A stretch of 64,000 nt of DNA, taken from NCBI RefSeq assembly GCF_000374125.1, contig NZ_KB893626.1, positions 572,679 to 636,678 of the forward strand, read 5' to 3'. Of the stretch, positions 1 to 64,000 are shown piece after piece. Under the pieces are notes generated by a model, which worked only from the letters and a program-made list of their open reading frames with translations, was not told the origin of the DNA and did not search any database. The DNA is from Niabella aurantiaca DSM 17617 (GTDB taxonomy: Bacteria > Bacteroidota > Bacteroidia > Chitinophagales > Chitinophagaceae). Made by a program: the position numbers and the translations under genes. Numbering within the stretch: position 1 is the stretch's first letter; every line of letters begins with the position of its first letter.

Positions 1-171
1 GATTTGCGGAGACAGGGCTGCCAGCAGAAAGGCCAGGATAAAGATCAGTACGTAAAAAACGATTACATCAATGATGTAATTCAGCAAACGCTTACCCGTA
101 CTTGCGCGCATATAGGAAAAATCGTTTTCAAATAACGAAAATTCAGGAGATGTTGTGGATTCCTGGTTCAT
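1..171 (-). CDS. RDD family membrane protein (partial, N-terminal 57 residues)
   Basis: The frame opens with ATG at 171 and runs off the left edge of the window, so only the first 57 residues are visible. After about 20 polar residues comes a segment with RxxNYIIDVIVFYVL, followed by a long hydrophobic stretch at about residues 36-54. An Arg and an Asp at the start of the first membrane helix are the hallmark of RDD-family inner-membrane proteins, whose general function is poorly defined (some act in transport). The gene shares the strand of the fabG-like gene upstream of it, with a gap of 166 bp. The family call rests on this short motif only. Confidence 0.6.
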   Translation of the reverse strand, partial: MNQESTTSPEFSLFENDFSYMRASTGKRLLNYIIDVIVFYVLIFILAFLLAALSPQI

Positions 172-337
172 GGATTTGTGTTTATTGGATTGCAGGTTGT
201 TGTTTTCATATAATCGTGCATAAAGCAATTATCAATTGAGCAGGTTGTTTTTTATGTCAGGATAACGCATGTTCCGTGTTACACACAAGGTAACGCCGGT
301 CATAAAGATAGGGAAATCATTCCACTGTTTTGTAAAA

Positions 338-1066
338 TCAGGTATAGAGCCCGCCGTTAATGGAAAGTACCTGCCCCGTAATATAAGCGGCTTCCCGGGT
401 AGCAAAGAAACCCACGGCATGTGCCACTTCCTCCGGTGTCCCAAAGCGGTTGGCAGGAATGAGCTGTTTCATCTGGCCTTCATCAATATCTTCCGTCATG
501 TCGGTTTTTATAAAGCCTGGCGCCACTGCGTTTACCGTAATATTGCGTTTGCCTGCTTCCTGTGCCAGGGCTTTGGTTGCCGCAATTACGCCGCCTTTTG
601 CAGCCGAATAGTTGGTCTGGCCGGCCAAACCTTTTAACCCGGAGAGCGAAACCACATTAATGATGCGGCCATAGCGCTGGCGCAGCATGCTGTTCACCAC
701 CAGCCGGGTCACATTGAAGAAACCGCCGAGGCTGGTGTTCAGTACGCCGTCCCATTGTTCATCTTTCATCCACATCAGCAATACATCGTCTTTGATGCCG
801 GCATTGTTTACCAGCACTTCAATTATTTTGTCCGGGTTGGCTTCCATCCAGCCCCCGAGCGTTTGCTGCACCGCATCCCGGTTTGCCACGTCAAAAGCCA
901 GCAATTCGCCGCTGACGCCGGCTTTTTCTACTTCAGCCAGCGTTGCCGCTGCTTTTTCTTTATTGCCTTTATAGTTGATCAGTATATGAAAACCCTGGCG
1001 GGCCAGCTGTATGCAAATCGCTTTTCCGATGCCGCGGGATCCTCCGGTTACCAATGCCCAGTTCAT
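338..1066 (-). CDS. fabG: 3-oxoacyl-ACP reductase (FabG-type SDR), flexirubin locus
   Basis: Classical short-chain dehydrogenase/reductase of 242 residues, the normal FabG length. Visible motifs are the NAD(P)-binding TGGSRGIG at 7-14, NNAG at 87-90, and the catalytic Ser140, Tyr153 and Lys157 (YSAAK). The C-terminus ITGQVLSINGG is typical of FabG. It reduces a beta-ketoacyl-ACP to the beta-hydroxyacyl form with NADPH in the cytoplasm. It lies directly downstream of the ammonia-lyase and the PaaK-like ligase on the same strand. FabG copies in this setting serve polyene elongation in flexirubin clusters, so I infer that role instead of housekeeping fatty acid synthesis. Confidence 0.85.
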   Translation of the reverse strand: MNWALVTGGSRGIGKAICIQLARQGFHILINYKGNKEKAAATLAEVEKAGVSGELLAFDVANRDAVQQTLGGWMEANPDKIIEVLVNNAGIKDDVLLMWMKDEQWDGVLNTSLGGFFNVTRLVVNSMLRQRYGRIINVVSLSGLKGLAGQTNYSAAKGGVIAATKALAQEAGKRNITVNAVAPGFIKTDMTEDIDEGQMKQLIPANRFGTPEEVAHAVGFFATREAAYITGQVLSINGGLYT

Positions 1067-1135
1067 ATATTAAAGTTTAAGGTTTGAAATTCCAGGTCTG
1101 AGGTTAACATCAAACAATAGACCTCAAATTGTAAA
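1067..1135. repeat. Low-complexity 'word' repeat in gap between fabG and ammonia-lyase
   Basis: The 69-bp gap is made of reiterated short words (TTTAAGGTTTGAAATT, CAGGTCTGAGG, AGACCTCAAATT). The same vocabulary fills other gaps in the window (18585-18672, 30040-30126) and resembles a stretch inside purH. I see no hairpin terminator or promoter in it. Confidence 0.5.
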
Positions 1136-2671
1136 TTAAAATGGCTGATGTGCTTTCATAAAATCGCGCACTTTGGCCAGGTCTTTATAAAGCGGGTAGT
1201 CCTTGCTGAATTTAGGAAACACGTTTCGCAACCGGTTATAGACGGCCATTGTCTTTGAAGCCATCTGGTCATGACGGTTCAGGTAATCAACTGCCTGCAG
1301 CAGCGTCATTGCCTGTATGGCCAGTACCTCATACGCATTTTCGATCACTTTCCTGGCGAGCTGTGCTGCATTGAAGCCCATGCTTACAATATCCTGGTTA
1401 TCGTTATTGTTGGGAATGCTGTGCACATACATCGGAAAAGAAAGCGTCTGGTTTTCTGCAGTAGTGGAAGTGGCAGTAAACTGGATGCCCTGCATGCCAA
1501 AGTTCAGCCCCAGCACGCCATGATTGACAAAAGGCGGGAACTTCTGGTTCAGCCGTGCATTCAGCAGGTAATTCAGTTGCCGTTCGCTCAGCATGGTCAG
1601 CTTGGTAATAGCGATTTTCATTTTGTCCATTTCGAAAGACACGTAGTCGCCATGAAAATTACCGCCATGAAAGATGTTATGACTGGCTACGTCCACCACC
1701 GGGTTGTCGTTCACTGAATTGAGCTCGTTCACTACGGTCTCTTCCGTATGTGCCAGGGTATCATATACCGGACCCAGCACCTGTGTAATGCACCGGAGTG
1801 AGTAATATTCCTGCACCTTGTCTTCAAATACATCGTGCTGGATATTCTCCGGATTGTATAAATGTTCGGACCGGCTGCGGATGAGTTTACTGTCTTCCAG
1901 TATGGCGCGCATCTGGCGGGCAATATGCTGCTGACCGGTATGATGTTTTACAATATTCAGCTCATGGGAATAGTGGTCGTCATAAACTTCCATGAGCTCA
2001 TTGGTGATGGCCGAAAGCATGATCGACCAGTTCAGCAATTGTTGCGCCTGCAACAGGTTCAGCAGTCCGGTGCCGGTCATGGCCGATGTGCCGTTGATCA
2101 GAGCCAGCCCTTCGCGTACCTGCACTTTCAGCGGCTGCAGTCCTGCTTTTTGAAATGCATCGCCGGCCGGTTGCACGGTACCTTCGTACCATACCTCTCC
2201 TTCGCCGATGATCCCAAGCGCCAGGTGCGCCAGCTGCACCAGATCGCCGCTGGCCCCTACACCACCGTGCTCGTAAATGCAGGGGATGAGGTCGTTATTG
2301 ATCATGGCTGCCAGCAGTTGCGGCAGGACGGGGTCAATGCCGGAATAGCCCTGCATTAAGTTGTTGAGCCTTGCCAGCATTACTGCCTTGCTTTGCAGGG
2401 GGCGAAGCACCTGGCCGCCGCCGCTGCTATGACTGCGGATCAGGTTGTACTGCAATTCTAAAATATTTCCATCGCTGATCTTGTACTGTGCCATGGGCCC
2501 AAAGCCCGTATTGATGCCATAGATCAGTTTATGACTGGAAAATTGTTTCAGAAATTCAAAACTGGTGTTTACCTGCTGTAAGGCAGCTTCGTCAAGCGTA
2601 ATAGGTTGGCTGTCAATTATAATTGCATTAAAATCCTGCAATGAAAGCCGTTTTCCCCCTACTTTGATCAT
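1136..2671 (-). CDS. Aromatic amino acid ammonia-lyase (HAL/TAL family), probable flexirubin tyrosine ammonia-lyase
   Basis: 511 residues, the usual length of bacterial histidine/tyrosine ammonia-lyases. The MIO cofactor triad Ala140-Ser141-Gly142 lies in GGVGASGDLVQLAH, and the catalytic Tyr51 in YGINTGFG. The selectivity loop reads LIRSHSSGGG (Ser80-His81), as in histidine lyases. The downstream active-site stretch, however, reads NNDNQDIVSMG, with the NQD pattern seen in phenylalanine/tyrosine lyases. Substrate cannot be settled from sequence alone. The neighbours (PaaK-like ligase upstream, FabG downstream) match flexirubin clusters, where this enzyme deaminates tyrosine to 4-coumarate as the polyene starter. 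I therefore favour TAL over HutH; no other hut gene is nearby. Confidence 0.8.
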   Translation of the reverse strand: MIKVGGKRLSLQDFNAIIIDSQPITLDEAALQQVNTSFEFLKQFSSHKLIYGINTGFGPMAQYKISDGNILELQYNLIRSHSSGGGQVLRPLQSKAVMLARLNNLMQGYSGIDPVLPQLLAAMINNDLIPCIYEHGGVGASGDLVQLAHLALGIIGEGEVWYEGTVQPAGDAFQKAGLQPLKVQVREGLALINGTSAMTGTGLLNLLQAQQLLNWSIMLSAITNELMEVYDDHYSHELNIVKHHTGQQHIARQMRAILEDSKLIRSRSEHLYNPENIQHDVFEDKVQEYYSLRCITQVLGPVYDTLAHTEETVVNELNSVNDNPVVDVASHNIFHGGNFHGDYVSFEMDKMKIAITKLTMLSERQLNYLLNARLNQKFPPFVNHGVLGLNFGMQGIQFTATSTTAENQTLSFPMYVHSIPNNNDNQDIVSMGFNAAQLARKVIENAYEVLAIQAMTLLQAVDYLNRHDQMASKTMAVYNRLRNVFPKFSKDYPLYKDLAKVRDFMKAHQPF

Positions 2672-2752
2672 TTTTGTATGCGTAATTTATTAAACAAGGC
2701 GCAAAAAAACGAAATATATCACTGGAATCAAAAAATTTGTTAGGGGGAGGGC

Positions 2753-4048
2753 TTACAGACGTTTGTCTATAAATTTAACAGGCTTACGGGCTCCATCCGG
2801 AAATTGCAGGCGCTGCATCTCTTCCCGGGTAAGGTATTTGATATGGGGCATTACCCGCAAACGGGCCTGCAAGTAGGTTTTTATCTTGCCATCGGTTTCC
2901 TCGGAGGTATTGGCGGGCAATAGATACAGGAGCACTTCATCGGTCCCGATCTCGTTGCTGTACACTTCCGCCACATATTCTTTAATGGCATCTATTTTAT
3001 GAATGATCTCAAAAAGGGCGGGCGCAAACAGGGTGGTGCCCTTGAACTTGATCATTTGCTTTTTACGGCCGATCACAGGTGAAAGGCGGGTTGTATGCCG
3101 CCCGCAGGTACAGGGCTCATAAAAGGCACGGCAGAGATCACCGGTCTTGTAACGCAGCAGGGGCATGCCTTCCACACCAAGCGTCGTAATGGTCACTTCG
3201 CCGATCTCACCGGAGGGTACGGGCCGGCCCTGGTCGTCGATAAGCTCCAGGATCACCAGTTCCGGGTTCTGATGGCCTCCTTTACCAGCGGAACATTCGG
3301 TAAACGCGGTTTGCATTTCGGTTGAAGCATACGTTGAATAAAGTTGTATATTCCAGTGCTCCGTGATCCTGCTGCCCAGAATGTTCAGGCTGAGATCTTC
3401 TTTACGCAGATTCTCACCGATACAGATCGCTTTTTTTACGGAGGACCCGTTCAGGTCGATACCGTTTTCCAGCGCATACTGGATCAGCTTTACGATAAAA
3501 GAAGGAACGGCTACGATGGCGTTGGGTTTCAACCGTTCAATGACCTCCCATTGCAGGGATGGTACTCCAGGGCCTACGCGTACCTGGCCGGCGCCCAGCT
3601 TGCGGATGCCGAGATAATAGGCAATCCCTGCCATGAATTGCCGGTCGAGAGTCAGCATCAGTTGATAAATATCGGAAGCGCTGCCACCTGCACAGGCAAA
3701 TGAGCTGTACTCGTTGTAAGCCAGCCGTTGCAGATCGTTCTCGGTAAGCGCAATGGTTACCGGGCTGCCCACCGTACCGGAAGTAGCCATATATTCAACA
3801 ACCTGGTGCTGTGGTACACAAACGAAGTCCTTATTATGCAATTGCAGGTGCTCCTTTTCAGTAGGCGGGATGCGGACAAGGTCGTCAATATGCCGGATGG
3901 TATCCGGGTCGATCTTGTTTTCCCGGAACAAATTCCTGTAAAAAGGCGAGTGGATCTTAAGATACTGCATCAGGTTCACCAGTTTTTGTTCCTGGTAGGC
4001 CCTGATCTGCGCTGCCGGCTGAAAGGATAGGGATGGTAACTCGTTCAT
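2753..4048 (-). CDS. PaaK-like adenylate-forming ligase (probable aryl starter ligase for flexirubin)
   Basis: 431 residues, the length of phenylacetate-CoA ligases. Signatures are the P-loop TSGTVGSP at 89-96, YASTEM at 240-245, RYKTGD at 299-304, GRKKQMIKFKG at 327-337 and a conserved C-terminal lysine region (KPVKFIDKR). A CTCGR zinc-like pair lies near 313-317. The family activates an aromatic acid with ATP and transfers it to CoA or ACP. It is first in a same-strand run with the ammonia-lyase (81-bp gap) and FabG. The most likely job is activation of 4-coumarate made by the lyase. Start chosen at 4048, where an ATG directly precedes the conserved N-terminus. Confidence 0.78.
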   Translation of the reverse strand: MNELPSLSFQPAAQIRAYQEQKLVNLMQYLKIHSPFYRNLFRENKIDPDTIRHIDDLVRIPPTEKEHLQLHNKDFVCVPQHQVVEYMATSGTVGSPVTIALTENDLQRLAYNEYSSFACAGGSASDIYQLMLTLDRQFMAGIAYYLGIRKLGAGQVRVGPGVPSLQWEVIERLKPNAIVAVPSFIVKLIQYALENGIDLNGSSVKKAICIGENLRKEDLSLNILGSRITEHWNIQLYSTYASTEMQTAFTECSAGKGGHQNPELVILELIDDQGRPVPSGEIGEVTITTLGVEGMPLLRYKTGDLCRAFYEPCTCGRHTTRLSPVIGRKKQMIKFKGTTLFAPALFEIIHKIDAIKEYVAEVYSNEIGTDEVLLYLLPANTSEETDGKIKTYLQARLRVMPHIKYLTREEMQRLQFPDGARKPVKFIDKRL

Positions 4049-4253
4049 TGGGTCAAAAGTAGGATTTCTGGCGAATTTTTGACCGTGCCCCGCTGATTAG
4101 GGAAGGCGTGCCGGTCTTTTGATCCGGCATTTTCATTTTACGCCCCGGCACCGACAACATGGCTCCGATCCTTTATGGCCACCCGCGGCATTGAGTCAGG
4201 AATACCGGTCGCCGATATACCTTCCATTCCACAGAGCCCGGCAATACCCCGCG

Positions 4254-4517
4254 CTACCAGGCAATCATGGCTTTTACCGGGGCAACGCCGGATTTTAGGG
4301 TGATCCTGTATAACCCGGCATTGGTATGCGAGAGCTTAAAAACAAATCTCCCGGAGGCACTTTTCCGGTTTTGTACAAAGCCCTCCTGGGGTTTTGCTTC
4401 AAATGCATATGCTCCTGTTGCCCCCTGAAGGGTAACGACGATCTGGTTGCTAAAAGTGGTGGCCTCAATGGTCGTAACGGCACCTATATTATTAAATGTA
4501 AAGGTTTTTGTGGGCAT
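4254..4517 (-). CDS. Small beta-rich hypothetical protein
   Basis: 87 residues, rich in Thr, Val and Ala with alternating hydrophobics, suggesting a small beta-sandwich. There is no signal peptide, cysteine or recognised domain. It begins 110 bp after the stop of the secreted beta-helix protein on the same strand. I do not recognise the family. Regular amphipathic strands and an even codon pattern favour a real gene, but a frame opened by chance is possible. Confidence 0.5.
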   Translation of the reverse strand: MPTKTFTFNNIGAVTTIEATTFSNQIVVTLQGATGAYAFEAKPQEGFVQNRKSASGRFVFKLSHTNAGLYRITLKSGVAPVKAMIAW

Positions 4518-4627
4518 AAGTTTTCTTTTTTTAAACGTGATTGTATTTAGTTAGATGGGAACTCATCTGGTAGCGGTACGGCTCGTTGTTGTTATTCTTG
4601 GCCGGCCGGTAATATCCGTCATCCAAT

Positions 4628-6532
4628 CTACTCCTGCGTGACCTGCACGATTTTGCTATAGGCTGTTTTCCCATCTTGATCTGTCTGCGCAATACGCAGA
4701 TAGACCCTGGCATTGTATCCGTCAACAGGTGTATCCTTTTTAGAACAGCCATAGATCAGCGCACCAACGATGAAAACGGCCGGCACCCATCTCCATTTCC
4801 GCCTGCGGGCCGAAAAGCCCAGGCAAAGGATGGCAAGTCCGGCAATGCCGCCGGACAGCGCTGTGGCTCTGTCTATGGTATAGTTATAGTGCAACCCCTT
4901 GGTGCTATTGCCATCTGGCGCTTTCGACTTTACCGTAGCCAGCGGCTTAAATTCTTTTCCGTCGGCGGAGATCTCTATATCAAAGTGGTCGTTATTGATT
5001 TCTGTTTCGGTGGTCCAGGTCACCTGTAAAACATTGTTGCGTATCAGTGCTACAACATTGCCGAAGGTAACAGGCAACACAGCGCTGTTGGCTTCATACG
5101 CGCCCATATCAATAATACTGTTTGCAATGCGGCTATAGCCGGCGAGGTCCGCATTGCCATAAATACCGCTGTTGTATAAAGTATTGTCGCCGGTATTCAT
5201 TGCAGGGCTTGCGGCCTGCAAGGTAAAGTCGCCTGCCGCGGGGTTATTGAATAACGGGTCACTGGTGAAGGCGTTTTGAGCAGTAACGATGATTGCCGGC
5301 GGATAGGTGGCGGAATAGATTGAATTGGTAAATGTTATCGCAGGTGATCCGCTCCCGGCAGTCATTACATCGGTGTTGGCAGCCCGGGTCCAGAAAATAC
5401 TGTTCTCGCTCGTATTTGCGGTGTTTGCGTTTATGTGTAAAACCGCGCCCTGTGCATTAAAAAGGGTACTGCTAATGAGATGAGCGGTGCCGGCGGCGTT
5501 ATACAGTACCGGAACATTTTCTGTTCCCGAATAATAAACCAGGCTGTTTACCAGTGTAAGGGTCGGCCCAGGTTTGCTGTTGCCCGTCCGGAGGCTTATG
5601 GCAGATCCCTTGTAAACGGCCTGGGTACTTGCTTTGTTGACGGTATTGTTGGCGAACACCGTATTGGTTATGCGCAACTGCCCCTCACCAAAGGCGTCGG
5701 CACCGCCTCCGGTGGCACCCTGGCTTTGCGAGGCGTTATCTACGATATTGCCGTTAAAGGCACAGTGGGAAATTGCAGTGTTATAAACACCCGGCACGCC
5801 ATAGTAAGCAGCATCCAGTTGCATGATGCTCAGACCACCGCCGGCATAGCTCGCCCGGTTATCCTGGAAAGTACAGTTGAAAACCTGGAATATATTGGAT
5901 GCTGTGCTAATGCCATAATAGGCAATGGCTCCCCCTCCCTGGTATGCATAATTGTTTTTAAAAATACAGTTTTGGATGGCCGGCGTAATATTTTGCGACA
6001 TGCCACTGCAGGAAATAAAAAGGGCTCCGCCTGCGTATTGCGGATGAAAATCGCCGGTAACGCCTCCTTTATTGGCATTCCCGTTAATGAATGTAAATCC
6101 GTCGATGAGGGTCGTATTATCGATGGCCGGCGGATTGGCTGTTGACGTATCCAGTTCGATGATCATGGTATGAAAGGCGATGTTTCTGCCGTCTAACGTG
6201 GTGGTGTTTGCTGCTATATTGCGTTGGCTCTGGTTCGTTTCATTACCGCTGAAACCCCCATAAAGTTTCAGGTTATTCCTGTTTATATAAAAACTTGAAT
6301 CGCGGTTGCTGGTGCTTGCCGGTGCATATATGCCTTTGGCTACCCATATCTGGGTAATGGATGGGTTGGTTTGTGCTGTTTTTAATGCAATGCTGAGATT
6401 TTGATAGGCATCCGTCCAGGAGCTGCCGTTATTGGCGCCTGTGGCCGCGGCATCTACGTACAGTGTCTGGGCGTTCAGCATGGATGCAGATAAGATAAAA
6501 GACAGGGCAAACGTTAATTTTAGCTTTTTCAT
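4628..6532 (-). CDS. Secreted right-handed beta-helix protein (choice-of-anchor Q type) with C-terminal transmembrane hairpin
   Basis: 634 residues. A signal peptide (about 1-21, ending LNAQ) is followed by a polymorphic-outer-membrane-like beta-helix. In it, short turns such as GGALFIS, GGGAIAYYG and GGGLSI alternate with strand residues (about 25-470). The motif PAMNTGDN...AGYSRIANSIIDMGAYE marks the end of the helix domain. A fibronectin-like sorting-type domain follows (VTWTTETEINNDHFDIEIS...). It is interrupted by two hydrophobic segments around an RRRKWRW cluster and then resumes with RVYLRIAQTDQDGKTAYSKIVQV. Function is probably surface adhesion or glycan binding. Direct repeats with an 11-bp period lie about 150 bp upstream (6659-6697). 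Confidence 0.7.
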   Translation of the reverse strand: MKKLKLTFALSFILSASMLNAQTLYVDAAATGANNGSSWTDAYQNLSIALKTAQTNPSITQIWVAKGIYAPASTSNRDSSFYINRNNLKLYGGFSGNETNQSQRNIAANTTTLDGRNIAFHTMIIELDTSTANPPAIDNTTLIDGFTFINGNANKGGVTGDFHPQYAGGALFISCSGMSQNITPAIQNCIFKNNYAYQGGGAIAYYGISTASNIFQVFNCTFQDNRASYAGGGLSIMQLDAAYYGVPGVYNTAISHCAFNGNIVDNASQSQGATGGGADAFGEGQLRITNTVFANNTVNKASTQAVYKGSAISLRTGNSKPGPTLTLVNSLVYYSGTENVPVLYNAAGTAHLISSTLFNAQGAVLHINANTANTSENSIFWTRAANTDVMTAGSGSPAITFTNSIYSATYPPAIIVTAQNAFTSDPLFNNPAAGDFTLQAASPAMNTGDNTLYNSGIYGNADLAGYSRIANSIIDMGAYEANSAVLPVTFGNVVALIRNNVLQVTWTTETEINNDHFDIEISADGKEFKPLATVKSKAPDGNSTKGLHYNYTIDRATALSGGIAGLAILCLGFSARRRKWRWVPAVFIVGALIYGCSKKDTPVDGYNARVYLRIAQTDQDGKTAYSKIVQVTQE

Positions 6533-6658
6533 TTGTCGGGCTTTTTTGGTAACGATTGTTTGTTTTTGGATCAGGCAGCTTCTGTTTAAAGGGGTGGGCC
6601 TTATTGTCGTTGACGTTGTAAAGATGCCCTATCAAAACCGGCAACCCAAAATCCGGGC

Positions 6659-6697
6659 AGGACGAAACCGGGACGAGACGCGGACAAAATACGGACA
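6659..6697. promoter_or_regulatory. Four 11-bp direct repeats (GGAC core), candidate activator site
   Basis: Units with a GGAC core begin at 6659, 6670, 6681 and 6692, exactly 11 bp apart. The last two are perfect CGGACA separated by AAATA. The array lies about 130-160 bp upstream of the beta-helix gene. Two similar CGGACA pairs occur at 6957 and 9616, next to the TPR regulator genes. One helical turn of spacing suggests cooperative binding on one DNA face; the binding protein is an inference. Confidence 0.45.
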
Positions 6698-6720
6698 CGC
6701 TGGCGGGCATACCTTAAAGA

Positions 6721-6748
6721 AAAGACAGCTGCATGCGCGGCTGTCTTT
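6721..6748 (-). terminator. Hairpin terminator after the 35-residue gene
   Basis: Arms AAAGACAGC (6721-6729) and GCTGTCTTT (6740-6748) form a perfect 9-bp stem with a 10-nt loop. T-rich flanks follow on both sides, so it may act in both directions. It lies 42 bp past the stop of the small ORF at 6791-6898 and supports that ORF being a separate transcript. Confidence 0.6.
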
Positions 6749-6790
6749 TTAAAGCATTGGTTACTGATTGCGACCCCTTATGGTCAGGAA

Positions 6791-6898
6791 TTAGAACGGA
6801 TGGATCCTGCGCTCATAATAGATCCAGACTGAAAGTATCAGAATGAGCGCTATCAGAAGGATAAAGAGGGTAACATATACATGTTTCTTGCGTTTCAT
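6791..6898 (-). CDS. Very short single-pass membrane protein (35 residues)
   Basis: ATG at 6898 and TAA at 6791-6793 encode a 35-residue peptide. It has a basic start (MKRKKH), a 20-residue hydrophobic helix (about 7-26) and a charged tail (YYERRIHPF). The basic-in layout predicts one membrane-spanning helix. A terminator hairpin follows at 6721-6748, and a CGGACA direct-repeat pair lies about 60 bp upstream (6957-6973). I do not recognise a family. It could be a regulatory micropeptide of the neighbouring TPR regulator. Chance occurrence cannot be excluded at this length. Confidence 0.5.
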   Translation of the reverse strand: MKRKKHVYVTLFILLIALILILSVWIYYERRIHPF

Positions 6899-6956
6899 GA
6901 TACAGAAAAGTACATTTAAAAGTAGGGCAAATCCTGGTTTCAGCGGAAATTTTGCG

Positions 6957-6973
6957 CGGACAAAAAGCGGACA
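6957..6973. promoter_or_regulatory. CGGACA direct-repeat pair, 11-bp period
   Basis: CGGACA at 6957-6962 and 6968-6973 with spacer AAAAG. It sits between the stop of the first TPR regulator gene and the start of the 35-residue membrane protein, where an upstream activator site would be. Confidence 0.45.
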
Positions 6974-6984
6974 AGTATTTTTGC

Positions 6985-8733
6985 TCAGGAACCTGTGTCG
7001 AGTGTGGCAATTTCCTCCTCCATGAGCTGGTCGGATGCAAGGTTCAGGCTGGTGCGCAGGCGGCGTTTACTGCGGGCCACACTGTCTTTACTGATGCCGA
7101 GGGTGTTTGCAATCTGGTAATTGGTCAGTTTCAGGAATATCAGCGCTGCCAGCCGCTCCATTGCAGGGGTAAGGTTTTCCATACGCTGGCGCAGGTTATT
7201 AAAAAAAGCGGGATAGGCTTTGGAGAATTCGTTCCGGAACTGCTCCCACCCGTCTTCCGTCAGCAGCGGGTTTGCTAACAGGTGTTCGGATAGCTCCGCC
7301 CCTGTATCCCGGATATGGGTTAAACGCTGTTGCAATATTTCGATCAGCTCATTCTTTTCAATGATGCTGTTGGTGAAAATGGTGATCTTTTCACGCGCCT
7401 CCTGAATGTCTTTTCTTGCTGCCGCATGTTTGAGTTCGACAACACGCAGCTTGTATAGCTCCCTGACCCTTTTGCGGTTATACAGCAGCAAGGTGATGAT
7501 GGTAAGCAGGACGATACCGGCCAAAACGGCATTGCGGATGCTTTTTTCCCTGTTGGCTACCGATTGCGCCAGGATGAGGGAGTGCTGCAGGTTGTCGAAG
7601 GCGATACGGGCACTAACGACGGACAATTCGCTCTTTTTGACACTGTCCCGCATAATATCTTTATAGGTGTCTGACAGCTCATGGTAGTGGAATGCGCTGT
7701 CTGTCTGGCCGGTTCGCCTGTAAATGGCGCTCATATGATCCGAAGCGCTGATAAGTTGCGCATAGATGTTGTGATGCCGGGCAATGCTCCAGGCCTCCCG
7801 GGCGGCGAGCAGCGCTGGCCCGTATTTGTTTTGGCGGTAATAGAAAGTAGCAAAGGCGTTCTGGGCCATAGCAATATTGAGTGAATCCGGAAATGCCCGG
7901 CTGCTTTGCAAATATTCTGTAAGCAGCGGCAGCGCTTCTGAAAAACGGGCTTCTTCTGTATAGGTTCGCCCGATATTCCCGTTGGCAATCCCCCGCCAGA
8001 GCCGGGCCATCCGCAGATCGGTTTTGTGTTCCAGGGCCTGGAGTATGAGGTTGTAATACCGCCGGGTACTGTCAAACCGGTTCAGCTTCCTGTAAGCGGC
8101 ACCCAGGATATCACATTGGAAGATATATACCCAGGGATCCCGGTGCATACTGTCCAGGCTCCATTTTTTCAGGCACTGGCTGCCATAGGCAATGGATTGT
8201 ATATAGTCGCCCTGCGCATAAAGAACAGAGCTGACGCCAAAAAAGCGGTTCTGAACATACGGGAAGTGCTCAAATCCGATCCTGTTCTGTATTTCAATGG
8301 CCTTCAGGTTATAAAGCAGATGGGTGGCCGTAGCTGGCGGCATATCTGCCCGGATGCTGTACAGCTCGGCATTCAGCTGATCGTCCTTTAACGGGTACGC
8401 CATCTTTATGGCCTCATCGATGGTATCATAGTACCGCTCTTCATAATTGTATTCCCGGGCCGCCATGATCTCAAACATCAATAACCGCACGTCCAGCCTC
8501 CTGTCCGGATGTTGTTCTAAGTAGCTGTGCAAGCGGGTAATATCGTTCAGAAATTTATTTTTATAGGTGTTATCCGTTTTATGAAGCAACAGCGAGTCAA
8601 AGAAGGCCTGTGAACGGTAGCTCTGGGTCCGGTCAGATACTTTCCAGGCATTCAGGTAAGGCGTTATTTCCGCATCCTGGGATAGGGAGGCAGTACTGAA
8701 TAGAAGGCACCAAAGGAAACATATCAATTTCAC
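6985..8733 (-). CDS. Membrane-anchored TPR sensor/transcription regulator with LuxR-like C-terminal HTH
   Basis: 582 residues. A signal peptide (1-18) leads a periplasmic all-helical region of TPR-like repeats (about 100-380), then one transmembrane helix (400-418) followed by KRVR, a cytoplasmic coiled coil (about 425-475) and a helix-turn-helix at 536-561 (NYQIANTLGISKDSVARSKRRLR). This architecture is common in Bacteroidota, where a periplasmic sensing part is joined through the membrane to a DNA-binding domain. Ligand and targets are unknown. It is about 40% identical by eye to the paralog at 9646-11376, most strongly in the HTH and in the YPLKDDQLNAEL and FQCDILGA blocks. A CGGACA repeat pair follows the gene at 6957-6973. 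Confidence 0.75.
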   Translation of the reverse strand: MKLICFLWCLLFSTASLSQDAEITPYLNAWKVSDRTQSYRSQAFFDSLLLHKTDNTYKNKFLNDITRLHSYLEQHPDRRLDVRLLMFEIMAAREYNYEERYYDTIDEAIKMAYPLKDDQLNAELYSIRADMPPATATHLLYNLKAIEIQNRIGFEHFPYVQNRFFGVSSVLYAQGDYIQSIAYGSQCLKKWSLDSMHRDPWVYIFQCDILGAAYRKLNRFDSTRRYYNLILQALEHKTDLRMARLWRGIANGNIGRTYTEEARFSEALPLLTEYLQSSRAFPDSLNIAMAQNAFATFYYRQNKYGPALLAAREAWSIARHHNIYAQLISASDHMSAIYRRTGQTDSAFHYHELSDTYKDIMRDSVKKSELSVVSARIAFDNLQHSLILAQSVANREKSIRNAVLAGIVLLTIITLLLYNRKRVRELYKLRVVELKHAAARKDIQEAREKITIFTNSIIEKNELIEILQQRLTHIRDTGAELSEHLLANPLLTEDGWEQFRNEFSKAYPAFFNNLRQRMENLTPAMERLAALIFLKLTNYQIANTLGISKDSVARSKRRLRTSLNLASDQLMEEEIATLDTGS

Positions 8734-9015
8734 CGCAAAAAAGTTGGCGCTGTAAATATAACGGATTTGAAAGAGCTTCGGAATGGGACATTTTTTGAGA
8801 TACCGGGCCCATGCAATGGATGAAGGCTATGGATCCTTTCAGGACGATGGAAGGGCTGGTATTGAAACCGGCAGAAGTAAAAACAACACCGGGACTATTC
8901 CAAGAGAAAAAAATTACAGCGGCATCCGGCCGGATGCTATGCCACAGCGGTGAAACGATCCTGTTAATGCGCGGTCTTTGCTGTTCAGATTACCGGTAAT
9001 ACACCTGTTGTGGCC

Positions 9016-9465
9016 CTATGCATCGCGTCTTTTGAATTTCTTTAAGAAGGTAATATTACCATCGGCATCAACGTTTATTTTATACATATTTCTTGCATCG
9101 TTTACGACGATGATATAGTTGGTTGTGTGGGCAGTCATTACTTCTGTTACGCCAAAGATTTGTTTTTCCCCGAGCTTCTTTTTTATATCGAATAATAAAT
9201 TAGGCGGCAAATTCTTTTCCCCGTAATAACGTATGGTCTGTAAAAGACTGCCGTTTGTTTTGTCTAACATCGCCCGGTAAAGGATATGATCCTTTTTGAA
9301 GACGGCAATAATATAGTCGGGGGCTTCTATCCAGGAAACCTGGCCCGCATCTTTAAATATTACGTTGAAGGTGTTCAGTACTTTTTCATTGATGACAGGG
9401 GCAGGTTTGTTGGCAACAACATGAATGCTCAAAGCAGTTGCTACAAAGATGAGGAGGAGTTTCAT
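9016..9465 (-). CDS. Small secreted protein, PepSY-like/beta-lactamase-inhibitor-like
   Basis: 149 residues with a signal peptide (1-18, ending VVAN). The mature part alternates strands and helices (FNVIFKDAGQVSWIEAPDYIIAVFKKDHILYRAMLDKTNGSLLQTIRYY, then INVDADGNITFLKKFKR). This recalls the small periplasmic PepSY-like domains of Bacteroidota, but no catalytic motif is visible. It lies downstream of the 576-residue TPR regulator on the same strand, with a 180-bp gap carrying a CGGACA-type repeat pair. I infer that the regulator controls it. Function is unknown. Confidence 0.6.
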   Translation of the reverse strand: MKLLLIFVATALSIHVVANKPAPVINEKVLNTFNVIFKDAGQVSWIEAPDYIIAVFKKDHILYRAMLDKTNGSLLQTIRYYGEKNLPPNLLFDIKKKLGEKQIFGVTEVMTAHTTNYIIVVNDARNMYKINVDADGNITFLKKFKRRDA

Positions 9466-9615
9466 TTTATATTTTTTAAGCGTACAATAATCAGTTAATT
9501 TTTTTACAGAAACAGGCAGACAGGGAGCGCCTGAAGCAGCGCATTTGTAACAGCAGCTAATTTGTTCTGTTACCTAAAGTTGCTTTGAAAAAGGAATGGT
9601 TTACAAAAAAATAGC

Positions 9616-9632
9616 GAGACAAAAACCGGACA
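9616..9632. promoter_or_regulatory. GAGACA/CGGACA direct-repeat pair, 11-bp period
   Basis: GAGACA at 9616-9621 and CGGACA at 9627-9632 with spacer AAAAC. Spacing and A-rich spacer match the pairs at 6681-6697 and 6957-6973. It lies about 150 bp upstream of the secreted protein gene that starts at 9465, the same distance as the site upstream of the beta-helix gene. Confidence 0.4.
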
Positions 9633-9645
9633 ATGACATAACTAA

Positions 9646-11376
9646 TTACAAGTCAAACAAATATGATTCGAGTGTTTTTTCATGTGTCAGGTAAAGAAGA
9701 TTGCGTAACCGGTGTTTGCTGCGGGTTACGCTGTCCTTGCTGATGCCCAGGGTATTGGCGATCTGGTAATTATTGAGCCCTAAAAAGATAAGCGCGGCCA
9801 ATCGTTCCATAGCCGGGGTAATATTTGGGGCGTTCTGGTGCATTCGTAAGAAAAAGTGAGGAAAGGCTTTTGTAAACTCTCCGCGGAATTTTTCCCATTC
9901 GGTTTCGGTGATAATGGCATTGCTGAGCAGTTGGTTTTTTAGTTCAGCCGGTGGTGTTTCCCATTTATTATGGGTTTCCAGGCCCTGGATGAGGTTGTTT
10001 TTTTCAACAATAAGCTGGGTAAAGAACCGGATGCGCTCTCTTGCCTGATCTATTTCCGCCTGTGCATTTTGGTAGTCGGATGCTATTTTTTCCAGCTTGG
10101 CCCGGTCTTTTATTCTTTTTCGGTTGTACAGCAGCCCTGTGATAACGAGGAGCAGACTGATACTTGTTAAAATAAGTTGTTGCTTTTGTCGCTGTTGAAG
10201 GGCTACAGATTGCGAAATGGCCAGTGAGTGCTGCAGGTTGTCAAATGCCAGCTGCGCCTGTATTACAGAAAACGCTCCCTTTTTGTTCAGCTCCCGGAGG
10301 GAATCCTGGTATGAGTGGTAAAGATCATTATAATAAAACGCCTCACTGATATTATTGCGACGGCGATGAATAAGGCTGATGTATTGTGCCGCGTCCCTTA
10401 ATTGAGGAAACAGGGAATCATTGAAAGCCGTATCATATGCCTGCCTGGCCGCCCGCAACGCTCTGGTGTAATGACCCTGCCGCAAATAATAATCTGCAAA
10501 GGCGTTCCGGGCCATAGCGATATTCAAACGGTCGTGCAGCTGATAGGCTGCCCGCAGGTAATTTTCCAGAAGGGGCAGCGCGAGGGCATATTTGCCCTCG
10601 CGTGTATAGGTCTGCCCGATATTCCCTTTGGCAATGCCGCTCCATAAGGTACTGTCCAGGTTGGTCATTTTAGGACGGCGCATTTGGAGGATCTTCTGAT
10701 AATATGCTCTTGCACTGTCGAACTGGTTCAGGTTTTTAAAGGAGGCTCCCAGGATATCGCATTGAAAAATATAATGGTCCGGAAGTAACAGGCTTCCGGA
10801 AGCATAATAGAGGGCCAGGAATTGCATGCCATAGTCAATGGCTTTCCTGTAGTCGCCCAGGTCGTAAAGACAGCGGCTTACTTCATAATACGGGACATAC
10901 CCATAGGGGAAATACCGGATACCAATTTTTTTCTCCAGTTCAATACCCTTGAGATTATAGAACAGCCGGGTATCCGGAGAAAGGGGGTGACTTCCCCGCA
11001 GCAGGTAGAGCTCTGCATTCAACTGATCATCTTTTAAGGGGTAGGCAAGGTTAATGGCTTCGTCGAAAAAATCGGGCTTAAAACTGGAATCGATCCTTAT
11101 ATGAAATTCGTAGATCATTAAACGTACCTTTAGCCGTGGGGCCGGATGGTTCTGAACATATTGCTTTAACTGACCTATTTCCTTATAATAGGCCTGTTTT
11201 TGTCCGGGAGTGATCGCATGTTCAAAAAAATAATCAACAAGCTCCCTGCATTTCCTGGTTTGGCTGTGGTCTGTGGTTTTCCAGGCCTCCAGAATGAGCT
11301 TGGTGCCCCTGGTTTGGGAATCCGCTGTAAAAGCCAGCGGGATCATGAACAGGAAAAAAGGGAGCAGCTGCTTCAA
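9646..11376 (-). CDS. Membrane-anchored TPR sensor/transcription regulator with LuxR-like HTH (paralog)
   Basis: 576 residues with the same layout as its neighbour at 6985-8733: signal peptide (1-20), TPR-like periplasmic region (about 100-385), one membrane helix (400-417), coiled coil and HTH at 533-559 (NYQIANTLGISKDSVTRSKHRLR). The near-identical recognition helices (SKDSVARSKRRLR versus SKDSVTRSKHRLR) predict overlapping DNA targets. The periplasmic parts diverge more, which suggests different signals. The tandem arrangement with a small secreted gene after each regulator suggests that the regulator-target unit was duplicated. Confidence 0.75.
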   Translation of the reverse strand: MKQLLPFFLFMIPLAFTADSQTRGTKLILEAWKTTDHSQTRKCRELVDYFFEHAITPGQKQAYYKEIGQLKQYVQNHPAPRLKVRLMIYEFHIRIDSSFKPDFFDEAINLAYPLKDDQLNAELYLLRGSHPLSPDTRLFYNLKGIELEKKIGIRYFPYGYVPYYEVSRCLYDLGDYRKAIDYGMQFLALYYASGSLLLPDHYIFQCDILGASFKNLNQFDSARAYYQKILQMRRPKMTNLDSTLWSGIAKGNIGQTYTREGKYALALPLLENYLRAAYQLHDRLNIAMARNAFADYYLRQGHYTRALRAARQAYDTAFNDSLFPQLRDAAQYISLIHRRRNNISEAFYYNDLYHSYQDSLRELNKKGAFSVIQAQLAFDNLQHSLAISQSVALQQRQKQQLILTSISLLLVITGLLYNRKRIKDRAKLEKIASDYQNAQAEIDQARERIRFFTQLIVEKNNLIQGLETHNKWETPPAELKNQLLSNAIITETEWEKFRGEFTKAFPHFFLRMHQNAPNITPAMERLAALIFLGLNNYQIANTLGISKDSVTRSKHRLRNLLYLTHEKTLESYLFDL

Positions 11377-11529
11377 TACACAGTTGATTTGGTTATTCTT
11401 TCTTAAAAGTATAAAAAATACTTCTATGTACCCGGTTTGCTGCCGTTCAGCACCCCATGTTTTAAAACGTGCTTTATCAGGGCTGCGTTTTTGGTGTGCC
11501 GGAATAAAGGTGTAGTTGTGTTGGGCTGC

Positions 11530-11904
11530 TTACTGTTCAATCACCACCACCGCGGCAGCAATGGTCTTTAGATGGCTCAGGGAAAGCTGAATTTTTTTCA
11601 GGTCCAGGTGCCGCAGGGTTTCGGCGGTTTGCCCTTTCAGGGAAATGACGGGTTTGCCTTGTTCATCTCCCAGGATCAGGATCTCGTTGTAGGCTGTGCC
11701 CCCGGCCCAGCCGGTTCCCAATGCTTTGAAAAAAGCTTCTTTGGCGGCAAATCGGGCGGCATAGTGTTCATATTTATGCGCCTTGGGCTCGCAATAATCA
11801 ATTTCTTCGGAAGAAAAGACCAATTCCCGGAAGCCCTGTTCCTTTTGGATCTTTTCTGTTACGCGCTCCGTCTCTATTACATCAAGTCCAAGTCCGGTGA
11901 TCAT
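11530..11904 (-). CDS. acpS: Holo-[acyl-carrier-protein] synthase
   Basis: 124 residues, typical AcpS. It transfers 4'-phosphopantetheine from CoA to the conserved serine of ACP, needing Mg2+. Asp8 (GLDVIE) and Glu56 in RFAAKEAFFKA are the metal ligands, and Lys60 follows in the same helix. The C-terminal LSLSHLKTIAAAVVVIE is the usual last strand. It starts the run of core genes that continues with yidD, rnpA and rpmH on the same strand. Besides fatty acid synthesis it may activate carrier proteins of the flexirubin pathway. Confidence 0.93.
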   Translation of the reverse strand: MITGLGLDVIETERVTEKIQKEQGFRELVFSSEEIDYCEPKAHKYEHYAARFAAKEAFFKALGTGWAGGTAYNEILILGDEQGKPVISLKGQTAETLRHLDLKKIQLSLSHLKTIAAAVVVIEQ

Positions 11905-12011
11905 GTTTTTTAGTTTAAAGCTCGATGTTTAACGTTTGTGCGTTAGCTCCTGCAGTTTCTCCAGCGTTAAGTGCTGGACCTGCAACTTGAAACGGCCCCT
12001 GGCCTTCAGGG

Positions 12012-12242
12012 CTACGGTACCGGGTCATACCCGCTTCCGCCCCAGGGGTGACAGCGGGAAATACGTTTTACTGAAAGCCAGAACCCTTTGAAAGGACCAT
12101 ATTTTTTAAATGCTTCCAGCGCGTAATGACTACAGGTGGGCGTATAGCGGCATTTAGGTCCCATCCACGGGGAAATGACCAGCTGGTAAAACCGGATCAG
12201 CAGGATGAACGGGAAACTTCCTATTTTAAAGAACCACTTCAT
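12012..12242 (-). CDS. yidD: Membrane protein insertion efficiency factor YidD
   Basis: 76 residues, the expected size. The family core is complete: [31 protein letters not shown] with its cysteine pair, then [12 protein letters not shown]. The N-terminal amphipathic helix associates with the inner membrane and supports YidC-dependent insertion. Its start overlaps the end of rnpA by 17 bp, so the two are translationally coupled. Confidence 0.95.
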
Positions 12243-12627
12243 GAGTACTGTTTGTCAGTTTTTCCAAAATACGGCCTACCTGCCTGTAAATATCGTTGTA
12301 TAAAGGGAGCTCTTTGCCTGTAAATAAGAAAAACAGGGAATAGCTGCTGTTTGTTTGCGCTGCCCGCTCTTTTAGGGGCTGCTGCTGCTGCCGGTAGGCT
12401 TCCCGTAGCAGGCGCTTAATGCGATTACGGTCTACCGCCTTCCTGAAATGACGGCTGCTGGTGCCAACGCCACAGTGTACAGCCGGGTTTTCAGCGGACT
12501 CCTTCAGGTACAATAGTTTTACATTACCGGAATAGAGCCGGCGCCCGGTACTAAAGACCTGCTGAAGCTTTTTGCGGCTTTTAAGCCGGGAGCTTTTCGA
12601 AAACGAGTATATGCCTTTTTGTTGCAA
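12226..12627 (-). CDS. rnpA: Ribonuclease P protein component
   Basis: Protein subunit of RNase P, which processes the 5' ends of tRNA precursors. Recognisable parts are [19 protein letters not shown] near the start and the RNA-binding RNR block [20 protein letters not shown]. The frame can be opened at a GTG at 12663. However, a perfect -7 element (TACTTTTG at 12648-12641, minus strand) lies inside that extension, and a strong rpmH terminator lies just upstream. I therefore place the start at TTG 12627, giving 133 residues that begin next to the conserved YSFSK motif. The start codon is the least certain part. Confidence 0.85.
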
Positions 12628-12640
12628 AGCGGGTAAAATA

Positions 12641-12648
12641 CAAAAGTA
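12641..12648 (-). promoter_or_regulatory. Probable rnpA promoter -7 element
   Basis: TACTTTTG matches the Bacteroidota -7 consensus TAnnTTTG exactly. Transcription would begin near 12635, about 8 nt before the TTG at 12627. No clear TTG -33 element is seen upstream. It implies that rnpA-yidD is transcribed separately from rpmH. Confidence 0.45.
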
Positions 12649-12712
12649 CGGGATCACGGTCACCCCACCCTTTTCGGCCGTACCACGGGATACGGGATGT
12701 TTGCGATACCGG

Positions 12713-12740
12713 AAAAAAAATAGCCCCGTTACCGGAGCTA
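12713..12740 (-). terminator. Intrinsic terminator after rpmH
   Basis: Read on the minus strand, an imperfect hairpin (arms TAGCTCCG and CGGGGCTA, one mismatch) at 12740-12721 is followed by eight T residues at 12720-12713. It lies 27 bp after the rpmH stop. Confidence 0.75.
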
Positions 12741-12766
12741 CAAACTTTTTGAAGAGCTGTTACCGC

Positions 12767-12922
12767 CTACTTTAATTTCCGCTCGTCGGAAACCGTTAAT
12801 TTTTTGCGGCCTTTTGCACGGCGGCTTGCCAGTACTTTACGGCCGTTAGCGGTTTGCATGCGCTTGCGAAAACCATGTACAGTTTTACGACGACGACGAT
12901 GGGGTTGAAATGTACGTTTCAT
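12767..12922 (-). CDS. rpmH: 50S ribosomal protein L34
   Basis: 51 residues encoded from ATG 12922 to TAG 12767-12769. The sequence opens [22 protein letters not shown] and contains [17 protein letters not shown], the full L34 signature. The short tail VSDERKLK is typical of Bacteroidota. The gene order rpmH-rnpA-yidD is the conserved bacterial arrangement. A -7 promoter element lies at 13027-13034, and a strong terminator separates it from rnpA. Confidence 0.97.
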
Positions 12923-13026
12923 AATATCTTAATTTTTCACTATTTTTTTGAATGCGCATGGGAGAACATGCTGATTTTCAAGTTTCAACCACAGGACACC
13001 ACTCCCGTTGGCTTGTGAAAGGATGG

Positions 13027-13034
13027 CAAAGGTA
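13027..13034 (-). promoter_or_regulatory. Probable rpmH promoter -7 element
   Basis: TACCTTTG on the minus strand is a perfect TAnnTTTG match about 105 bp upstream of the rpmH start. A -33 TTG is not obvious. The rest of the 307-bp gap 12923-13229 between rpmH and murI shows no other gene or clear hairpin. Confidence 0.45.
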
Positions 13035-13229
13035 GGGAAAAGTTCTGAGTTTAAAGAATTGAGATTTCCGAATAGAGATCTGAGCACACTGCCCATGGTT
13101 TATAGGCTTTAGTGATCAGCTTTCAGCCGTCAGCGCCGGCTGCCCTGGCTGGATCCTCACGAATCAAAAAGGTATTATGCCCTCTTTTGTGTCTTCAGCT
13201 GGTGGCCGAAGGCTGATTGATGACGGTTG

Positions 13230-14102
13230 TCAGCGGAGCTCCAGGTACCGGCTCTTTACAGGAGCCCCGAAAAACATCGAGCCGTGTTGGTCAAAGTCCT
13301 CGGTGGAGTCCGTGGTAAAAAATTGCTGCTGCCCGTTTTTGCTGCATTGCTGCTCTATTTCGGGGTGGCGGTTCAGGTACCCGGCCAGGCTATGGGCTAC
13401 CAGCTCCCCCTGCGTCACCAGTTTTACATCGATCGGCAAATGTTCCTGTATATCGTCTTTTAGCAGCGGATAATGGGTGCAGGCCAGCAGCACCACGTCA
13501 ATCTTCGGGCCTTTCTGAAACAACGCATGCAGGTTCTTTTTGATAAAAAAGTTTGCTCCCTGGGTGTGGATCTCATTGTTTTCCACGATGGGTACCCACA
13601 TCGGGCAGGCTTCCTGATACACGCTGGTCTCCGGGAAGAATTTACGGATCTCGATGGGATAGGATTCGGAATGGACGGTGCCCTTTGTAGCCAGGATCCC
13701 GATCTCCCCACTTTCTGAATAGTTGCCAATGATCTCCGTGGTGGGGCGGATCACACCCAGTACCCGTTTATCCGGCGCGATCAGTGGCAGGTCATTTTGC
13801 TGAATGCTGCGCAAGGCCTTGGCCGATGCCGTATTGCAGGCAAGGATCACCAGGCTGCATCCCTGTTCAAAGAACCACTTTACACATTGCAGGGTATATT
13901 CATACACGGTTTCAAAAGAGCGGTTGCCGTAGGGCGCCCGGCCATTATCGCCCAGGTATAAATAGTCGTATTGAGGCAAGCGACTGACAAATTCCTTTAA
14001 TACTGTTAAGCCTCCATAACCGGAGTCAAAGACCCCGATGGGCGCTCCATCATGTCTGATGCCTGATGCCTGATGTCTGGTATCTGATGTCTGATTGCTC
14101 AT
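13230..14102 (-). CDS. murI: Glutamate racemase
   Basis: 290 residues. It converts L- to D-glutamate for peptidoglycan. The two catalytic cysteines lie in ILACNTASAKAL and LLACTHYPLL, and IGVFDSGYGGLTVLKE and YLGDNGRAPYGNRS are family signatures. The start ATG at 14102 overlaps the murA stop in ATGA, and it is the only in-frame start before the conserved core. It leaves an unusual N-terminal extension of about 20 residues, MSNQTSDTRHQASGIRHDGA, encoded by a CTGATGTCTGATGCC-type tandem repeat. The extension looks like former intergenic repeat DNA. Downstream of murA, hence translationally coupled. Confidence 0.93.
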   Translation of the reverse strand: MSNQTSDTRHQASGIRHDGAPIGVFDSGYGGLTVLKEFVSRLPQYDYLYLGDNGRAPYGNRSFETVYEYTLQCVKWFFEQGCSLVILACNTASAKALRSIQQNDLPLIAPDKRVLGVIRPTTEIIGNYSESGEIGILATKGTVHSESYPIEIRKFFPETSVYQEACPMWVPIVENNEIHTQGANFFIKKNLHALFQKGPKIDVVLLACTHYPLLKDDIQEHLPIDVKLVTQGELVAHSLAGYLNRHPEIEQQCSKNGQQQFFTTDSTEDFDQHGSMFFGAPVKSRYLELR

Positions 14103-15409
14103 TTCTGGCTTCTCTTAATATCTGCTCCAAGGGCCTGCAGCCGGGTATCGATCTGCTGATAGCCCCGGTCGATCTGTTCAATATTCTGGATGGTGCTTTG
14201 TCCTTCGGCACTCAGGGCTGCAATCAGCAATGCCACGCCTGCACGGATATCCGGGCTGCTCATGGTAATGCCCCGCAATTTCCGTTCGCGACCGAGACCG
14301 ATCACGACTGCGCGGTGCGGATCACAAAGAATGATCTGCGCGCCCATGTCGATGAGCTTATCTACAAAGAATAGCCGGCTTTCGAACATTTTCTGATGAA
14401 TGAGTACACTGCCATGTGCCTGGATGGCTGTTACCAGTACGATGCTGAGCAGGTCCGGGGTAAAACCGGGCCAGGGATGGTCGTAGATCGTCAGTACGCC
14501 TCCGTCGAAATATTTTTGTATGGTATAGCTTTCCTGTGTGGGAATATGAATGTCATCACCTTTTATTTGCAGGTTGATGCCGAGCTGCTCAAACCGGTTG
14601 GGGATAACGCCCAGGTCCGGAACGCTTACATTTTTGATCAGGATGTCGCTTTGGGTCATGGCGGCCAGGCCGATAAAGGAGCCTACTTCGATCATGTCCG
14701 GCAGGATCCTGTGTTGGGTTCCCGAAAGATAATCCACACCCTCAATGGTAAGCAGGTTGCTGCCGATGCCGCTGATCTTTGCGCCCATGCGATTGAGCAT
14801 TTTGCAAAGCTGCTGCAGATAGGGCTCGCAGGCAGCGTTGTAAATAGTGGTAGTGCCGGTGGCCATGGTTGCTGCCATTACCACATTGGCGGTGCCGGTT
14901 ACCGAGGGCTCGTCCAGCAGCATATACGTGCCTTTGAGCTCTTTGGCAGACAGGTGAAAAAAGCCATCTTCTTCGTTGTGATTGATATTGATGCCAAATT
15001 TTTCGAACCCGATCACGTGAGTATCCAGCCGGCGCCGTCCGATCTGGTCGCCCCCCGGCTTGGGAATAAAGGCCTTTTTATAGCGCGCCAGCATGGCGCC
15101 CGCCAGCATTACAGAACCCCTGAGCTTGCCGCTTTTTTTGCGGAAAGCTTCGCTGTGCAGGTAATCGATATTTACATCTTTTGCCCGGAAGATGCAGGTG
15201 CTGCGGTCTACCCGGTTCACCTCCACATTCATCTCTGCCAGCAACTCGATCAGCAGGTTCACATCCAGTATATCCGGAATGTTGTTGATCGTCACCTCTT
15301 CGGGGGTCAGCAATACCGCACAGATGATCTGCAGCGCCTCGTTTTTTGCACCCTGCGGGTGGATTTCCCCTTTTAAACGGTTACCGCCTCTTACTTCAAA
15401 TACATTCAT
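14099..15409 (-). CDS. murA: UDP-N-acetylglucosamine 1-carboxyvinyltransferase, Asp in place of active-site Cys
   Basis: 436 residues, full-length MurA with the EPSP-synthase-like fold. It transfers enolpyruvate from PEP to UDP-GlcNAc, the first committed step of peptidoglycan synthesis. The start MNVFEVRGGNRLKGEIHPQGAKNEAL carries the conserved Lys and Asn (KNE). In the mobile loop the usual PGGCxIG reads PGGDQIGRRRLD, so Asp121 replaces the cysteine that fosfomycin alkylates. Such Asp-type MurA enzymes are known to be active and fosfomycin-insensitive in other bacteria. The gene forms an ATGA overlap with murI. Confidence 0.95.
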   Translation of the reverse strand: MNVFEVRGGNRLKGEIHPQGAKNEALQIICAVLLTPEEVTINNIPDILDVNLLIELLAEMNVEVNRVDRSTCIFRAKDVNIDYLHSEAFRKKSGKLRGSVMLAGAMLARYKKAFIPKPGGDQIGRRRLDTHVIGFEKFGININHNEEDGFFHLSAKELKGTYMLLDEPSVTGTANVVMAATMATGTTTIYNAACEPYLQQLCKMLNRMGAKISGIGSNLLTIEGVDYLSGTQHRILPDMIEVGSFIGLAAMTQSDILIKNVSVPDLGVIPNRFEQLGINLQIKGDDIHIPTQESYTIQKYFDGGVLTIYDHPWPGFTPDLLSIVLVTAIQAHGSVLIHQKMFESRLFFVDKLIDMGAQIILCDPHRAVVIGLGRERKLRGITMSSPDIRAGVALLIAALSAEGQSTIQNIEQIDRGYQQIDTRLQALGADIKRSQK

Positions 15410-15493
15410 GCCTGGTTATTTGCCGGTTTTAGAAATTAGTAATTTTACAGGCAGCGAAGATAAAACGAAAAAGGCTGTTATGATTAGATATTA

Positions 15494-15688
15494 TCATGCC
15501 GGTTTTAATCCGAAGGATTGAATGGATCTGATCTCTTCAAAAGCGACCCGGATACCAGCAATAGTTCCGGTATGCTCTTTAAATGAACCCTCAAACGTTA
15601 CTGTACCGTTGATGGTTAGCTGAATGCGATCATCCACAGACGGGCATTGTATCAACATGGACTTGCTGAAATCGACACCCGGGACCAT
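15494..15688 (-). CDS. Hypothetical small protein (64 residues)
   Basis: A short beta-rich frame (DDRIQLTINGTVTFEGSFKEHTGTIAGIRVAFEEIRSIQSF) with no signal peptide or known motif. It lies 85 bp upstream of murA on the same strand. A start at the internal Met (residue 11) is possible. Regular strand periodicity supports a real gene, but there is no homology I can name. Confidence 0.4.
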   Translation of the reverse strand: MVPGVDFSKSMLIQCPSVDDRIQLTINGTVTFEGSFKEHTGTIAGIRVAFEEIRSIQSFGLKPA

Positions 15689-15759
15689 TGTTACCGGGAT
15701 TGCTCCGTCTTTCTTTTAAACAATTGCATTTCATTGTGAAGTCTTCCTCCGGTACCGGC

Positions 15760-16299
15760 TTAATAATACGGGCTGATCAGGATATAGATGATGGGACCGG
15801 TTACCGCTACATAAAACCAGATGGGCCAGGTGATGCGGGCGATCTTCCGGTGGCGGGGATATTCACCGATCAGTCCCCGGTAGGCCGTAAATAAAATAAA
15901 AGGAAGAATGATGCCGGCCAGGGGGATATGGGTGCCCAGGATGAAATAGTAAAAAAAGCGAATGGTGCCGGTACCCCCGAATTTGGTGTCGCCTGCCAGC
16001 AGGTGATGCGCAATATAGCTGACCAGGAACAGGATGGAGAGCACCATGGCCACCAGCATGATCCGCTTGTGCAGCAGGTACCGTCCTCTTTTTACGGCAA
16101 GAAGGGCCGTGATCAGCAATACTGCAACAATGGAGTTGATGATGGCATTGATGAGAGCGAAGATGTGTACGTCAAAACCCGGCTGAACATTTAGCTGAAC
16201 GCGGCCCAGGGCAACCACAACAGCAAATACAATAATGGAAAAAGTATAAATAAGGATCTTGGCCTTCTTATCATTTTTGGTCCACGACGGGGGTAACAT
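15760..16299 (-). CDS. DUF420 family membrane protein (cytochrome oxidase assembly context)
   Basis: 179 residues with about five membrane helices. It contains the histidine-bearing segments VHIFALINAIINSIV, YLLHKRIMLVA, VSYIAHHLLAG and GTHIPLAGIILP of the DUF420 family. Conserved histidines in the helices suggest heme or copper handling. Its start overlaps the end of the SCO gene by 29 bp. SCO-DUF420 pairs in Bacteroidota accompany heme-copper oxidase genes, so a role in oxidase maturation is inferred. Confidence 0.85.
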   Translation of the reverse strand: MLPPSWTKNDKKAKILIYTFSIIVFAVVVALGRVQLNVQPGFDVHIFALINAIINSIVAVLLITALLAVKRGRYLLHKRIMLVAMVLSILFLVSYIAHHLLAGDTKFGGTGTIRFFYYFILGTHIPLAGIILPFILFTAYRGLIGEYPRHRKIARITWPIWFYVAVTGPIIYILISPYY

Positions 16300-17095
16300 T
16301 TTTTTTCTTTTTAAACAGTATCAGGAATAAGCCAACCAGCACCGCCGCAATCAAGAACACAATGGACAAAAGATTTAACTGCCCGGAAAGCGCATTTTTT
16401 TCATTGGGGTTTTTTTCCAATGTGAGCAGTACGATGTCGCGGGATATCCTGGCAAGCGAAGCACTGTCCAGGCCATGATAGAATCCCCGGATCACCCTGC
16501 TGGTGTCGATCAGCACAAAATGATCGGTGTGGATGAAACTGGTATCGATACCTTTGCCATCTACCAGCCCGATCCGCATATCTTTCAGGGCAAGGTCATA
16601 GATGGTTTTCTTATCGCCCGTCAGCAGGTCCCACTGTTGCGGATTGATCTGAAAACGGTCGGCCCAGGCTTTTAACTGGTGTACAGAATCGCGCTCAGGA
16701 TCTATACTGAACGAAATAAACTGCACATCATTATTGGTGCGGTCGCCAACCCGCTCCGAGTTGGTGATAGACCCTTGCAGCCGCTTCATGTTCCGGGTAA
16801 GCGGCGGACAGATCGTGGGACAATGGGTAAAGAAAAAATCGGCAATGAGGATTTTGCCCCGGTATTTATCCAGGGTTACCGTTTCGCCCAGTTGGTTGGT
16901 CAGCTTAAAGTCGCTGATCCGGTGCCATACGGTGTCCGAAACCTTTTTTCCGTCCTTTAATGTGGAGTTAATGGAATCGGGGAAAAACCGCTGTGGCAGC
17001 GCCACTGCCTGCTCGCTATAATGGCCGATAATAAAATAGCAGGTGAGCGGCAGAACGATCGCGATCAGGATCCCGTATAGCGCTTTTTTGTTCAA
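16271..17095 (-). CDS. SCO1/SenC family copper chaperone (cytochrome c oxidase assembly)
   Basis: 274 residues with an N-terminal membrane anchor (about 7-24), a thioredoxin-like domain and, unusually, a second membrane helix near the C-terminus (about 243-264) ending in KKKK. The copper-binding CPTIC motif is Cys92 and Cys96 in FFTHCPTICPP. The distal histidine is in FIHTDHFVLID (His189 or His192). SCO proteins deliver copper to the CuA site of cytochrome oxidase on the outer face of the inner membrane. It is the first gene of a pair with DUF420. Confidence 0.9.
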   Translation of the reverse strand: MNKKALYGILIAIVLPLTCYFIIGHYSEQAVALPQRFFPDSINSTLKDGKKVSDTVWHRISDFKLTNQLGETVTLDKYRGKILIADFFFTHCPTICPPLTRNMKRLQGSITNSERVGDRTNNDVQFISFSIDPERDSVHQLKAWADRFQINPQQWDLLTGDKKTIYDLALKDMRIGLVDGKGIDTSFIHTDHFVLIDTSRVIRGFYHGLDSASLARISRDIVLLTLEKNPNEKNALSGQLNLLSIVFLIAAVLVGLFLILFKKKKNVTPVVDQK

Positions 17096-17328
17096 GACAA
17101 CTGAAATTAAAGTTCTTCTGAAGCCGCAAAAGTCGTGAAAAGCTTTTAAAAGACTCCTGTTTTTTGTGAAAATATATTTTCAACAGCATTAAAACATCGA
17201 AGCGGCTTTTTTGTTGAGGAAACGGCATATCAACAGATGCGATCGCAGACCGGTGCTCCCATTTTGACAACAAACGACCGCTTTTAAAGGGATTTGTACT
17301 ACTTTTAAATCATCTAAAAAATGACACA

Positions 17329-18579
17329 ATGCGTTTTCATGTTAAACCACTTATGACAGGGGTGCTGGCAGTATCCCTGTTCGCAGCCTGTAATGCGGAC
17401 CAGTCGCATGGTGAAAAACCTGCTGACGGAGCTGCAGACTCCTCCTCTAATCCCGTGGAAACAAAAAAGCCCAACAGCGATTATAAACCGGCCTTTGAGG
17501 GGCAAACCCGGATAAAAGGAGTGCATACCCAAACACCGCTGGATGTAAAAATGCTTTCAGACGGGTTGGTGTATCCCTGGGGTATTATTACTCTTCCGGA
17601 TGGACGCTTCCTGATCACCGAGCGGAAGGGCACTCTGCGGATTGCCACCGCCGGCGGACAGCTGAGCGCGCCGATCACCGGTTTGCCAAAGGTAAACAGC
17701 GACGGGCAGGGCGGATTACTCGACGTGATCCTTGACCCCGATTTTGCCAGTAACCGGATCATCTATTGGAGCTTTTCCCAGGATGTGCCACCAGGTACAC
17801 TTACCGCCGTAGGCAAGGGAAAACTGGCGGCAGATGAAAAGAGCGTGGAGGGAGCTACCGTAATCTACCAGGCGTTACCCGCCTTCCCCAGTAAACTGCA
17901 TTATGGCTCACGGCTTGCCTGGGATAAGGAAGGGAACCTGTTTGTAAGCACCGGCGAGCGTTCCGATATTAAATCGCGCCCGCAGGCGCAGCAGCTCAAC
18001 TCTGCCCTTGGAAAAGTGCTCCGGATCACAAAAGAAGGAAAGCCGGCCCCGGGCAATCCGTTTGCAAATACGCCCGATGCCAGGCCGGAGATCTGGTCTT
18101 ATGGCCACCGCAACGTGCAGGGTCTGGCCATACACCCGGTTACCGGCGACCTTTGGGAGGATGAATTTGGTCCTAAAGGTGGTGATGAGGTGAATCGCGT
18201 GGAGCCCGGTAAAAACTATGGATGGGCCACCATTACCTATGGACTGGAATACAGCGGCAAAAAAGTTGGTGAAGGCATTACACAAAAAGAGGGCCTGGAG
18301 CAACCGGTCTATTACTGGGATCCGGTCGTATCTCCCAGTGGTGCCACTTTTTACAGTGGCGACCTGATACCGGAATGGAAGAATAATTTATTTATCGGTT
18401 CGCTCAGCGGCATGCACATCGTGCGGTTGGTGATCGAAAACAATAACGTGGTTGGCGAAGAGCGGCTGCTGGCGGATCAGCAGCAGCGTTTCCGCGATGT
18501 GGTGCAGGGTGCCGATGGCGCATTGTATGCGATCAGCGACGGGGAAAAAGGCCGGCTGTTCCGGATCGGGAAGAAGTAG
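17329..18579 (+). CDS. PQQ-dependent sugar dehydrogenase, lipoprotein
   Basis: 416 residues. The lipoprotein signal ends in LFAAC (Cys21), followed by an Asp/Ser-rich linker and a six-bladed beta-propeller of the soluble glucose/aldose dehydrogenase type. Family signatures include YPWGIITLPDGRFLITERKGTLR, GQGGLLDVILDPDF, HYGSRLAWDKEGNLFVSTGER, WSYGHRNVQGLAIHP, EFGPKGGDEVN and NYGWATITYG. It would oxidise aldose sugars with PQQ and calcium at the cell envelope. An ATG at 17321 is out of frame. The 233-bp gap upstream (17096-17328) separates it from the divergent SCO gene. Confidence 0.88.
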   Translation: MRFHVKPLMTGVLAVSLFAACNADQSHGEKPADGAADSSSNPVETKKPNSDYKPAFEGQTRIKGVHTQTPLDVKMLSDGLVYPWGIITLPDGRFLITERKGTLRIATAGGQLSAPITGLPKVNSDGQGGLLDVILDPDFASNRIIYWSFSQDVPPGTLTAVGKGKLAADEKSVEGATVIYQALPAFPSKLHYGSRLAWDKEGNLFVSTGERSDIKSRPQAQQLNSALGKVLRITKEGKPAPGNPFANTPDARPEIWSYGHRNVQGLAIHPVTGDLWEDEFGPKGGDEVNRVEPGKNYGWATITYGLEYSGKKVGEGITQKEGLEQPVYYWDPVVSPSGATFYSGDLIPEWKNNLFIGSLSGMHIVRLVIENNNVVGEERLLADQQQRFRDVVQGADGALYAISDGEKGRLFRIGKK

Positions 18580-18584
18580 TTTTC

Positions 18585-18672
18585 TGACCTGAGACCTGGG
18601 AATTCAGACCTGAGACAATACTTCGTCGTATGAGTTTTCAAATCTCAAATCTCAATTCTCGATCTTCAAAAT
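18585..18672. repeat. Low-complexity 'word' repeat (CCTGAGAC / AAATCTCAATTCTC)
   Basis: The gap before the M28 peptidase gene is built of reiterated words: GACCTGAGACCTGGG, CAGACCTGAGAC, CAAATCTCAAATCTCAATTCTC. The same words in similar order fill 30040-30126. No promoter or stable hairpin is visible. Confidence 0.6.
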
Positions 18673-18681
18673 AAAGAGTCA

Positions 18682-20337
18682 ATGAATAAACTGCTCACTG
18701 CTGTATTAGTGGCGCTCGCTTTTGCATCCTGTAATAATTCCAAAAAGACCGGCACTGACGAAGACGGCCTGTCTGTATTCAATGCAGACAGCCTTGTAAA
18801 GCATATCAGGGTCCTGTCGTCCGACTCCTTCCAGGGACGGAAGCCGTTTACAGAGGGCGAAACAAAGACGATCGCCTACCTGCAGGAACAGTTTCGGTCG
18901 ATCGGTGTGGAGCCGGGCAATGGCGACAGCTACCTGCAGGACGTGCCCATGATCGATATCTTATCACATCCGGATCCCGTGATGCAGGTGCAGGCGTCAA
19001 AAGGAGATCTGCAGTTAAAGGGTTTTGACGAATATGTGCTGTCTACCCCCAAAACGGATGCGGTGATCAGCCTGGACCAGGTGCCGGTGGTATTTGCAGG
19101 CTATGGTGTGGTGGCCCCCGAATATAACTGGAACGATTACGCAGGGCTGGATGTGAAGGGAAAGATCGTAATGGTGCTGGTAAATGATCCCGGTTTTAAT
19201 AATGGAGATACCTCTTTGTTCAAAGGAAAAACCATGACTTATTATGGCCGGTGGACCTATAAATTTGAAGAAGCTGCCCGGCAAGGCGCCCGGGGTTGCC
19301 TGGTGATCCACAGCACGGCGGCGGCCAGCTATCCCTTCAGCGTGGTACAGAACAGCTGGAATACTTCGGAGCTGCGGCTCGATAATCAAAACGAAAAGCT
19401 GCTGGATGCCCAGGGCTGGATCTCAATGGATGCCGCTAAAAAGCTGATCGCGGCAGGCGGGCAGGATACCAGCATCATTGCCAAAGCAGACATCCCCGGG
19501 TTTAAGGCTATTCCCCTCGACGAAACAGTTTCTACGAGTATTAAAACAAAAGTGACCTATAGCAAATCCCACAACGTCATTGCAAAGATCCCTGGGAGTA
19601 AGTACCCGGATGAATATGTGCTTTATACCGCGCACTGGGATCACCTGGGCATTGGTAAGCCCGATGCAACCGGCGATTCCATTTACAACGGTGCGCTGGA
19701 TAATGCCAGTGGAACGGCAACGCTGCTGGAATTTGCCCGGGCCTGGAAGAGTCTCAAAACGCCCCCCGAACGGACCATTGTTTTTCTTGCGGTAACGGCA
19801 GAAGAACAGGGCCTGCTGGGGTCGGCGTATTACGCGCAGCACCCGGTATATCCGGTGGCAAAAACGGTGGGCGTGCTGAATGTGGATGAGGTCAATAACT
19901 ATGGCAAAACAAAAGACATCATGGTGGTGGGCCAAGGGCAGTCGGATATGGAGGACCTTTTAAAGGAAGCGGCGGAAAAGCGTGGGCGCTATATTTCGTA
20001 TGACGCCACACCGGAGGCCGGGCATTATTTCCGGTCGGATCATTTCAGCTTTGCAAAGGCCGGGATACCCGCGCTGGCACAGGGTTTTGGTATCGATGTG
20101 GTAGGTAAGGGCAAAGAATATGGTAAGAAAATGCAGGAGAAATTCAATGCGCAGCATTATCATGCTCCTTCCGATGCGTACAATGTTTCCTGGGATCTGA
20201 GCGGTGCCATTGATGATCTGCAATTGCTTTTTATGGTAGGCAAACGGCTGGCTTACGGGCATGCCTGGCCGGGGTGGAAAGCCGGTTCCGAGTTTAAGGC
20301 CGAACGGGAGAAGAGCGCGGCAGAGCGGATGAAATAG
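18682..20337 (+). CDS. M28 family zinc aminopeptidase with PA domain, lipoprotein
   Basis: 551 residues. The lipobox FASC puts the lipidated Cys at 17. A PA (protease-associated) insert spans roughly 130-290 (VVFAGYGVVAPEYNWNDYAGLDVKGKIVMV...). The M28 catalytic domain has zinc ligands His318 (YTAHWDH), Asp340 (GALDNASG), the Glu374-Glu375 pair (AEEQGLLGS), Asp402 and a C-terminal histidine (His492 or His494). It would cleave amino acids from peptide N-termini at the cell surface or in the periplasm. It lies between two other exported hydrolases on the same strand. Confidence 0.9.
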   Translation: MNKLLTAVLVALAFASCNNSKKTGTDEDGLSVFNADSLVKHIRVLSSDSFQGRKPFTEGETKTIAYLQEQFRSIGVEPGNGDSYLQDVPMIDILSHPDPVMQVQASKGDLQLKGFDEYVLSTPKTDAVISLDQVPVVFAGYGVVAPEYNWNDYAGLDVKGKIVMVLVNDPGFNNGDTSLFKGKTMTYYGRWTYKFEEAARQGARGCLVIHSTAAASYPFSVVQNSWNTSELRLDNQNEKLLDAQGWISMDAAKKLIAAGGQDTSIIAKADIPGFKAIPLDETVSTSIKTKVTYSKSHNVIAKIPGSKYPDEYVLYTAHWDHLGIGKPDATGDSIYNGALDNASGTATLLEFARAWKSLKTPPERTIVFLAVTAEEQGLLGSAYYAQHPVYPVAKTVGVLNVDEVNNYGKTKDIMVVGQGQSDMEDLLKEAAEKRGRYISYDATPEAGHYFRSDHFSFAKAGIPALAQGFGIDVVGKGKEYGKKMQEKFNAQHYHAPSDAYNVSWDLSGAIDDLQLLFMVGKRLAYGHAWPGWKAGSEFKAEREKSAAERMK

Positions 20338-20463
20338 CGGGGCTGGTTTACCCGGAGAACGCCCATGCCAACCGGCTTTTTAAGCGCGTATTAAAGACAT
20401 CGCCTATTTTCGCTTTATACCGGCATATGGCGGCCGGTTATTATAAATTTTCTGCATTACAGG

Positions 20464-22833
20464 ATGAAGAGATTATTGACAAAGACCATTGCAATAGTAG
20501 CAATGATGACCGCTTTTACAGCGGGAGCACAAAACAACCCAGGGGTTTTAACCGTAGAACAGATCATGCGCGATCCGGAATGGATGGGCACGTCTCCTTC
20601 AAATATCGGGTGGAGTGCTGATGGGCGGGCATTGTATTTTTCGTGGAACCCGGAAAAGAACCTTGCAGATTCACTGTACCGTATTGCTCCGTCAGATAAA
20701 ACACCCCGGAGGCTGTCTGCATACGAGCAGCAGCAGGTGGTGTACGAACACCAGCTCCGGTACAATAGCAACCGGTCTGCAGCCGTATGGTCAAAAGACG
20801 GGGATCTTTTTTACCGGGCGCCCGGCGGCAGGATCACGCGCATTACGCAAACACTGGAAGGGGAATTCAATCCTGTATTCAGTTTTAAGGATACGCGGAT
20901 CGTTTATACGCGCGGACAGAATCTTTATTCCTGGGAGATCGCTACCGGCGCCTCCCGGCAGCTCACCAACTTTACGAACGAAGCGCCGGCAGATAAAAAC
21001 AAAAAAGGAAACCGGGAAGAAGAATGGCTCAAAAAGGACCAGCTGGCCACAATGGATATATTGCGGGAGCGCAATAGCAAACGGACCGCCAGTGAAGGCT
21101 ACCGCAAAGCTACGGAGCCATCCGGTCCCAAACCGGTTTACCTTGCCGGGAGCCAGCTGATGGGTACAGCCATCAGTCCCGACGGCCGGTTTGTAACCTA
21201 CCAGCTGTACACGTCCGGAAGGGGAAAGAGAACCATCGTGCCCGATTATGTTACGGAAAGCGGCTATACCACCGATATACCCGCCCGCACAAAAGTGGGC
21301 AGTCCGCAGGGCAGTTCGGCGTTCTTTGTTTATGACCGTGTAAAAGATACGGCCTATAAGATCAATACAGAGCAGATCCCCGGTATCCGGGATATACCGG
21401 CCTTTGTAAAAGATTACCCGGGTCAGTGGGAAAAAATGAAAAAGGAATCCGCGCTGCGCAATGTAAACGTTTGGGGGGTAGAATGGTCGCCCAACGGCGG
21501 GTATGCATTGCTGGATGTATATGCAGACGACAATAAGGACCGGTGGCTGCTGCTGATGGACACGGCAACCAGGAGTCTGAAACTGGTAGACCGGCAGCAT
21601 GATGACGCCTGGATCGGCGGCCCGGGCATCGGCCCGCGTTCCACAGGGTGGTTGAGCAATGAAACGGTCTGGTTCCAGAGCGAGGCAACCGGCTACTCAC
21701 ATTTATATACCTATGCGGTAGCAGCAGGCACCAAAAACGCCCTTACGAGTGGTCCTTATGAAGTGCAGGAAGCCAAACCGGCGCAGGATAAAAGATCATT
21801 TTATATTACGACCAACGCGGTCCATCCGGGTGAAAAACATTTTTATAAGCTGGACATCCGGACGAAAAAAATGCAAAAGCTTACGACCCTGGAGGGCTCC
21901 AATGAGGTCAGCATTTCGCCGGATGAAAAATACCTGGCCATAAGAAATTCTTATATCAACAGGCCCTGGGAGCTGTTTCTGCAGGAAAATAAAGCAGGGG
22001 CAAAGCCCGTTCAGATCACAGATAAGGCGCAGTCAAAAGAGTTCAGGCAATATCACTGGCGCATACCGGAAGTGATCACTTTTGCCGCAAGGGATGGAGC
22101 GATCGTATATGCAAGGCTTTATAAGCCGGAAAATCCCAGACCCGGTATGCCGGCGGTGCTTTTTGTTCATGGTGCGGGATACCTGCAGAACGCGCATAAA
22201 TGGTGGAGCTCTTACTTCCGGGAATACATGTTCAACAATCTTTTGGCAGACAATGGCTATTATGTAATGGACATTGACTATCGCGGAAGCGCCGGCTATG
22301 GCCGCAACTGGCGCACCGGTATTTACCGGCACATGGGCGGAAAAGATCTGACCGATCATGTGGATGCCGTAAAATATCTGACGGATACCTATAAGGTCGA
22401 CCCTGCTAAAGCAGGCCTCTATGGTGGGTCCTACGGTGGGTTTATGACGCTGATGGCTTTGTTTACCACGCCGGATGTGTTTGCCAGCGGAGCGGCATTG
22501 CGGCCGGTTACCGATTGGGCTAATTACAATCATGGCTATACCTCCAATATCCTGAATGAACCGTTTACAGACAGCATTGCCTATCACCGGAGCTCGCCGC
22601 TGTATTTTGCCGGGGGATTAAAAGGCCACCTGCTGATCTGCCATGGCATGGTGGATGTAAATGTGCATTACCAGGATGCGGTGAAGCTGGCGCAGCGCCT
22701 GATGGAGCTGAAAAAAGACAACTGGGAGTTGGCTTCTTATCCCATGGAGGATCATGGCTTTGTGGAGCCTGTAAGCTGGACTGACGAATACAGGCGGATC
22801 TTTAAGCTTTTTGAGCAGACCCTGAAAAAATAA
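20464..22833 (+). CDS. S9 family peptidase (dipeptidyl-peptidase IV/acylaminoacyl type), secreted
   Basis: 789 residues. A signal peptide (about 1-22, ending AGAQ) leads a beta-propeller region with WD-like strands (ISPDGRFVTYQ, VSISPDEKYLAI) and an alpha/beta-hydrolase domain. The catalytic triad is Ser656 in GGSYGG, Asp731 in HGMVDVNVHYQ and His764 in MEDHGFVEP, with the spacing of DPP-IV. DIDYRGSAGYGRNW is the family motif before the nucleophile. It would release dipeptides or short peptides in the periplasm. Confidence 0.92.
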   Translation: MKRLLTKTIAIVAMMTAFTAGAQNNPGVLTVEQIMRDPEWMGTSPSNIGWSADGRALYFSWNPEKNLADSLYRIAPSDKTPRRLSAYEQQQVVYEHQLRYNSNRSAAVWSKDGDLFYRAPGGRITRITQTLEGEFNPVFSFKDTRIVYTRGQNLYSWEIATGASRQLTNFTNEAPADKNKKGNREEEWLKKDQLATMDILRERNSKRTASEGYRKATEPSGPKPVYLAGSQLMGTAISPDGRFVTYQLYTSGRGKRTIVPDYVTESGYTTDIPARTKVGSPQGSSAFFVYDRVKDTAYKINTEQIPGIRDIPAFVKDYPGQWEKMKKESALRNVNVWGVEWSPNGGYALLDVYADDNKDRWLLLMDTATRSLKLVDRQHDDAWIGGPGIGPRSTGWLSNETVWFQSEATGYSHLYTYAVAAGTKNALTSGPYEVQEAKPAQDKRSFYITTNAVHPGEKHFYKLDIRTKKMQKLTTLEGSNEVSISPDEKYLAIRNSYINRPWELFLQENKAGAKPVQITDKAQSKEFRQYHWRIPEVITFAARDGAIVYARLYKPENPRPGMPAVLFVHGAGYLQNAHKWWSSYFREYMFNNLLADNGYYVMDIDYRGSAGYGRNWRTGIYRHMGGKDLTDHVDAVKYLTDTYKVDPAKAGLYGGSYGGFMTLMALFTTPDVFASGAALRPVTDWANYNHGYTSNILNEPFTDSIAYHRSSPLYFAGGLKGHLLICHGMVDVNVHYQDAVKLAQRLMELKKDNWELASYPMEDHGFVEPVSWTDEYRRIFKLFEQTLKK

Positions 22834-23029
22834 AGTTTTTTCAACTGCCGCACCCCGTTTTTGCCCGTCTGGATGACCACGGATCGGGTAGGCCGCGCAA
22901 ATGGAAAATCAAGGCAGACGGCCCTCCATAGATGGCGTTTAGTCAACCTCTCAAAATGTTGCATATATCGTTATTTAAAAAATAATATATATGATCTTTT
23001 TGTAACTTTAGGTTGCTAATACAATACCT

Positions 23030-25114
23030 ATGACACCTTCAACCAGCCTTTTCTTAGCAAGGGCTCCGTTCATCAAACTGCTGCCCCCGTTTGCCGGTGG
23101 GATCCTTCTGTATTGGTACACTTCTTTATCCGTTGCGGCGTCCTTAAGTGGCCTGTTGCTTTCGGGTCTGCTGATTCTGTTGTTCCGGTATATCCGGGGT
23201 TACTGGCGGCTGAGGCTTCAATGGCTGCAGGCAGTATTTGTGGCGGCATTGTTACTTTGCCTCGCCATGCTGGTTGCCGCTGCAAAAGATATCCGGCGAC
23301 ATCCGGATTGGTTCCCACACCGGTATCAGGCGGGCATGTATTTCCGGGCAACGCTTTTGGAGCAGCCGGTTGAAAAAAACCGCTCCTATAAGGCGGAAGC
23401 AGCCATTGAATACCTGGTGACCGGCCACCGCATGGTTCGGGTGCGTGGACGGATCCTTATTTATTTTAAGAAAGATCCGGATATCACCAGACTGATGGCC
23501 GGGGAGCGGCTGTTGTTTAAAAAAGGACCACAGGAGATCCGGAATTCCGGTAACCCGGGCGCTTTCGATTATAAACAGTATGCTTTATTTAACGGCATCA
23601 CCCACCAGGTATATCTTACACCCGGCGATTTTGTAAAAAAGGATACTGAACCGGGTTTTAGCATGGACCTGTGGTTGTACAATACCAGAACGGCGATCCT
23701 CGGCATCTTAAAAAAATATATAAAAGGAGCAAAGGAGCTTGGCCTGGCCGAAGCATTGCTGATCGGCTATCGTGATGACCTGGATAAGGAGCTGCTGCAA
23801 TCCTACAGCGATACCGGGGTGGTGCATGTGATCGCCGTTTCCGGTATGCACCTGGGCCTGGTTTACTGGCTGCTGGATCTTTTTCTTCGCCCGCTGATGA
23901 AGCGCCGGGCAACCCGCTGGCTGCACCCCCTGCTTGTTTTAACCGTTTTATGGACCTTCAGCCTCCTGGCGGGGGGAGCCGCATCCATTGTACGTGCGGC
24001 GGTAATGTTTACCTGCCTCCAGCTGGGCAAAACCTTTCGTCGTAACGCCTCTATTTATAATACGCTGGCAGCCTCCGCATTCCTGCTGCTTTGCTATGAT
24101 CCTTACTGGTTGTGGGATGCAGGCTTCCAGCTTTCCTACGCGGCGGTGCTGAGCATTGTTATTTTTTATAAGCCGGTTTATGGCTTGCTGCTGGTACGCA
24201 ACCGGTTGTTGAACGCGGTTTGGCAGCTTTGTGCAGTAAGCATCGCGGCGCAGATTTTAACCACGCCCATTGCGGCCTGCCAGTTTCACCAGTTCCCCGT
24301 CTGTTTTTTGATCACCAACCTGCTGGTAGTGCCCATATCCAGCTTTGTTCTTATCGGGGAGCTGGTATTAATGCTCCTGGCGCCGCTGCAGCCGCTGGCT
24401 GTTTTTTTGGGGCAGGTATTGAACAGCACGATATGGTGGATGAACGGCATTGTTGAAAATTTAAGCCGCTACCCGTTTGCCTTATGGAAGGGGCTGCTGC
24501 TGAGCATACCGCAGGTGCTCCTGCTTTATATTTTTATAGCAGGACTATCGGCAGGATTGCTAAAAAAAAGAAAGACCGGCTTTTGGGTGGCGGCCGTATC
24601 GCTATGCGGGGTTGTGATGCTCAGAGCCGTCTCCTTTTATCATGCAGGCCGGCAGAAAAAGATCGTTGTGTACTATATTCCCCGGAACCGGGCGATCGAT
24701 TTTATCAGCGGCAGGGATCATTTTCTTTTTGCGGACGCGCAAACAGTGGCCGATCCTGCGATTCAGAAAAACACGCTTGAACCTGCTGCTGTGTTGTATC
24801 GCCTCCGGGAAGCTGCAGAAATGCCTAACGGGGTAAAGAACAATCATTCGTTCATGTTTAAAGGCAAAACAGTCCTGGTAATAGATCAGCCGGTTACGGT
24901 CCTCCCGGCCGGCGCAGTGGCAGATGTGGTAGTGCTTTCGGGGAATCCGCGCCTGTATATTTCCCGGCTGACCGAGCGGATCCGGCCATTGCAGGTGGTG
25001 ATCGACGGCTCCGTTCCTGCCTGGAAAGCCCGCTACTGGCAGCAGGATTGCGATGCGCTGGAGATACCCTGTCATGATGTAGCAAAGAAAGGAGCTTTTG
25101 TAATGAACCTTTGA
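23030..25114 (+). CDS. comEC: ComEC/Rec2 family DNA-uptake membrane channel
   Basis: 694 residues. Three N-terminal membrane helices (about 12-90) are followed by the DUF4131-like OB region (about 100-210) and the Competence domain. The latter has the signature GLAEALLIGYRDDLDKELLQSYSDTGVVHVIAVSGMHLGL and seven or more helices (about 250-535). The C-terminal 150 residues lack the HxHxDH metal site of a full beta-lactamase-like nuclease domain. The protein is thus the short form common in Bacteroidota. It moves single-stranded DNA across the inner membrane in natural transformation. It is followed closely by purH, which has its own promoter inside the end of this gene. Confidence 0.88.
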   Translation: MTPSTSLFLARAPFIKLLPPFAGGILLYWYTSLSVAASLSGLLLSGLLILLFRYIRGYWRLRLQWLQAVFVAALLLCLAMLVAAAKDIRRHPDWFPHRYQAGMYFRATLLEQPVEKNRSYKAEAAIEYLVTGHRMVRVRGRILIYFKKDPDITRLMAGERLLFKKGPQEIRNSGNPGAFDYKQYALFNGITHQVYLTPGDFVKKDTEPGFSMDLWLYNTRTAILGILKKYIKGAKELGLAEALLIGYRDDLDKELLQSYSDTGVVHVIAVSGMHLGLVYWLLDLFLRPLMKRRATRWLHPLLVLTVLWTFSLLAGGAASIVRAAVMFTCLQLGKTFRRNASIYNTLAASAFLLLCYDPYWLWDAGFQLSYAAVLSIVIFYKPVYGLLLVRNRLLNAVWQLCAVSIAAQILTTPIAACQFHQFPVCFLITNLLVVPISSFVLIGELVLMLLAPLQPLAVFLGQVLNSTIWWMNGIVENLSRYPFALWKGLLLSIPQVLLLYIFIAGLSAGLLKKRKTGFWVAAVSLCGVVMLRAVSFYHAGRQKKIVVYYIPRNRAIDFISGRDHFLFADAQTVADPAIQKNTLEPAAVLYRLREAAEMPNGVKNNHSFMFKGKTVLVIDQPVTVLPAGAVADVVVLSGNPRLYISRLTERIRPLQVVIDGSVPAWKARYWQQDCDALEIPCHDVAKKGAFVMNL

Positions 25115-25127
25115 TCGCTTACCTTTG
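25098..25127 (+). promoter_or_regulatory. purH promoter (TTG-N19-TACCTTTG)
   Basis: A -33 TTG at 25098-25100 and a -7 TACCTTTG at 25120-25127 are separated by 19 bp, the ideal Bacteroidota sigma-ABfr arrangement. Transcription would start near 25133, which places the upstream in-frame ATG at 25125 outside the message and fixes the purH start at 25158. Confidence 0.75.
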
Positions 25128-25157
25128 CCGCTCATTTACCACTCCAATTCAGTTTTT

Positions 25158-26681
25158 ATGAACAAAAAGATACAATCTGCACTCATTTCCGTTTTTTATA
25201 AGGACGGCCTGGAACCCATTGTAAAAGAATTATCCCGGCTGGGCATCACCATTTATTCCACGGGCGGAACCCAAAAATTTATTGAAGACCTGGGCATACA
25301 GGTGGTTCCGGTAGAGCAGCTGACCACGTATCCTTCCATACTGGGCGGACGGGTAAAAACTCTGCACCCATCCGTGTTCGGAGGCATCCTGGGCAGGAGG
25401 GACCTGGAATCGGATGTACAGGAAATGGCAGAATATAAGATTCCTGAGATCGACCTGGTGATCGTGGACCTGTATCCTTTTGAAGAAACGCTGGCAAGTA
25501 CCAGCGAAGAAAAGCTGATCATTGAAAAGATCGATATCGGCGGACCATCGATGATCCGCGCCGCGGCAAAGAATTTTAAAGAGGTGGTAGTCATCGCTGC
25601 CAAAAAAGATTATGCGGGACTGGAAGAGCTGCTGAAAACCCAAAACGGGGAAACCACGATCGAGCAACGCAAATCCTTTGCGGCAAAAGCATTTGAGATC
25701 GTGGCCCATTACGACGTGGTCATTTCCGCTTATTTTAACGGGAACAACGGCGAATATTTTTTACAGTCGGTAAACAGCCCCAAGGCCATGCGCTATGGTG
25801 AGAATCCTCATCAGGCGGGTACCTTTTATGGCAACCTGGAGGAACTGTTCCACCAGCTGAATGGCAAGGAGCTTTCCTATAACAACCTGGTGGATGTGGA
25901 TGCTGCCGTACAGCTGATCCATGAATTTCCCCGGGGCGGAGAAGTGGTGTTTGCCATCATCAAGCATACCAATGTATGCGGTGTAGCCGCGCGTGCCACG
26001 GTAAGTGAGGCCTGGAAGGATGCGCTGGCCGGTGACCCGGAAAGCGCCTTCGGCGGGGTATTGGTAACCAACGGCACGGTGGATGAAGCAACTGCCAATG
26101 CCATTAACGAGATCTTCTTTGAAGTACTGATAGCGCCTGCCTTTGATGAGGCCGCACTCAATATTTTAAAATCCAAAAAGAACCGGATCTTATTGCAGCT
26201 CAAATCCCAGGTCTCAGATCCCAAATCTCAAAGTAAATCCATCCTCAATGGTGTTCTTATCCAGGAGCAGGATAAAGGCAGTTATACGGAATGGAAAGAA
26301 GCCGGCGGCCGCGAAACAACACCTGAAGAGAAAGCCGATCTTGAGTTTGCCAACATCATTGGTAAGCACCTGAAATCAAACGCCATTGCGCTGGTAAAAA
26401 ATAAACAGCTGGTGGGCAAGGGAGCCGGCCAGACGAGTCGCATCGATGCCCTGCGTCATGCCATTGAAAAGGCAAAGCAATTCGGGTTCGACCTGAAAGG
26501 AGCCGTGCTGGCCAGCGATGCGTTCTTCCCGTTCAATGATTGCGTGCAGATCGGCCACCAGGCAGGTATTGAGGCGTTCATTCAACCCGGCGGATCCATC
26601 CGAGACAAAGATTCTATTGAATACGCGCAGCAAAATAACCTGGCGATGGTGATCACCGGTATGCGGCACTTTAAACATTAA
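25158..26681 (+). CDS. purH: Bifunctional AICAR transformylase/IMP cyclohydrolase
   Basis: 507 residues from ATG 25158; an upstream ATG at 25125 precedes the predicted transcription start. It carries out the last two steps of IMP synthesis. The N-terminal MGS-like cyclohydrolase domain (about 1-190) shows IYSTGGTQKFIED and GGRVKTLHPSVFGGIL. The transformylase domain shows MRYGENPHQAGTFYG, AIIKHTNVCG, DPESAFGGVL and the terminal SDAFFPFNDCVQIGHQAGIEAFIQPGGSIRDKDSI. The variable loop near 345-362 (LKSQVSDPKSQSK) is encoded by CTCAAATCCCAGGTCTCAG-type DNA that looks like the intergenic word repeats. The key catalytic segments seem intact. Confidence 0.96.
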   Translation: MNKKIQSALISVFYKDGLEPIVKELSRLGITIYSTGGTQKFIEDLGIQVVPVEQLTTYPSILGGRVKTLHPSVFGGILGRRDLESDVQEMAEYKIPEIDLVIVDLYPFEETLASTSEEKLIIEKIDIGGPSMIRAAAKNFKEVVVIAAKKDYAGLEELLKTQNGETTIEQRKSFAAKAFEIVAHYDVVISAYFNGNNGEYFLQSVNSPKAMRYGENPHQAGTFYGNLEELFHQLNGKELSYNNLVDVDAAVQLIHEFPRGGEVVFAIIKHTNVCGVAARATVSEAWKDALAGDPESAFGGVLVTNGTVDEATANAINEIFFEVLIAPAFDEAALNILKSKKNRILLQLKSQVSDPKSQSKSILNGVLIQEQDKGSYTEWKEAGGRETTPEEKADLEFANIIGKHLKSNAIALVKNKQLVGKGAGQTSRIDALRHAIEKAKQFGFDLKGAVLASDAFFPFNDCVQIGHQAGIEAFIQPGGSIRDKDSIEYAQQNNLAMVITGMRHFKH

Positions 26682-26759
26682 TATCCTGGTGAAAAATCAC
26701 AAAGGCACGAAGCTGCAAAGGAGCACAAAGAAATTATAGGGGTTCCAGGATACTCGTGT

Positions 26760-27122
26760 CTCTCAGAAGCTATTTAAAAATAAAATTTTGATGCTCCCTA
26801 TAAGCGCCATCCGGCGCGTTGTTGTCGTTAAAGCCGCGCTTTAGCAGGGCTTTAACGAGGCCGTAATTTCATAAGTGCCATCGGCACGGATCATTATGCC
26901 CCGAGCCCATGGCTCTCTGTTGCTCTTTTGGACGTATAAACGGGTTGAAACCCGTTCTTACCGGATCTTCCGAGGCCATGCCTCTTTTGCCAAAGTGATC
27001 GTTGAACCCCTTTTTTACAGATGGCCGGCTACAGCGATTGCCTAAGTAGAGACGATAAAAAGCTGGTACCTTTTAATGGTTATACGGATTCTCCCGGATC
27101 GTTTTTAAACAGCTTCTAAGAG
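26760..27122. repeat. 363-bp composite element with 21-bp terminal inverted repeats and internal hairpins
   Basis: The ends at 26760-26780 and 27102-27122 are inverted copies (19 of 21 match; core AGAAGCT(A/G)TTTAAAAA). Between them lie short hairpins: GTGCC-ATC-GGCAC, GAGCC-CAT-GGCTC, ACGGGTT-GAA-ACCCGT and GAGGC-CAT-GCCTC. No ORF of note is inside. A diverged copy occurs at 51217-51460. It looks like a non-autonomous, MITE-like element. It occupies most of the 509-bp gap between purH and the nitrilase gene. Confidence 0.6.
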
Positions 27123-27190
27123 GCGAAAAAATCACAGAGGCATGAAGTTTAAACGCACTTATTTGCAATCTTTGTAGCAAAACCAATTTT

Positions 27191-28162
27191 ATGGACGGAT
27201 TGAAAATTGCTACGGCCCAGTTTGAGAACCGGAGTGGCGATAAGGCATACAACCTTTCGGTAATCGATGCTTTGTCGGCAAAAGCCGCAGCAGCAGGAGC
27301 CGATGTCATCGCTTTTCATGAGTGCTCGGTGACCGGCTACACGTTTGCGCGGCATCTTTCCCGCGAAGCCATGCTGGAGCTTGCAGAGCTGGTGCCGGCA
27401 GGGCCCGGTGTGCGCCGGTTACAGGAGATTGCAGCGCAGCACAACATCATTGTGCTGGCCGGTCTTTTTGAAAAAGATGCGCAGGACCGGCTTTATAAAG
27501 CATACGTTTGCGTGGATAAAAACGGGCTCGTGGCAAAATACCGAAAATTACACCCGTTCATCAATCCGCATTTATTACCGGGTGATCAGTATTGCGTGTT
27601 TGAGATTCATGGCTGGAAATGTGGGATCCTTATCTGTTACGACAACAATATTATTGAAAATGTACGGGCCACCCGGCTGCTGGGTGCCGAGGTCATTTTT
27701 ATGCCGCATGTAACCATGTGCACGCCTTCTACCAGGCCCGGCGCGGGGTTCGTGGATCCGCAGCTCTGGTACAACCGGCAAAAAGATCCTACCTCGTTAC
27801 GGCTGGAGTTTGATGGCATGAAGGGGCGCGACTGGCTGATGAAATGGCTGCCCGCAAGAGCTTACGATAATGCCGTGTACGTAGTGTTCTCTAACCCCAT
27901 TGGTATGGATGATGATCAGCTGAAGAACGGGTGCTCCATGATCATCGATCCTTATGGCGATATTGTTGCCGAATGCCGTTTTTTTGAGGATGGCTTTGTA
28001 ACAGCCGGCCTGTATAAAGAACATTTGCAAAATGCAGGGGGCTGCCGGTATATCAATGCCCGGAGGCCGGAGCTGTACGGCGATATCCTGGGAAAAGCAC
28101 ATACAGCACACCAGCAGGTGGTCTGGCTGAACGACACGCAAAAAGAGCCGGGATCCTCCTGA
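27191..28162 (+). CDS. Carbon-nitrogen hydrolase (nitrilase superfamily)
   Basis: 323 residues. The Glu-Lys-Cys triad is complete: Glu44 (AFHECSVTGY), Lys119 (KYRKLHP) and Cys149 (GILICYDNN). The family hydrolyses C-N bonds in amides or carbamoylated amines in the cytoplasm. The region after Cys149 contains an insert (TMCTPSTRPGAGFVDPQLWYNRQKDP) seen in some N-carbamoyl-putrescine or amidase-like members, but the substrate cannot be told. The gene is followed by a divergence-free 62-bp gap and the TetR gene, with which it may be functionally linked. Confidence 0.85.
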   Translation: MDGLKIATAQFENRSGDKAYNLSVIDALSAKAAAAGADVIAFHECSVTGYTFARHLSREAMLELAELVPAGPGVRRLQEIAAQHNIIVLAGLFEKDAQDRLYKAYVCVDKNGLVAKYRKLHPFINPHLLPGDQYCVFEIHGWKCGILICYDNNIIENVRATRLLGAEVIFMPHVTMCTPSTRPGAGFVDPQLWYNRQKDPTSLRLEFDGMKGRDWLMKWLPARAYDNAVYVVFSNPIGMDDDQLKNGCSMIIDPYGDIVAECRFFEDGFVTAGLYKEHLQNAGGCRYINARRPELYGDILGKAHTAHQQVVWLNDTQKEPGSS

Positions 28163-28189
28163 TCCGGGCTTGCTGCGTAAAAGATTTTT

Positions 28190-28216
28190 CTACCTACTAA
28201 TAGGTAGGTATCTTTG
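28190..28216 (+). promoter_or_regulatory. TetR-gene promoter with overlapping palindromic operator
   Basis: A perfect inverted repeat CTACCTA-N4-TAGGTAG (28190-28207) abuts a consensus -7 element TATCTTTG (28209-28216). A repressor bound there would block the promoter, so autoregulation by the TetR protein is likely. Transcription would start near 28223, two bases before the ATG at 28225, giving a leaderless or nearly leaderless message. Confidence 0.6.
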
Positions 28217-28224
28217 ACAACGCT

Positions 28225-28782
28225 ATGAGCACACGGTCCGAGATCATACGTGTTGGGGATGCCCTTTTAAGGGAGCGGGGCTACAATGCCTTTAGTTTCT
28301 CCGATATTTCCCGGGCACTGGACATCCGCAATGCCTCCATCCACTATCATTTTCCTACAAAAACGGCACTGGGCCTGGCCATCATCGCCGAATACGAAGA
28401 ACGGTTTGCCCGGTTGCGGCAAAAACTGGAGGAGCGGCCGGTAATGGAAAAGCTGGAAGCCTTTTTTAATGTGTATATTGCTGCAAGGGAAGAAGATAAG
28501 ATCTGCCTGGTGGGCTCACTGGCCACCGATTTTTACACGGTGGATACCGGGATACAGGAGGCGCTCAACAGGCTGGTGCAGCAGGTGCTGAACTGGCTGA
28601 TCGCCATACTGGAGGAGGGGAAGGCGGATGGGATCTTTTTCTTCGAGCTCCCGGTGCGGACAAAAGCGCTGATGATCACTACCAATATGATGGCGGCGCT
28701 ACAGCTGACGCGGATCACCGGGAAGAAAGATTTTAAAGAGATAAAAAAGACATTGATAAACGAATTAATAAAAAAACAATGA
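28225..28782 (+). CDS. TetR/AcrR family transcriptional regulator
   Basis: 185 residues. The N-terminal HTH (about 24-50) reads FSFSDISRALDIRNASIHYHFPTKTALG, the classic TetR form. The C-terminal half is an all-helical ligand-binding domain. It overlaps fabF in ATGA, so the two are co-translated. A palindromic operator lies directly in front. It probably represses its own operon, including fabF, in response to a small or fatty molecule; this role is inferred. Confidence 0.9.
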   Translation: MSTRSEIIRVGDALLRERGYNAFSFSDISRALDIRNASIHYHFPTKTALGLAIIAEYEERFARLRQKLEERPVMEKLEAFFNVYIAAREEDKICLVGSLATDFYTVDTGIQEALNRLVQQVLNWLIAILEEGKADGIFFFELPVRTKALMITTNMMAALQLTRITGKKDFKEIKKTLINELIKKQ

Positions 28783-30032
28783 AACGTGTAGTCGTAACCG
28801 GATTGGGTGCCTTGACCCCCATCGGCAATAATGTAACAGATTTCTGGCAATCGCTGATCAGCGGTGTCAGCGGGGCTGCGCCCATTACGAAGTTTGATGT
28901 TTCCAAATTCAAGACCCGGTTTGCGTGTGAGCTGAAGGATTTTGATCCGTTGGCATTTATTGAAAAAGCAGAGGCGCGGCGATATGACCTGTACACCCAG
29001 TATGCATTGATCAGCGTAGCGGAAGCGGTGCAAAATGCACGGATCGCCTTTGAGGCGCTGAACCGCGACCGCATCGGGGTGATCTGGGGATCCGGGAACG
29101 GCGGCATCCAGACCTTTCAGCAGCAGGTGATGGAATTTGCACAGGGGGATGGTACCCCCCGGTTCAACCCGTTCTTTATCCCCAAGATGATCGTGGATAT
29201 CGCTTCCGGCATTATTTCGATCAAGTACGGGTTGCGGGGCATCAACTTTACAACGGTTTCTGCCTGCGCTACCTCCAATACGGCCATTATTGATGCATTC
29301 AATTATATAAAATGGGGAAAGGCCGATATGATCATCACCGGTGGCTCCGAAGCCGCGATCAATGAAACCGGCGTGGGCGGTTTTAATGCCGCCAAGGCGC
29401 TTTCTACCCGGAATGACGACCCGGCTACTGCTTCCCGGCCTTTTGATACCAGTCGCGATGGTTTTGTTATGGGAGAAGGCGCCGGCGCTCTCATTTTGGA
29501 AGAGCTGGAGCATGCCAAACGCCGGGGCGCTCCGATCATTGCAGAAGTTGTAGGCGGCGGCATGGCCGGGGATGCCTATCACCTTACCGGTACCCATCCG
29601 GAGGGGGAAGGAGCCCGTTTGGGCATGCTGGCGGCCCTGGAAGATGCGGGCATCGCCCCGGCGGATATTGACTACCTCAATACGCACGCTACCTCTACCC
29701 AGCAGGGCGACCTGAGCGAGCTGAAGGCGGCAGAGCGGGTATTTGGAAGAGAAAGTACCCTTAACATCAGCGCTACCAAATCGATGACAGGTCACCTCCT
29801 GGGCGCCGCCGGTGCCGTGGAAGCCATAGCCTGCATAAAGGCGGTTGAAAACGACCTGGTACCGCCAACCATAAATGTTAACGAAGCCAATGTGGAGCCG
29901 GCATATAAAGACGTCTTTAACCTGACGCTGCACCAGGCCCAGCAAAGGAGGGTCACCTACGCCATGAGCAATACTTTTGGATTTGGCGGACATATTGCGA
30001 CTTCTGTTTTTAAGAAGTATGAAAAGAATTGA
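28779..30032 (+). CDS. fabF: 3-oxoacyl-[acyl-carrier-protein] synthase II
   Basis: 417 residues, full FabF length. The Cys-His-His triad is Cys163 (VSACATSNTAI), His303 (NTHATSTQQGD) and His339 (KSMTGHLLGAAG). It condenses malonyl-ACP with acyl-ACP in the cytoplasm. Being coupled to a TetR regulator and not to acpP or fabH is unusual for the housekeeping copy. It may be a dedicated or stress-regulated synthase, perhaps for the flexirubin chain, but nothing in the sequence proves that. Confidence 0.93.
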   Translation: MKRVVVTGLGALTPIGNNVTDFWQSLISGVSGAAPITKFDVSKFKTRFACELKDFDPLAFIEKAEARRYDLYTQYALISVAEAVQNARIAFEALNRDRIGVIWGSGNGGIQTFQQQVMEFAQGDGTPRFNPFFIPKMIVDIASGIISIKYGLRGINFTTVSACATSNTAIIDAFNYIKWGKADMIITGGSEAAINETGVGGFNAAKALSTRNDDPATASRPFDTSRDGFVMGEGAGALILEELEHAKRRGAPIIAEVVGGGMAGDAYHLTGTHPEGEGARLGMLAALEDAGIAPADIDYLNTHATSTQQGDLSELKAAERVFGRESTLNISATKSMTGHLLGAAGAVEAIACIKAVENDLVPPTINVNEANVEPAYKDVFNLTLHQAQQRRVTYAMSNTFGFGGHIATSVFKKYEKN

Positions 30033-30039
30033 GCGATCA

Positions 30040-30126
30040 GATTCGAGACCTGAGACAGAGTGGCCAGCATCTGGTATTCAGATTGTGGTCTGAAGTCTCA
30101 GTTCTCAATTCTCAAATCTCGATTCT
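30040..30126. repeat. Low-complexity 'word' repeat
   Basis: Words GAGACCTGAGAC, GTCTGAAGTCTCAG and TCTCAATTCTCAAATCTCGATTC closely match the gap at 18585-18672. It lies between fabF and the ribosome hibernation gene. Confidence 0.6.
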
Positions 30127-30183
30127 TATCTCCAACTTTTTGCCCCCGGAATTGTAATATTGGTAGATCAAAATCATCAAACT

Positions 30184-30501
30184 ATGGAAATACGGTTGAA
30201 TACAGACAATAACTTTACGGCATCGGAAGGTTTTCTGGAAAAAGTAAGTGTCGAGCTGAAGAAAAAGCTGCACCGTTTTAGTGAGTATCTCACAACTGCT
30301 GAAGTGTTTTTCGGGGACGAAAACAGCGGCAAAAGCGGTACGCACGACAAGCGCTGCACCATAGAAGTGCGCCCCCGGAACCTGAACCCCGAAGCGGTAA
30401 CGCATTTCGCCGATACGGTGGATCATGCCTTCAACGGCGCAGTGGATAAAATAAGAAATTTGCTGGACAGTCGCATCGGGAAACTGCAAAATAAGGTGTA
30501 A
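30184..30501 (+). CDS. Ribosome hibernation promoting factor (HPF/RaiA family)
   Basis: 105 residues from ATG 30184 (MEIRLNTDNNF). Upstream in-frame TTG codons add non-conserved residues and were not used. The beta-alpha-beta-beta-beta-alpha pattern, the segment LSEYL-like helix (KKKLHRFSEYLTTAEVFFGDEN) and the RCTIEVRPRNLNP strand match short HPF proteins of Bacteroidota. These bind the 30S subunit in stationary phase to dimerise or inactivate ribosomes. The 253-bp gap to nrdB holds no clear feature. Confidence 0.8.
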   Translation: MEIRLNTDNNFTASEGFLEKVSVELKKKLHRFSEYLTTAEVFFGDENSGKSGTHDKRCTIEVRPRNLNPEAVTHFADTVDHAFNGAVDKIRNLLDSRIGKLQNKV

Positions 30502-30754
30502 AATATTTCCACAGCCTGTGTATAACAAGTTTCCCGCATCTCGATTTTATATAATTAATTTGTAGTCGGCTTTTTTGGTAAACGATCCCTGATCCTGCCG
30601 GCAGAGCCTCCCCTTTTTAGTCATCATAGTGATGCTTTCGAGTGGAAAGCAGCGTCTTATTCCGGCAGGAAATACTGTATTTCCCGGGGGTAATTGTCGT
30701 CTCTGCTCTTCATGTTTGAAGAACCGATTTTTAAAGAACAAGAATATTTTATAT

Positions 30755-31729
30755 ATGGGCTTATTTGATAAACGCGTAAACTACAAACCTTTTGAGTACC
30801 CCGAGGTCTTGAAATTTACAGAAGCGATCAACAAATCATTTTGGGTGCACTCAGAGGTGGATTTTACAGCAGATGTACAGGATTTTCACAGTCACCTGAA
30901 TACTGCGCAGCGGAACGCCATCAAAAACAGCCTGCTGGCGATCGCGCAGATCGAAGTAGCCGTAAAATCGTTCTGGGGCAATTTATACAACCACATGCCC
31001 AAGCCCGAGTTGAATGGCCTGGGTAGCACGTTTGCAGAATGCGAATTTCGCCACTCGGAGGCTTACTCCCGCCTGCTGGAAGTGCTGGGCTATAACGACG
31101 AGTTTTCCAAGCTGATCGAAGAGCCGGTGATCGCCGAGCGCATCAAATACCTTTCCGAAGCGTTAAAGGACGCCAGGTCTGCGGATCCTAAAGAATATAC
31201 CCTGTCACTGATCCTGTTTTCGATCCTCATTGAGAACGTATCCCTGTTCAGCCAGTTTGCTATTATTCTTTCGTTTACCCGCTTCCGCGGACTGATGAAG
31301 AACGTAAGCAATATCATTGCCTGGACCTCGGTAGATGAGCAGATCCATGCCAATGCCGGCGTGTACCTCATCAATAAGATCCGGGACGAATATCCGGAGC
31401 TGATCGACGAAGCAATGGAGTACCGTATTATGGCCCTGGTACGCGATTCTATTGAAGTAGAGGGCCGCATTATTGACTGGATCTTTTCCGAAGGGGAGAT
31501 TGACACCATCAGCAAAACCAACCTGCTGAACTTTATGAAGTTCCGGGTGGATGAAAGCTTTGAAAAACTGGGCTTCCCCAAACAATTCAATGTGACGCTG
31601 GAAGAATACCGCCCGATGCAATGGTTCGAAGAAGAAGTGTTTGCCAACAGCCTGGATGATTTTTTTGCAAAACGGCCGGTAGAATATACCAAGCACGATA
31701 AGAGCATAACGTATAACGACCTTTTTTAA
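30755..31729 (+). CDS. nrdB: Ribonucleotide reductase class I beta subunit
   Basis: 324 residues from ATG 30755 (MGLFDKRVNYKPFEYPE). A frame open further upstream adds 42 unconserved residues and was rejected. The diiron ligands are Glu67, Glu97, His100, Glu160, Glu195 and His198 (two E-x-x-H pairs: EFRH and EQIH). The radical tyrosine is Tyr104 (HSEAY, four after His100). It generates the tyrosyl radical for NrdA. The pair nrdB-nrdA is separated by 179 bp containing an 8-bp REP hairpin. Confidence 0.95.
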   Translation: MGLFDKRVNYKPFEYPEVLKFTEAINKSFWVHSEVDFTADVQDFHSHLNTAQRNAIKNSLLAIAQIEVAVKSFWGNLYNHMPKPELNGLGSTFAECEFRHSEAYSRLLEVLGYNDEFSKLIEEPVIAERIKYLSEALKDARSADPKEYTLSLILFSILIENVSLFSQFAIILSFTRFRGLMKNVSNIIAWTSVDEQIHANAGVYLINKIRDEYPELIDEAMEYRIMALVRDSIEVEGRIIDWIFSEGEIDTISKTNLLNFMKFRVDESFEKLGFPKQFNVTLEEYRPMQWFEEEVFANSLDDFFAKRPVEYTKHDKSITYNDLF

Positions 31730-31740
31730 CCGCACCCCGG

Positions 31741-31761
31741 CCCCTCTCCAAAAGAGAGGGG
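31741..31761. repeat. REP-type hairpin CCCCTCTC/GAGAGGGG
   Basis: A perfect 8-bp stem with loop CAAAA lies in the nrdB-nrdA gap. No T-run follows on either strand, so it is not a good terminator. It looks like one of the interspersed palindromes that are common in this phylum. Confidence 0.5.
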
Positions 31762-31908
31762 AGAATAAAAAGCGGGCGTGATGCCATTTGGACCGGACGA
31801 TGAAGTGCTTGCGACGCAACCCGGATGCCACCTGCATTGCAGCTGGTATAAAAATAATGATGAGCAATTGAACCTTAAACATTGAACTTTAAACGATAAA
31901 ATTTTTAC

Positions 31909-33555
31909 ATGGAAAGGCTTTGGTGGAAAAATGAAGAAAGCGAACAGATCCTGAACCGGGGATACCTGTTAAACGGAGAAACAGTAGAAAAAGCAATTGA
32001 CCGCGTATGTACGGCTGCGGCCCGGCGCCTGTACAAACCGGAACTGAAAGAAGCCTTTAAAGAAATGGTGGAGAATGGCTGGATGAGCTTTAGCTCTCCG
32101 ATATGGGCCAATATGGGCACCGAAAGAGGATTGCCTATTTCCTGTTTTAATGTGCACATGCCGGATAATATTGAAGGCATTACGCACAAGCTGGGCGAAG
32201 TGATCATGCAGACCAAGATCGGTGGCGGTACCTCTGCCTACTTTGGCTCCCTGCGGGGACGTGGCAGCGCAGTTACCGATAACGGAAAGAGCAGTGGTGC
32301 GGTAAGCTTTATGCGGCTGTTTGATACGGCGATGGACACCATCTCACAGGGCGGTGTGCGCCGCGGTGCATTTGCGGCCTACCTGGATATTGACCACCCG
32401 GATATTGGCGAGTTCCTGAACATTAAAGATATCGGTCACCCTATCCAGAACCTGTTCTATGCGGTTTGCGTGCCAGACTACTGGATGCAGGAAATGATCG
32501 ACGGGGATATTGCAAAAAGGGAAATATGGGCGCGGGTGCTGGAAAGCCGCCAGCAGAAAGGACTGCCCTATATTTTTTACACGGATAATGTAAATAAGAA
32601 CAAGCCCCAGGTATATAAGGATCTGAACCTTACCGTAAACGGAAGCAACCTCTGCTCGGAGATCATGCTGCCGTCCACCGAGGATGAATCCTTTATCTGC
32701 TGCCTGTCTTCCCTGAACCTGGAGCTGTATGATGAATGGAAAGATACGGATGCCATCAAGCTGGCCGTGTTCTTCCTGGATGCGGTGCTGCAGGAATTCA
32801 TTGCTAAAACAGAAGACAATTACTACCTGGCCAATGCCAACCGGTTTGCCAAACGGCACCGGGCACTGGGACTGGGCGTACTGGGCTGGCATTCTTACCT
32901 GCAGCGCAATATGATCGCTTTTGAAAGCATGAAGGCAAAACAGCTGACCCACTCCATTTTTTCCGAGCTGCAGGAAAAAACAGAAAAAGCAACGATTGAG
33001 CTGGCGCGTATTTACGGAGAACCGGAGCTGCTGAAAGGCTATGGACGCCGCAATACCACGGTAATGGCCATTGCACCCACTACTTCTTCCTCCGCCATCC
33101 TGGGGCAGTCGTCACCGGGCATTGAGCCCTTTGTAAGCAACTACTACAAGGCAGGCCTTTCAAAAGGAAATTTTATCCGCAAGAACAAATACCTCAAAGC
33201 ATTGCTGGAAGAGAAGGGCCTGGATACTGAAGATGTATGGCGCAGTATTATGCTGAACCACGGCAGCGTGCAGCACGTGGACGGATTGACCGATCATGAA
33301 AAGGATGTATTCAAAACCTTCCGCGAGATCAGCCAGCTGGAGATCATCCAGCAGGCATCCATCCGGCAGAAATTTGTAGACCAGGGCCAGAGCCTGAACC
33401 TGAACATTCCTCCGGGCCTGCCGGTGAAGGAAGTAAATAAACTGCTGATCGAAGCCTGGAAGCTGGGCGTAAAGACCCTGTACTACCAGCGCAGCCAGAG
33501 CGTTTCCAAAGAGCTGGTGAACACGCTGACGGTATGCAGCAGCTGCGAATCGTAA
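31909..33555 (+). CDS. nrdA: Ribonucleoside-diphosphate reductase alpha subunit, lacking the ATP cone
   Basis: 548 residues, about 200 shorter than the E. coli protein because the N-terminal ATP-cone domain is missing. Overall activity control by dATP through a cone is therefore not expected. The radical-site residues Asn247-Cys249-Glu251 are in NGSNLCSE, the redox pair is Cys79 (PISCFN) and Cys264, and the C-terminal relay is Cys543/Cys546 (CSSC). The adjacent tyrosines KTLYYQR carry the radical. It reduces ribonucleotides to deoxyribonucleotides with NrdB. A terminator follows at 33580. Confidence 0.96.
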   Translation: MERLWWKNEESEQILNRGYLLNGETVEKAIDRVCTAAARRLYKPELKEAFKEMVENGWMSFSSPIWANMGTERGLPISCFNVHMPDNIEGITHKLGEVIMQTKIGGGTSAYFGSLRGRGSAVTDNGKSSGAVSFMRLFDTAMDTISQGGVRRGAFAAYLDIDHPDIGEFLNIKDIGHPIQNLFYAVCVPDYWMQEMIDGDIAKREIWARVLESRQQKGLPYIFYTDNVNKNKPQVYKDLNLTVNGSNLCSEIMLPSTEDESFICCLSSLNLELYDEWKDTDAIKLAVFFLDAVLQEFIAKTEDNYYLANANRFAKRHRALGLGVLGWHSYLQRNMIAFESMKAKQLTHSIFSELQEKTEKATIELARIYGEPELLKGYGRRNTTVMAIAPTTSSSAILGQSSPGIEPFVSNYYKAGLSKGNFIRKNKYLKALLEEKGLDTEDVWRSIMLNHGSVQHVDGLTDHEKDVFKTFREISQLEIIQQASIRQKFVDQGQSLNLNIPPGLPVKEVNKLLIEAWKLGVKTLYYQRSQSVSKELVNTLTVCSSCES

Positions 33556-33579
33556 GGGCCTTTATGGGTGATATAATTT

Positions 33580-33614
33580 AATAAGACCGGGTTTGTTCCT
33601 GGTCTTATTTTTTT
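33580..33614 (+). terminator. Intrinsic terminator after nrdA
   Basis: Arms AATAAGACCGGG (33580-33591) and CCTGGTCTTATT (33598-33609) pair over 12 bp with one mismatch. T-run at 33608-33614. It is 24 bp past the nrdA stop. Confidence 0.8.
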
Positions 33615-33864
33615 ATGCGGTATGATGTCCTGGTAGTGTTCATAATAACCCGGTATCCATTTATTAAGGTGGATGCTTTCTTATACGATAGTGAAATTTA
33701 TTATAGATCAAAACAATGCGTTGCGTCTTTGCCCCGTTGTGTCTTTGCGAGAAACTTTTTGGGCTCATTAAAATATCACTTTCGTATTAAATGATTTGTG
33801 GAGCCACAAGCCATGACCCGGGTCACGGGCAGTGTCCTCTACCGTAGCCGTCAATTGATGGTCC

Positions 33865-34082
33865 GAACCTATGGTTCTCCTGTTTCCGTTGCAGGTTTTT
33901 ACAACGAACCTCGGTTCGTTGTTGGTAGATGAGGCGAGGCCATGCCTCTTGCCCTTTGTGTACATTTTTTACAGCCAGGCTTTATCATAGCTTATAAAAG
34001 GCCATCGGCCTGTACATATAAACAACTCCGGAATTTATTCCGGGTGAAGCCACATAAACAGTGTGTTGAGTGCCATGGGCAC
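33865..34082. repeat. Array of short hairpin modules (REP-like)
   Basis: Six perfect hairpins occur in 220 bp: GAACC-TAT-GGTTC (33865), ACAACGAACC-TC-GGTTCGTTGT (33901), GAGGC-CAT-GCCTC (33936), GGCC-ATC-GGCC (34000), CCGGAAT-TT-ATTCCGG (34028) and GTGCC-ATG-GGCAC (34070). Their order and linkers resemble the arrays at 26873, 42232 and 51217. The rest of the gap 33615-34278 shows no gene. Confidence 0.65.
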
Positions 34083-34278
34083 GGCACATTTCCGGCACGG
34101 AGATCGTGTATATAAATGTACACTTTTTGCTTAAGTTGACGGCTTTGGTATCTTCACAAACCGTTTAAGAGAGTGTCCGGATAGGCCGGTGCCCGCTGCT
34201 GCCCGGTTCGTTTTGCCTAAAAGTCAGCGCGCTGTTATGTAATTGTTCCGTTTCTGCATCTTATACCCAAAACAACGA

Positions 34279-37248
34279 ATGAAGATGTGTATGAAACGGA
34301 TCCCCCGGCTTTTGCTGACATCGCTTGCATTGCTCCCGGCGCTTCTGAGCCGGGCACAGGTGCCGGTGATGGAGATCCATGAAAATGGAAAATACCAGCC
34401 CGACCAGACGGTGGAGCTGCAGCAGCTTTCAGCAGATGTAAAGGTTATTGGGAATATAGCTACTACCACCCTGCGTATGCGCTTTTACAACCGCTCCTCC
34501 CGGCTTAAGGAGGGCAGGCTGACCTTTCCCCTGCCCGAAGGTGTAAGTGTAAGCGGCTTTGCGCTGGATATAAATGGAGCCTTGCGAAAAGCGGTGCCGG
34601 TAGAAAAGGCAAAGGCTACGGCCGTTTTTGAAAGCATTGAGCGCCGGCAGGTAGACCCCGGCATACTCGAAAAAACAGAAGGCAATAATTTCAGAACGCG
34701 GGTGTATCCTTTAAACCCCAATGGCGCCCGCACCATTGAAATAACCTATAACCAGGAGCTGCGCAGCGTCAATGGCCGGCTGGTATATGATCTTCCGCTG
34801 GCCCAAAAAGAGATTGGCTCCTTCTCCCTGTCGGCCAGCGTGTATGAAACACCGGAAGTGCCGCAGCTTGTTGAAAAGCCCGATGGCAGTTTTGTATTTG
34901 AGAAAAAGGGAAATGCCTGGCAGGCTGCTCTTCAGAAGTTGGATTTTACGCCGGAACAGTCCTTAAAGATCGCCTTTCCCCAGCAGGCAGATGCGCCTAA
35001 AACCCTTGTAAAACGTAAGGGCACAGACGCCTGGTATTTTTTAACCAACCTGCAGATTGCACCACCGGCTCCTGTAAAAAAGGAGCTGCGGCAGCTCACC
35101 ATTTTATGGGATAATTCGCTGAGTGGCTTAAAGCGGGACCACAAAAAGGAAAAAGCCTTTTTAGAAAAATTGTTTGCAACCAAAAGCAATATACATGTTA
35201 CCCTTTATGCCGTTGCTACCGCCACCAACAAAATAGGGGACTATGCCGTATCCAATGGCGCCATCGGAGCCTTGTTGAAAGCTGTGGATGAAATGACATA
35301 CGATGGCGCCACGGATTACAGCACCATACCGGCCTCCCTGGCCGGAAGCGGTGATGTACTGTTCTTTACGGACGGGCTTTCCAATTTTGGAGAATGGGAC
35401 CGGTTGCCGGCGGTACCGGTTTACCCGGTTGTGGCTACGCCGGTAGCCAATTACAGCAAACTGCGGTATTACAGCAACCGCACCGGCGGGCAGCTGATCA
35501 ACCTCAATCAAACCGCGGTGGATGTGGCTGCGGCGCAGCTGACCACCCAACCGTACCGGTTCCTGGGCGTCCGGTATCTGTATGATATCGGCAGTGTGAG
35601 CCCTGCAACGGCAGTAGTGACGGGCAGCAACCTGATGATCACCGGTATCGCCCGCAAATTGCCGGTAACGCTTACCCTGCAATTCGGATATGGGAATAAG
35701 GTGGAAAAAGAGATCCCGGTTACACTGGATGCCCGGCAAACAGCCGGTGATTGGGCCATTGAAACCTTTTGGGCGCAACAGCAGCTGGCAGCGCTGGAGC
35801 CTTTTTACGATCAGAACAAGGAAGCCATTGCCCGGCTGGGAAAAGAATTTGGTATCGTTACGCCCAATACCAGTTTGATCGTGCTGGAGAGTGCAGCCGA
35901 TTACGTAAAGTACAAAATAGCACCTCCGGGTGAACTGTTACAGGAGTATAAAGCCATTATAAAGCAAAGGAACGGAGCACAGGAGGAGGCCTGGGGCGAT
36001 TATCTGGCGGCGGCCCGGGAGCGCATGGAGGAACTGAAGGAATGGTGGAATACGAGCTACCCGCTAAAAAGAGCCACAGCAAAGTTTACAGTACCCCGGG
36101 TTGTAGAAGATCGGGAGGTGATGTATGATGCTTCGCCGGCGCCATCACAGGAGCACCGTAAAGCCCGGACCATTTCAGGAGAAGAATTAAAGGATGTGCC
36201 TGCGGCGAATATATCCGGGCTGCTCCAGGGCAGGGTGGCAGGAGTAAGCATCAATGGTGCTGCTTCAAAAATGGAGGAGACGGTTGTTGTCGGCTACCGC
36301 GCAGCACCCGGGGGAAAAGTGCGGACCATTGATATTAAAAGCGATGCCGGATATATGAAGGATATGGATGCCGCTATATCCACCGCAGCGGCGTATAAAA
36401 CCTACCTGAAATTGCGGGAGCACTACCAGACAACACCTTCCTTTTATTTTGATATAGCCAATTGGTTCTATGATAAAAAAGCCACCGCACTTGCGGTGAG
36501 CATTGTAAGCAACCTGGTAGAGCTGGAGCTGGAAGATGCGGAGCTGTATAAAACAGTGGTCTATCTTTTGAAAAAATATGGAGCCTACAACAAGGAGCTG
36601 ATCCTTACAAAAAAGGTGCTGGACTGGCGGCCCATGGATCCGCAAAGCTACCGCGACTATGCATTGGCATTGCAGGATAATGGCCGGTACCAGCAGGCGC
36701 TCGATACGCTGTATGCAGCGCTGACACAAACCTACACGGAGGAATCAAGAAACCGCGACGATGGTATTGAAGAAGTGCTGCTGATGGAGCTGAACCAGAT
36801 CGTTAGCCGTTACAATGCCCGGGTAAACACTTCCAAAATTGATAAAGCCCTCCTGTACCGCCTGCCGGTGGATATACGCGTGGTGCTTAACTGGAATATG
36901 GATAACGTGGATATGGACCTGCATGTTACCGATCCCCGAAATGAAGAATGCTATTATGGAAGCAAGGCAACATCCCTGGGCGGGCGCATCAGCGATGATT
37001 TTACGGATGGTTTTGGCCCGGAGCAGTTCCTGCTGAAGAAAGCCGTTAAAGGCAAATACCAGATCAAGACCAATTTCTTTGGGGAGCGGAGGGTTACCGT
37101 AGCCGGTCCGCCTACCCTGATGGCCGAAGTGTTCCTGCGGTATGCTTCCGGCAGGGAGGAACGGAAGATCGTGGTATTCCAGGATGCAAAAGGCAGCAAT
37201 GCGAACAGCGCTGATGGCCAGACCCTGGTGGCGGAATTTGAATTTTAA
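34279..37248 (+). CDS. Exported VIT-domain protein with SusC-plug-like segment and C-terminal DUF2135
   Basis: About 989 residues from ATG 34279; ATGs at 34285 and 34291 are equally possible and give the same signal peptide (ending LLSRAQ). The N-terminal VIT domain (about 30-150) shows NIATTTLRMRFYNRS and VEKAKATAVFESIERRQVDPGILEKTEGNNFRTRVYP. A von Willebrand-like middle region follows. Then comes a segment like the SusC plug (ISGEELKDVPAANISGLLQGRVAGVSING) with VVVGYRA after it, instead of before it as in SusC. TPR-like helices (YRDYALALQDNGRYQQALDTLY) lead to DUF2135 (LNWNMDNVDMDLHVTDP). Function is unknown; the context is the cell envelope. Confidence 0.8.
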   Translation: MKMCMKRIPRLLLTSLALLPALLSRAQVPVMEIHENGKYQPDQTVELQQLSADVKVIGNIATTTLRMRFYNRSSRLKEGRLTFPLPEGVSVSGFALDINGALRKAVPVEKAKATAVFESIERRQVDPGILEKTEGNNFRTRVYPLNPNGARTIEITYNQELRSVNGRLVYDLPLAQKEIGSFSLSASVYETPEVPQLVEKPDGSFVFEKKGNAWQAALQKLDFTPEQSLKIAFPQQADAPKTLVKRKGTDAWYFLTNLQIAPPAPVKKELRQLTILWDNSLSGLKRDHKKEKAFLEKLFATKSNIHVTLYAVATATNKIGDYAVSNGAIGALLKAVDEMTYDGATDYSTIPASLAGSGDVLFFTDGLSNFGEWDRLPAVPVYPVVATPVANYSKLRYYSNRTGGQLINLNQTAVDVAAAQLTTQPYRFLGVRYLYDIGSVSPATAVVTGSNLMITGIARKLPVTLTLQFGYGNKVEKEIPVTLDARQTAGDWAIETFWAQQQLAALEPFYDQNKEAIARLGKEFGIVTPNTSLIVLESAADYVKYKIAPPGELLQEYKAIIKQRNGAQEEAWGDYLAAARERMEELKEWWNTSYPLKRATAKFTVPRVVEDREVMYDASPAPSQEHRKARTISGEELKDVPAANISGLLQGRVAGVSINGAASKMEETVVVGYRAAPGGKVRTIDIKSDAGYMKDMDAAISTAAAYKTYLKLREHYQTTPSFYFDIANWFYDKKATALAVSIVSNLVELELEDAELYKTVVYLLKKYGAYNKELILTKKVLDWRPMDPQSYRDYALALQDNGRYQQALDTLYAALTQTYTEESRNRDDGIEEVLLMELNQIVSRYNARVNTSKIDKALLYRLPVDIRVVLNWNMDNVDMDLHVTDPRNEECYYGSKATSLGGRISDDFTDGFGPEQFLLKKAVKGKYQIKTNFFGERRVTVAGPPTLMAEVFLRYASGREERKIVVFQDAKGSNANSADGQTLVAEFEF

Positions 37249-37351
37249 TCGTACAGGCTCCTGTCCGGGTGCCCCCTTTTAAATAAAAGATAAAGTATGT
37301 AAGCGGATGGGGCTATGTCAAAAGCCGTTTTATAGTATGTTGTCCTTCTGT

Positions 37352-37405
37352 ACTTGTTTCAGCATCCATTAATAGCTAACAATACCTTCAGATGCTGAAA
37401 CAAGT
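37352..37405. repeat. 15-bp inverted repeat (TTGTTTCAGCATC type)
   Basis: ACTTGTTTCAGCATC (37352-37366) and its perfect complement (37391-37405) flank a 24-nt loop. The second arm continues as a smaller palindrome (GCTGAAACAAGTTCAGC). It lies between the VIT gene and the CotH gene. It has no T-run and looks like an interspersed REP sequence. Confidence 0.5.
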
Positions 37406-37506
37406 TCAGCAAGACCATGCAGGCTGTTGACACAGCTCTGGTTCGGAAAGCAGCCGGAGCGCCGCCTGTTGTTTCTTTTCATTATCTTCGGAACATATAA
37501 CGATTT

Positions 37507-39021
37507 ATGAATATGAGAAAAAGGCACGGCCATCTTCATTACGGGTTTTATTTTGCCGCATTGTTTTCTTTGCTCATCCATGCGGGATGCAGTAAAAAGG
37601 AAGCGGCCCCGCCGGCGCCTGAAGCGCCGGTGCTGGAGCAGTTCGTTATTGAAAAAAAGAACAACCCGGGACTGGAGGCAGATATCGTTTTTGCCATTAA
37701 GGACGACAGCGTTATCGCAGCGCAACCTTACCGGTACCAAAAAACACTGGTGCCTTCTTTTGTAACCAATGCACCGGCGATCAGCATTGGAACGGCAAAA
37801 CAGGTAAGTGGCACTACGCCTGTTGATTTTTCTATGGCGCATACCTACACGGTAGTGTCAAAGGATGGCATCCGGAAAGCGTATCATGTAAAAATAAACT
37901 GGATCGCCGACAGCCTGCCCCACCTGTATATTCAAACGGAGGGAGATGTACCCATTGTGTCCAAGGACGATTATGTAAATGCCACCCTGCGCATTGATGG
38001 CCTGGGGAAGTATGCCGACTTTGGAGGCGCAACCCGCATCAAGGGCCGGGGAAACAGTACCTGGGGCTATCCCAAGAAGCCCTATCGTCTAAAGCTGAAT
38101 ACTGCGGCCTCCCTGCTGGGACTGGCAGAAGAAAAAGACTGGGTGCTGCTGGCCAACTACCTCGATCCTACCCTGATGCTGAATGCGGTAGCCATGAAGA
38201 TCGGTGCACAGCTGGAGCTTCCTTATACCAATCATATCATTCCGGTAAACCTTACGCTCAATGGTCAATATGTAGGTTGTTATAACCTTACGGAACAGAT
38301 CGAAGTAGATGATAACCGCGTAAAAGTAGGCGGCGATGGTTTTTTGTTTGAGCTGGACAGCTATTTTGATGAGCCCTATAAATTCAGGTCGGCCAATTAC
38401 AACCTCCCGGTCATGCTCAAAGACCCGGAGTTATCGGCAGCTGCAGAACTGACCCCGATACAAACAGCCTTTAATGATATGGAATCATTATTGGCGGCTC
38501 CTGCCTTTCCGGCCAATAATTACCGGGATAAGATCGATGTGGGATCCGTTGCAAAATTCATGCTGGTATATTTCCTTACGGATAACGAGGAGCTCAACCA
38601 CCCCAAGAGCACGTATATGCACAAAACGGCAACGGGTAAATATACCATGGGGCCGATCTGGGATTTTGACTGGGCCTTTGGCTTTGAAAGCAACCAGAAG
38701 CATTTTTTTAAATCCAATAGTGCACCTTTCTGGACCAGCAGAACACCACAGCCTGCAGGAACAAAGTTCTTTACCCGTTTCCTGGATGATCCGCAGTTTG
38801 TAACGCTTTTAAAACAATTGTGGGCCGATTATACAGCCAACCACCTGGAGGAGCTGATACGGTTTGTGGAAACTTACGGCTTATCGATCATGACCGCAAA
38901 AGCAGCGGACTATGCCGTTTGGAAAAAAGGAGCAGCCGACAACCAGTCGGAAGTAACCACCCTTCAGCAATGGTTAAGGGATCGGAAGTCCTATATCGAT
39001 GGTTACCTGAACGGGCTGTAA
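37507..39021 (+). CDS. CotH kinase family lipoprotein
   Basis: 504 residues. The lipobox IHAGC gives Cys28. An Ig-like leader domain (about 40-140) precedes the CotH domain, with the signature RIKGRGNSTWGYPKKPYRLKL (about 178-198), VLLANYLDPTLMLNAVA and the catalytic-type motif PIWDFDWAFGF. CotH-fold proteins are atypical kinases first known from spore coats; Bacteroidota have many exported members of unclear substrate. It lies 258 bp after the VIT gene and 79 bp before another small lipoprotein on the same strand, probably one transcription unit with the latter. Confidence 0.88.
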   Translation: MNMRKRHGHLHYGFYFAALFSLLIHAGCSKKEAAPPAPEAPVLEQFVIEKKNNPGLEADIVFAIKDDSVIAAQPYRYQKTLVPSFVTNAPAISIGTAKQVSGTTPVDFSMAHTYTVVSKDGIRKAYHVKINWIADSLPHLYIQTEGDVPIVSKDDYVNATLRIDGLGKYADFGGATRIKGRGNSTWGYPKKPYRLKLNTAASLLGLAEEKDWVLLANYLDPTLMLNAVAMKIGAQLELPYTNHIIPVNLTLNGQYVGCYNLTEQIEVDDNRVKVGGDGFLFELDSYFDEPYKFRSANYNLPVMLKDPELSAAAELTPIQTAFNDMESLLAAPAFPANNYRDKIDVGSVAKFMLVYFLTDNEELNHPKSTYMHKTATGKYTMGPIWDFDWAFGFESNQKHFFKSNSAPFWTSRTPQPAGTKFFTRFLDDPQFVTLLKQLWADYTANHLEELIRFVETYGLSIMTAKAADYAVWKKGAADNQSEVTTLQQWLRDRKSYIDGYLNGL

Positions 39022-39100
39022 TACGACATCTTAAATGCCACCGGTGGCTGCCTGTTGCGCTTTGCAGCAGTCTTGCGTTTATTATAGAAACAGCCACAAA

Positions 39101-39496
39101 ATGAAAACAGCACTTATACTTTTGATGGGAATAGTGGTACTGGGTGCCTGTAAAAGGGGTACAACGGGCAGGGTATGTACCGAAGAGTACCGGTTCTTTA
39201 ACGTAAAATTGCGATCAGCATCGGGTGAAGCCATAGTGCTGGATACGTTTTACACGCGGATCGTTGCCGGTAATGTTACCTTTCATGCAAACAATACGGT
39301 GCCGGGCGGGGATGAGGGATATTATACCGTGGTCAGCGATGGTCAGCTGCAGCTGTTACCGGAGGGTAAAAATACCGATCTGCGTTTTATCGGTATCAAA
39401 AACGACCAGGTTATTGTAAATGAGCCCTATGTTTTTAAGAACAACGGTTGTCATATTGAAAAGATCGCCGGTAAAGGCGAAGTGATCGTGCAATAA
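39101..39496 (+). CDS. Small lipoprotein of unknown function
   Basis: 131 residues from ATG 39101; an in-frame start at 39035 was rejected because the lipoprotein signal (MKTALILLMGIVVLGAC, Cys17) begins at 39101. The mature part is beta-rich with three more cysteines or so (VCTEEYRFFNVKL..., NNGCHIEKIAG). I do not recognise the family. Its position after cotH suggests co-expression. Confidence 0.75.
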   Translation: MKTALILLMGIVVLGACKRGTTGRVCTEEYRFFNVKLRSASGEAIVLDTFYTRIVAGNVTFHANNTVPGGDEGYYTVVSDGQLQLLPEGKNTDLRFIGIKNDQVIVNEPYVFKNNGCHIEKIAGKGEVIVQ

Positions 39497-39506
39497 TGAT
39501 GTTCGT

Positions 39507-40832
39507 TTATAAAAGCATCGCATCCGGCACGGTACGTTCCCGTTCTTTTATAAAGGTTTCATAAACCTGCTTCCATCCTTTAAACACCCCTTCATTTGTA
39601 AAGGAAGAGTTGTGCCAGATCATGCTGAAAAAGCCATTCATTTTTTTTACTTCGTTATAAAGCTGCTGCAGCTCCATAAGCCCTTCCGCGGGGCTGTTTT
39701 TTTTATAAAAGATGGAAGTGCCTTCCATAAAGCAAAAGGGAAAGATCAGCAGGTCCGTAGCGGTTTCCGCTTCCAGGTCGTACCAGCAAAAGGGCGACGC
39801 CACGGAGGCGCGAAACCCGTTATCATCCGCATAGCCCATGGAAAAATCAAAGAGGATGCCGGCCTTTAGCAGGTTGCGATAGGTTTCCGGAAAAGAGAGT
39901 TTTAAAAAATGCTGGCGCGCAGCATTGATGGTGCTGCCGGTAATGGCAGACAGGATTTCCTTTTCCTTTTTTAAAAAAGCAGGTGCGCTGTTGCTTTGCC
40001 AGGAAGGGTGCAGGCCAATGGGATAGCGAATGGCATGGTCGGCGATCAGGGCCTGCATCGCCTTGTTATGCGGGGAAATGTTTTTATCGTAGTTGTTGGT
40101 GTGCTCGCCAACCAGGAAAAAATAATAGGGCTTTAGCTGGTATTGCTCATGCAATTGATTCAGCCAGCCAAACTGATCAAAGGGATCTTTCTCTTTACCG
40201 GTTAATACCTTAAACCGTTTGCTGACAGCCGAAAACTGAAAGCTGAAGGCTTCCTTAACAAAATTAAGCCCGTTCCTCATGAATCCCTTATGCTGATAAC
40301 TCCAGGCCATATCAACATCATAGGTAGGTATGAGCTGGAAAACCGGTTGCCGGAAAGGCTCGGCCGGGAACCGTTCTGCAAGCTGCTGTTTTAGCAATTG
40401 TGTCCAGCGGTTCACCAGCGGGGTTTTTAAAAAGCCGTTCTTTTGTGCCAGCGATTGCGCAGCGGAAAACCGCCCGTGCCGGTCCTTTTCAAAAGGCAGG
40501 TATTCCTCATAGCGGCTCAGTAAATAAAAAGCCGCGGCAAAGATGTCGAAGCCCAACGCCCCCCCTGTTTGAAAAAATGCAGGCGATCCGTTAAGCGGTG
40601 CAACGGCGATGGCCTGCTGCTCAATGCCCGTTTGGGATAGCAGGCCCTGCGGTACTATGTGCAAGCAATGCGTGTCCAGTGTTTCTGCAGAGTAATTGAT
40701 CCGGGCGCCCTGCTCGGTGAGGAATGCCTGCGGGTCGTCCGTCAGCTGCCATTCCGCACTGCTCATTTCTGTAGAAAAGAAGCGGGTAATATACCGCAGC
40801 CGCGGGGTGATATGTGCGCTGTAGACCAACAT
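39507..40832 (-). CDS. Polysaccharide deacetylase-like protein (DUF7033-type N-terminus)
   Basis: 441 residues. The N-terminal half (about 1-165) resembles DUF7033 and ends near GFDIFAAAFYLLSRYEEYL. The C-terminal half is a NodB-like barrel: IPTYDVDMAW (metal Asp pair), YFFLVGEHT, IGLHPSWQS (histidine) and LLIFPFCFMEGT. This protein group is found in Bacteroidota surface-polysaccharide loci. Activity would be removal of acetyl groups from sugars, but one metal ligand is not clear to me. It is convergent with the small lipoprotein gene, with only 10 bp between stops. Confidence 0.75.
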   Translation of the reverse strand: MLVYSAHITPRLRYITRFFSTEMSSAEWQLTDDPQAFLTEQGARINYSAETLDTHCLHIVPQGLLSQTGIEQQAIAVAPLNGSPAFFQTGGALGFDIFAAAFYLLSRYEEYLPFEKDRHGRFSAAQSLAQKNGFLKTPLVNRWTQLLKQQLAERFPAEPFRQPVFQLIPTYDVDMAWSYQHKGFMRNGLNFVKEAFSFQFSAVSKRFKVLTGKEKDPFDQFGWLNQLHEQYQLKPYYFFLVGEHTNNYDKNISPHNKAMQALIADHAIRYPIGLHPSWQSNSAPAFLKKEKEILSAITGSTINAARQHFLKLSFPETYRNLLKAGILFDFSMGYADDNGFRASVASPFCWYDLEAETATDLLIFPFCFMEGTSIFYKKNSPAEGLMELQQLYNEVKKMNGFFSMIWHNSSFTNEGVFKGWKQVYETFIKERERTVPDAMLL

Positions 40833-40897
40833 CGTTATTCAAAAATAAGAGGAATATGCTTAGGTCCGGATATCGCGGTAAACAGACCGCACAGGTT

Positions 40898-41467
40898 TCA
40901 GCTCGCTTTCGGGCTTGGGCCAACCGGCAGCGCTGCCGGTTGCGCCATCATGTTGCGGGCACGTATGGCGGCCTGCTCCAGCGCCATGCAGGCCAGCAGC
41001 TTATAAACCACCAGTGCCTGCCGGGCCGGCGCGCATCCCTCCATTTCATCCGCCAGCTTTACTTCCATGTGCACCAGGGTTGCATTTTGTAAGGAGTCCG
41101 GCGGTGCGGTGGGCATCATGGCCTGTATCAGCAGCATTTTTTGTTGCAGCTGCCGGTAGCGTTGCTGCATTTTATGGAGTATGCGGGTAGCGCGGGCGGC
41201 TTCCCATGCCGCTTTTTCTGCCCGGTTGCTCAGCAGCTTTGTGGTTTTTGTTTGCTGTGCCTCTTGTTGCTGTCGCAGGGCGGTGAATTGCACCTTGCCT
41301 TCAGGTGGTTGTTGCAGCAGCCGGTGCAGCACTATCAGCTGCGTGTTTGCCGGGGTGGGCAGCTGGCGGCGGCCGATTTCATACATGGCCAGGGTACCCC
41401 GGGTAACGCCGATCAATGCGGCCAGCTCCTCCTGGGTAAGCCCCCATTGCTTTCTAAAGTTTTTCAT
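40898..41467 (-). CDS. XRE-type helix-turn-helix regulator with long helical tail
   Basis: 189 residues. The HTH (about 8-40) reads WGLTQEELAALIGVTRGTLAMYEIGRRQLPTPA. The rest is rich in Gln and Ala and predicted to be a coiled coil (about 60-115) followed by an Ala/Met-rich helix and a Pro-rich end. No peptidase or ligand domain is seen. The upstream DNA (41520-41613) carries a cluster of GGTTACAA sites, probably its operator. Targets are unknown. It marks the left edge of the accessory region. Confidence 0.75.
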   Translation of the reverse strand: MKNFRKQWGLTQEELAALIGVTRGTLAMYEIGRRQLPTPANTQLIVLHRLLQQPPEGKVQFTALRQQQEAQQTKTTKLLSNRAEKAAWEAARATRILHKMQQRYRQLQQKMLLIQAMMPTAPPDSLQNATLVHMEVKLADEMEGCAPARQALVVYKLLACMALEQAAIRARNMMAQPAALPVGPSPKAS

Positions 41468-41519
41468 ACCAGTAAGTTATTGTTGTTGTAAAATTAGTAT
41501 TTATTGTTATATGTATGAC

Positions 41520-41613
41520 GGTTACAATGTTAAATATAATAGGCCCTTCTTGTCACAAATCGGTTACAAGGCCATTGGTTACAATATTTTTTGTAACAGA
41601 ACTATTTGTAACC
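41520..41613. promoter_or_regulatory. Cluster of GGTTACAA sites (candidate operator array)
   Basis: GGTTACAA occurs at 41520, 41562 and 41577 in one orientation. Its complement TTGTAACC occurs at 41606, and TTGTAACA at 41591. The pair 41577-41598 forms a dyad with 6-nt spacing. Five copies within 94 bp, 50-150 bp upstream of the XRE gene, suggest a cooperative regulator-binding region. The remainder of the gap 41468-41817 shows only a possible fragment of a HigB-like reading frame at about 41745-41820. Confidence 0.5.
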
Positions 41614-41817
41614 CCGATGACTGCGGAATGGCAGCATTCTTACCTGCCCGTTCGTTCTTCAGGCAGTCGTAGCGCGCTTTGGCATTCAATACAGGTTAGC
41701 CGGTTGCGTTAAGGGCACAGGGGGGCGGCGCTACTGGTGGAAGCCTTCTTCATTTTATGACGGCTCCCAGGTTCGCTTGATGGTACTGATCAACAAACTG
41801 AAGCTTGTTGTTGAAAG

Positions 41818-42067
41818 ATGAAGGCGAGGGGCACAAAGAAAAGAGACCAATTTGAAACCGGGTTTAAAGAATTTAAACTGGGCTTTTTGCTACAGCAGGC
41901 TCATATTGAAAATGGTCTTACGCAAGAGCAACTGGCTGAAAAGATTGGAACCAACGAAGGCTATATTCTAGTTAGAGAACAATATTAAAGATGTAAGAAC
42001 ACCTACCCTGCAAAAAATTGTAGAATTGGGTCTTGGCGGGCACTTGCAATTGTCTGTTAAAATATAA
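41818..42067 (+). pseudogene. HigA-like XRE antitoxin, frameshifted
   Basis: The frame opens MKARGTKKRDQFETGFKEF and reads through the HTH start (GLTQEQLAEKIGTNEGYI). It then meets TAA after an indel near 41968-41975. In the next frame it resumes with ENNIKDVRTPTLQKIVELGLGGHLQLSVKI up to 42067. The joined product would be a normal HigA-type antitoxin of about 82 residues. No intact toxin is upstream. Confidence 0.7.
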
Positions 42068-42231
42068 TTTACCTTGCAATAAAATAACCGCCCTACAAAG
42101 ATGTATAGCCCACAGAGCTGTACCTCTTTGTTACTTGGTACCGTAAGCCTGGCCTCTGGCCTTTTGTGCGACCTGGGCGACTGGTGAGACGGGAGTTCGT
42201 TAATAAGTAAACTTTAACCACCCGTTATAAA

Positions 42232-42281
42232 GGGCCATCGGCCCGGCAAATAGTAGTTACAACGCCGGAATTGATTCCGGC
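42232..42281. repeat. Two REP-like hairpins
   Basis: GGGCC-ATC-GGCCC (42232-42244) and GCCGGAAT-TG-ATTCCGGC (42264-42281) match the hairpin pair at 34000-34043 in order and spacing, with compensated arm changes. The gap 42068-42508 also holds a 31-bp repeat at 42391; I see no gene in it. Confidence 0.6.
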
Positions 42282-42390
42282 TACCATAGCCACGTTACGG
42301 AGCGGGAGAATGCCCGGACCGGCGTGGTCCACAGAAGAATCTGCATATCTCGCTCTCAAAGCAAGTATATGTTACCATCAATCAGATTTC

Positions 42391-42421
42391 TATAAATTAA
42401 AAAATGTAAGTATATTAGCAA
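42391..42421 (+). promoter_or_regulatory. 31-bp block shared with 44066-44096 (probable promoter/operator)
   Basis: TATAAATT, eight variable bases and TAAGTATATTAGCAA, 27 of 31 identical with the block at 44066. It contains TATATTAG, one base from the -7 consensus. It lies 88 bp upstream of the XRE-ImmA gene, while the second copy lies 122 bp upstream of the Clp-fold protease gene. Confidence 0.5.
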
Positions 42422-42508
42422 GAGAGCGGACGCTTATGGGTACTTATCAAAAACAAAAAGCAAATCAATAAAATTGCCGACCCTTTAAATTTGTAATTTT
42501 ACACACTG

Positions 42509-43684
42509 ATGGCAGATAAAGCATTTATAACACCAAAGGTGCTGAAATGGGCACGGCAATCTGCAAAGATGACCGAGGAAACGGCTGCTGCCAAAGTTTC
42601 GGTGACCGTAGATAAATTAAAAGAGTGGGAAGAAGGTGTAAGCCAACCAACCATCCGGCAGGCCCAAACACTTGCCAAATCTTATAAAAGGCCATTTGCT
42701 TTATTTTTTTTGCCGGAGGTACCGCGCGATTTTCAGCCTTTACAGGATTTTAGAAGAACCGGTTCTAAACAGCTTAATACTTCTTCTGTTTTTATCATTA
42801 GAGAAGTGCAGCAAAAACAAGCCTGGATTAGTGAAGTGTATGCAGAAAACCAGGAGGCCCGCCATCCTTTTGTGGGGCGTTTTTCTATTAAAGCCGATCC
42901 CCAAACAGTTGCGGCCGATATCTTAACAACATTAAAGCTAAACCCTGCGGCATATAAGACCGGCAACCCCATAAAAGAGTGGATTGATGCCGCTGAAAAG
43001 AAGGGGATTTTTGTTTCCCGTACTAGTTTTATTAACTCAAGGCTAAAACTGGATGCTGAAGAATTACAGGGTTTTGCCATTGCTGATCCTTATGCCCCCT
43101 TTGTATTTGTAAATTCAGAAGATTGGAACGCACCCCAGCTCTTTACCCTTGTGCATGAGCTGGCGCATATCTGGATTGCGGAAACCGGCATCTCCAATGA
43201 TATAGAGCCGGAAATTAAAAACAAAGACCGGTTGCATCCCGTTGAACTTTTTTGCAATGAAGTAGCAGCAAATGCACTCATGCCCAAAGCAATCATGCAG
43301 AGGTTGGATGCAGTCGTTTTTCAACATTCAAAAAATGTTTTTAAAGCGGCAAAACAATTAGGGGTAAGCAGTTTTGCCTTGTTGGTTAGGGCATACAACC
43401 TTCATTTAATTCCGTTACCAACCTACCAAACGCTGAAAAAGCAGGCAGAAATTGAGTATGCCGCTTTTTTGAAAAGGGAAGAGGAAAAGAGCGCGAAAAA
43501 TAAGGAAGAAAATAAACCGGCGCCTATTTATTACCCCACCGTTATTAACAGGAACGGGCGGTTATTTATACAAACGGTGCTGGATGCTTTTCATGGAGGG
43601 CATATTGAGCCCACCCTGGCAAGCAACCTGCTGAATGTGCAGGTAAATAAATTTCAAAAACTAGAAGCACAACTGTACCGATGA
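42509..43684 (+). CDS. XRE-ImmA/IrrE metallopeptidase regulator
   Basis: 391 residues. An N-terminal HTH (about 8-60: VLKWARQSAKMTEETAAAKVSVTVDKLKEWEEG) is fused to a zinc peptidase of the ImmA/IrrE type with HELAH at 216-220 and the third ligand Glu251 in CNEVAANALMP. The C-terminal 80 residues are charged and end in a short helical domain. Such proteins cleave a repressor or act as repressor and protease in one chain, often with toxin-antitoxin or phage genes. It overlaps the truncated DUF4411 gene by 4 bp (ATGA), the usual partner order. Confidence 0.88.
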   Translation: MADKAFITPKVLKWARQSAKMTEETAAAKVSVTVDKLKEWEEGVSQPTIRQAQTLAKSYKRPFALFFLPEVPRDFQPLQDFRRTGSKQLNTSSVFIIREVQQKQAWISEVYAENQEARHPFVGRFSIKADPQTVAADILTTLKLNPAAYKTGNPIKEWIDAAEKKGIFVSRTSFINSRLKLDAEELQGFAIADPYAPFVFVNSEDWNAPQLFTLVHELAHIWIAETGISNDIEPEIKNKDRLHPVELFCNEVAANALMPKAIMQRLDAVVFQHSKNVFKAAKQLGVSSFALLVRAYNLHLIPLPTYQTLKKQAEIEYAAFLKREEEKSAKNKEENKPAPIYYPTVINRNGRLFIQTVLDAFHGGHIEPTLASNLLNVQVNKFQKLEAQLYR

Positions 43685-43917
43685 GCATAACGGCTAATAC
43701 CTATTGCCTGGATGCGAATATGCTCATTCAGGCATGGCAAAAATACTATAACCCCAAATTTTGCCCGGGTTATTGGGATGTGTTAACAGAGTTGGGAAGG
43801 CAGGGCCGCATATTTATACCGGAACTGGTTTATGAAGAGATAACCAGGACGGAGGATAACCTCTCCAACTGGCTTAAAGCATCCAAAATTCCTGTTGAAA
43901 GAATACAGAGCTGGTAA
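43681..43917 (+). pseudogene. DUF4411 (PIN-like) protein, truncated
   Basis: 78 residues (YCLDANMLIQAWQKYYNPKFCPGYWDVLTELGRQGRIFIPELVYEEI) match the N-terminal half of DUF4411 proteins, which are usually about 160 residues. The first PIN-type Asp (LDAN) is present. The later acidic residues (ADPWVIA-like region) are missing because TAA ends the frame after ERIQSW. DUF4411 is typically coupled to an XRE-ImmA gene, as here. The following 300 bp contain another short open stretch (WDKCGFDSKIPLNDGF, about 43978-44045) that could be decayed coding DNA. Confidence 0.6.
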
Positions 43918-44065
43918 TTACAGTTATTAATTGCGTAGTATAAATATTCAGAGGGTCCATCTATCCGCCGATATAGGTATTGGGACAAATGTGGCTTTGA
44001 TAGTAAGATTCCTCTTAACGATGGCTTTTTATGCGGGCACATTGTATAAACTGCTATAGATTTTT

Positions 44066-44096
44066 TATAAATTGTAAAAAATAAGTATATTAGCAA
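44066..44096 (+). promoter_or_regulatory. 31-bp block, second copy
   Basis: Same block as 42391-42421 (27/31 identical), placed upstream of the Clp-fold protease gene. Together the two copies bracket the XRE-ImmA/DUF4411 unit. No gene is seen in the rest of 43918-44217. Confidence 0.5.
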
Positions 44097-44217
44097 AACA
44101 ATCATTTGTAGAAAATTAAAAAACTGCTGAGAATAAATACCAAGTTTTTACGACTGGCCGTAAATGTTTAGTAAGTGCGGGATCTGCTGTCAACGCTAAC
44201 TTTAAAAGAACCATTTT

Positions 44218-45090
44218 ATGAAACCAATTTTTGACTCTACGCTCCACGATATCTTAAATGAAAGGTTGGAAAAATTAGAAAAGCACTTTAATGCAGATGT
44301 AATATTTTATTATGGGCCTATTGCTGATTCATTAGAAAAACCGTTCAGAGATTTTATTGAAGATTTGAAGTCAGATGCTAAACAAAATGAAACACTTTGT
44401 ATTTTTCTCAATACACCAGGCGGTAGTGCTGAAACAGTTGAAAAGCTTGTTAAAATAACTAGGCATCATTATAAAGAAGTTTATTTTATTGTTCCTGACT
44501 CTGCTTATTCTGCTGGTACGATATTTTGTATGTCAGGCGATAAAATTTTTATGGATTATTCTTCTTCCCTGGGTCCAATAGATCCACAAGTTTACAATGG
44601 TAGCAACTGGGTTCCTGCTTTGGGTTATCTTGATAAAGTTGAGGAGCTTATAGACAAATCTAAAAAAGGAACTTTATCGCAAGCTGAATTAGTAATGCTG
44701 ACACAACAAGATTTAGCAATGTTAAGACGGCATGAACAAGCTAGAGATTTGACTATTGCATTACTAAAAGAGTGGCTTGTAAAATATAAATTCAAAAATT
44801 GGGATAAGCATAGAACAACACCCGCTAAAATTGGAAAACCTGTAACGCCGGAAGAGAAGGAGGAACGAGCAACGGAAATTGCAAGGGATTTGGGAAATAA
44901 TAAAATATGGCATTCTCATGGGCGTTCAATAGGAATATTTGCATTAACTGGCATATTAAAACTTGAAATTGAGGATTACTCTAACGATTTGACACTTAGG
45001 ACACTAATAAGGCAATACAACGACCTGATTTGCCAGTATATTATTAGGAGTGGTTCTGAAGTATTTTTGCATTCTAGAAAATTTATTTAA
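44218..45090 (+). CDS. Clp-fold serine proteinase of the SDH (serine dehydrogenase proteinase) family
   Basis: 290 residues. The ClpP/SppA-like core shows FLNTPGGSAETVEKLV (oxyanion GGS at 68-70), the nucleophile Ser98 in DSAYSAGTIFCMSGDKIFMDYSSSLGPIDPQ, and a long helical C-terminus. It lacks a signal peptide or ATPase, so it is likely a soluble protease; SDH-family members are often membrane associated. AT-rich codon use unlike the flanking genes points to horizontal transfer. It is followed after 9 bp by a 66-residue gene. A shared 31-bp block upstream suggests control with, or by, the XRE-ImmA protein. Confidence 0.82.
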   Translation: MKPIFDSTLHDILNERLEKLEKHFNADVIFYYGPIADSLEKPFRDFIEDLKSDAKQNETLCIFLNTPGGSAETVEKLVKITRHHYKEVYFIVPDSAYSAGTIFCMSGDKIFMDYSSSLGPIDPQVYNGSNWVPALGYLDKVEELIDKSKKGTLSQAELVMLTQQDLAMLRRHEQARDLTIALLKEWLVKYKFKNWDKHRTTPAKIGKPVTPEEKEERATEIARDLGNNKIWHSHGRSIGIFALTGILKLEIEDYSNDLTLRTLIRQYNDLICQYIIRSGSEVFLHSRKFI

Positions 45091-45099
45091 TATTGCGAT

Positions 45100-45300
45100 A
45101 TGAAATTATTAGACAAAAAACTTACACAAGTAATTTCAAAAGAGTTGTCGAACGATTCCAATGCACAAAAGCAGATGGAATTTGAAAAAATTCTGAATGA
45201 TATGAAAAAGGCCGGTGTTATTAAAAAGCCGGTATATGATCTTCCTCAAGTTGACACAATCGGAAAAACATATTATTCTTCCATGAATAAACGAAAATAA
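45100..45300 (+). CDS. Small protein cotranscribed with the Clp-fold protease
   Basis: 66 residues, lysine-rich and helical (MKLLDKKLTQVISKELSNDSNAQKQMEFEKILNDMKKAGVIKKPVYDL), with a polar tail. It starts 9 bp after the protease stop and shares its AT-rich composition. I do not recognise a family. It may be an adaptor, inhibitor or substrate-delivery peptide of the protease; this rests on gene order alone. Confidence 0.65.
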   Translation: MKLLDKKLTQVISKELSNDSNAQKQMEFEKILNDMKKAGVIKKPVYDLPQVDTIGKTYYSSMNKRK

Positions 45301-45423
45301 GCTGCTATAAGTATAGCTAAGTTTTCGTAGCATCACCTGTGCTAAATTCGACCACAACGAATGTTTTTTTTCGTATTGCAAGACTAATCTAGTAAAACGA
45401 CATTTGCATTTTCATAGGAGCCG

Positions 45424-45502
45424 GATCATTAAAAAATGATAAACGGGAATTCCTATTTTCTTGCAACACGTATTCACCGTAAAAGTAGATGTACTTTTGG
45501 TC
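45424..45502 (-). pseudogene. Fragment of an XRE regulator gene
   Basis: Read on the minus strand it gives TFTVNTCCKKIGIPVYHFL, which lines up with LTVNKFCKEIGISVFDFF of the intact XRE gene at 46694-46936. No start or HTH part remains. A 33-bp repeat at 45511-45543 has a second copy at 46572-46604 beside the intact gene. The gap 45301-45774 otherwise holds half of a REP hairpin near 45620 and no gene. Confidence 0.55.
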
Positions 45503-45510
45503 TTGCAACT

Positions 45511-45543
45511 TGTGCATACCTGTGATTTAACAGCTGCTTAGTG
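45511..45543. repeat. 33-bp repeat, copy 1
   Basis: TGTGCATACCTGTGATTTAA then CAGCTGCTTAGTG; 28 of 33 positions match the copy at 46572-46604, and all five differences are transitions. Both copies lie near XRE sequence of the same family. Confidence 0.55.
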
Positions 45544-45774
45544 CAGCTTTCAGTAATTGTTGTTTTGGCAAAATAAATTAAGTTAGGGGACAAACTCACA
45601 CAGGCTTAGGTGGCTCATTTTACAACGCCGGAATTTATTCGGGGGCAGAACATGTTATGAAGCACGGCTTATAGGCGCGCCGACCCTGATCCCAAGTTCT
45701 TCCCTTCAAGACACATGTAAAAATACCATCGCATAAGCAAAGGCTCGTGATGGACAAGAAGATTGATCTGACTT

Positions 45775-46476
45775 TTATTTGTACTTAGTGAGCTTTTTAG
45801 CAGAGTATATTTCTAATCGTTTTATTAATTCGAAGTATTTGAAAAAAAGACCCTGCCCCGAATTGGCAAGCAGTAATTTATGTGTATGCATTGTTGGGAG
45901 AATTAACTCCCAGTACCAGAAATGGGGGGTATCTTCTAAATTCGAAAGAATACTTACAAGCTCCGTTTCAAGGAAAGGCATTTTTGTGAAAACCTTTTGA
46001 ATAGCTTCCTTGCTGCGTCTTGTCGAATAAGAGAAGTATTGTATCCAGTTTGCATAGTTTCCGCTCGTACCTATTAATAGTGGAGCATCCCCGTGTGGAT
46101 CAATCTTGTTACTAAGAAGTTGCAGCTCTGTATTAGATGGATATTTATCGGCTAATACCATGCTTGCAGCTTCACTCATATTTTTTGTAAGGCTCTCAGC
46201 ATCCGAAAGTATTATATCTATTTTTTCTGCTACGTAAGTGTACAAATTTTGTTTGTCCTTTTGTTGTTTTATATGCACCACCAAAAAGTAGAATATAAAG
46301 GCTGATATGTAGGACATACATAATTTGTAAATGATTTGGCCAAGTTCATGGCCTTTTGGAAATACTTCCGGTATGTCAATTAGCCAAAAATCGATAATGC
46401 AAATAACGATTAACGCCCCTATAAATATAAATCCTAAATCTCGTCTAATGCTCTTAATTAGTTTCAGTGCAGCCAT
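45775..46476 (-). CDS. Two-helix membrane protein of unknown function
   Basis: 233 residues. Two membrane helices (about 14-33 and 48-67) at the N-terminus are followed by a cytoplasmic helical domain of about 160 residues with no motif I know. Composition is AT-rich like the protease pair. It is flanked by XRE sequence on both sides (remnant at 45424, intact gene at 46694), the layout of small defence or phage-immunity cassettes. Membrane anchor plus soluble domain would suit an effector, but this is guesswork. Confidence 0.65.
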   Translation of the reverse strand: MAALKLIKSIRRDLGFIFIGALIVICIIDFWLIDIPEVFPKGHELGQIIYKLCMSYISAFIFYFLVVHIKQQKDKQNLYTYVAEKIDIILSDAESLTKNMSEAASMVLADKYPSNTELQLLSNKIDPHGDAPLLIGTSGNYANWIQYFSYSTRRSKEAIQKVFTKMPFLETELVSILSNLEDTPHFWYWELILPTMHTHKLLLANSGQGLFFKYFELIKRLEIYSAKKLTKYK

Positions 46477-46571
46477 GTTATAAATTTAGTGCAAACTTTT
46501 ATTTTATTTAGATGAAACCCAAAATTTCCACAACATAAAACGACCGTTCATTTTACACAGGTCCCCCGAGC

Positions 46572-46604
46572 TGTGCGTATCCGTAATTTAACAGCTGCTT
46601 AATG
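46572..46604. repeat. 33-bp repeat, copy 2
   Basis: TGTGCGTATCCGTAATTTAA then CAGCTGCTTAATG, second copy of the sequence at 45511-45543, about 90 bp downstream of the XRE gene end. Confidence 0.55.
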
Positions 46605-46693
46605 TTGCCTTTAAAACTCACTATATCTGCAAAAGAAATTAGACCAAATAGTAAACTTAATCCTCAAATCAAGCGATTTTTAGGCCGCGTTTT

Positions 46694-46936
46694 CTATTTC
46701 CCCTTAAAAATCGAATCATTAAAAAAATCAAATACAGAAATTCCTATCTCTTTACAAAATTTATTCACCGTAAGAATAGAAGCGCCTTTGGTCTCCCATC
46801 TGTATTGGCTTTGCTTGTCTTTATCTGTTTCTGAAGCAAAAGCAGACATGTGTTTTCCGGTTTTTTCCCGTAAGGCTTTCATGCGGAGAGCAATCTTATT
46901 TTTAATATCAATATCGTCTTTGTCCAGCTTGCGCAT
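46694..46936 (-). CDS. Small XRE-type repressor
   Basis: 80 residues from ATG 46936 (MRKLDKDDIDIKNKIALRMKALREKTG); an in-frame TTG at 46942 adds two residues. The helix-turn-helix covers about 14-60 (MKALREKTGKHMSAFASETDKDKQSQYRWETKGASILTVNKFCKEIGISVFDFF), the compact single-domain form of this phylum. An 18-bp perfect palindrome at 46969-46986 lies just upstream and covers both its own -7-like CAACTTTG and the -33 TTG of the divergent promoter. It is therefore the probable repressor of itself and of the structured RNA and genes at 47016-48513. Confidence 0.75.
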   Translation of the reverse strand: MRKLDKDDIDIKNKIALRMKALREKTGKHMSAFASETDKDKQSQYRWETKGASILTVNKFCKEIGISVFDFFNDSIFKGK

Positions 46937-46968
46937 ATGCAATTGTGGATAATTTTTTCAAAAAACAG

Positions 46969-46986
46969 GTAAACAAAGTTGTTTAC
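46969..46986. promoter_or_regulatory. 18-bp perfect palindrome, probable XRE operator
   Basis: GTAAACAA-AG-TTGTTTAC is fully self-complementary. It sits between the divergent XRE gene and the structured RNA, overlapping promoter elements of both. Confidence 0.65.
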
Positions 46987-47009
46987 TTATTATAGAATGT
47001 GTATCTTTA
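46979..47009 (+). promoter_or_regulatory. Predicted promoter of the structured RNA
   Basis: TTG at 46979-46981 and TATCTTTA at 47002-47009 are spaced 20 bp; the -7 differs from TAnnTTTG only in the last base. Transcription would start near 47016. The -33 element lies inside the XRE palindrome. Confidence 0.5.
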
Positions 47010-47015
47010 TGACAG

Positions 47016-47224
47016 TCCAGTTATAATTGGGCATAGTAGAAAAAATTATTTAAGAGTCTCGTCGTTCAAAGAATGACAGCCAAGAAAGCGAGACGGTAAA
47101 AGTGCCCATATCTACTGACATAGCTATATTTGTAGCCTAAGGTAGGTGTGGGTCTTGCCGTAAATCCATTTTCTTGGCTGTCACTAAGAACGGTGGTTGG
47201 TAAGGCCCGCACCTACCTTTTTTT
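47016..47224 (+). ncRNA. Predicted structured RNA with interleaved inverted repeats and own terminator
   Basis: About 209 nt from the predicted start to a T-run. Two long inverted repeats interlock. The first is a perfect 14-bp TGACAGCCAAGAAA (47074-47087) with its complement at 47170-47183. The second is a 21-bp helix of 47139-47159 with 47199-47219 (18 Watson-Crick and three G-U pairs), followed by seven T. Because the right arm of the first lies in the loop of the second, they can form a pseudoknot or act as alternatives. A further short stem GTCTCG/CGAGAC (47056/47089) lies at the 5' side. No ORF is contained. The coordinates are predictions; nothing is shown about expression. Confidence 0.5.
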
Positions 47225-47253
47225 GTGCGGGTGCCAGCCTAAAACTTTTTGTT

Positions 47254-47739
47254 ATGAACAACGCCGTTGCTACACCCACACCAAACGCCAACCCCTGTTT
47301 TAACGAAGCCCAGTGGCTGCAAGTGCTGTTTTTGCTGGCAGATACGCAAAGCTGGCTGCACCAAATGCAGGAGGGCCTTATTTGGCAGCTGCCAGTAAAG
47401 CATCGTAAAAAGCTGCTGCGCCAGGGCTGGTACCTAAGCGCCAAAGTGCTGGCGCATATTTTAGAGCGGCATTATTATAAGGTACCGCGCCACCCGCTTA
47501 CCGGCAAGTTTACCCTGCCCATACCGCAGATAGTAGCCTGCATACGGGATGCCTGCCAGCAGCCGCCGGAGGCGGTGCCCCGCAGCACCCACCTGCAGCG
47601 GGTATGGGATGCCGGCAAGCCCGTGGGCTACGACCCTGCAGGCAGTACCGTAACCACCATTACCGTTATAGCCACCGCTAGCGGGGAAATAATGACCGCC
47701 TTCCCCGGCCTTATGCCGCCGCCGCAGCAAAACCTGTGA
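47254..47739 (+). CDS. Hypothetical protein, possible BECR-fold RNase toxin-like domain
   Basis: 161 residues from ATG 47254 (MNNAVATPTP). An N-terminal helical part (about 16-60) leads to VLAHILERHYYKVPRHPLTGKF with His68 and His73, a helix (IPQIVACIRDACQQPP) and strands VWDAGKPVGYDPAGSTVTTITVIA, GEIMTAFPG. The histidine helix followed by strands ending in G-x-I-x-T-A-F-P recalls BECR-fold RNases (Barnase-EndoU-ColicinE5-RelE), seen in CdiA and other polymorphic toxins. That resemblance is by eye only. It starts 30 bp after the terminator of the structured RNA and is followed by a duplicated-repeat partner gene. There is no signal peptide. Confidence 0.6.
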   Translation: MNNAVATPTPNANPCFNEAQWLQVLFLLADTQSWLHQMQEGLIWQLPVKHRKKLLRQGWYLSAKVLAHILERHYYKVPRHPLTGKFTLPIPQIVACIRDACQQPPEAVPRSTHLQRVWDAGKPVGYDPAGSTVTTITVIATASGEIMTAFPGLMPPPQQNL

Positions 47740-47913
47740 GGTCTGTATAACAGCCATCATCTCGACCAGGTCCGAAGGACGCGCGGAGAGATCTCTATGA
47801 AGTCATTCAGGCATAAATGGGTTTAAAATTTGTTTAGCGAAAAGATTTCGTAGGGGTTTCTCGGCATCGCTCGAAACGATAGTAAAAAACAATTCACCTA
47901 AAACAGAAAACGC

Positions 47914-48513
47914 ATGAAAAACAAACCCCCCAAAGACCCTTTTGACACCTACTGCTGGAGCTATGCGGTTATTACGGACCCGTACCAGGTATTTGCAGAA
48001 TGTTTCATGTTTGCAGATATCGGCGCCTTTAGAAAAACCATCCGGCAGGTATTACTGTCTGCCGCCGAGGATAAGGTGTATAAGAAGGAGCAGCCGGCAT
48101 CGGCGCTTGATCTGTTTAAGGCCATTACTTCTGTAATACTTGCCGCGCAGGTGCTTTGCCGGCAAAAGAAAACCAGCGGGCTTAAAATAGAGCAGCAACA
48201 GTTTACAGACAAACGGCTCTATGCCCGGCCCGGCGCCTGCTGTGCAGAGTGGGAGTACCTGCCCAAAAACCTGTCGGCAAAGGAGTACGGGGATCCGTAT
48301 AAAGTATTCCACCGTTTTTTTAAATACCAGGATGTAGCACAATGGCGGCAAAGCATTAACCAAGCGCTGGGTTATGCGCTGGCCGGCAATGCGGAGGGTT
48401 GCAGCATCCATTTATTAAAACTGTATGTGCATCTGACAAAGCTGATGGAGGCCGCTCACTTAATTGATGTGCGGGAGGTGCTGCATGTAGATGGTGTGCT
48501 TAAGCCGGCGTAG
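47914..48513 (+). CDS. Hypothetical protein with internal duplication, partner of the preceding gene
   Basis: 199 residues, mostly helical. Two copies of a unit of about 60 residues are visible: 22-81 begins DPYQVFAECFMFADIGAFRK and 127-184 begins DPYKVFHRFFKYQDVAQWRQ. Each ends in a helix with LLK/LFK and AAQVL/AAHLI. No catalytic motif is seen. Composition is more GC-rich than the protease pair, similar to the gene before it. An immunity or antitoxin role is an inference from position. The 174-bp gap between the genes contains a short hairpin-rich stretch. Confidence 0.65.
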   Translation: MKNKPPKDPFDTYCWSYAVITDPYQVFAECFMFADIGAFRKTIRQVLLSAAEDKVYKKEQPASALDLFKAITSVILAAQVLCRQKKTSGLKIEQQQFTDKRLYARPGACCAEWEYLPKNLSAKEYGDPYKVFHRFFKYQDVAQWRQSINQALGYALAGNAEGCSIHLLKLYVHLTKLMEAAHLIDVREVLHVDGVLKPA

Positions 48514-48568
48514 CAGGAGGCAGGGGTGAGGGTGCAAGTATAGAGAAGGTTCGGAAGGGAGATGGTAG

Positions 48569-48879
48569 TTCAACCCCTTTGGGGTTGGCTTCGCGCGCGG
48601 CTAGGTACCCTCCGCAGACGGAGGGTTATCCATATCGAAGCCCTTCGGGCTATCCCAAGGTATATTTGAGAAATACTCTTTGTGGTATTACACAAAAAAT
48701 ATTCAAGCAAATATTTAGCCGTGTACATATTGACCCTCTTCAAGGAAATCATAGCGGCGTATTTGAGAAAGAGTGTATGTGTATCAATGGTGAAGGCCCG
48801 AAGGGCCGGCATCTGATTAGCCCCCAACGACAGTTGGAGGCTAAAAGAGCGTTGGCAGACCAACCCCGGAGGGGTTGAA
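48569..48879. repeat. REP palindromes flanking the IS200-like transposase
   Basis: CAACCCC-TTT-GGGGTTG (48571-48587) and CAACCCC-GGA-GGGGTTG (48861-48877) form an outer pair in opposite orientation (flanked TTC...G and C...AA). Inside lie CCCTCCG/CGGAGGG (about 48609-48627), AGCCC-TTCG-GGCT, GGCCC-GAA-GGGCC and AGCC(C)CCAAC/GTTGGAGGCT. This fills most of the gap 48514-48892; no gene is seen in it. Confidence 0.75.
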
Positions 48880-48892
48880 TAAAGAAATGTTT

Positions 48893-49336
48893 TCAGAGCA
48901 GGTATTTCTCATCAAATTCGACATCATTTTCAATCAGCAGCCTTTTATATTCATCATAGAATTTTTCTTTTTTGTGATGCTCTTTTTGATTTTTTACATA
49001 ATTGATGATCTTATCTCTTTCTCTTGCCGAATAAGTGAAGGCGCCATAACCCTCCTGCCATTCTTCGAAATCGGGGAACAGGCCACTGTTTTTCATCCAG
49101 CTGTTGGATGCGACTTTTATATCCTTAACATAATCAGCAAGGGATATGGAGGGGTGGAGGTCTGAAAAGATATGAATATGGTCTGTTATCCCGTTGATTC
49201 GGTAAAGCTTGCATTTATTATTCCTTACAATGCCCGCTATGTATTTGTAGAGCGCTTCACAGTGTTCCTCTGCAATTGTTTTCTTACGGTGCTTTGTACC
49301 AAATACGATCTGGTAATAGATTTGGCGGTAACTCAT
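48893..49336 (-). CDS. IS200-like REP-associated tyrosine transposase (RAYT)
   Basis: 147 residues, complete for the Y1 transposase fold. The HUH motif is His53-Ile-His55 in GITDHIHIFSDLHPS, and the catalytic Tyr113 lies in KIINYVKNQKEHHKKEKF. The conserved WQEGYGAFTYS block precedes it. The protein nicks single-stranded DNA at hairpins. The dense REP palindromes next to the gene are what a RAYT recognises, and dispersed copies in other gaps of the window may derive from it. There are no typical IS ends, so it is probably domesticated or low-mobility. Confidence 0.9.
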   Translation of the reverse strand: MSYRQIYYQIVFGTKHRKKTIAEEHCEALYKYIAGIVRNNKCKLYRINGITDHIHIFSDLHPSISLADYVKDIKVASNSWMKNSGLFPDFEEWQEGYGAFTYSARERDKIINYVKNQKEHHKKEKFYDEYKRLLIENDVEFDEKYLL

Positions 49337-49736
49337 AGTGTTTCATTTATTGGTTAATAATCGTGTATAATTTACGATTTTTTAATGAAAATTCAACTCT
49401 TTTAGGTTGGTGCCCATTGCCACCTGATGCCCGCGTTATTTACATTGGAACCGTTCGGGCTGCGAGCCGGGACCTTAAGATGGCACATTAAAGGCGCTCA
49501 AACAGATATTTAGCTGTGTACAAGAGAGGGGTTTTGGGACAGGCACAACCAATTCCACTTTAGGTGCATGGGCAAATGCATCCAGGCGAGGGAGTGATAA
49601 GCTGTCAGCTGCACCACTGCACAAGAGTGCGATCCCGCTTTTTCGGGAAAGTCTCGGAAGCCGCCACCCTTACGATGGCCGGGACAAAAAATAATAAAAT
49701 TGTTAACCAGCCCGGAAGCGGTCAGTATAAGTTCTA

Positions 49737-51125
49737 TCAGACTTTTTCCTGTTTCTTCCGCTGTTCTTCCCACTGCTCATTAAATGATTTTTTGGGAAAC
49801 CGGAGTGGGCTGTGGTTTTTGGTCCAGGCGCCGGCTACCATATTGATGAAGGTGCTTTTGAAATTGCCATTGACCATATTGACCATGCTGCGTTTGAGCA
49901 TGGCGGACTTCCACATTTTCCAGGAAAATTTTTCCGCCAGGGGGGCATAGCCTTCTTCCACTGCTTCATGCCGGTTTTCCAGCAGCAGCTCGTGCAGGTT
50001 GATCTTTACCGCGCATACCTCGGTACAGTTGCCGCAGAGGGAGGAGGCATGGCTAAGGTGCTTCCACTCCTTCATGTTTTTTAAATGAGGGGTGATGACC
50101 GAGCCAATGGGGCCGCTGTAAGTGGTGTTATAAGTATGGCCGCCAATGTTCTTATAAACCGGGCAGGCGTTGAGGCAGGCGCCGCAACGGATGCAGTATA
50201 GTGCCTCGCGGGCTTTTTCGTTGGCCAGCATTTTGCTGCGGCCATTGTCTAAAAGGATCACATACATTTCTTCCGGGCCATCGGCTTCGTTTTCCTGCCG
50301 GGGACCGGTTACAATGGTGCTGTAGGAGGTAATGCGCTGGCCGGTGCCAAAGCTGCTGAGCAGGGGCCAGAACAGCGCCAGGTCCGTCATGGAAGGGATT
50401 ACCTTTTCGATGCCTGCCACCACGATATGTGTTTTGGGCATGGAGCAGCTCAGGCGGGCGTTGCCTTCATTTTCGGTAATGGCAATACCGCCGATGTCGG
50501 CGATGATAAAATTGGCGCCGGTAACGCCTACTTCTGCCTCTGCATATTTCTGGCGCAATTTTTCGCGCGCGGTAAGGGTGAGCTTCTCCGCACTGTCAGT
50601 GGGATCGGTACCCAGCTTTTCGGCAAACAGCTCGGCAATCTGTTCCCGGCTTTTGTGCATGGCGGGGGTTACAATATGGTAGGGGGGCTCCCCGGCCAGT
50701 TGCTGGATGTATTCGCCCAGGTCGGTTTCCACACTTTCAATGCCGTGTTTGGCCAGGTTGCTGTTCAGGTGCAGTTCCTCTGTAACCATGCTTTTGCTTT
50801 TTACCAGCGTTTTGCAATTCTTTTGCTGGCAGATCTCGAGGATCACCTCATTGGCATGGGTGGCATCGGTACACCAGATCACTTTGGCGCCCCGCTTGGT
50901 GATATTGGCCTCAAAATTTTCCAGGGTCTGGTCCAGCACCTCAATGGCTTTCCACTTTAAATTTTTGGCCCGCTCCCGCGCCAGGTTAAGGTCGGCAAAC
51001 TGGGCCTGTCCGCCCGGTACCGCCGCATTATACCGGGATATATTGAAATTGATCACCTTGCGGTGATCCCGGTCGAAGGCTTTTTCCTTGCTTTTCTTTT
51101 GAAACTGGGATGATGTGTGGGACAT
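49737..51125 (-). CDS. lutB: LutB/LldF-type iron-sulfur protein of lactate oxidation
   Basis: 462 residues. The N-terminal LutB domain (about 60-300) contains ELHLNSNLAKHGIESVETDLGEYIQQL, TGANFIIADIGGIAITENEGNARL and FGTGQRITSY. Two ferredoxin-like clusters follow: CIRCGACLNACPVY and CGNCTEVCAVKI. In LutABC it carries electrons from L-lactate to the respiratory chain. Neither lutA nor lutC is next to it in this window. It lies at the right edge of the accessory region, with the RAYT unit downstream. Confidence 0.9.
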   Translation of the reverse strand: MSHTSSQFQKKSKEKAFDRDHRKVINFNISRYNAAVPGGQAQFADLNLARERAKNLKWKAIEVLDQTLENFEANITKRGAKVIWCTDATHANEVILEICQQKNCKTLVKSKSMVTEELHLNSNLAKHGIESVETDLGEYIQQLAGEPPYHIVTPAMHKSREQIAELFAEKLGTDPTDSAEKLTLTAREKLRQKYAEAEVGVTGANFIIADIGGIAITENEGNARLSCSMPKTHIVVAGIEKVIPSMTDLALFWPLLSSFGTGQRITSYSTIVTGPRQENEADGPEEMYVILLDNGRSKMLANEKAREALYCIRCGACLNACPVYKNIGGHTYNTTYSGPIGSVITPHLKNMKEWKHLSHASSLCGNCTEVCAVKINLHELLLENRHEAVEEGYAPLAEKFSWKMWKSAMLKRSMVNMVNGNFKSTFINMVAGAWTKNHSPLRFPKKSFNEQWEEQRKKQEKV

Positions 51126-51216
51126 GGGGCAAATTTAGCCAAATGCCGTGAATGCACGAATGGGGAAACGTTAATTTGTATGGTGAGCGATCGGAGACAT
51201 GCGATCTGAGAAGTTG

Positions 51217-51460
51217 TGCCCTGGGTACGGCCCATCATGCACCGGGCCTACGGCCCTCTGCTGCTCTTTGTGGCTTTATAAATGGGTTAAAACTCATTTT
51301 CTGCAGGATTCTTCGAGGCGATGCCTCTTTTGGTAATGAACGTTTAACCACGATTCTTTGGATAGTGGCTACGCCTGAGCCATAACATGGTGCAATAAAA
51401 GATCGGCACATTTTAGTGGCTATCGGGATTATGTTGAATCGTTTCTAAACAGCTTCTGAA
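51217..51460. repeat. Diverged copy of the composite hairpin element at 26760-27122
   Basis: Module order matches 26873-27120: GTGCC...GGTAC, GGGCC-TAC-GGCCC followed by TCTGCTGCTC, ATGGGTT-AAA-ACTCAT, GAGGC-GAT-GCCTC, and the right terminus AAACAGCTTCT (51448-51458). The left terminal repeat is lost. It fills much of the gap 51126-51531; no gene is present. Confidence 0.6.
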
Positions 51461-51531
51461 AAATGATTGATCCGGGTGCGGGGGTGGAGGTAGCAGCTTC
51501 CAGCGTTGGCAATCGACTCCCATCTCGATTC

Positions 51532-52107
51532 TCAATGCTGTAACCCCTCCAAAAATGCCCGGAATTTTTTATTGCTGAAATCGGCTGCTCCCTCATGCTG
51601 GTACACCAGGTTCCCCGCTTTGTCCAGCACAACGGTAGTTGGCAGGGTGCCGCTGTACCAGGACGTTGGCACCGTTCCGCGGAAGCTGGATACCGGCAGG
51701 CTGAATTGCTTTTCTTTCATAAAAGCAGTAGCCTTTGGCAGGTCCTGGTCCGCATCTACTAAAAGAAAAACAATACCGGGGTTCTCCTTAAACGAAGCAT
51801 ACAGCTCATTAATGGCGGGCATTTCCGCAATACAGGGCGGGCACCAGGTGGCCCAGAAGTTGATGAACACCACTTTGCCTTTTAAGGATTGCGGGGTATG
51901 TGTTTGGCCGGTTGCGCTAATAAACTGTACGGATGCGGCAGTGGCTTCCGGCAGTGTGGTTTTGGTGGCCGTAACCCGTGGCTGAAAGAGGCCCACTTTC
52001 ATCAGCCCGCGGATGACCACGGCTTTAAACTCCGGGAATACAAAGAGCGCCAGGGCAAGGACCAGCAGGCCGGCCGTGACAAGGTTTTGCATTGTTTTTT
52101 TGGACAT
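51532..52107 (-). CDS. TlpA-like thioredoxin-fold protein, membrane anchored
   Basis: 191 residues. One N-terminal membrane helix (about 9-26) is followed by a periplasmic thioredoxin domain with the active site WCPPC (Cys89, Cys92) in FINFWATWCPPCIAEMP and the cis-proline in GTLPTTVVLD. TlpA/ResA-like proteins reduce disulfides in the periplasm, for example in cytochrome c maturation. Target is unknown. It stands alone, divergent from the DUF3472 gene. Confidence 0.9.
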   Translation of the reverse strand: MSKKTMQNLVTAGLLVLALALFVFPEFKAVVIRGLMKVGLFQPRVTATKTTLPEATAASVQFISATGQTHTPQSLKGKVVFINFWATWCPPCIAEMPAINELYASFKENPGIVFLLVDADQDLPKATAFMKEKQFSLPVSSFRGTVPTSWYSGTLPTTVVLDKAGNLVYQHEGAADFSNKKFRAFLEGLQH

Positions 52108-52176
52108 GATACTGCAAATTATACCCGCAATCTCCTGAATCTTTCTGATTGGTAGTCTTTTAAAAATAATAAATAT

Positions 52177-52206
52177 TTGTTAACCGCCCGGTAGCTGTTA
52201 TTTTTG
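52177..52206 (+). promoter_or_regulatory. Promoter of the DUF3472 gene (TTG-N19-TATTTTTG)
   Basis: TTG at 52177-52179 and TATTTTTG at 52199-52206 with 19 bp between them fit the Bacteroidota consensus. Start of transcription is expected near 52213, leaving a leader of about 23 nt before ATG 52236. Confidence 0.7.
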
Positions 52207-52235
52207 ATGCTCGCGTTTATCAAAATAGTTAGAAT

Positions 52236-53624
52236 ATGTATCGTCGTCATCTTGTCCTGCTTTTGGGTTGCCTTCTTTTTTCACTGCCGGTGTTGCAGGC
52301 TCAACCGTCTCGCCCGGAAATGGAAAAGAAGCAGTTTGCCGTGCCTGCCAATAAAGCCTATGCGGAACCTTTTGCGCCGGGAGACCCGGGCGTATCCATC
52401 CCTGTGGGATACCCTGAGAGCCGGGGAAGCATCCGCCGGTGGCGGAATAAGGATAAACGCGTGGCATGGGTGGTTTACCAAAAGCCGGGGAATTACGATC
52501 TGTATTTTGACAACCAGGTTACTGCGGGCAAAAAACTGCGCTTTCGGCTGGATGTGAAAGGCACCTATCCGCAACTGGGGTTAAAGCCGGTAAGCCGTGA
52601 TCTTGTTTTTAAGGGAACCGGCGAAAAAGATACGCTCTACGGAATAAACGTTGCAATTCCTGCCGAAGGCTATTATAAATATACGCTCACCCCGGTAACA
52701 GATCCGGAAGGGGCGATTACCATTTCTACATTATTGTTCCGGACAGCTACACCGGATGGCTGGGTCAATTTTATCAACTACCAGTCTACCCCTTCTGTAC
52801 ACCTGTCGTTCAGCAGCACGGAGCCCACTACAAAATCCTACAACTGGCTGTACCAGGAGATCCTGGTTCCGGAGGGAGAAGATCCCCTGTACACGTATTA
52901 CATGTCGCTGGGGTTTTACCGGGGATACCTGGGCATACAAACGAATACACCAACCGAGCGGAGAGTGTTGTTTTCTGTTTGGGACAGTAAGGATGCCGAA
53001 AAGGATTCAACGATCACTAAAGCCGATTTTGTAAGCCTGGTGGATAGGGGGCCGGCTACTACAGTGAATTCGTTTGGGGGCGAAGGTACGGGCGGGCAAT
53101 CCTATGTAAAAAGTGCCAACTGGAAAACGGGTAAGCCGGTTCAGTTTCTGATGAATGTACTGCCGCAGGAAAATAATTCTGTAGTGCTTTCTGCATGGTA
53201 CCAGGTGGCAGGCGAAGGCTGGAACTATATCGCTTCCTGGCGGGCGCCTCATGAAAAGCGCTTTTTCGATGGCTTTTATTCCTTTATTGAAAATTACGGG
53301 TACACCAATGGCCAGCTGCGCCGGGAGGCCTATTATTACAACGCCTGGGGCGTAGAACAGGCTACCGGAAAATGGATTAATTTTAATAAGGTCCGTTTCT
53401 CAAACACCGATGGAAAAACGGGACAGCGGGTAGACTATGAGCAGGGCGTGTCTCCAAAATACCCCGATCGTTTTTATATGGCTGCGGGCGGTTATACTCC
53501 AACCGTAAAAACGAAGAACGAGATGCCGGCTTTAAAAACACCCCCATCCCTGGATCTTAAAAAGTTTGAGGCACGGGTAGCGGAAGCGCTGAAAAACGAG
53601 GGCCGGCAGAGCATTCAAAGATGA
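52236..53624 (+). CDS. Secreted DUF3472 (with DUF5077) protein
   Basis: 462 residues with a signal peptide (1-22, ending LQAQ). The N-terminal part (about 35-165: AVPANKAYAEPFAPGDPGVSIPVGYPESRGSIRRWRNKDKRVAWVVYQ) fits DUF5077. The DUF3472 part (about 185-440) has YMSLGFYRGYLGIQTN, RRVLFSVWDSKD and GFYSFIENYGYTNGQLRREAYYYNAWG. Family members are exported and often lie in polysaccharide-utilisation contexts, probably binding carbohydrate; no enzyme function is established that I know of. Confidence 0.85.
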   Translation: MYRRHLVLLLGCLLFSLPVLQAQPSRPEMEKKQFAVPANKAYAEPFAPGDPGVSIPVGYPESRGSIRRWRNKDKRVAWVVYQKPGNYDLYFDNQVTAGKKLRFRLDVKGTYPQLGLKPVSRDLVFKGTGEKDTLYGINVAIPAEGYYKYTLTPVTDPEGAITISTLLFRTATPDGWVNFINYQSTPSVHLSFSSTEPTTKSYNWLYQEILVPEGEDPLYTYYMSLGFYRGYLGIQTNTPTERRVLFSVWDSKDAEKDSTITKADFVSLVDRGPATTVNSFGGEGTGGQSYVKSANWKTGKPVQFLMNVLPQENNSVVLSAWYQVAGEGWNYIASWRAPHEKRFFDGFYSFIENYGYTNGQLRREAYYYNAWGVEQATGKWINFNKVRFSNTDGKTGQRVDYEQGVSPKYPDRFYMAAGGYTPTVKTKNEMPALKTPPSLDLKKFEARVAEALKNEGRQSIQR

Positions 53625-53803
53625 CATACCTGGCGATTTGAACGGGAGCGCGCAGATTTCGAATTGTGATCGATCGTCGGGTGGTTACGTATCCACAGGG
53701 ATGCATCGGCTTCGCCCGGCAAGACGGAAGGATAATTGGTCGTTAATACGCAACGTAATCTGTCGTTGGCAACTGGCGGCGTGGAGGAAAACACCCCCTT
53801 GTA

Positions 53804-54835
53804 TTATTTCACCTTCCCGATCAGCGTCTTCAGCTGCTGAAAAGCCTGTTTTTCCAGTGCGGATATTTCGATCAGCCGGTCGCCCATATCATTATAATCG
53901 GCCTGGGTATTGAGCCGGCCCTTATAGATGCCGGATGCCTGGATGGCGGCATCCCGCCATTTATCGCCGGTGGCCGTAAATTGTTTGGAGCGCTCGAACA
54001 GCTCATCAACTTTCAGGTACGGATGGGCCTGTTGCAGAAAAGCTCCGTAAATAAACCGGAAGCCGCCGCCGCCGGTGCCGATCTCTTCCTGCATGCGCAC
54101 CAGCTGGGCCAGGTAGCTGCGGGCTTTTTCATCGCCCAGTTTGGTTTTCCATTTTTTGATCTTCCGGCCGGTATAGGCAATGCCGCTCACGCCGCCAAAG
54201 GAACCGGGGATGTGCAGCATATCCCGGCAGTTGCGTTTGATGCCCTTGATAATACCCAGTTTCATTTGTTCGTCTGATGGTTCCTGCAAATGATCGCCCG
54301 GGTAATAGAGCTGCCCGCGCGGTGCAAAAGCGCCTTTGGCAAAGCGTACCCGCTCCAGCTCATAGCTGGTCATGGTGACCAGCCCTTCCATAATGGGATC
54401 ACTGATGTAGTAATCATCCCCCTTTTTATCTACAACAATTAAATTATGCGCATTGAAATGAAAACGGTATTCTTTTGGAAAGTAGGTCAGGTAGAAAACA
54501 CCTACCTGGCAGGCGGTAGGTTTACCCGCAAGTATGCGTTCGTCCAGCTCCTGCATGGCTTTTTCATGTGAGCTGAATTTTTTTCTTGTCACAGGAACAC
54601 CCAGTGCCGTGCAGGTTCTTTTGAAAATAAGCCCCGGCATGGTGCGGAAAGAGATCGCCGGCCCGCCATTCACTTTCATAAATGGCAGCTGTATATAAAA
54701 TAACCCCGATCCCATGCCAAAAGCCAGGGGCTCTGTAATTTTTGTAATGCCGTAATGACGCAATAGTGCGGTGGTAACGCCGTTTTCGCAATGCGCTGCC
54801 TGGAGATGTTTGAAGTTTGTATGTTGAAGTTCCAA
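53804..54835 (-). CDS. BtrH N-terminal domain protein (flexirubin locus)
   Basis: 343 residues. The start FKHLQAAHCENGVTTALLRHYG, with Cys16, is the BtrH-type N-terminus, named after the acyltransferase-like protein of butirosin synthesis. KHKF-like central strands (FHFNAHNLIVVDKKGDDYYISDP) suggest a papain-like/C39-like fold. BtrH-N proteins are regular members of flexirubin and aryl polyene-dialkylresorcinol clusters and may transfer the acyl chain or aid assembly. It is on the same strand as the small protein, darB and darA upstream. Confidence 0.8.
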   Translation of the reverse strand: MELQHTNFKHLQAAHCENGVTTALLRHYGITKITEPLAFGMGSGLFYIQLPFMKVNGGPAISFRTMPGLIFKRTCTALGVPVTRKKFSSHEKAMQELDERILAGKPTACQVGVFYLTYFPKEYRFHFNAHNLIVVDKKGDDYYISDPIMEGLVTMTSYELERVRFAKGAFAPRGQLYYPGDHLQEPSDEQMKLGIIKGIKRNCRDMLHIPGSFGGVSGIAYTGRKIKKWKTKLGDEKARSYLAQLVRMQEEIGTGGGGFRFIYGAFLQQAHPYLKVDELFERSKQFTATGDKWRDAAIQASGIYKGRLNTQADYNDMGDRLIEISALEKQAFQQLKTLIGKVK

Positions 54836-54933
54836 GTTTGTTGTTTATATGTATGAGAAGAGAATGGTTTATAGTGAGACGTGAACAGGCAATATTAAAT
54901 GATACTCCTGCCCGCCGCTTGCTGTTCCCTGCT

Positions 54934-55332
54934 TTATGAAAACGGATTCTTTAATTCTTCTACGCTTATTTCAAAGAGCTCCGCATATTTTTTTAGCTTA
55001 TCTGCGGAAAGCTTTTGAAAGCCGGAGGGTTTGAGGTGCTTTTTGATGGTCCATTTCCAGTAGCCGGTATAGGATGCCAGGATGTTGAGATCCATGATCT
55101 TCTTTTCCATAAAATACAGGAGGGGACTGGCCTCGCCATGCAACACTTTTTGTTTGGCTGCTTCGATCTTCGCCTCCACATCATGCCAGGCCACGTTCAG
55201 CGCCTCGGTTTTTACCTCCCAGCCGGTGCTTTGTCCGGTGGAGTAATTGCCGTTCTCGTCTACCACATAGGTAACCTCTTTGGCTATCTTGCCAAGCGCG
55301 CCATTGTCCTGCGGGATTTCTTCTTTTTTCAC
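54934..55332 (-). CDS. Conserved small protein of the flexirubin locus
   Basis: 132 residues, soluble, no signal peptide. A strand region (EVTYVVDENGNYSTGQSTGWEVKTEALNVAW) is followed by helices and a C-terminal HTH-like part (NILASYTGYWKWTIKKHLKPSGFQKLSADKLKKYAELFEISVEELKNPF) that resembles a degenerate XRE fold. It lies 98 bp upstream of the BtrH-N gene. I recall small proteins of this kind beside BtrH-N genes in flexirubin clusters but cannot name a function. Confidence 0.65.
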   Translation of the reverse strand: MKKEEIPQDNGALGKIAKEVTYVVDENGNYSTGQSTGWEVKTEALNVAWHDVEAKIEAAKQKVLHGEASPLLYFMEKKIMDLNILASYTGYWKWTIKKHLKPSGFQKLSADKLKKYAELFEISVEELKNPFS

Positions 55333-55414
55333 CGTTTTATTTTTTTTATGATTCCGGCCGCAGTACTGCTATCTGCTTCGTTGTGTCACTCCCTGCATCG
55401 TCCGGTAATACTGC

Positions 55415-55717
55415 TCAGCTTTTTTTGTATTTGTTTTTGGGATTGCGTTTTGTGTGAAAAACAGACAGAACAGTAATCGTTTTATGTTGCTCATCTATTT
55501 CATATACGATGATGAATGGAAATGTTGCTACTCCTGCTTCCCGGAACGGCCCCATGCCATATTTATATGCCTTGGGATTTTGGGCGATTTTTGTTAAAGT
55601 GAGTTCTATTTTTGCCTCAAAACGTGCCCCAAGACCTTTTTGTTGCTGCTCGTACCGCCAACGGCAGCTGAGGTACTCTTCTTCGGCTTCTTCAATAAAA
55701 TGGAGCGTAAAACTCAT
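55415..55717 (-). CDS. RelE/ParE family toxin
   Basis: 100 residues. The pattern FIEEAEEEYLSCRWRYEQQQKGLGARFEAKIELTLTKIAQNPKAYKYG...REAGVATFPFIIVYEIDEQHKTITVLSVFHTKRNP is the ParE/RelE fold with its conserved Arg and the final H-x-(K/R)-R-x-P. It would target gyrase or translation. It overlaps the antitoxin gene by 4 bp (ATGA). The pair is inserted between flexirubin genes. Confidence 0.88.
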   Translation of the reverse strand: MSFTLHFIEEAEEEYLSCRWRYEQQQKGLGARFEAKIELTLTKIAQNPKAYKYGMGPFREAGVATFPFIIVYEIDEQHKTITVLSVFHTKRNPKNKYKKS

Positions 55718-55953
55718 TTTGCCGGGTTCGATTTTCTCTTAACGGCATCCCAGGTGAGTGTCTTTGTTGTTCCCTTTTTTAAACCAGCGGAGCGCCTGTT
55801 TATTTCAGTAACAAAATTGTCATCCTTCCACCACCAGCCTTTGTCCTCTTCCTCAATAGAATCTTCTAAAACAGCGTATAACGCCTGTACCTTTTTGTCA
55901 TCGGCCTGCTGGATATACTCCACCAGTTTTTCGCGCTTTATTGCTGTTGTCAT
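55714..55953 (-). CDS. Antitoxin of the RelE/ParE pair
   Basis: 79 residues: MTTAIKREKLVEYIQQADDKKVQALYAVLEDSIEEEDKGWWWKDDNFVTEINRR is the helical pattern of Bacteroidota addiction-module antitoxins preceding ParE-type toxins. The C-terminal part is basic and flexible, suited to wrapping the toxin. It is co-translated with the toxin. Terminator hairpins at 56067-56154 insulate it from darB, so it has its own promoter. Confidence 0.85.
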   Translation of the reverse strand: MTTAIKREKLVEYIQQADDKKVQALYAVLEDSIEEEDKGWWWKDDNFVTEINRRSAGLKKGTTKTLTWDAVKRKSNPAK

Positions 55954-56066
55954 TATAAATTGCTTTCTTACGAAGTTAAGAATTTTGCGGAAACCGTATT
56001 CCCCTGATGGCCTTCCTTTTTTACTATTCAGATTCCGGTATCAGCCGGGACTATTTCTGAATAGCC

Positions 56067-56113
56067 TATGTAAAAACCGCGAGATTCTGCGAGATTCTCG
56101 CGGTTTTTACATA
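56067..56113. terminator. Long bidirectional hairpin (18-bp perfect stem)
   Basis: Arms 56067-56084 and 56096-56113 are perfectly complementary (TATGTAAAAACCGCGAGA type) with an 11-nt loop. A/T-rich ends allow function on both strands. It separates the toxin-antitoxin pair from darB. Confidence 0.65.
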
Positions 56114-56124
56114 TTGAAATAAAA

Positions 56125-56154
56125 AAAGTGAAAAAATCTTTCGTTTTTCACTTT
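56125..56154 (-). terminator. darB terminator
   Basis: AAAGTGAAAAA (56125-56135) and TTTTTCACTTT (56144-56154) pair over 11 bp. On the minus strand a T-rich run follows directly. It lies about 30 bp past the darB stop. Confidence 0.7.
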
Positions 56155-56182
56155 AACAATTGACCATTGACCATTCACCACT

Positions 56183-57331
56183 CTACACCGCCGTCAGCAG
56201 GGCATACATATAGCTGAACCTTGAGCTTTCCGGCACCAGCAGGAACACTTTGTCGCCTTTTTTCAGCTGACCGCTGTTAAACAGCTCGTCTACCATAAAA
56301 TAGACCGAGGCGGCGCCCACATTGCCCACTTTGCTCAGGTTCACAAACCATTTTTCATAAGGAATGTGATGGCCCAGCTTCAGGTGCTCTTCGTATATTT
56401 TATCTTTAAAGAAGTTGCTGCTCATATGCGGCAGGTACCAGGTAATATCGTCCGGGTTCAGCCCGCGGCGCTCAAACAGCTCCGGCAGGATCTTTCCGCC
56501 CAGCGGCACAATATTCGGGCTCAGTAGTTTTACATCCTGCTTAATGCTCAGGACGGATTTTTCGTTCAGCTCCTCGTGGTTAAATTCCAGGAAGCTTTTC
56601 AGGTGGCCATCCTCCTGCTTTTCCGCGCCCATATACATGCAGGCCTCCATATAGTCGGCATAGGAAATGCCTTCCATCCACTCGATCTTCAGGCTCAATC
56701 CTTCTTCATTCTTCTTATTGGAAATTAAGAACGCAGAAGCACCATCCGACAGCATCCAGCGTAAAAATTCCTTGTCGAAGCTGATATAAGGATTTTCTTC
56801 GAGCGCTTCCAGTTTATGCACTTCATCTTCAAACTGGTTGGCTACCAGGGAGGCCGAGAACCGCTCGGAGCCGGTGGCAACAGCCGTGGCTGCATCCCCG
56901 GTCTTTACCGACATATAGGCATATTTCAACGCATGCATGCCTGCGCAGCATACCCCTGCGGGCGATACGACTTCAATGGAACCCAGCTCCGGCAGCCAGC
57001 CATGCACCATCACGGCATGGGAAGGCATCATCTGGTCCGGCGACGAAGTGCCGCAGGAAAGCACATCTACCTGTTTCATGCCCGCTGCGTCCTGTTTAAA
57101 CAATTCCTTAATGGCCTCCGCCGTTAGCTGGGCGTTGGTATGGGTGATCTTTCCGCCTTTTTCCAGCGCATAATAACGGTTGGTAATGGCATTGTTTCTC
57201 AAAACAATTCGTCTGGATTTGGATGGTTTTCCATTAATGTAGCCCAGGTATTCCTCCATTTCATCGTTGGATACCGGGTTGTTGGGGAAGTAATGAGCGG
57301 TACGGTTAATATAAACGTCGTTCAAATTCAT
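56183..57331 (-). CDS. darB: 3-oxoacyl-ACP synthase III homolog DarB
   Basis: 382 residues. A FabH-like ketosynthase with the nucleophile in VVSPAGVCCAGMHALKYA (most likely Cys129), a histidine in WYLPHMSSNFF and an asparagine in GNVGAAS. In dialkylresorcinol synthesis DarB forms the cyclohexanedione ring from two acyl precursors. The dialkylresorcinol is then esterified to the polyene acid in flexirubins. It is the last gene of a unit starting at 58853, 113 bp after darA. The 113-bp gap carries REP-like hairpins (CCCGC/GCGGG). Confidence 0.85.
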   Translation of the reverse strand: MNLNDVYINRTAHYFPNNPVSNDEMEEYLGYINGKPSKSRRIVLRNNAITNRYYALEKGGKITHTNAQLTAEAIKELFKQDAAGMKQVDVLSCGTSSPDQMMPSHAVMVHGWLPELGSIEVVSPAGVCCAGMHALKYAYMSVKTGDAATAVATGSERFSASLVANQFEDEVHKLEALEENPYISFDKEFLRWMLSDGASAFLISNKKNEEGLSLKIEWMEGISYADYMEACMYMGAEKQEDGHLKSFLEFNHEELNEKSVLSIKQDVKLLSPNIVPLGGKILPELFERRGLNPDDITWYLPHMSSNFFKDKIYEEHLKLGHHIPYEKWFVNLSKVGNVGAASVYFMVDELFNSGQLKKGDKVFLLVPESSRFSYMYALLTAV

Positions 57332-57444
57332 AATGTTTTCTAATCATTTATTTTTTATATCCCTGCCTCAGAATCGGGCTTTTTCCCGCTAAAATGCGGG
57401 ATCGCACCCTTCGGCTACAGTGCTTCTTTTGAACTAATGAGCGG

Positions 57445-58362
57445 TCAGATCTTTTCCCTCCATTCCACACCCGCATAATAGTCCATTTGCCGCCGGATCT
57501 TCTTTTGGCTGAACGGGCGCACCAGGATCAAATCTACTAATAAAATAATAGGAGAAGCGATCAGTAATGCTACCGCAAGATAATATTTATAGGCAACAAG
57601 TATTTTTTTTCTGTTTTGCGGGTGTTTGCGAATGATAGCCACCCATTTTTTGAATATTTTTCCGGCTTTGCGCTCAATATACATCAGGGAGTATTTGACC
57701 TCCACCGCCTTTTGTTTTACCAGCTCCGGCTGCAGGCCCTCCCAACTACCGGATTGCAGGAACCGGTTTACCGTTGCGCCAAAAACGGAAGCATTGGCAA
57801 TGTCTTTCCGGGCCACGCCTGGCCGGGGAAAGATACCCCATTTGCGGTCTTTTCTGCCCGTGCCCAACCAGTGAAAAATGGTCACATAGCTGAGGTGGTT
57901 GGGGTGCCGGTCAAACAGGGCAATATTGCCTACCAGCTGTGCGCCGGCTTCGCGAAGCAGTTTCTTGTTCTTTTCCTGGGCGTTGATCCACATATTGCGG
58001 CAGCCACAAATGGTAACCAGTGGGGTGTTTTTGATAAGCGCCTTAAATGCTGCATCCTGTAAAATGGAGCTGATGGGGATGCTGGGCGACAGGTTCCAGG
58101 GCTGCCAGGCCAGGATCACCAGGTCGTACTGTTCCCGGGATACGGACCAGGGCTTCAGCGCTGTGGGGATCACGTCCACGGATTCCGGAACAGTATCAAA
58201 GAACACGGGAATACTCCAGGGAAAGGGAAACTGGTGTTGGGTTTGTACCTGCAAAAAATCGACCAAAGCGCCGTCCGCAAGCAGCGGTTTTAAAAAGGAA
58301 TCAAGGATCTGCTTTGTTTGCCCGGATTGTGTAAAATAAACCGCTAATACATGCTTGCTCAT
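57445..58362 (-). CDS. darA: Dialkylresorcinol condensing enzyme DarA
   Basis: 305 residues. The N-terminus VLAVYFTQSGQTKQILDSFLKPL is flavodoxin-like. The centre contains VILAWQPWNLSPSIPISSIL and TICGCRNMWINAQEKNKKLL. The C-terminus has one membrane segment (about 262-285) and a basic end. This matches DarA of dialkylresorcinol/flexirubin synthesis, which works with DarB. The start lies 8 bp after the stop of the upstream secreted-protein gene, so both are co-transcribed. Confidence 0.85.
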   Translation of the reverse strand: MSKHVLAVYFTQSGQTKQILDSFLKPLLADGALVDFLQVQTQHQFPFPWSIPVFFDTVPESVDVIPTALKPWSVSREQYDLVILAWQPWNLSPSIPISSILQDAAFKALIKNTPLVTICGCRNMWINAQEKNKKLLREAGAQLVGNIALFDRHPNHLSYVTIFHWLGTGRKDRKWGIFPRPGVARKDIANASVFGATVNRFLQSGSWEGLQPELVKQKAVEVKYSLMYIERKAGKIFKKWVAIIRKHPQNRKKILVAYKYYLAVALLIASPIILLVDLILVRPFSQKKIRRQMDYYAGVEWREKI

Positions 58363-58370
58363 ACCTGAAA

Positions 58371-58853
58371 TTATAAAAGGCCCGACAGTGATTTTGATTT
58401 CTTGCTGTAGTTTTTCACGCTTTGCTGTGTAACGGAAGGCAGGGATGCCAACTGGTCACGGATCATTTTGCTGTCTTCCGCAATGTTTTTAGAATATCCC
58501 AGCGACCGGGGAGCATTTTCCTGGATCATCAGGCGCAGGAAACGGAATTCCGCATTTTTTGGATGGGCCGCTATGGCTGCCTCCAGCTTTTTATGCCCCT
58601 GTTTGAAGATCGAAAGCTTTTTGGCGGGAACGGTAACCAACCCTGCTTTTCGCATCTCCAGTGCGCCGATGTAGGCGCGGGCCTCTGTGGCGTTGGTATA
58701 GCTGTTTACCTGGCGGATCTGCGTATCAATGTTCTTTACGGAGCTGCCGGCCAGTACGCTGTAAAACGCTGATTTTGATTGTGCTGTAACGGTACTGATA
58801 GTCAGTAGCCACAACCCGATCGTTCCAATAAATGTTAAAAACCGCTTCGTCAT
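58371..58853 (-). CDS. Secreted protein of the dar operon, unknown function
   Basis: 160 residues from ATG 58853 (MTKRFLTFIGTIGLWLLTISTVTAQ); an in-frame ATG at 58868 lies inside the promoter region and was rejected. After the signal peptide the protein is all helical (SVKNIDTQIRQVNSYTNATEARAYIGALEMRKAGLVTVPAKKLSIFKQGHKKLEAAI...). It is the first gene of the darA-darB unit, with a -7 element at 58866-58873. I know of no function; export near the pigment's membrane site is suggestive. Confidence 0.75.
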   Translation of the reverse strand: MTKRFLTFIGTIGLWLLTISTVTAQSKSAFYSVLAGSSVKNIDTQIRQVNSYTNATEARAYIGALEMRKAGLVTVPAKKLSIFKQGHKKLEAAIAAHPKNAEFRFLRLMIQENAPRSLGYSKNIAEDSKMIRDQLASLPSVTQQSVKNYSKKSKSLSGLL

Positions 58854-58865
58854 AAATAAAGTTTG

Positions 58866-58873
58866 CAAAGGTA
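58866..58873 (-). promoter_or_regulatory. Promoter -7 element of the dar operon
   Basis: TACCTTTG on the minus strand is a perfect match to TAnnTTTG. Transcription would start near 58859, about 6 nt before ATG 58853. A -33 TTG is not visible, hinting at activator-dependent expression. Confidence 0.5.
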
Positions 58874-59233
58874 ACGGATTATTGAGAGTATCGGTGGGTT
58901 TTGTACGATTTCATTCACCGCCCGGTACTTTCTCTTTTGTTGTCCTTTTAAGGATGAAATTAAAGAAACGGCCGTTGGTTGGCTTATTTTTTTTAATTGT
59001 TAAAAGCCCGGCGGGGTGGTATGGAAAACATTGGTCTTTATACCGATTTTTACCTGTAAAAATAGTTCCTCCGCGTTGCACATTTGCGGGAACGATTTCA
59101 GTATTCGTCGCCATTTGGGGTGGCCGTTTTCAAATTCTTTAATGAACTGCCTGTCTTTCTTATAAGAAAATCTTAAAATCGGTCATTTTTTTAAAACCTG
59201 TTAAAATATGACCATTATTATTCAAAAATGAAT
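58874..59233. other. Intergenic region with palindromes between dar operon and rpsP
   Basis: No gene is supported here. Two perfect palindromes stand out: TTTTTAC-CT-GTAAAAA at 59047-59062 and TTTCTTATAAGAAA at 59156-59169. Either could be a regulator site for the divergent dar operon. Confidence 0.35.
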
Positions 59234-59265
59234 TACTTTTGGTGCCCCATATGAGGTGTATGGGG
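59234..59265 (+). promoter_or_regulatory. rpsP promoter -7 element and 5' leader hairpin
   Basis: TACTTTTG at 59234-59241 matches the -7 consensus. A hairpin CCCCATA (59245-59251) / TATGGGG (59259-59265) begins at about the transcription start, leaving a 40-nt A/T-rich stretch before ATG 59308. A stabilising or regulatory leader role is possible. Confidence 0.45.
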
Positions 59266-59307
59266 GATTAAAATTTTATTATTTAAAGCCTTAAATTTCT
59301 ATTTAAA

Positions 59308-59769
59308 ATGGCAGCTAAGATTAGATTGCAAAGACATGGGTCAAAGAAGAGACCCTTCTACTTTATCGTAGTGGCAGACGCAAGAAGCCCTCGTGATGGT
59401 AAATTCATTCAAAAATTAGGTACGTACAATCCGCTGACCATCCCTGCTACAATTGAGCTGGATCGTCAGAAAGCATTGGAATGGCTGAATAAAGGAGCTA
59501 CTCCTACCGATACCGTTCGTCGTATCCTGAGCTTTAAGGGTGTGTTGTACCTCAAGCACCTGTTGCGTGGTGTAAAACTGGGCCTGTTTGATGAGGCTGC
59601 TGCGATGCAGAAATTCACCGCCTGGAGTGCAGAGCATGATGAGCAAATCAAAAAACGTACTGCAAAAGCGATTGAGGAAAGAAAAGCAAAACGCAGGGTG
59701 GCCAGCGTTACTCCGCGTAGAGCCGCTGCTCCTGAAGCAAACGCAAACGCTGAAGGTAACGGCGAATAA
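59308..59769 (+). CDS. rpsP: 30S ribosomal protein S16
   Basis: 153 residues. The core [43 protein letters not shown] and [30 protein letters not shown] are the S16 signature. The C-terminal 60 residues, rich in Lys, Arg, Ala and Glu ([38 protein letters not shown]), form the long tail typical of Bacteroidota. It helps assemble the 30S body. rimM follows after 74 bp, as in many bacteria, with a hairpin between them. Confidence 0.97.
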
Positions 59770-59791
59770 TAGTAGAAAAATGATTCTTAAA

Positions 59792-59820
59792 ATAAAAAGC
59801 GGCTCCGGGCCGCTTTTTAT
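59792..59820 (+). terminator. Hairpin between rpsP and rimM (terminator or attenuator)
   Basis: ATAAAAAGCGGC (59792-59803) and GCCGCTTTTTAT (59809-59820) form a perfect 12-bp stem ending in five T. It lies 23 bp after rpsP and 24 bp before rimM. It probably makes S16 more abundant than RimM. Confidence 0.7.
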
Positions 59821-59843
59821 TTATTGTATAACCGGATGTAAAC

Positions 59844-60368
59844 GTGAAACAGGAAGACTATATCAGTATCGGAAAGATCGCAGGGGTTTATGGCCTCAAA
59901 GGAGAAGTGATCCTGCAACATGCGCTGGGCGATACCGCATTTGATGGCCTGAAGAAAATATTTATTAAGGATACCGGAGGAAACTTTTTGCCCTGGTTTG
60001 TTGAGGGCGCAAGAACAAAGAGCGAAACAGAGGCCTACCTGAAGCTGGAAGAAATTCAAACGCCGGAAGCCGCCAAACCCCTGCTCCGGAAAGAAGTTTG
60101 GTTCGTCGGGGCCGATTTTAAACGCTATGCCAGTAAAACGGCCCCCATCAGTCTTTTGGGCTATACGGTAAAAGATGGCAGGCAGGTGCTGGGCATTATA
60201 CAGGAAATTATTGAACAACCCCATCAGGTGCTCTGCCGCCTCACGGTTCGCGGAAAAGAAGTACTGATCCCCCTGCATGAAGAAAGTCTGAAAAAGGTAG
60301 ATCATCAATATAAGAACATTACCGTAAAATTGCCGGATGGTCTGCTGGAGGTATACCTGGGAGGCTGA
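59844..60368 (+). CDS. rimM: Ribosome maturation factor RimM
   Basis: 174 residues. The N-terminal beta-barrel starts DYISIGKIAGVYGLKGEVILQHAL, followed by the PRC-barrel domain (LLGYTVKDGRQVLGIIQEIIEQPHQVLCRLTVRGKEVLIPLHEESLKKVD...). It binds S19 and assists 30S head maturation. The order rpsP-rimM is conserved; trmD is not adjacent here. Confidence 0.95.
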   Translation: MKQEDYISIGKIAGVYGLKGEVILQHALGDTAFDGLKKIFIKDTGGNFLPWFVEGARTKSETEAYLKLEEIQTPEAAKPLLRKEVWFVGADFKRYASKTAPISLLGYTVKDGRQVLGIIQEIIEQPHQVLCRLTVRGKEVLIPLHEESLKKVDHQYKNITVKLPDGLLEVYLGG

Positions 60369-60393
60369 GTAATTCTAATCGAAATAACTATAT

Positions 60394-62103
60394 ATGAAAA
60401 CAACCTGTACGCTTATCTTATGGGCATTATTTTTGGTATCCTGTAAAAATGAATTATCTGAGGAACAAAAAGTTTTCCTGGATTTTGCAAAGCTGGAAGA
60501 CCGGTATTCGGGTACGCAGTTTTACACCAACCTGTATCTGAATGATTATACCCTACCCGAAACAGCATTTGACGATAAGACGTTTTCAATAAAGGAATGT
60601 GCTGAAAAGCTGCGGCAACAAATAAAATTTATAAATGATCCTGAAGAAGGCTTGCGTTTTTTGGGGTGGGATGAAGCCCGTATGCAGGAAACGCTTCCTT
60701 ATCCTGCTGTTTTTTACCTGAACCGTTTGGGAGACAGTGCCGTGGAGGTTAACGGAAAAATACTTGTTCCGGAATCGGTACATACGTTTTCTTTTGATAG
60801 CTCTGAAACGGGTAAAACCATCCATAAAGACAGTATGAAGATTACCTTGCTGCATATGTCCAACAATGTAGCCACCCTGCTTGTAGTGGATGAAACAGCG
60901 GTGTGGGATTATAACTATACTTATGATATGATCGATAAAAGTGGCCGGAAGCTGGAGAAGAAAAAAGTGGATTCTTTAACTCCGGGGTATTACTACCCGT
61001 TTCCGGCGGATGGCTACAATATTTCGGTCCAGGGCTACCTGAGCCGGTGGCAATCCGACAGCGCCATTCATTTTGATAACTCCCGGCTGCAGATAAAGGG
61101 GACCAATAAAAGCGGGGCTGCGTTATTAACAAACTGCAAAGAGGAGGATTTCAGGCATTACCTGTGGTACCGGAATCATGATATGCCTTACAGTGATATG
61201 GCCAGCGACTACCTGCTCGTTAGGAGCAACTACCGGGAGCCGGATACGGATCCTGACCATTTTTTCATCCCGATGTATATCATGACGGTTGCTGTTGCCG
61301 GGAAGCTTCAAAAGGTAGAAGGGCTGATCCGGTCTTCGAAGGGTAAAATAGAAGAGATCAGGCTGGGGCAATTTCCTGTGCTGCCCGGCGGGGAAGGCGA
61401 TGGCTTTAAGCCACTCAGGGTCGTATACGGGAAGATCCCGGAAATCAATGCGCAGAACGTATTGGATCATATCCGTGCGGGATCTTTTGAAGTGCGCAAC
61501 AGGGACCGTTCAGAAAATGTATGCATCTACGTTTCGGTACCGGTGACGGAGAACATGCTGGAGCAAAATCATTTTTCCCCGTTCCGAAAGACTATTTTTT
61601 ATCCCTATATCCGCAATGTGTATGCGGTTACGGGAAAAGGGGATACCATAGAAATCAAAGACACCGAAAATGCCCGGGACCTGCTTCCTTTGGGATTATC
61701 GTCCTTTTACAACCAAAATATTGTTGCGGTGAAGATCCCCCGGCCGGGTGTGGAAATTAAAACCTATATCTGCGCAGCCGATTTCTCATTGGTGCCTGCA
61801 CAAACCTCTACATACAGCATCGCTGCTCTTCCTGCAGATTTCAGCATCAGCAATGATCATAGGCAGGTAGTTGTTCCCAATAATAACAGCCACCCCTTTA
61901 AAATAAACCTGTATAATGGGGAACAACCGGTACAGAATGTCTTTATTAAAGAAGCCTCCGACAGTTCCGGAAGCAGGCTGGTGTATCGAACCGGAGTTCC
62001 TGTGAACAAGATCGAAGTAGTCCGTTTTGATGGTGAACGTACCAATCTTCCGGTTAAAATAGCGATCATCCCCTCAGAACAAAAGACCCCGGGCAGATTA
62101 TAA
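60394..62103 (+). CDS. Large lipoprotein of unknown function
   Basis: 569 residues. Signal peptide with lipobox LVSC (Cys17). The mature protein is beta-rich throughout (for example VFYLNRLGDSAVEVNGKILVPESVHTFSFD, VATLLVVDETAVWDYNYTYDMID) without repeats, coiled coils or catalytic motifs I recognise. It starts 26 bp after rimM, possibly by read-through, although the function appears unrelated. Its stop is 20 bp from the convergent SGNH gene. Confidence 0.65.
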   Translation: MKTTCTLILWALFLVSCKNELSEEQKVFLDFAKLEDRYSGTQFYTNLYLNDYTLPETAFDDKTFSIKECAEKLRQQIKFINDPEEGLRFLGWDEARMQETLPYPAVFYLNRLGDSAVEVNGKILVPESVHTFSFDSSETGKTIHKDSMKITLLHMSNNVATLLVVDETAVWDYNYTYDMIDKSGRKLEKKKVDSLTPGYYYPFPADGYNISVQGYLSRWQSDSAIHFDNSRLQIKGTNKSGAALLTNCKEEDFRHYLWYRNHDMPYSDMASDYLLVRSNYREPDTDPDHFFIPMYIMTVAVAGKLQKVEGLIRSSKGKIEEIRLGQFPVLPGGEGDGFKPLRVVYGKIPEINAQNVLDHIRAGSFEVRNRDRSENVCIYVSVPVTENMLEQNHFSPFRKTIFYPYIRNVYAVTGKGDTIEIKDTENARDLLPLGLSSFYNQNIVAVKIPRPGVEIKTYICAADFSLVPAQTSTYSIAALPADFSISNDHRQVVVPNNNSHPFKINLYNGEQPVQNVFIKEASDSSGSRLVYRTGVPVNKIEVVRFDGERTNLPVKIAIIPSEQKTPGRL

Positions 62104-62122
62104 TTATAAATTTAGATACGGC

Positions 62123-63859
62123 TTACCGGGGCGCAATACCAGGAGCCAGCTTTGAATATCCTGCTTCATTGGGGTGCAGACCATCTGTAAACAACGATTC
62201 ATTTATTTTTCCTGAAGGCAGCAACAGCTTCTTCCCCGGATCGGCAAACAGGAAGGATCCTTTTTGGGCAACCTGCTGCAATTGTTTATTCAGGGAGGCG
62301 ATCCTTGCTTCCGTATTCCTTCTCGGAAAAATGCCCACCAGCTTTATTTTGGCCAGCGGCTGCCGCTGCCGGATCTGTTGCAGCAAAAAGGCAATGCCCG
62401 CCACCGTTGCTTCGTCGGTACTGCCCCCGATATTGTTGGTGCCGATCATGAGCACGATGTTCTTGGCGGCAAATCCATCCAGTTCCCCATGGTATATCCG
62501 CCACAATACATTTTCAATACGGTCCCAGCCAAAGCCCATGTTCCGGAAATCGCTCAGGTATTGATTCCAGCTTTTTTCGCCCCGGGCAATATGTGCTTTG
62601 GGCGCTCCGGCCCAGTAGTGGGTAATGGAATTGCCGATGATCACATTCACGGGTGGCTGTTCCTCATTCAACTGCAGCTCTTCTTCGTGCCGCTTTTTCC
62701 ATTCATACCCACCTGCTTCCCTGCGCTGGCTTATGGGCTGTGTAGTGCTGACAGGGCCTACCGGCATTTTCAGGATGGGGCGCAATACTTTTTCATAAGC
62801 ATCGGCATAGGCCTGCATGCCCAGGTCGTTGGGATGTACATAATCCACCGTACCATCGTCGGGGAACCGCATCGAATCCCGGGTAAGATAGTACAGGTCT
62901 TTAACGCCCTGTTTTTTTAATGCGTTGTACGCCTTCCACTGGGTTTCGTTCAGGCGTTTCCAGATCACGGCTCTTGTGGAATCCGTCTGATCGTTAAAAT
63001 ACCCGATATGATCGGTAAGCAGGATCGGTTCCCGGTGCTTTTTCCGGATAGCAGTAACCCCATAGATCACCCGGTCATAGACTTCCTCCTGCGAAAGCGC
63101 GCCCATATTGGGGAGGCAGTCAAACACGTAGGCTGCTGCATCCTGTTCATTGATCAGGTCTACCAGCGCTTTTTCAAATGGTCCGTTCCCCGAAAACGCC
63201 AGGTTGATCACCGGGTAATCGAGCTTGCGGGACAGGATATTCGTCCAGCCCATTGCGGGGCGGGAAGCGCATCCGCCCTGGGCGATGGAAGTGCCGTAAA
63301 CGATGACCGGCTTTTCTTTGAGCACCGGGATAAATTCAAAATACGCATCTTCCGGAACGCCTATTTCCATCCATTGTACACTGTTATAAAGGGGCAGGAA
63401 CAACCGGTATTCAAACCCTTTTTTATGAAAGGTGCCCGGGAAAAGATTCTTATAACGGTAAAGAACGGTATCGGAAAACGTATAATTGCCCCAGGCCCGC
63501 TTCCATTTCCCGTTTTCATCAATGGCATAGAGATCTACACCCGATACGCCCGTGGCCGGCATATGATTCATGGCGAACGGACCTTTAACATGATACCGTA
63601 TGGTGATCTCCGGGGCATTGGTATAGAAATGAATGCTGAGGCCTGCAGCATCCTTTGAAAGGTTCCATACCGCTTTGCGCACTTCTTTTTCGGCGCGTTC
63701 CGGCAGGCGGGCAAAGGTTTTGCCGATCTCGGCGGTCCAGCCCTGGTTCTGGATGACGGGCCGATCTGCTTTAAGCGGGTTGTACCAACGGGTTTGAGCG
63801 TGCAGGGAGGAAACAAAAAGAACCAGGAAAAATGCAATCGTAATTTGTAATCGTTTCAT
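62123..63859 (-). CDS. Secreted double SGNH/GDSL hydrolase
   Basis: 578 residues with a signal peptide (1-22, LHAQ). A beta-sandwich leader (about 25-180) precedes two SGNH domains. The first has Ser191 (VYGTSIAQGG), Asp339 and His342 (DYVHPNDLG). The second has Ser411 (IIGNSITHYW), the GTNN block III (about 473-476), Asp559 and His562 (DGLHPNEAGY). Both triads appear complete, so both may be active esterases, for instance deacetylases of plant or bacterial glycans. The GTG/TTG alternatives were not needed, since ATG 63859 begins the signal peptide. The 141 bp after it contain no gene. Confidence 0.88.
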   Translation of the reverse strand: MKRLQITIAFFLVLFVSSLHAQTRWYNPLKADRPVIQNQGWTAEIGKTFARLPERAEKEVRKAVWNLSKDAAGLSIHFYTNAPEITIRYHVKGPFAMNHMPATGVSGVDLYAIDENGKWKRAWGNYTFSDTVLYRYKNLFPGTFHKKGFEYRLFLPLYNSVQWMEIGVPEDAYFEFIPVLKEKPVIVYGTSIAQGGCASRPAMGWTNILSRKLDYPVINLAFSGNGPFEKALVDLINEQDAAAYVFDCLPNMGALSQEEVYDRVIYGVTAIRKKHREPILLTDHIGYFNDQTDSTRAVIWKRLNETQWKAYNALKKQGVKDLYYLTRDSMRFPDDGTVDYVHPNDLGMQAYADAYEKVLRPILKMPVGPVSTTQPISQRREAGGYEWKKRHEEELQLNEEQPPVNVIIGNSITHYWAGAPKAHIARGEKSWNQYLSDFRNMGFGWDRIENVLWRIYHGELDGFAAKNIVLMIGTNNIGGSTDEATVAGIAFLLQQIRQRQPLAKIKLVGIFPRRNTEARIASLNKQLQQVAQKGSFLFADPGKKLLLPSGKINESLFTDGLHPNEAGYSKLAPGIAPR

Positions 63860-64000
63860 TTAAGAGAAAAATTATATCAGGTAATAAACAGCTGAGTACC
63901 ATTTCTTTTTAATGGTATCCGGTCATAAAGATAAATCGGGCGGACGAAACTAAAAAGTTTGAGTAACTTGTAACGGGTTCTTCCAACAATCGATATAAAA

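Follow-up and report, generated by a model that had tools for sequence, protein, structure and literature searches.

We analysed a window of 64,000 nt from Niabella aurantiaca DSM 17617 (GCF_000374125.1, NZ_KB893626.1, positions 572,679-636,678 of the forward strand), in which two genes for paralogous regulators are followed by arrays of 11-bp direct repeats and by genes for secreted or membrane proteins, all on the minus strand (Table 1). The repeats lie where the first-pass annotation had placed them: positions 6659-6697 carry four GGAC units spaced by exactly 11 bp, positions 6957-6973 a further two, and positions 9616-9632 another two (AGAC/GGAC). As it had also stated, each array lies upstream of a minus-strand gene; its remark that two of them sit about 150 bp from the start is roughly right, since the start-codon distances measured from these positions are 127, 59 and 151 bp. 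Array A, with TGTCTC as its second unit, is weaker than arrays B and C, and array C is separated from regulator 1 by some 290 bp that include the micropeptide gene.

Table 1. Features of the regulator locus in window coordinates; promoter distances are counted from the last repeat unit, and targets are putative.
Feature	Coordinates	Strand	Description
Beta-helix-like surface protein (array C target)	4628-6532	-	Secreted, 634 aa; choice_anch_Q above cut-off, DUF5123 below
Array C promoter, -7 element	6619-6626	-	CATCTTTA; +38
Array C promoter, -33 element	6647-6650	-	TTTG; +14
Array C	6654-6697	-	Four 11-bp units, sense TGTCCGTATTT TGTCCGCGTCT CGTCCCGGTTT CGTCCTGCCCG
Hairpin	6719-6751		A/T arms, terminator-like; between micropeptide gene and array C; found by eye, absent from the scan's list
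Micropeptide gene (array B target)	6791-6898	-	35 aa, single TM; sequence kept in the genus
Array B promoter, -7 element	6917-6924	-	TACTTTTA; +38; TTCC at the -33 position
Array B	6952-6973	-	Two 11-bp units, sense TGTCCGCTTTT TGTCCGCGCAA; 11 bases 3' of regulator 1
Regulator 1	6985-8733	-	Recognition helix KDSVARSKRRLR; Pfam TPR_12
Secreted protein (array A target)	9016-9465	-	149 aa; no Pfam or NCBIfam match; counterpart in L057
Array A promoter, -7 element	9575-9582	-	CAACTTTA; +39
Array A promoter, -33 element	9604-9607	-	TTTG; +14
Array A	9611-9632	-	Two 11-bp units, sense TGTCCGGTTTT TGTCTCGCTAT; 13 bases 3' of regulator 2
Regulator 2	9646-11376	-	Paralog of regulator 1, 45% identical; recognition helix KDSVTRSKHRLR

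Conservation of the arrays and their neighbouring genes

Within the window, GGACA-N6-GGACA with at most one mismatch has 7 matches, four of them inside the arrays, whereas 100 shuffled windows average 2.2 and never exceed 5. The strict 17-bp pattern CGGACAAAANNCGGACA is matched exactly only twice across the 5.93-Mb genome, each time at the locus, and by array A only with two mismatches. A random distribution of the repeats, which the first-pass annotation had named as speaking against its proposal, was tested and does not hold. With up to two mismatches, the strict pattern occurs 22 times in the whole genome and its reversed control 26 times; outside the locus the genome as a whole thus shows no surplus of the pattern, and we discarded a genome-wide regulon in this organism. 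The sole one-mismatch site elsewhere (L003) overlaps, as judged by eye, the apparent start of a reverse gene. A four-unit-like site (L064) was found on contig C16 (12.8 kb), which carries no regulator of the TPR-TM-HTH family.

Arrays B and C are both kept in all nine genus relatives that have regulator 1, with three or four units in array C in each of the nine, while array A has a counterpart at L047. The position of the beta-helix gene is taken instead by a PI-PLC-X protein in L055 and by a look-alike in L056; the former would exemplify, within Niabella, an exchange of cargo between fixed putative operators. The micropeptide gene shows a third-codon-position excess across the genus, and its status as a real gene there is supported. 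Open reading frames similar to it adjoin 37 of 204 regulators. An aromatic/basic pattern drawn from the micropeptide was also tried and rejected: it was found in ORFs beside 17/204 regulators, in 1/204 antisense and in 6/237 controls, so the pattern by itself is not specific. More generally, the next gene is export-like in 41 of 45 cases, compared with 57 of 116 controls, and is sometimes preceded by a one-TM micropeptide.

Regulator architecture and the 11-bp period across the family

Regulator 1 comprises, in order, a signal-like N-terminus, a TPR superhelix, a TM segment predicted from hydropathy at about residues 399-417, a coiled coil and a NarL/LuxR-type HTH; its structure model (mean pLDDT 85.4) shows the TPR, one long helix and the HTH. 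Pfam GerE reaches 15.4 and 13.8 bits in the two window regulators, below its cut-off of 23.5. A profile search with the HTH (profile A2) retrieved StyR (7.3e-06) and NarL (0.0024), and Foldseek matched the HTH model to StyR, DosR and NarL with a probability of 1.00, none with an E-value of 0.001 or lower. VIA-align superimposed the model on DosR (Z 9.3, rmsd 1.8, 66 residues) and on NarL (Z 7.9, rmsd 2.1, 65 residues), Z values that may reflect an arrangement common among helical folds. Both profile and fold point to a predicted NarL-type helix bundle. Hydropathy predicts a TM-like segment that separates the sensor from the DNA-binding domain in 201/205 regulators, and an N-terminal hydrophobic stretch is present in 200/205; this stretch, taken with the domain order, would place the sensor outside and the regulator in the inner membrane. 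The C-terminal profile was matched in 130 of the 295 class genomes drawn, and its matches include a longer class of about 920-1,020 residues.

NarL/LuxR domains usually bind inverted repeats as a symmetric dimer. The sites described here, found by a search for direct repeats, instead follow one another head to tail with TG anchors on a single strand. TG-starting oriented repeats at 11 bp occur within 150 bp downstream of 55/205 TPR-TM-HTH regulators and of 2/231 control genes, and 150/205 regulators have no such pair within that distance. The same test at other distances between 8 and 23 gave 0-8, except at 12 (19) and at 21-23 (13, 22 and 11). We examined two sets of regulators: the first has 117, most from the family of the window regulators, and the second has 89, drawn from other families. 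In the 150 bp downstream of the first-set regulators, 8-mers recur at d=11 in 35/117, at d=22 in 30 and at d=33 in 18; the remaining distances reach at most 17 downstream, and no distance exceeds 9 in the 150 bp upstream. The second set gives d=11 in 28/89 and at most 8 at other distances. Keeping one regulator per cluster leaves d=11 in 19/61, a shuffling test on the first set gives P ≤0.05 in 30/117, and TG-anchored 8-mer pairs at d=11 number 35 in sense and 4 in antisense. The repeat observation is confirmed, and it is wider than first reported: the placement of arrays A and B directly 3' of the regulator genes, the retention of arrays B and C in nine relatives, the fixed promoter spacing and the differently lettered arrays of other family members go beyond the first-pass annotation.

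Autoregulation through an upstream array was considered and rejected: within 150 bp upstream, d=11 occurs in 7/117 and 7/89, no more often than other distances. Over 300 bp upstream, d=11 shares the top count (16) with d=12 in the first set and comes second (14), behind d=9 (18), in the second. At L039, a TGGACA-type repeat lies upstream of the regulator in the opposite orientation.

Promoter spacing, repeat letters and alternative readings

The spacing between an array and its Bacteroidota-type promoter is fixed. Counted from the last repeat unit, TTTG is found at +14 in 9/55 and at +43 in 17/55, with about 0.5 expected (background 0.47); it is absent at +14 in 46/55, and both promoter elements are exact in only 3/55. 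A scan for sigma-70 -35/-10 elements found 7 with 5.1 expected, a consensus that is not informative for Bacteroidota. This spacing bears on whether the regulators might bind the arrays and yet repress the downstream genes until an envelope signal releases them. A site just upstream of -33 is, taken alone, compatible with a repressor; however, the arrays stop upstream of -33 and do not cover -33/-7 or the start, their spacing is constant and on a single DNA face, the usual place of an activator, and TTTG is missing at -33 from many sites, as often happens in activator-dependent promoters. We consider repression unlikely.

The letters of the repeats vary with the recognition helix of the adjacent regulator; a third paralog, for example, has a TGACAGG array (L065), and regulators of another type have TGTAACG units. 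With helix residues numbered from 0 at the K of KDSVARSK, K or R at residue 5 goes with C at repeat base 4 in 17/18 cases, and M at residue 5 with A in 5/5. Pairs of regulators that are alike at residues 5 and 8 and share less than 33% identity elsewhere have a repeat similarity of 0.48 versus 0.27, with a P of 0.002 that is nominal, as seven residue pairs and four identity limits were tried and the values are uncorrected for multiple testing. TGTCCG pairs at 11 bp accompany 11/16 regulators with an RSK-type helix and 6/189 others. Similarly, among 21 newly found regulators (after 7 of 28 already in the set had been put aside), they accompany 9/17 with the same helix type (R-[SGA]-[KR]) and 0/4 with other helices. 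Eight of these 17 lack an exact 11-bp TGTCCG pair, two of them having 10-bp steps. Four Bacteroidales are among the eight, as is L292, for which TGTCCG would be expected from its RSR helix; regulator 2 also breaks the TGTCCG rule.

Part of this link is owed to shared ancestry: repeat similarity correlates more strongly with the protein outside the helix (rho 0.31-0.37) than with identity over the whole helix (0.12-0.19), the top MI pair falls in the coiled coil, and the association of residues 4 and 5 fades below 33% identity. A whole-helix Mantel test was set aside in favour of residue-level tests, its partial rho (0.11-0.16) being weak and lying below the non-helix signal.

The arrays might instead serve another 11-bp direct-repeat factor, either OmpR/PhoB-type, whose boxes resemble such direct repeats, or a SARP-like winged helix, with the TPR regulators as mere neighbours. 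The Streptomyces SARP activators AfsR and PimR recognise, as a side-by-side dimer, direct repeats beside the promoter with a spacing of 11 or 22 bp, and activate by contacting sigma region 4; a TPR domain is present in AfsR too (PMC10936776). Against such a factor, the arrays follow TPR-TM-HTH genes far more often than control genes, and their letters are associated with helix residues in these very regulators, which makes this reading very improbable. Least probable of all, and barely credible, is that the repeats act in RNA, at the 3' end of the regulator transcript through attenuation or processing: many arrays do lie 10-100 bp from the regulator stop codon, where read-through transcription is possible, but the helical period of 11, 22 and 33 bp in the first set, the fixed promoter distance and the position of array C point to DNA.

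Proposed mechanism and relation to known systems

We consider it likely that the 11-bp repeats are operators of the adjacent TPR-TM-HTH regulators, through which these activate neighbouring surface genes; very probably, they are landing sites for the membrane-anchored regulators at the promoters of those genes. Similar arrangements accompany related regulators in many Bacteroidota, with letters that vary with the helix that reads the DNA. The local regulon of surface genes under adjacent TPR/HTH regulators, which the first-pass annotation had proposed, is supported by the retention of arrays B and C in all nine orthologs, the 11-bp signal beside many family members, the letter-helix association, the fixed promoter distance and the TGTCCG pairs of the newly found regulators.

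In the mechanism that we infer, the regulator would sit in the inner membrane, its TPR sensor outside, followed by one TM helix and by a coiled coil and NarL/LuxR-type HTH in the cytoplasm. Upon an inducing signal, several HTH domains would bind the array directly and head to tail, one per 11-bp turn and on the same DNA face. Because the last unit ends immediately upstream of -33, the bound array would recruit RNA polymerase to a primary Bacteroidota-type promoter (-7 TAnnTTTG), activating rather than repressing it. This promoter would drive the next gene, which usually encodes an exported surface protein; some loci place a one-TM micropeptide gene ahead of it, and the micropeptide may itself have a role in the system.

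The proposed operators resemble those of SARPs in being direct repeats next to a promoter: both sets peak at d=11, the first also at d=22, and the promoter distance is fixed. Unlike the regulators described here, TM proteins with a NarL/LuxR-type HTH, SARPs carry an OmpR-type domain and a BTA domain, neither of which was found in either window regulator (Pfam, E up to 0.1). The arrays also lie upstream of -33, and neither overlap the -35/-10 spacer nor stand 8 bp from -10.

MalT has a C-terminal LuxR-type HTH, and MalT boxes are directly repeated. This STAND protein has a TPR-like (SUPR) sensor, and its multimers bind the MalT boxes of its promoters cooperatively (PMC4381067). MalT differs in its nucleotide-binding NOD, whereas neither window regulator has a NOD or NB-ARC match (Pfam, E up to 0.1), a TM segment is present and the repeat units recur uniformly every 11 bp. 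MilO, a LuxR-family regulator of the mildiomycin cluster, differs in having units 2 nt apart, at 13-bp steps, and a site 142 bp upstream of the start site; its description, in the part available, mentions no membrane anchor.

The nearest named family is BT3442 (NF053779, Bacteroides), whose match is weak and lies in the C-terminal part: 28-36 bits in the four regulators scanned, with a cut-off of 940. BT_3442 contains TPR motifs, and the putative operon to which it belongs includes many predicted lipoproteins; the available part of that report describes neither an operator nor DNA binding (PMC2954219). Titles and abstract openings in the open-licence PMC literature searched describe no operator for TPR-TM-HTH regulators, and the papers reached name no target for this common class.

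More tentatively, and with somewhat less than even confidence, these loci may represent widespread self-contained surface-gene switches of Bacteroidota, each combining a TPR regulator, often a dedicated one-TM micropeptide acting with its TM segment or sensor, an exported and swappable cargo, and 11-bp operators largely readable from the helix. The repeats allow promoters controlled by some members of this common protein class to be named, specificity to be predicted from a few helix residues, and simple tests to be designed. Annotation also tends to miss a recurrent gene for a small membrane protein, to which the repeats draw attention.

Repeat arrays beside two paralogous regulators

The 11-bp direct repeats that the first-pass annotation had placed next to two regulators of the TPR-TM-HTH type were confirmed on direct reading of the window sequence. 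On the minus strand, which is the gene strand, their units are of the TGTCCG type, with an often T-rich spacer and a period of exactly 11 bp. A search of the 5.93 Mb genome with a strict pattern gave two exact matches, both at this locus, and a looser pattern yields 7 matches in the window against 2.2 expected.

Regulators, repeat arrays and the genes proposed as array targets
Feature	Position	Strand	Description	Proposed target
Regulator 1	6985-8733	minus	TPR-TM-HTH protein	
Regulator 2	9646-11376	minus	TPR-TM-HTH protein	
Array A	9611-9632	minus	two units; begins 13 bases after regulator 2 stop codon	secreted 149-aa protein
Array B	6952-6973	minus	two units; begins 11 bases after regulator 1 stop codon	35-aa one-TM micropeptide
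Array C	6654-6697	minus	four units; beyond 35-aa peptide gene	beta-helix-like surface protein

The two regulators are paralogs (45% identity), and each combines TPRs with a GerE match that scores under the cut-off. The structure model of regulator 1 (mean pLDDT 85.4, pTM 0.63) comprises a TPR superhelix, a single long helix spanning 343-469 and, at the C-terminus, an HTH bundle; hydropathy places the TM at about 399-417. By profile and predicted fold, the HTH is of the NarL/LuxR type, a Z of 8-9 not being decisive for a small helical domain. A longer protein class of about 920-1,020 residues, seen among class-level matches, has this C-terminal HTH profile in common with the regulators.

Around the regulator cassette (338-4048 and 11530-11904, minus strand), genes read by eye apparently encode a FabG-type reductase, an aromatic amino acid ammonia-lyase, an AMP-ligase and a holo-ACP synthase, which we take to resemble a flexirubin-type pigment cluster. 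An 87-aa ORF without a Pfam match (4254-4517, minus) lies between the AMP-ligase and beta-helix genes.

The 11-bp period and promoter spacing across the family

The period was measured as 8-mers recurring with at most one mismatch in the 150 bp downstream of each regulator. The first set held 117 regulators, mostly from the window's family, with at least one (L043) from another family of the order; part of it consisted of 30 loci and 74 rows picked, among the matches listed, for reaching the HTH end. The second set held 89 regulators of other families, including one short ORF, and was built from 30 loci and 60 selected rows of a C-terminal profile search of 295 genomes of the class, excluding proteins of >760 residues. 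Recurrence at 11 bp was found in 35/117 regulators of the first set (22 bp in 30, 33 bp in 18, 12 bp in 17, others ≤14) and in 28/89 of the second (other distances ≤8). It was retained in 19/61 with one regulator per 60%-identity cluster, and shuffling gave P <0.01 in 16/117 and P ≤0.05 in 30/117 of the first set. The 150 bp upstream of regulators showed no peak in repeat distances, and coding sequence showed a 3-base period only.

TG-anchored 7-mers recurred at 11 bp in 55 of the 205 regulators of the merged set, the other 150 having no such array by this measure; other distances from 8 to 23 gave 0-8, except 12 (19), 21 (13), 22 (22) and 23 (11). Among non-regulator genes of the same loci, 2/231 were positive, and one of the two resembles a real array. 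One of these control matches is a TGTCTACC pair at 11 bp located 3' of L217 ORF 594-1292, which is not a member of the regulator family; the pair is possibly a distal site. At L039 (L066:4992-5006), a TGGACA-type 11-bp repeat lies upstream of the regulator, in the orientation opposite to the usual one.

Downstream of the last unit, TTTG occurs at +43 in 17/55 arrays and at +14 in 9/55, with 0.47 expected per offset (14/47 and 8/47 with one per cluster); both are present in 3 of 55. As reported in PMC7366714, the primary sigma factor consensus comprises TAnnTTTG at -7 and TTTG near -33, the -33 part not being found in F. johnsoniae. In the window, the -7 matches lie at +38 (arrays C and B) and +39 (array A), and TTTG at +14 is present for arrays A and C and absent for array B.

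Repeat letters and the recognition helix

Repeat letters vary with the helix. For example, RSK-type helices occur with TGTCCG, HKTR with TGACAGG/TGTCAGG, RxYK and similar types with TGTAACG, EMAR with TGTAGAG, and KTAR with TGTCTAC. Numbering the K of KDSVARSK as 0, 860 column-base tests on 46 dereplicated regulators ranked the association between residue 5 and base 4 second in strength and that between residue 4 and base 6 third. At residue 5, K/R goes with C (17/18), M with A (5/5) and V with T (6/11); at residue 4, R goes with C in 12/17. The associated columns align with the recognition helix of NarL, in which K188, V189 and K192 contact bases.

Where residues 5 and 8 were alike, repeat similarity was 0.48 (n=23) versus 0.27 at <33% identity outside the helix (P 0.002), and 0.39 (n=16) at <30% (P 0.036); with residues 4 and 5 alike, the effect was gone at both limits (P 0.17 and 0.60). 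Because the strongest MI pair sits in the coiled coil, and because correlation is higher for the protein outside the helix than for identity of the whole helix, the letter-helix link is partly shared ancestry.

TGTCCG pairs at 11 bp lay within 300 bp downstream of 11/16 RSK-type regulators, among them L249 from a distant family, versus 6/189 others, most of these six being HKTR-like. From the 30 named loci found by protein motif came 28 usable regulators, 7 already in the earlier sets and 21 new. TGTCCG pairs at 11 bp lay downstream of 14/28 (other distances 0-3, upstream 1, antisense 0) and, among the new regulators only, 9/21 (other distances 0-2): 9/17 with R-[SGA]-[KR] helices versus 0/4 others (L280, L288, L289, L290). 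The nine come from Pedobacter (3), Niastella (2), Daejeonella, Emticicia, Siphonobacter and Arachidicoccus. Eight new RSK-type regulators had no TGTCCG pair at 11 bp; two (L268, L273) have 10-bp steps, and the remainder lack any pair (L275, L281-L283 (all Bacteroidales), L287, L292). Near like-helix regulators, TGTCCG units at 10-bp rather than 11-bp steps were seen at L267 as well as at these two loci.

Targets, conservation and the wider arrangement

Targets were taken as the next same-strand ORF of at least 150 aa, a rule that, at least in L047, passes over a likely target of 148 aa. By a crude rule, the N-terminus was export-like for 41/45 regulators with arrays, 81/109 without and 57/116 controls. 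Ten proteins were scanned: three are TonB-dependent receptors, one each has PKD/SprB, Ig-like, T9SS tail and PI-PLC-X matches, one has below-cut-off matches only, and two are matchless.

A one-TM ORF of 26-80 aa lies ≤420 bp 3' of 37/204 regulators, versus 3/204 antisense and 11/237 controls; 21 of the 37 have a detected array. The N-terminus is positive in 32 of the ORFs, and 29 have two adjacent aromatic residues (an aromatic pair) close to where the TM ends. For six genus copies of the window micropeptide, one duplicate protein excluded, summed pairwise differences by codon position were 150, 84 and 241, as for a coding gene.

Regulator 1 is present in 9/16 genus relatives searched (45-71% identity), frameshifted or in pieces in three, and two further relatives hold only a distant relative (27%). 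All nine carriers retain both arrays B and C, the distal one with three or four units. In three genus assemblies (L033, L034, L036 and loci L061-L063), regulator 1 and the beta-helix gene are interrupted by frameshifts although the two arrays remain whole; the cause is either decay or faulty assembly. Cargo at the beta-helix position differs, being a PI-PLC-X protein in L055 and its look-alike in L056. A third N. aurantiaca paralog (27% identical) is followed by a different array, with TGACAGG units at 11 bp, next by a one-TM ORF and after that by a beta-helix-like gene, and L069, from another genus, has TGTCCG units at irregular spacing.

These results support the local regulon envisaged in the first-pass annotation, which is an instance of a more widespread arrangement. 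Direct binding of the arrays by the regulators, activation of the adjacent genes and a role for the peptide are proposed from sequence. Although it is not a SARP member and lies outside the MalT group, the TPR-TM-HTH system would work like the SARP and MalT activators.
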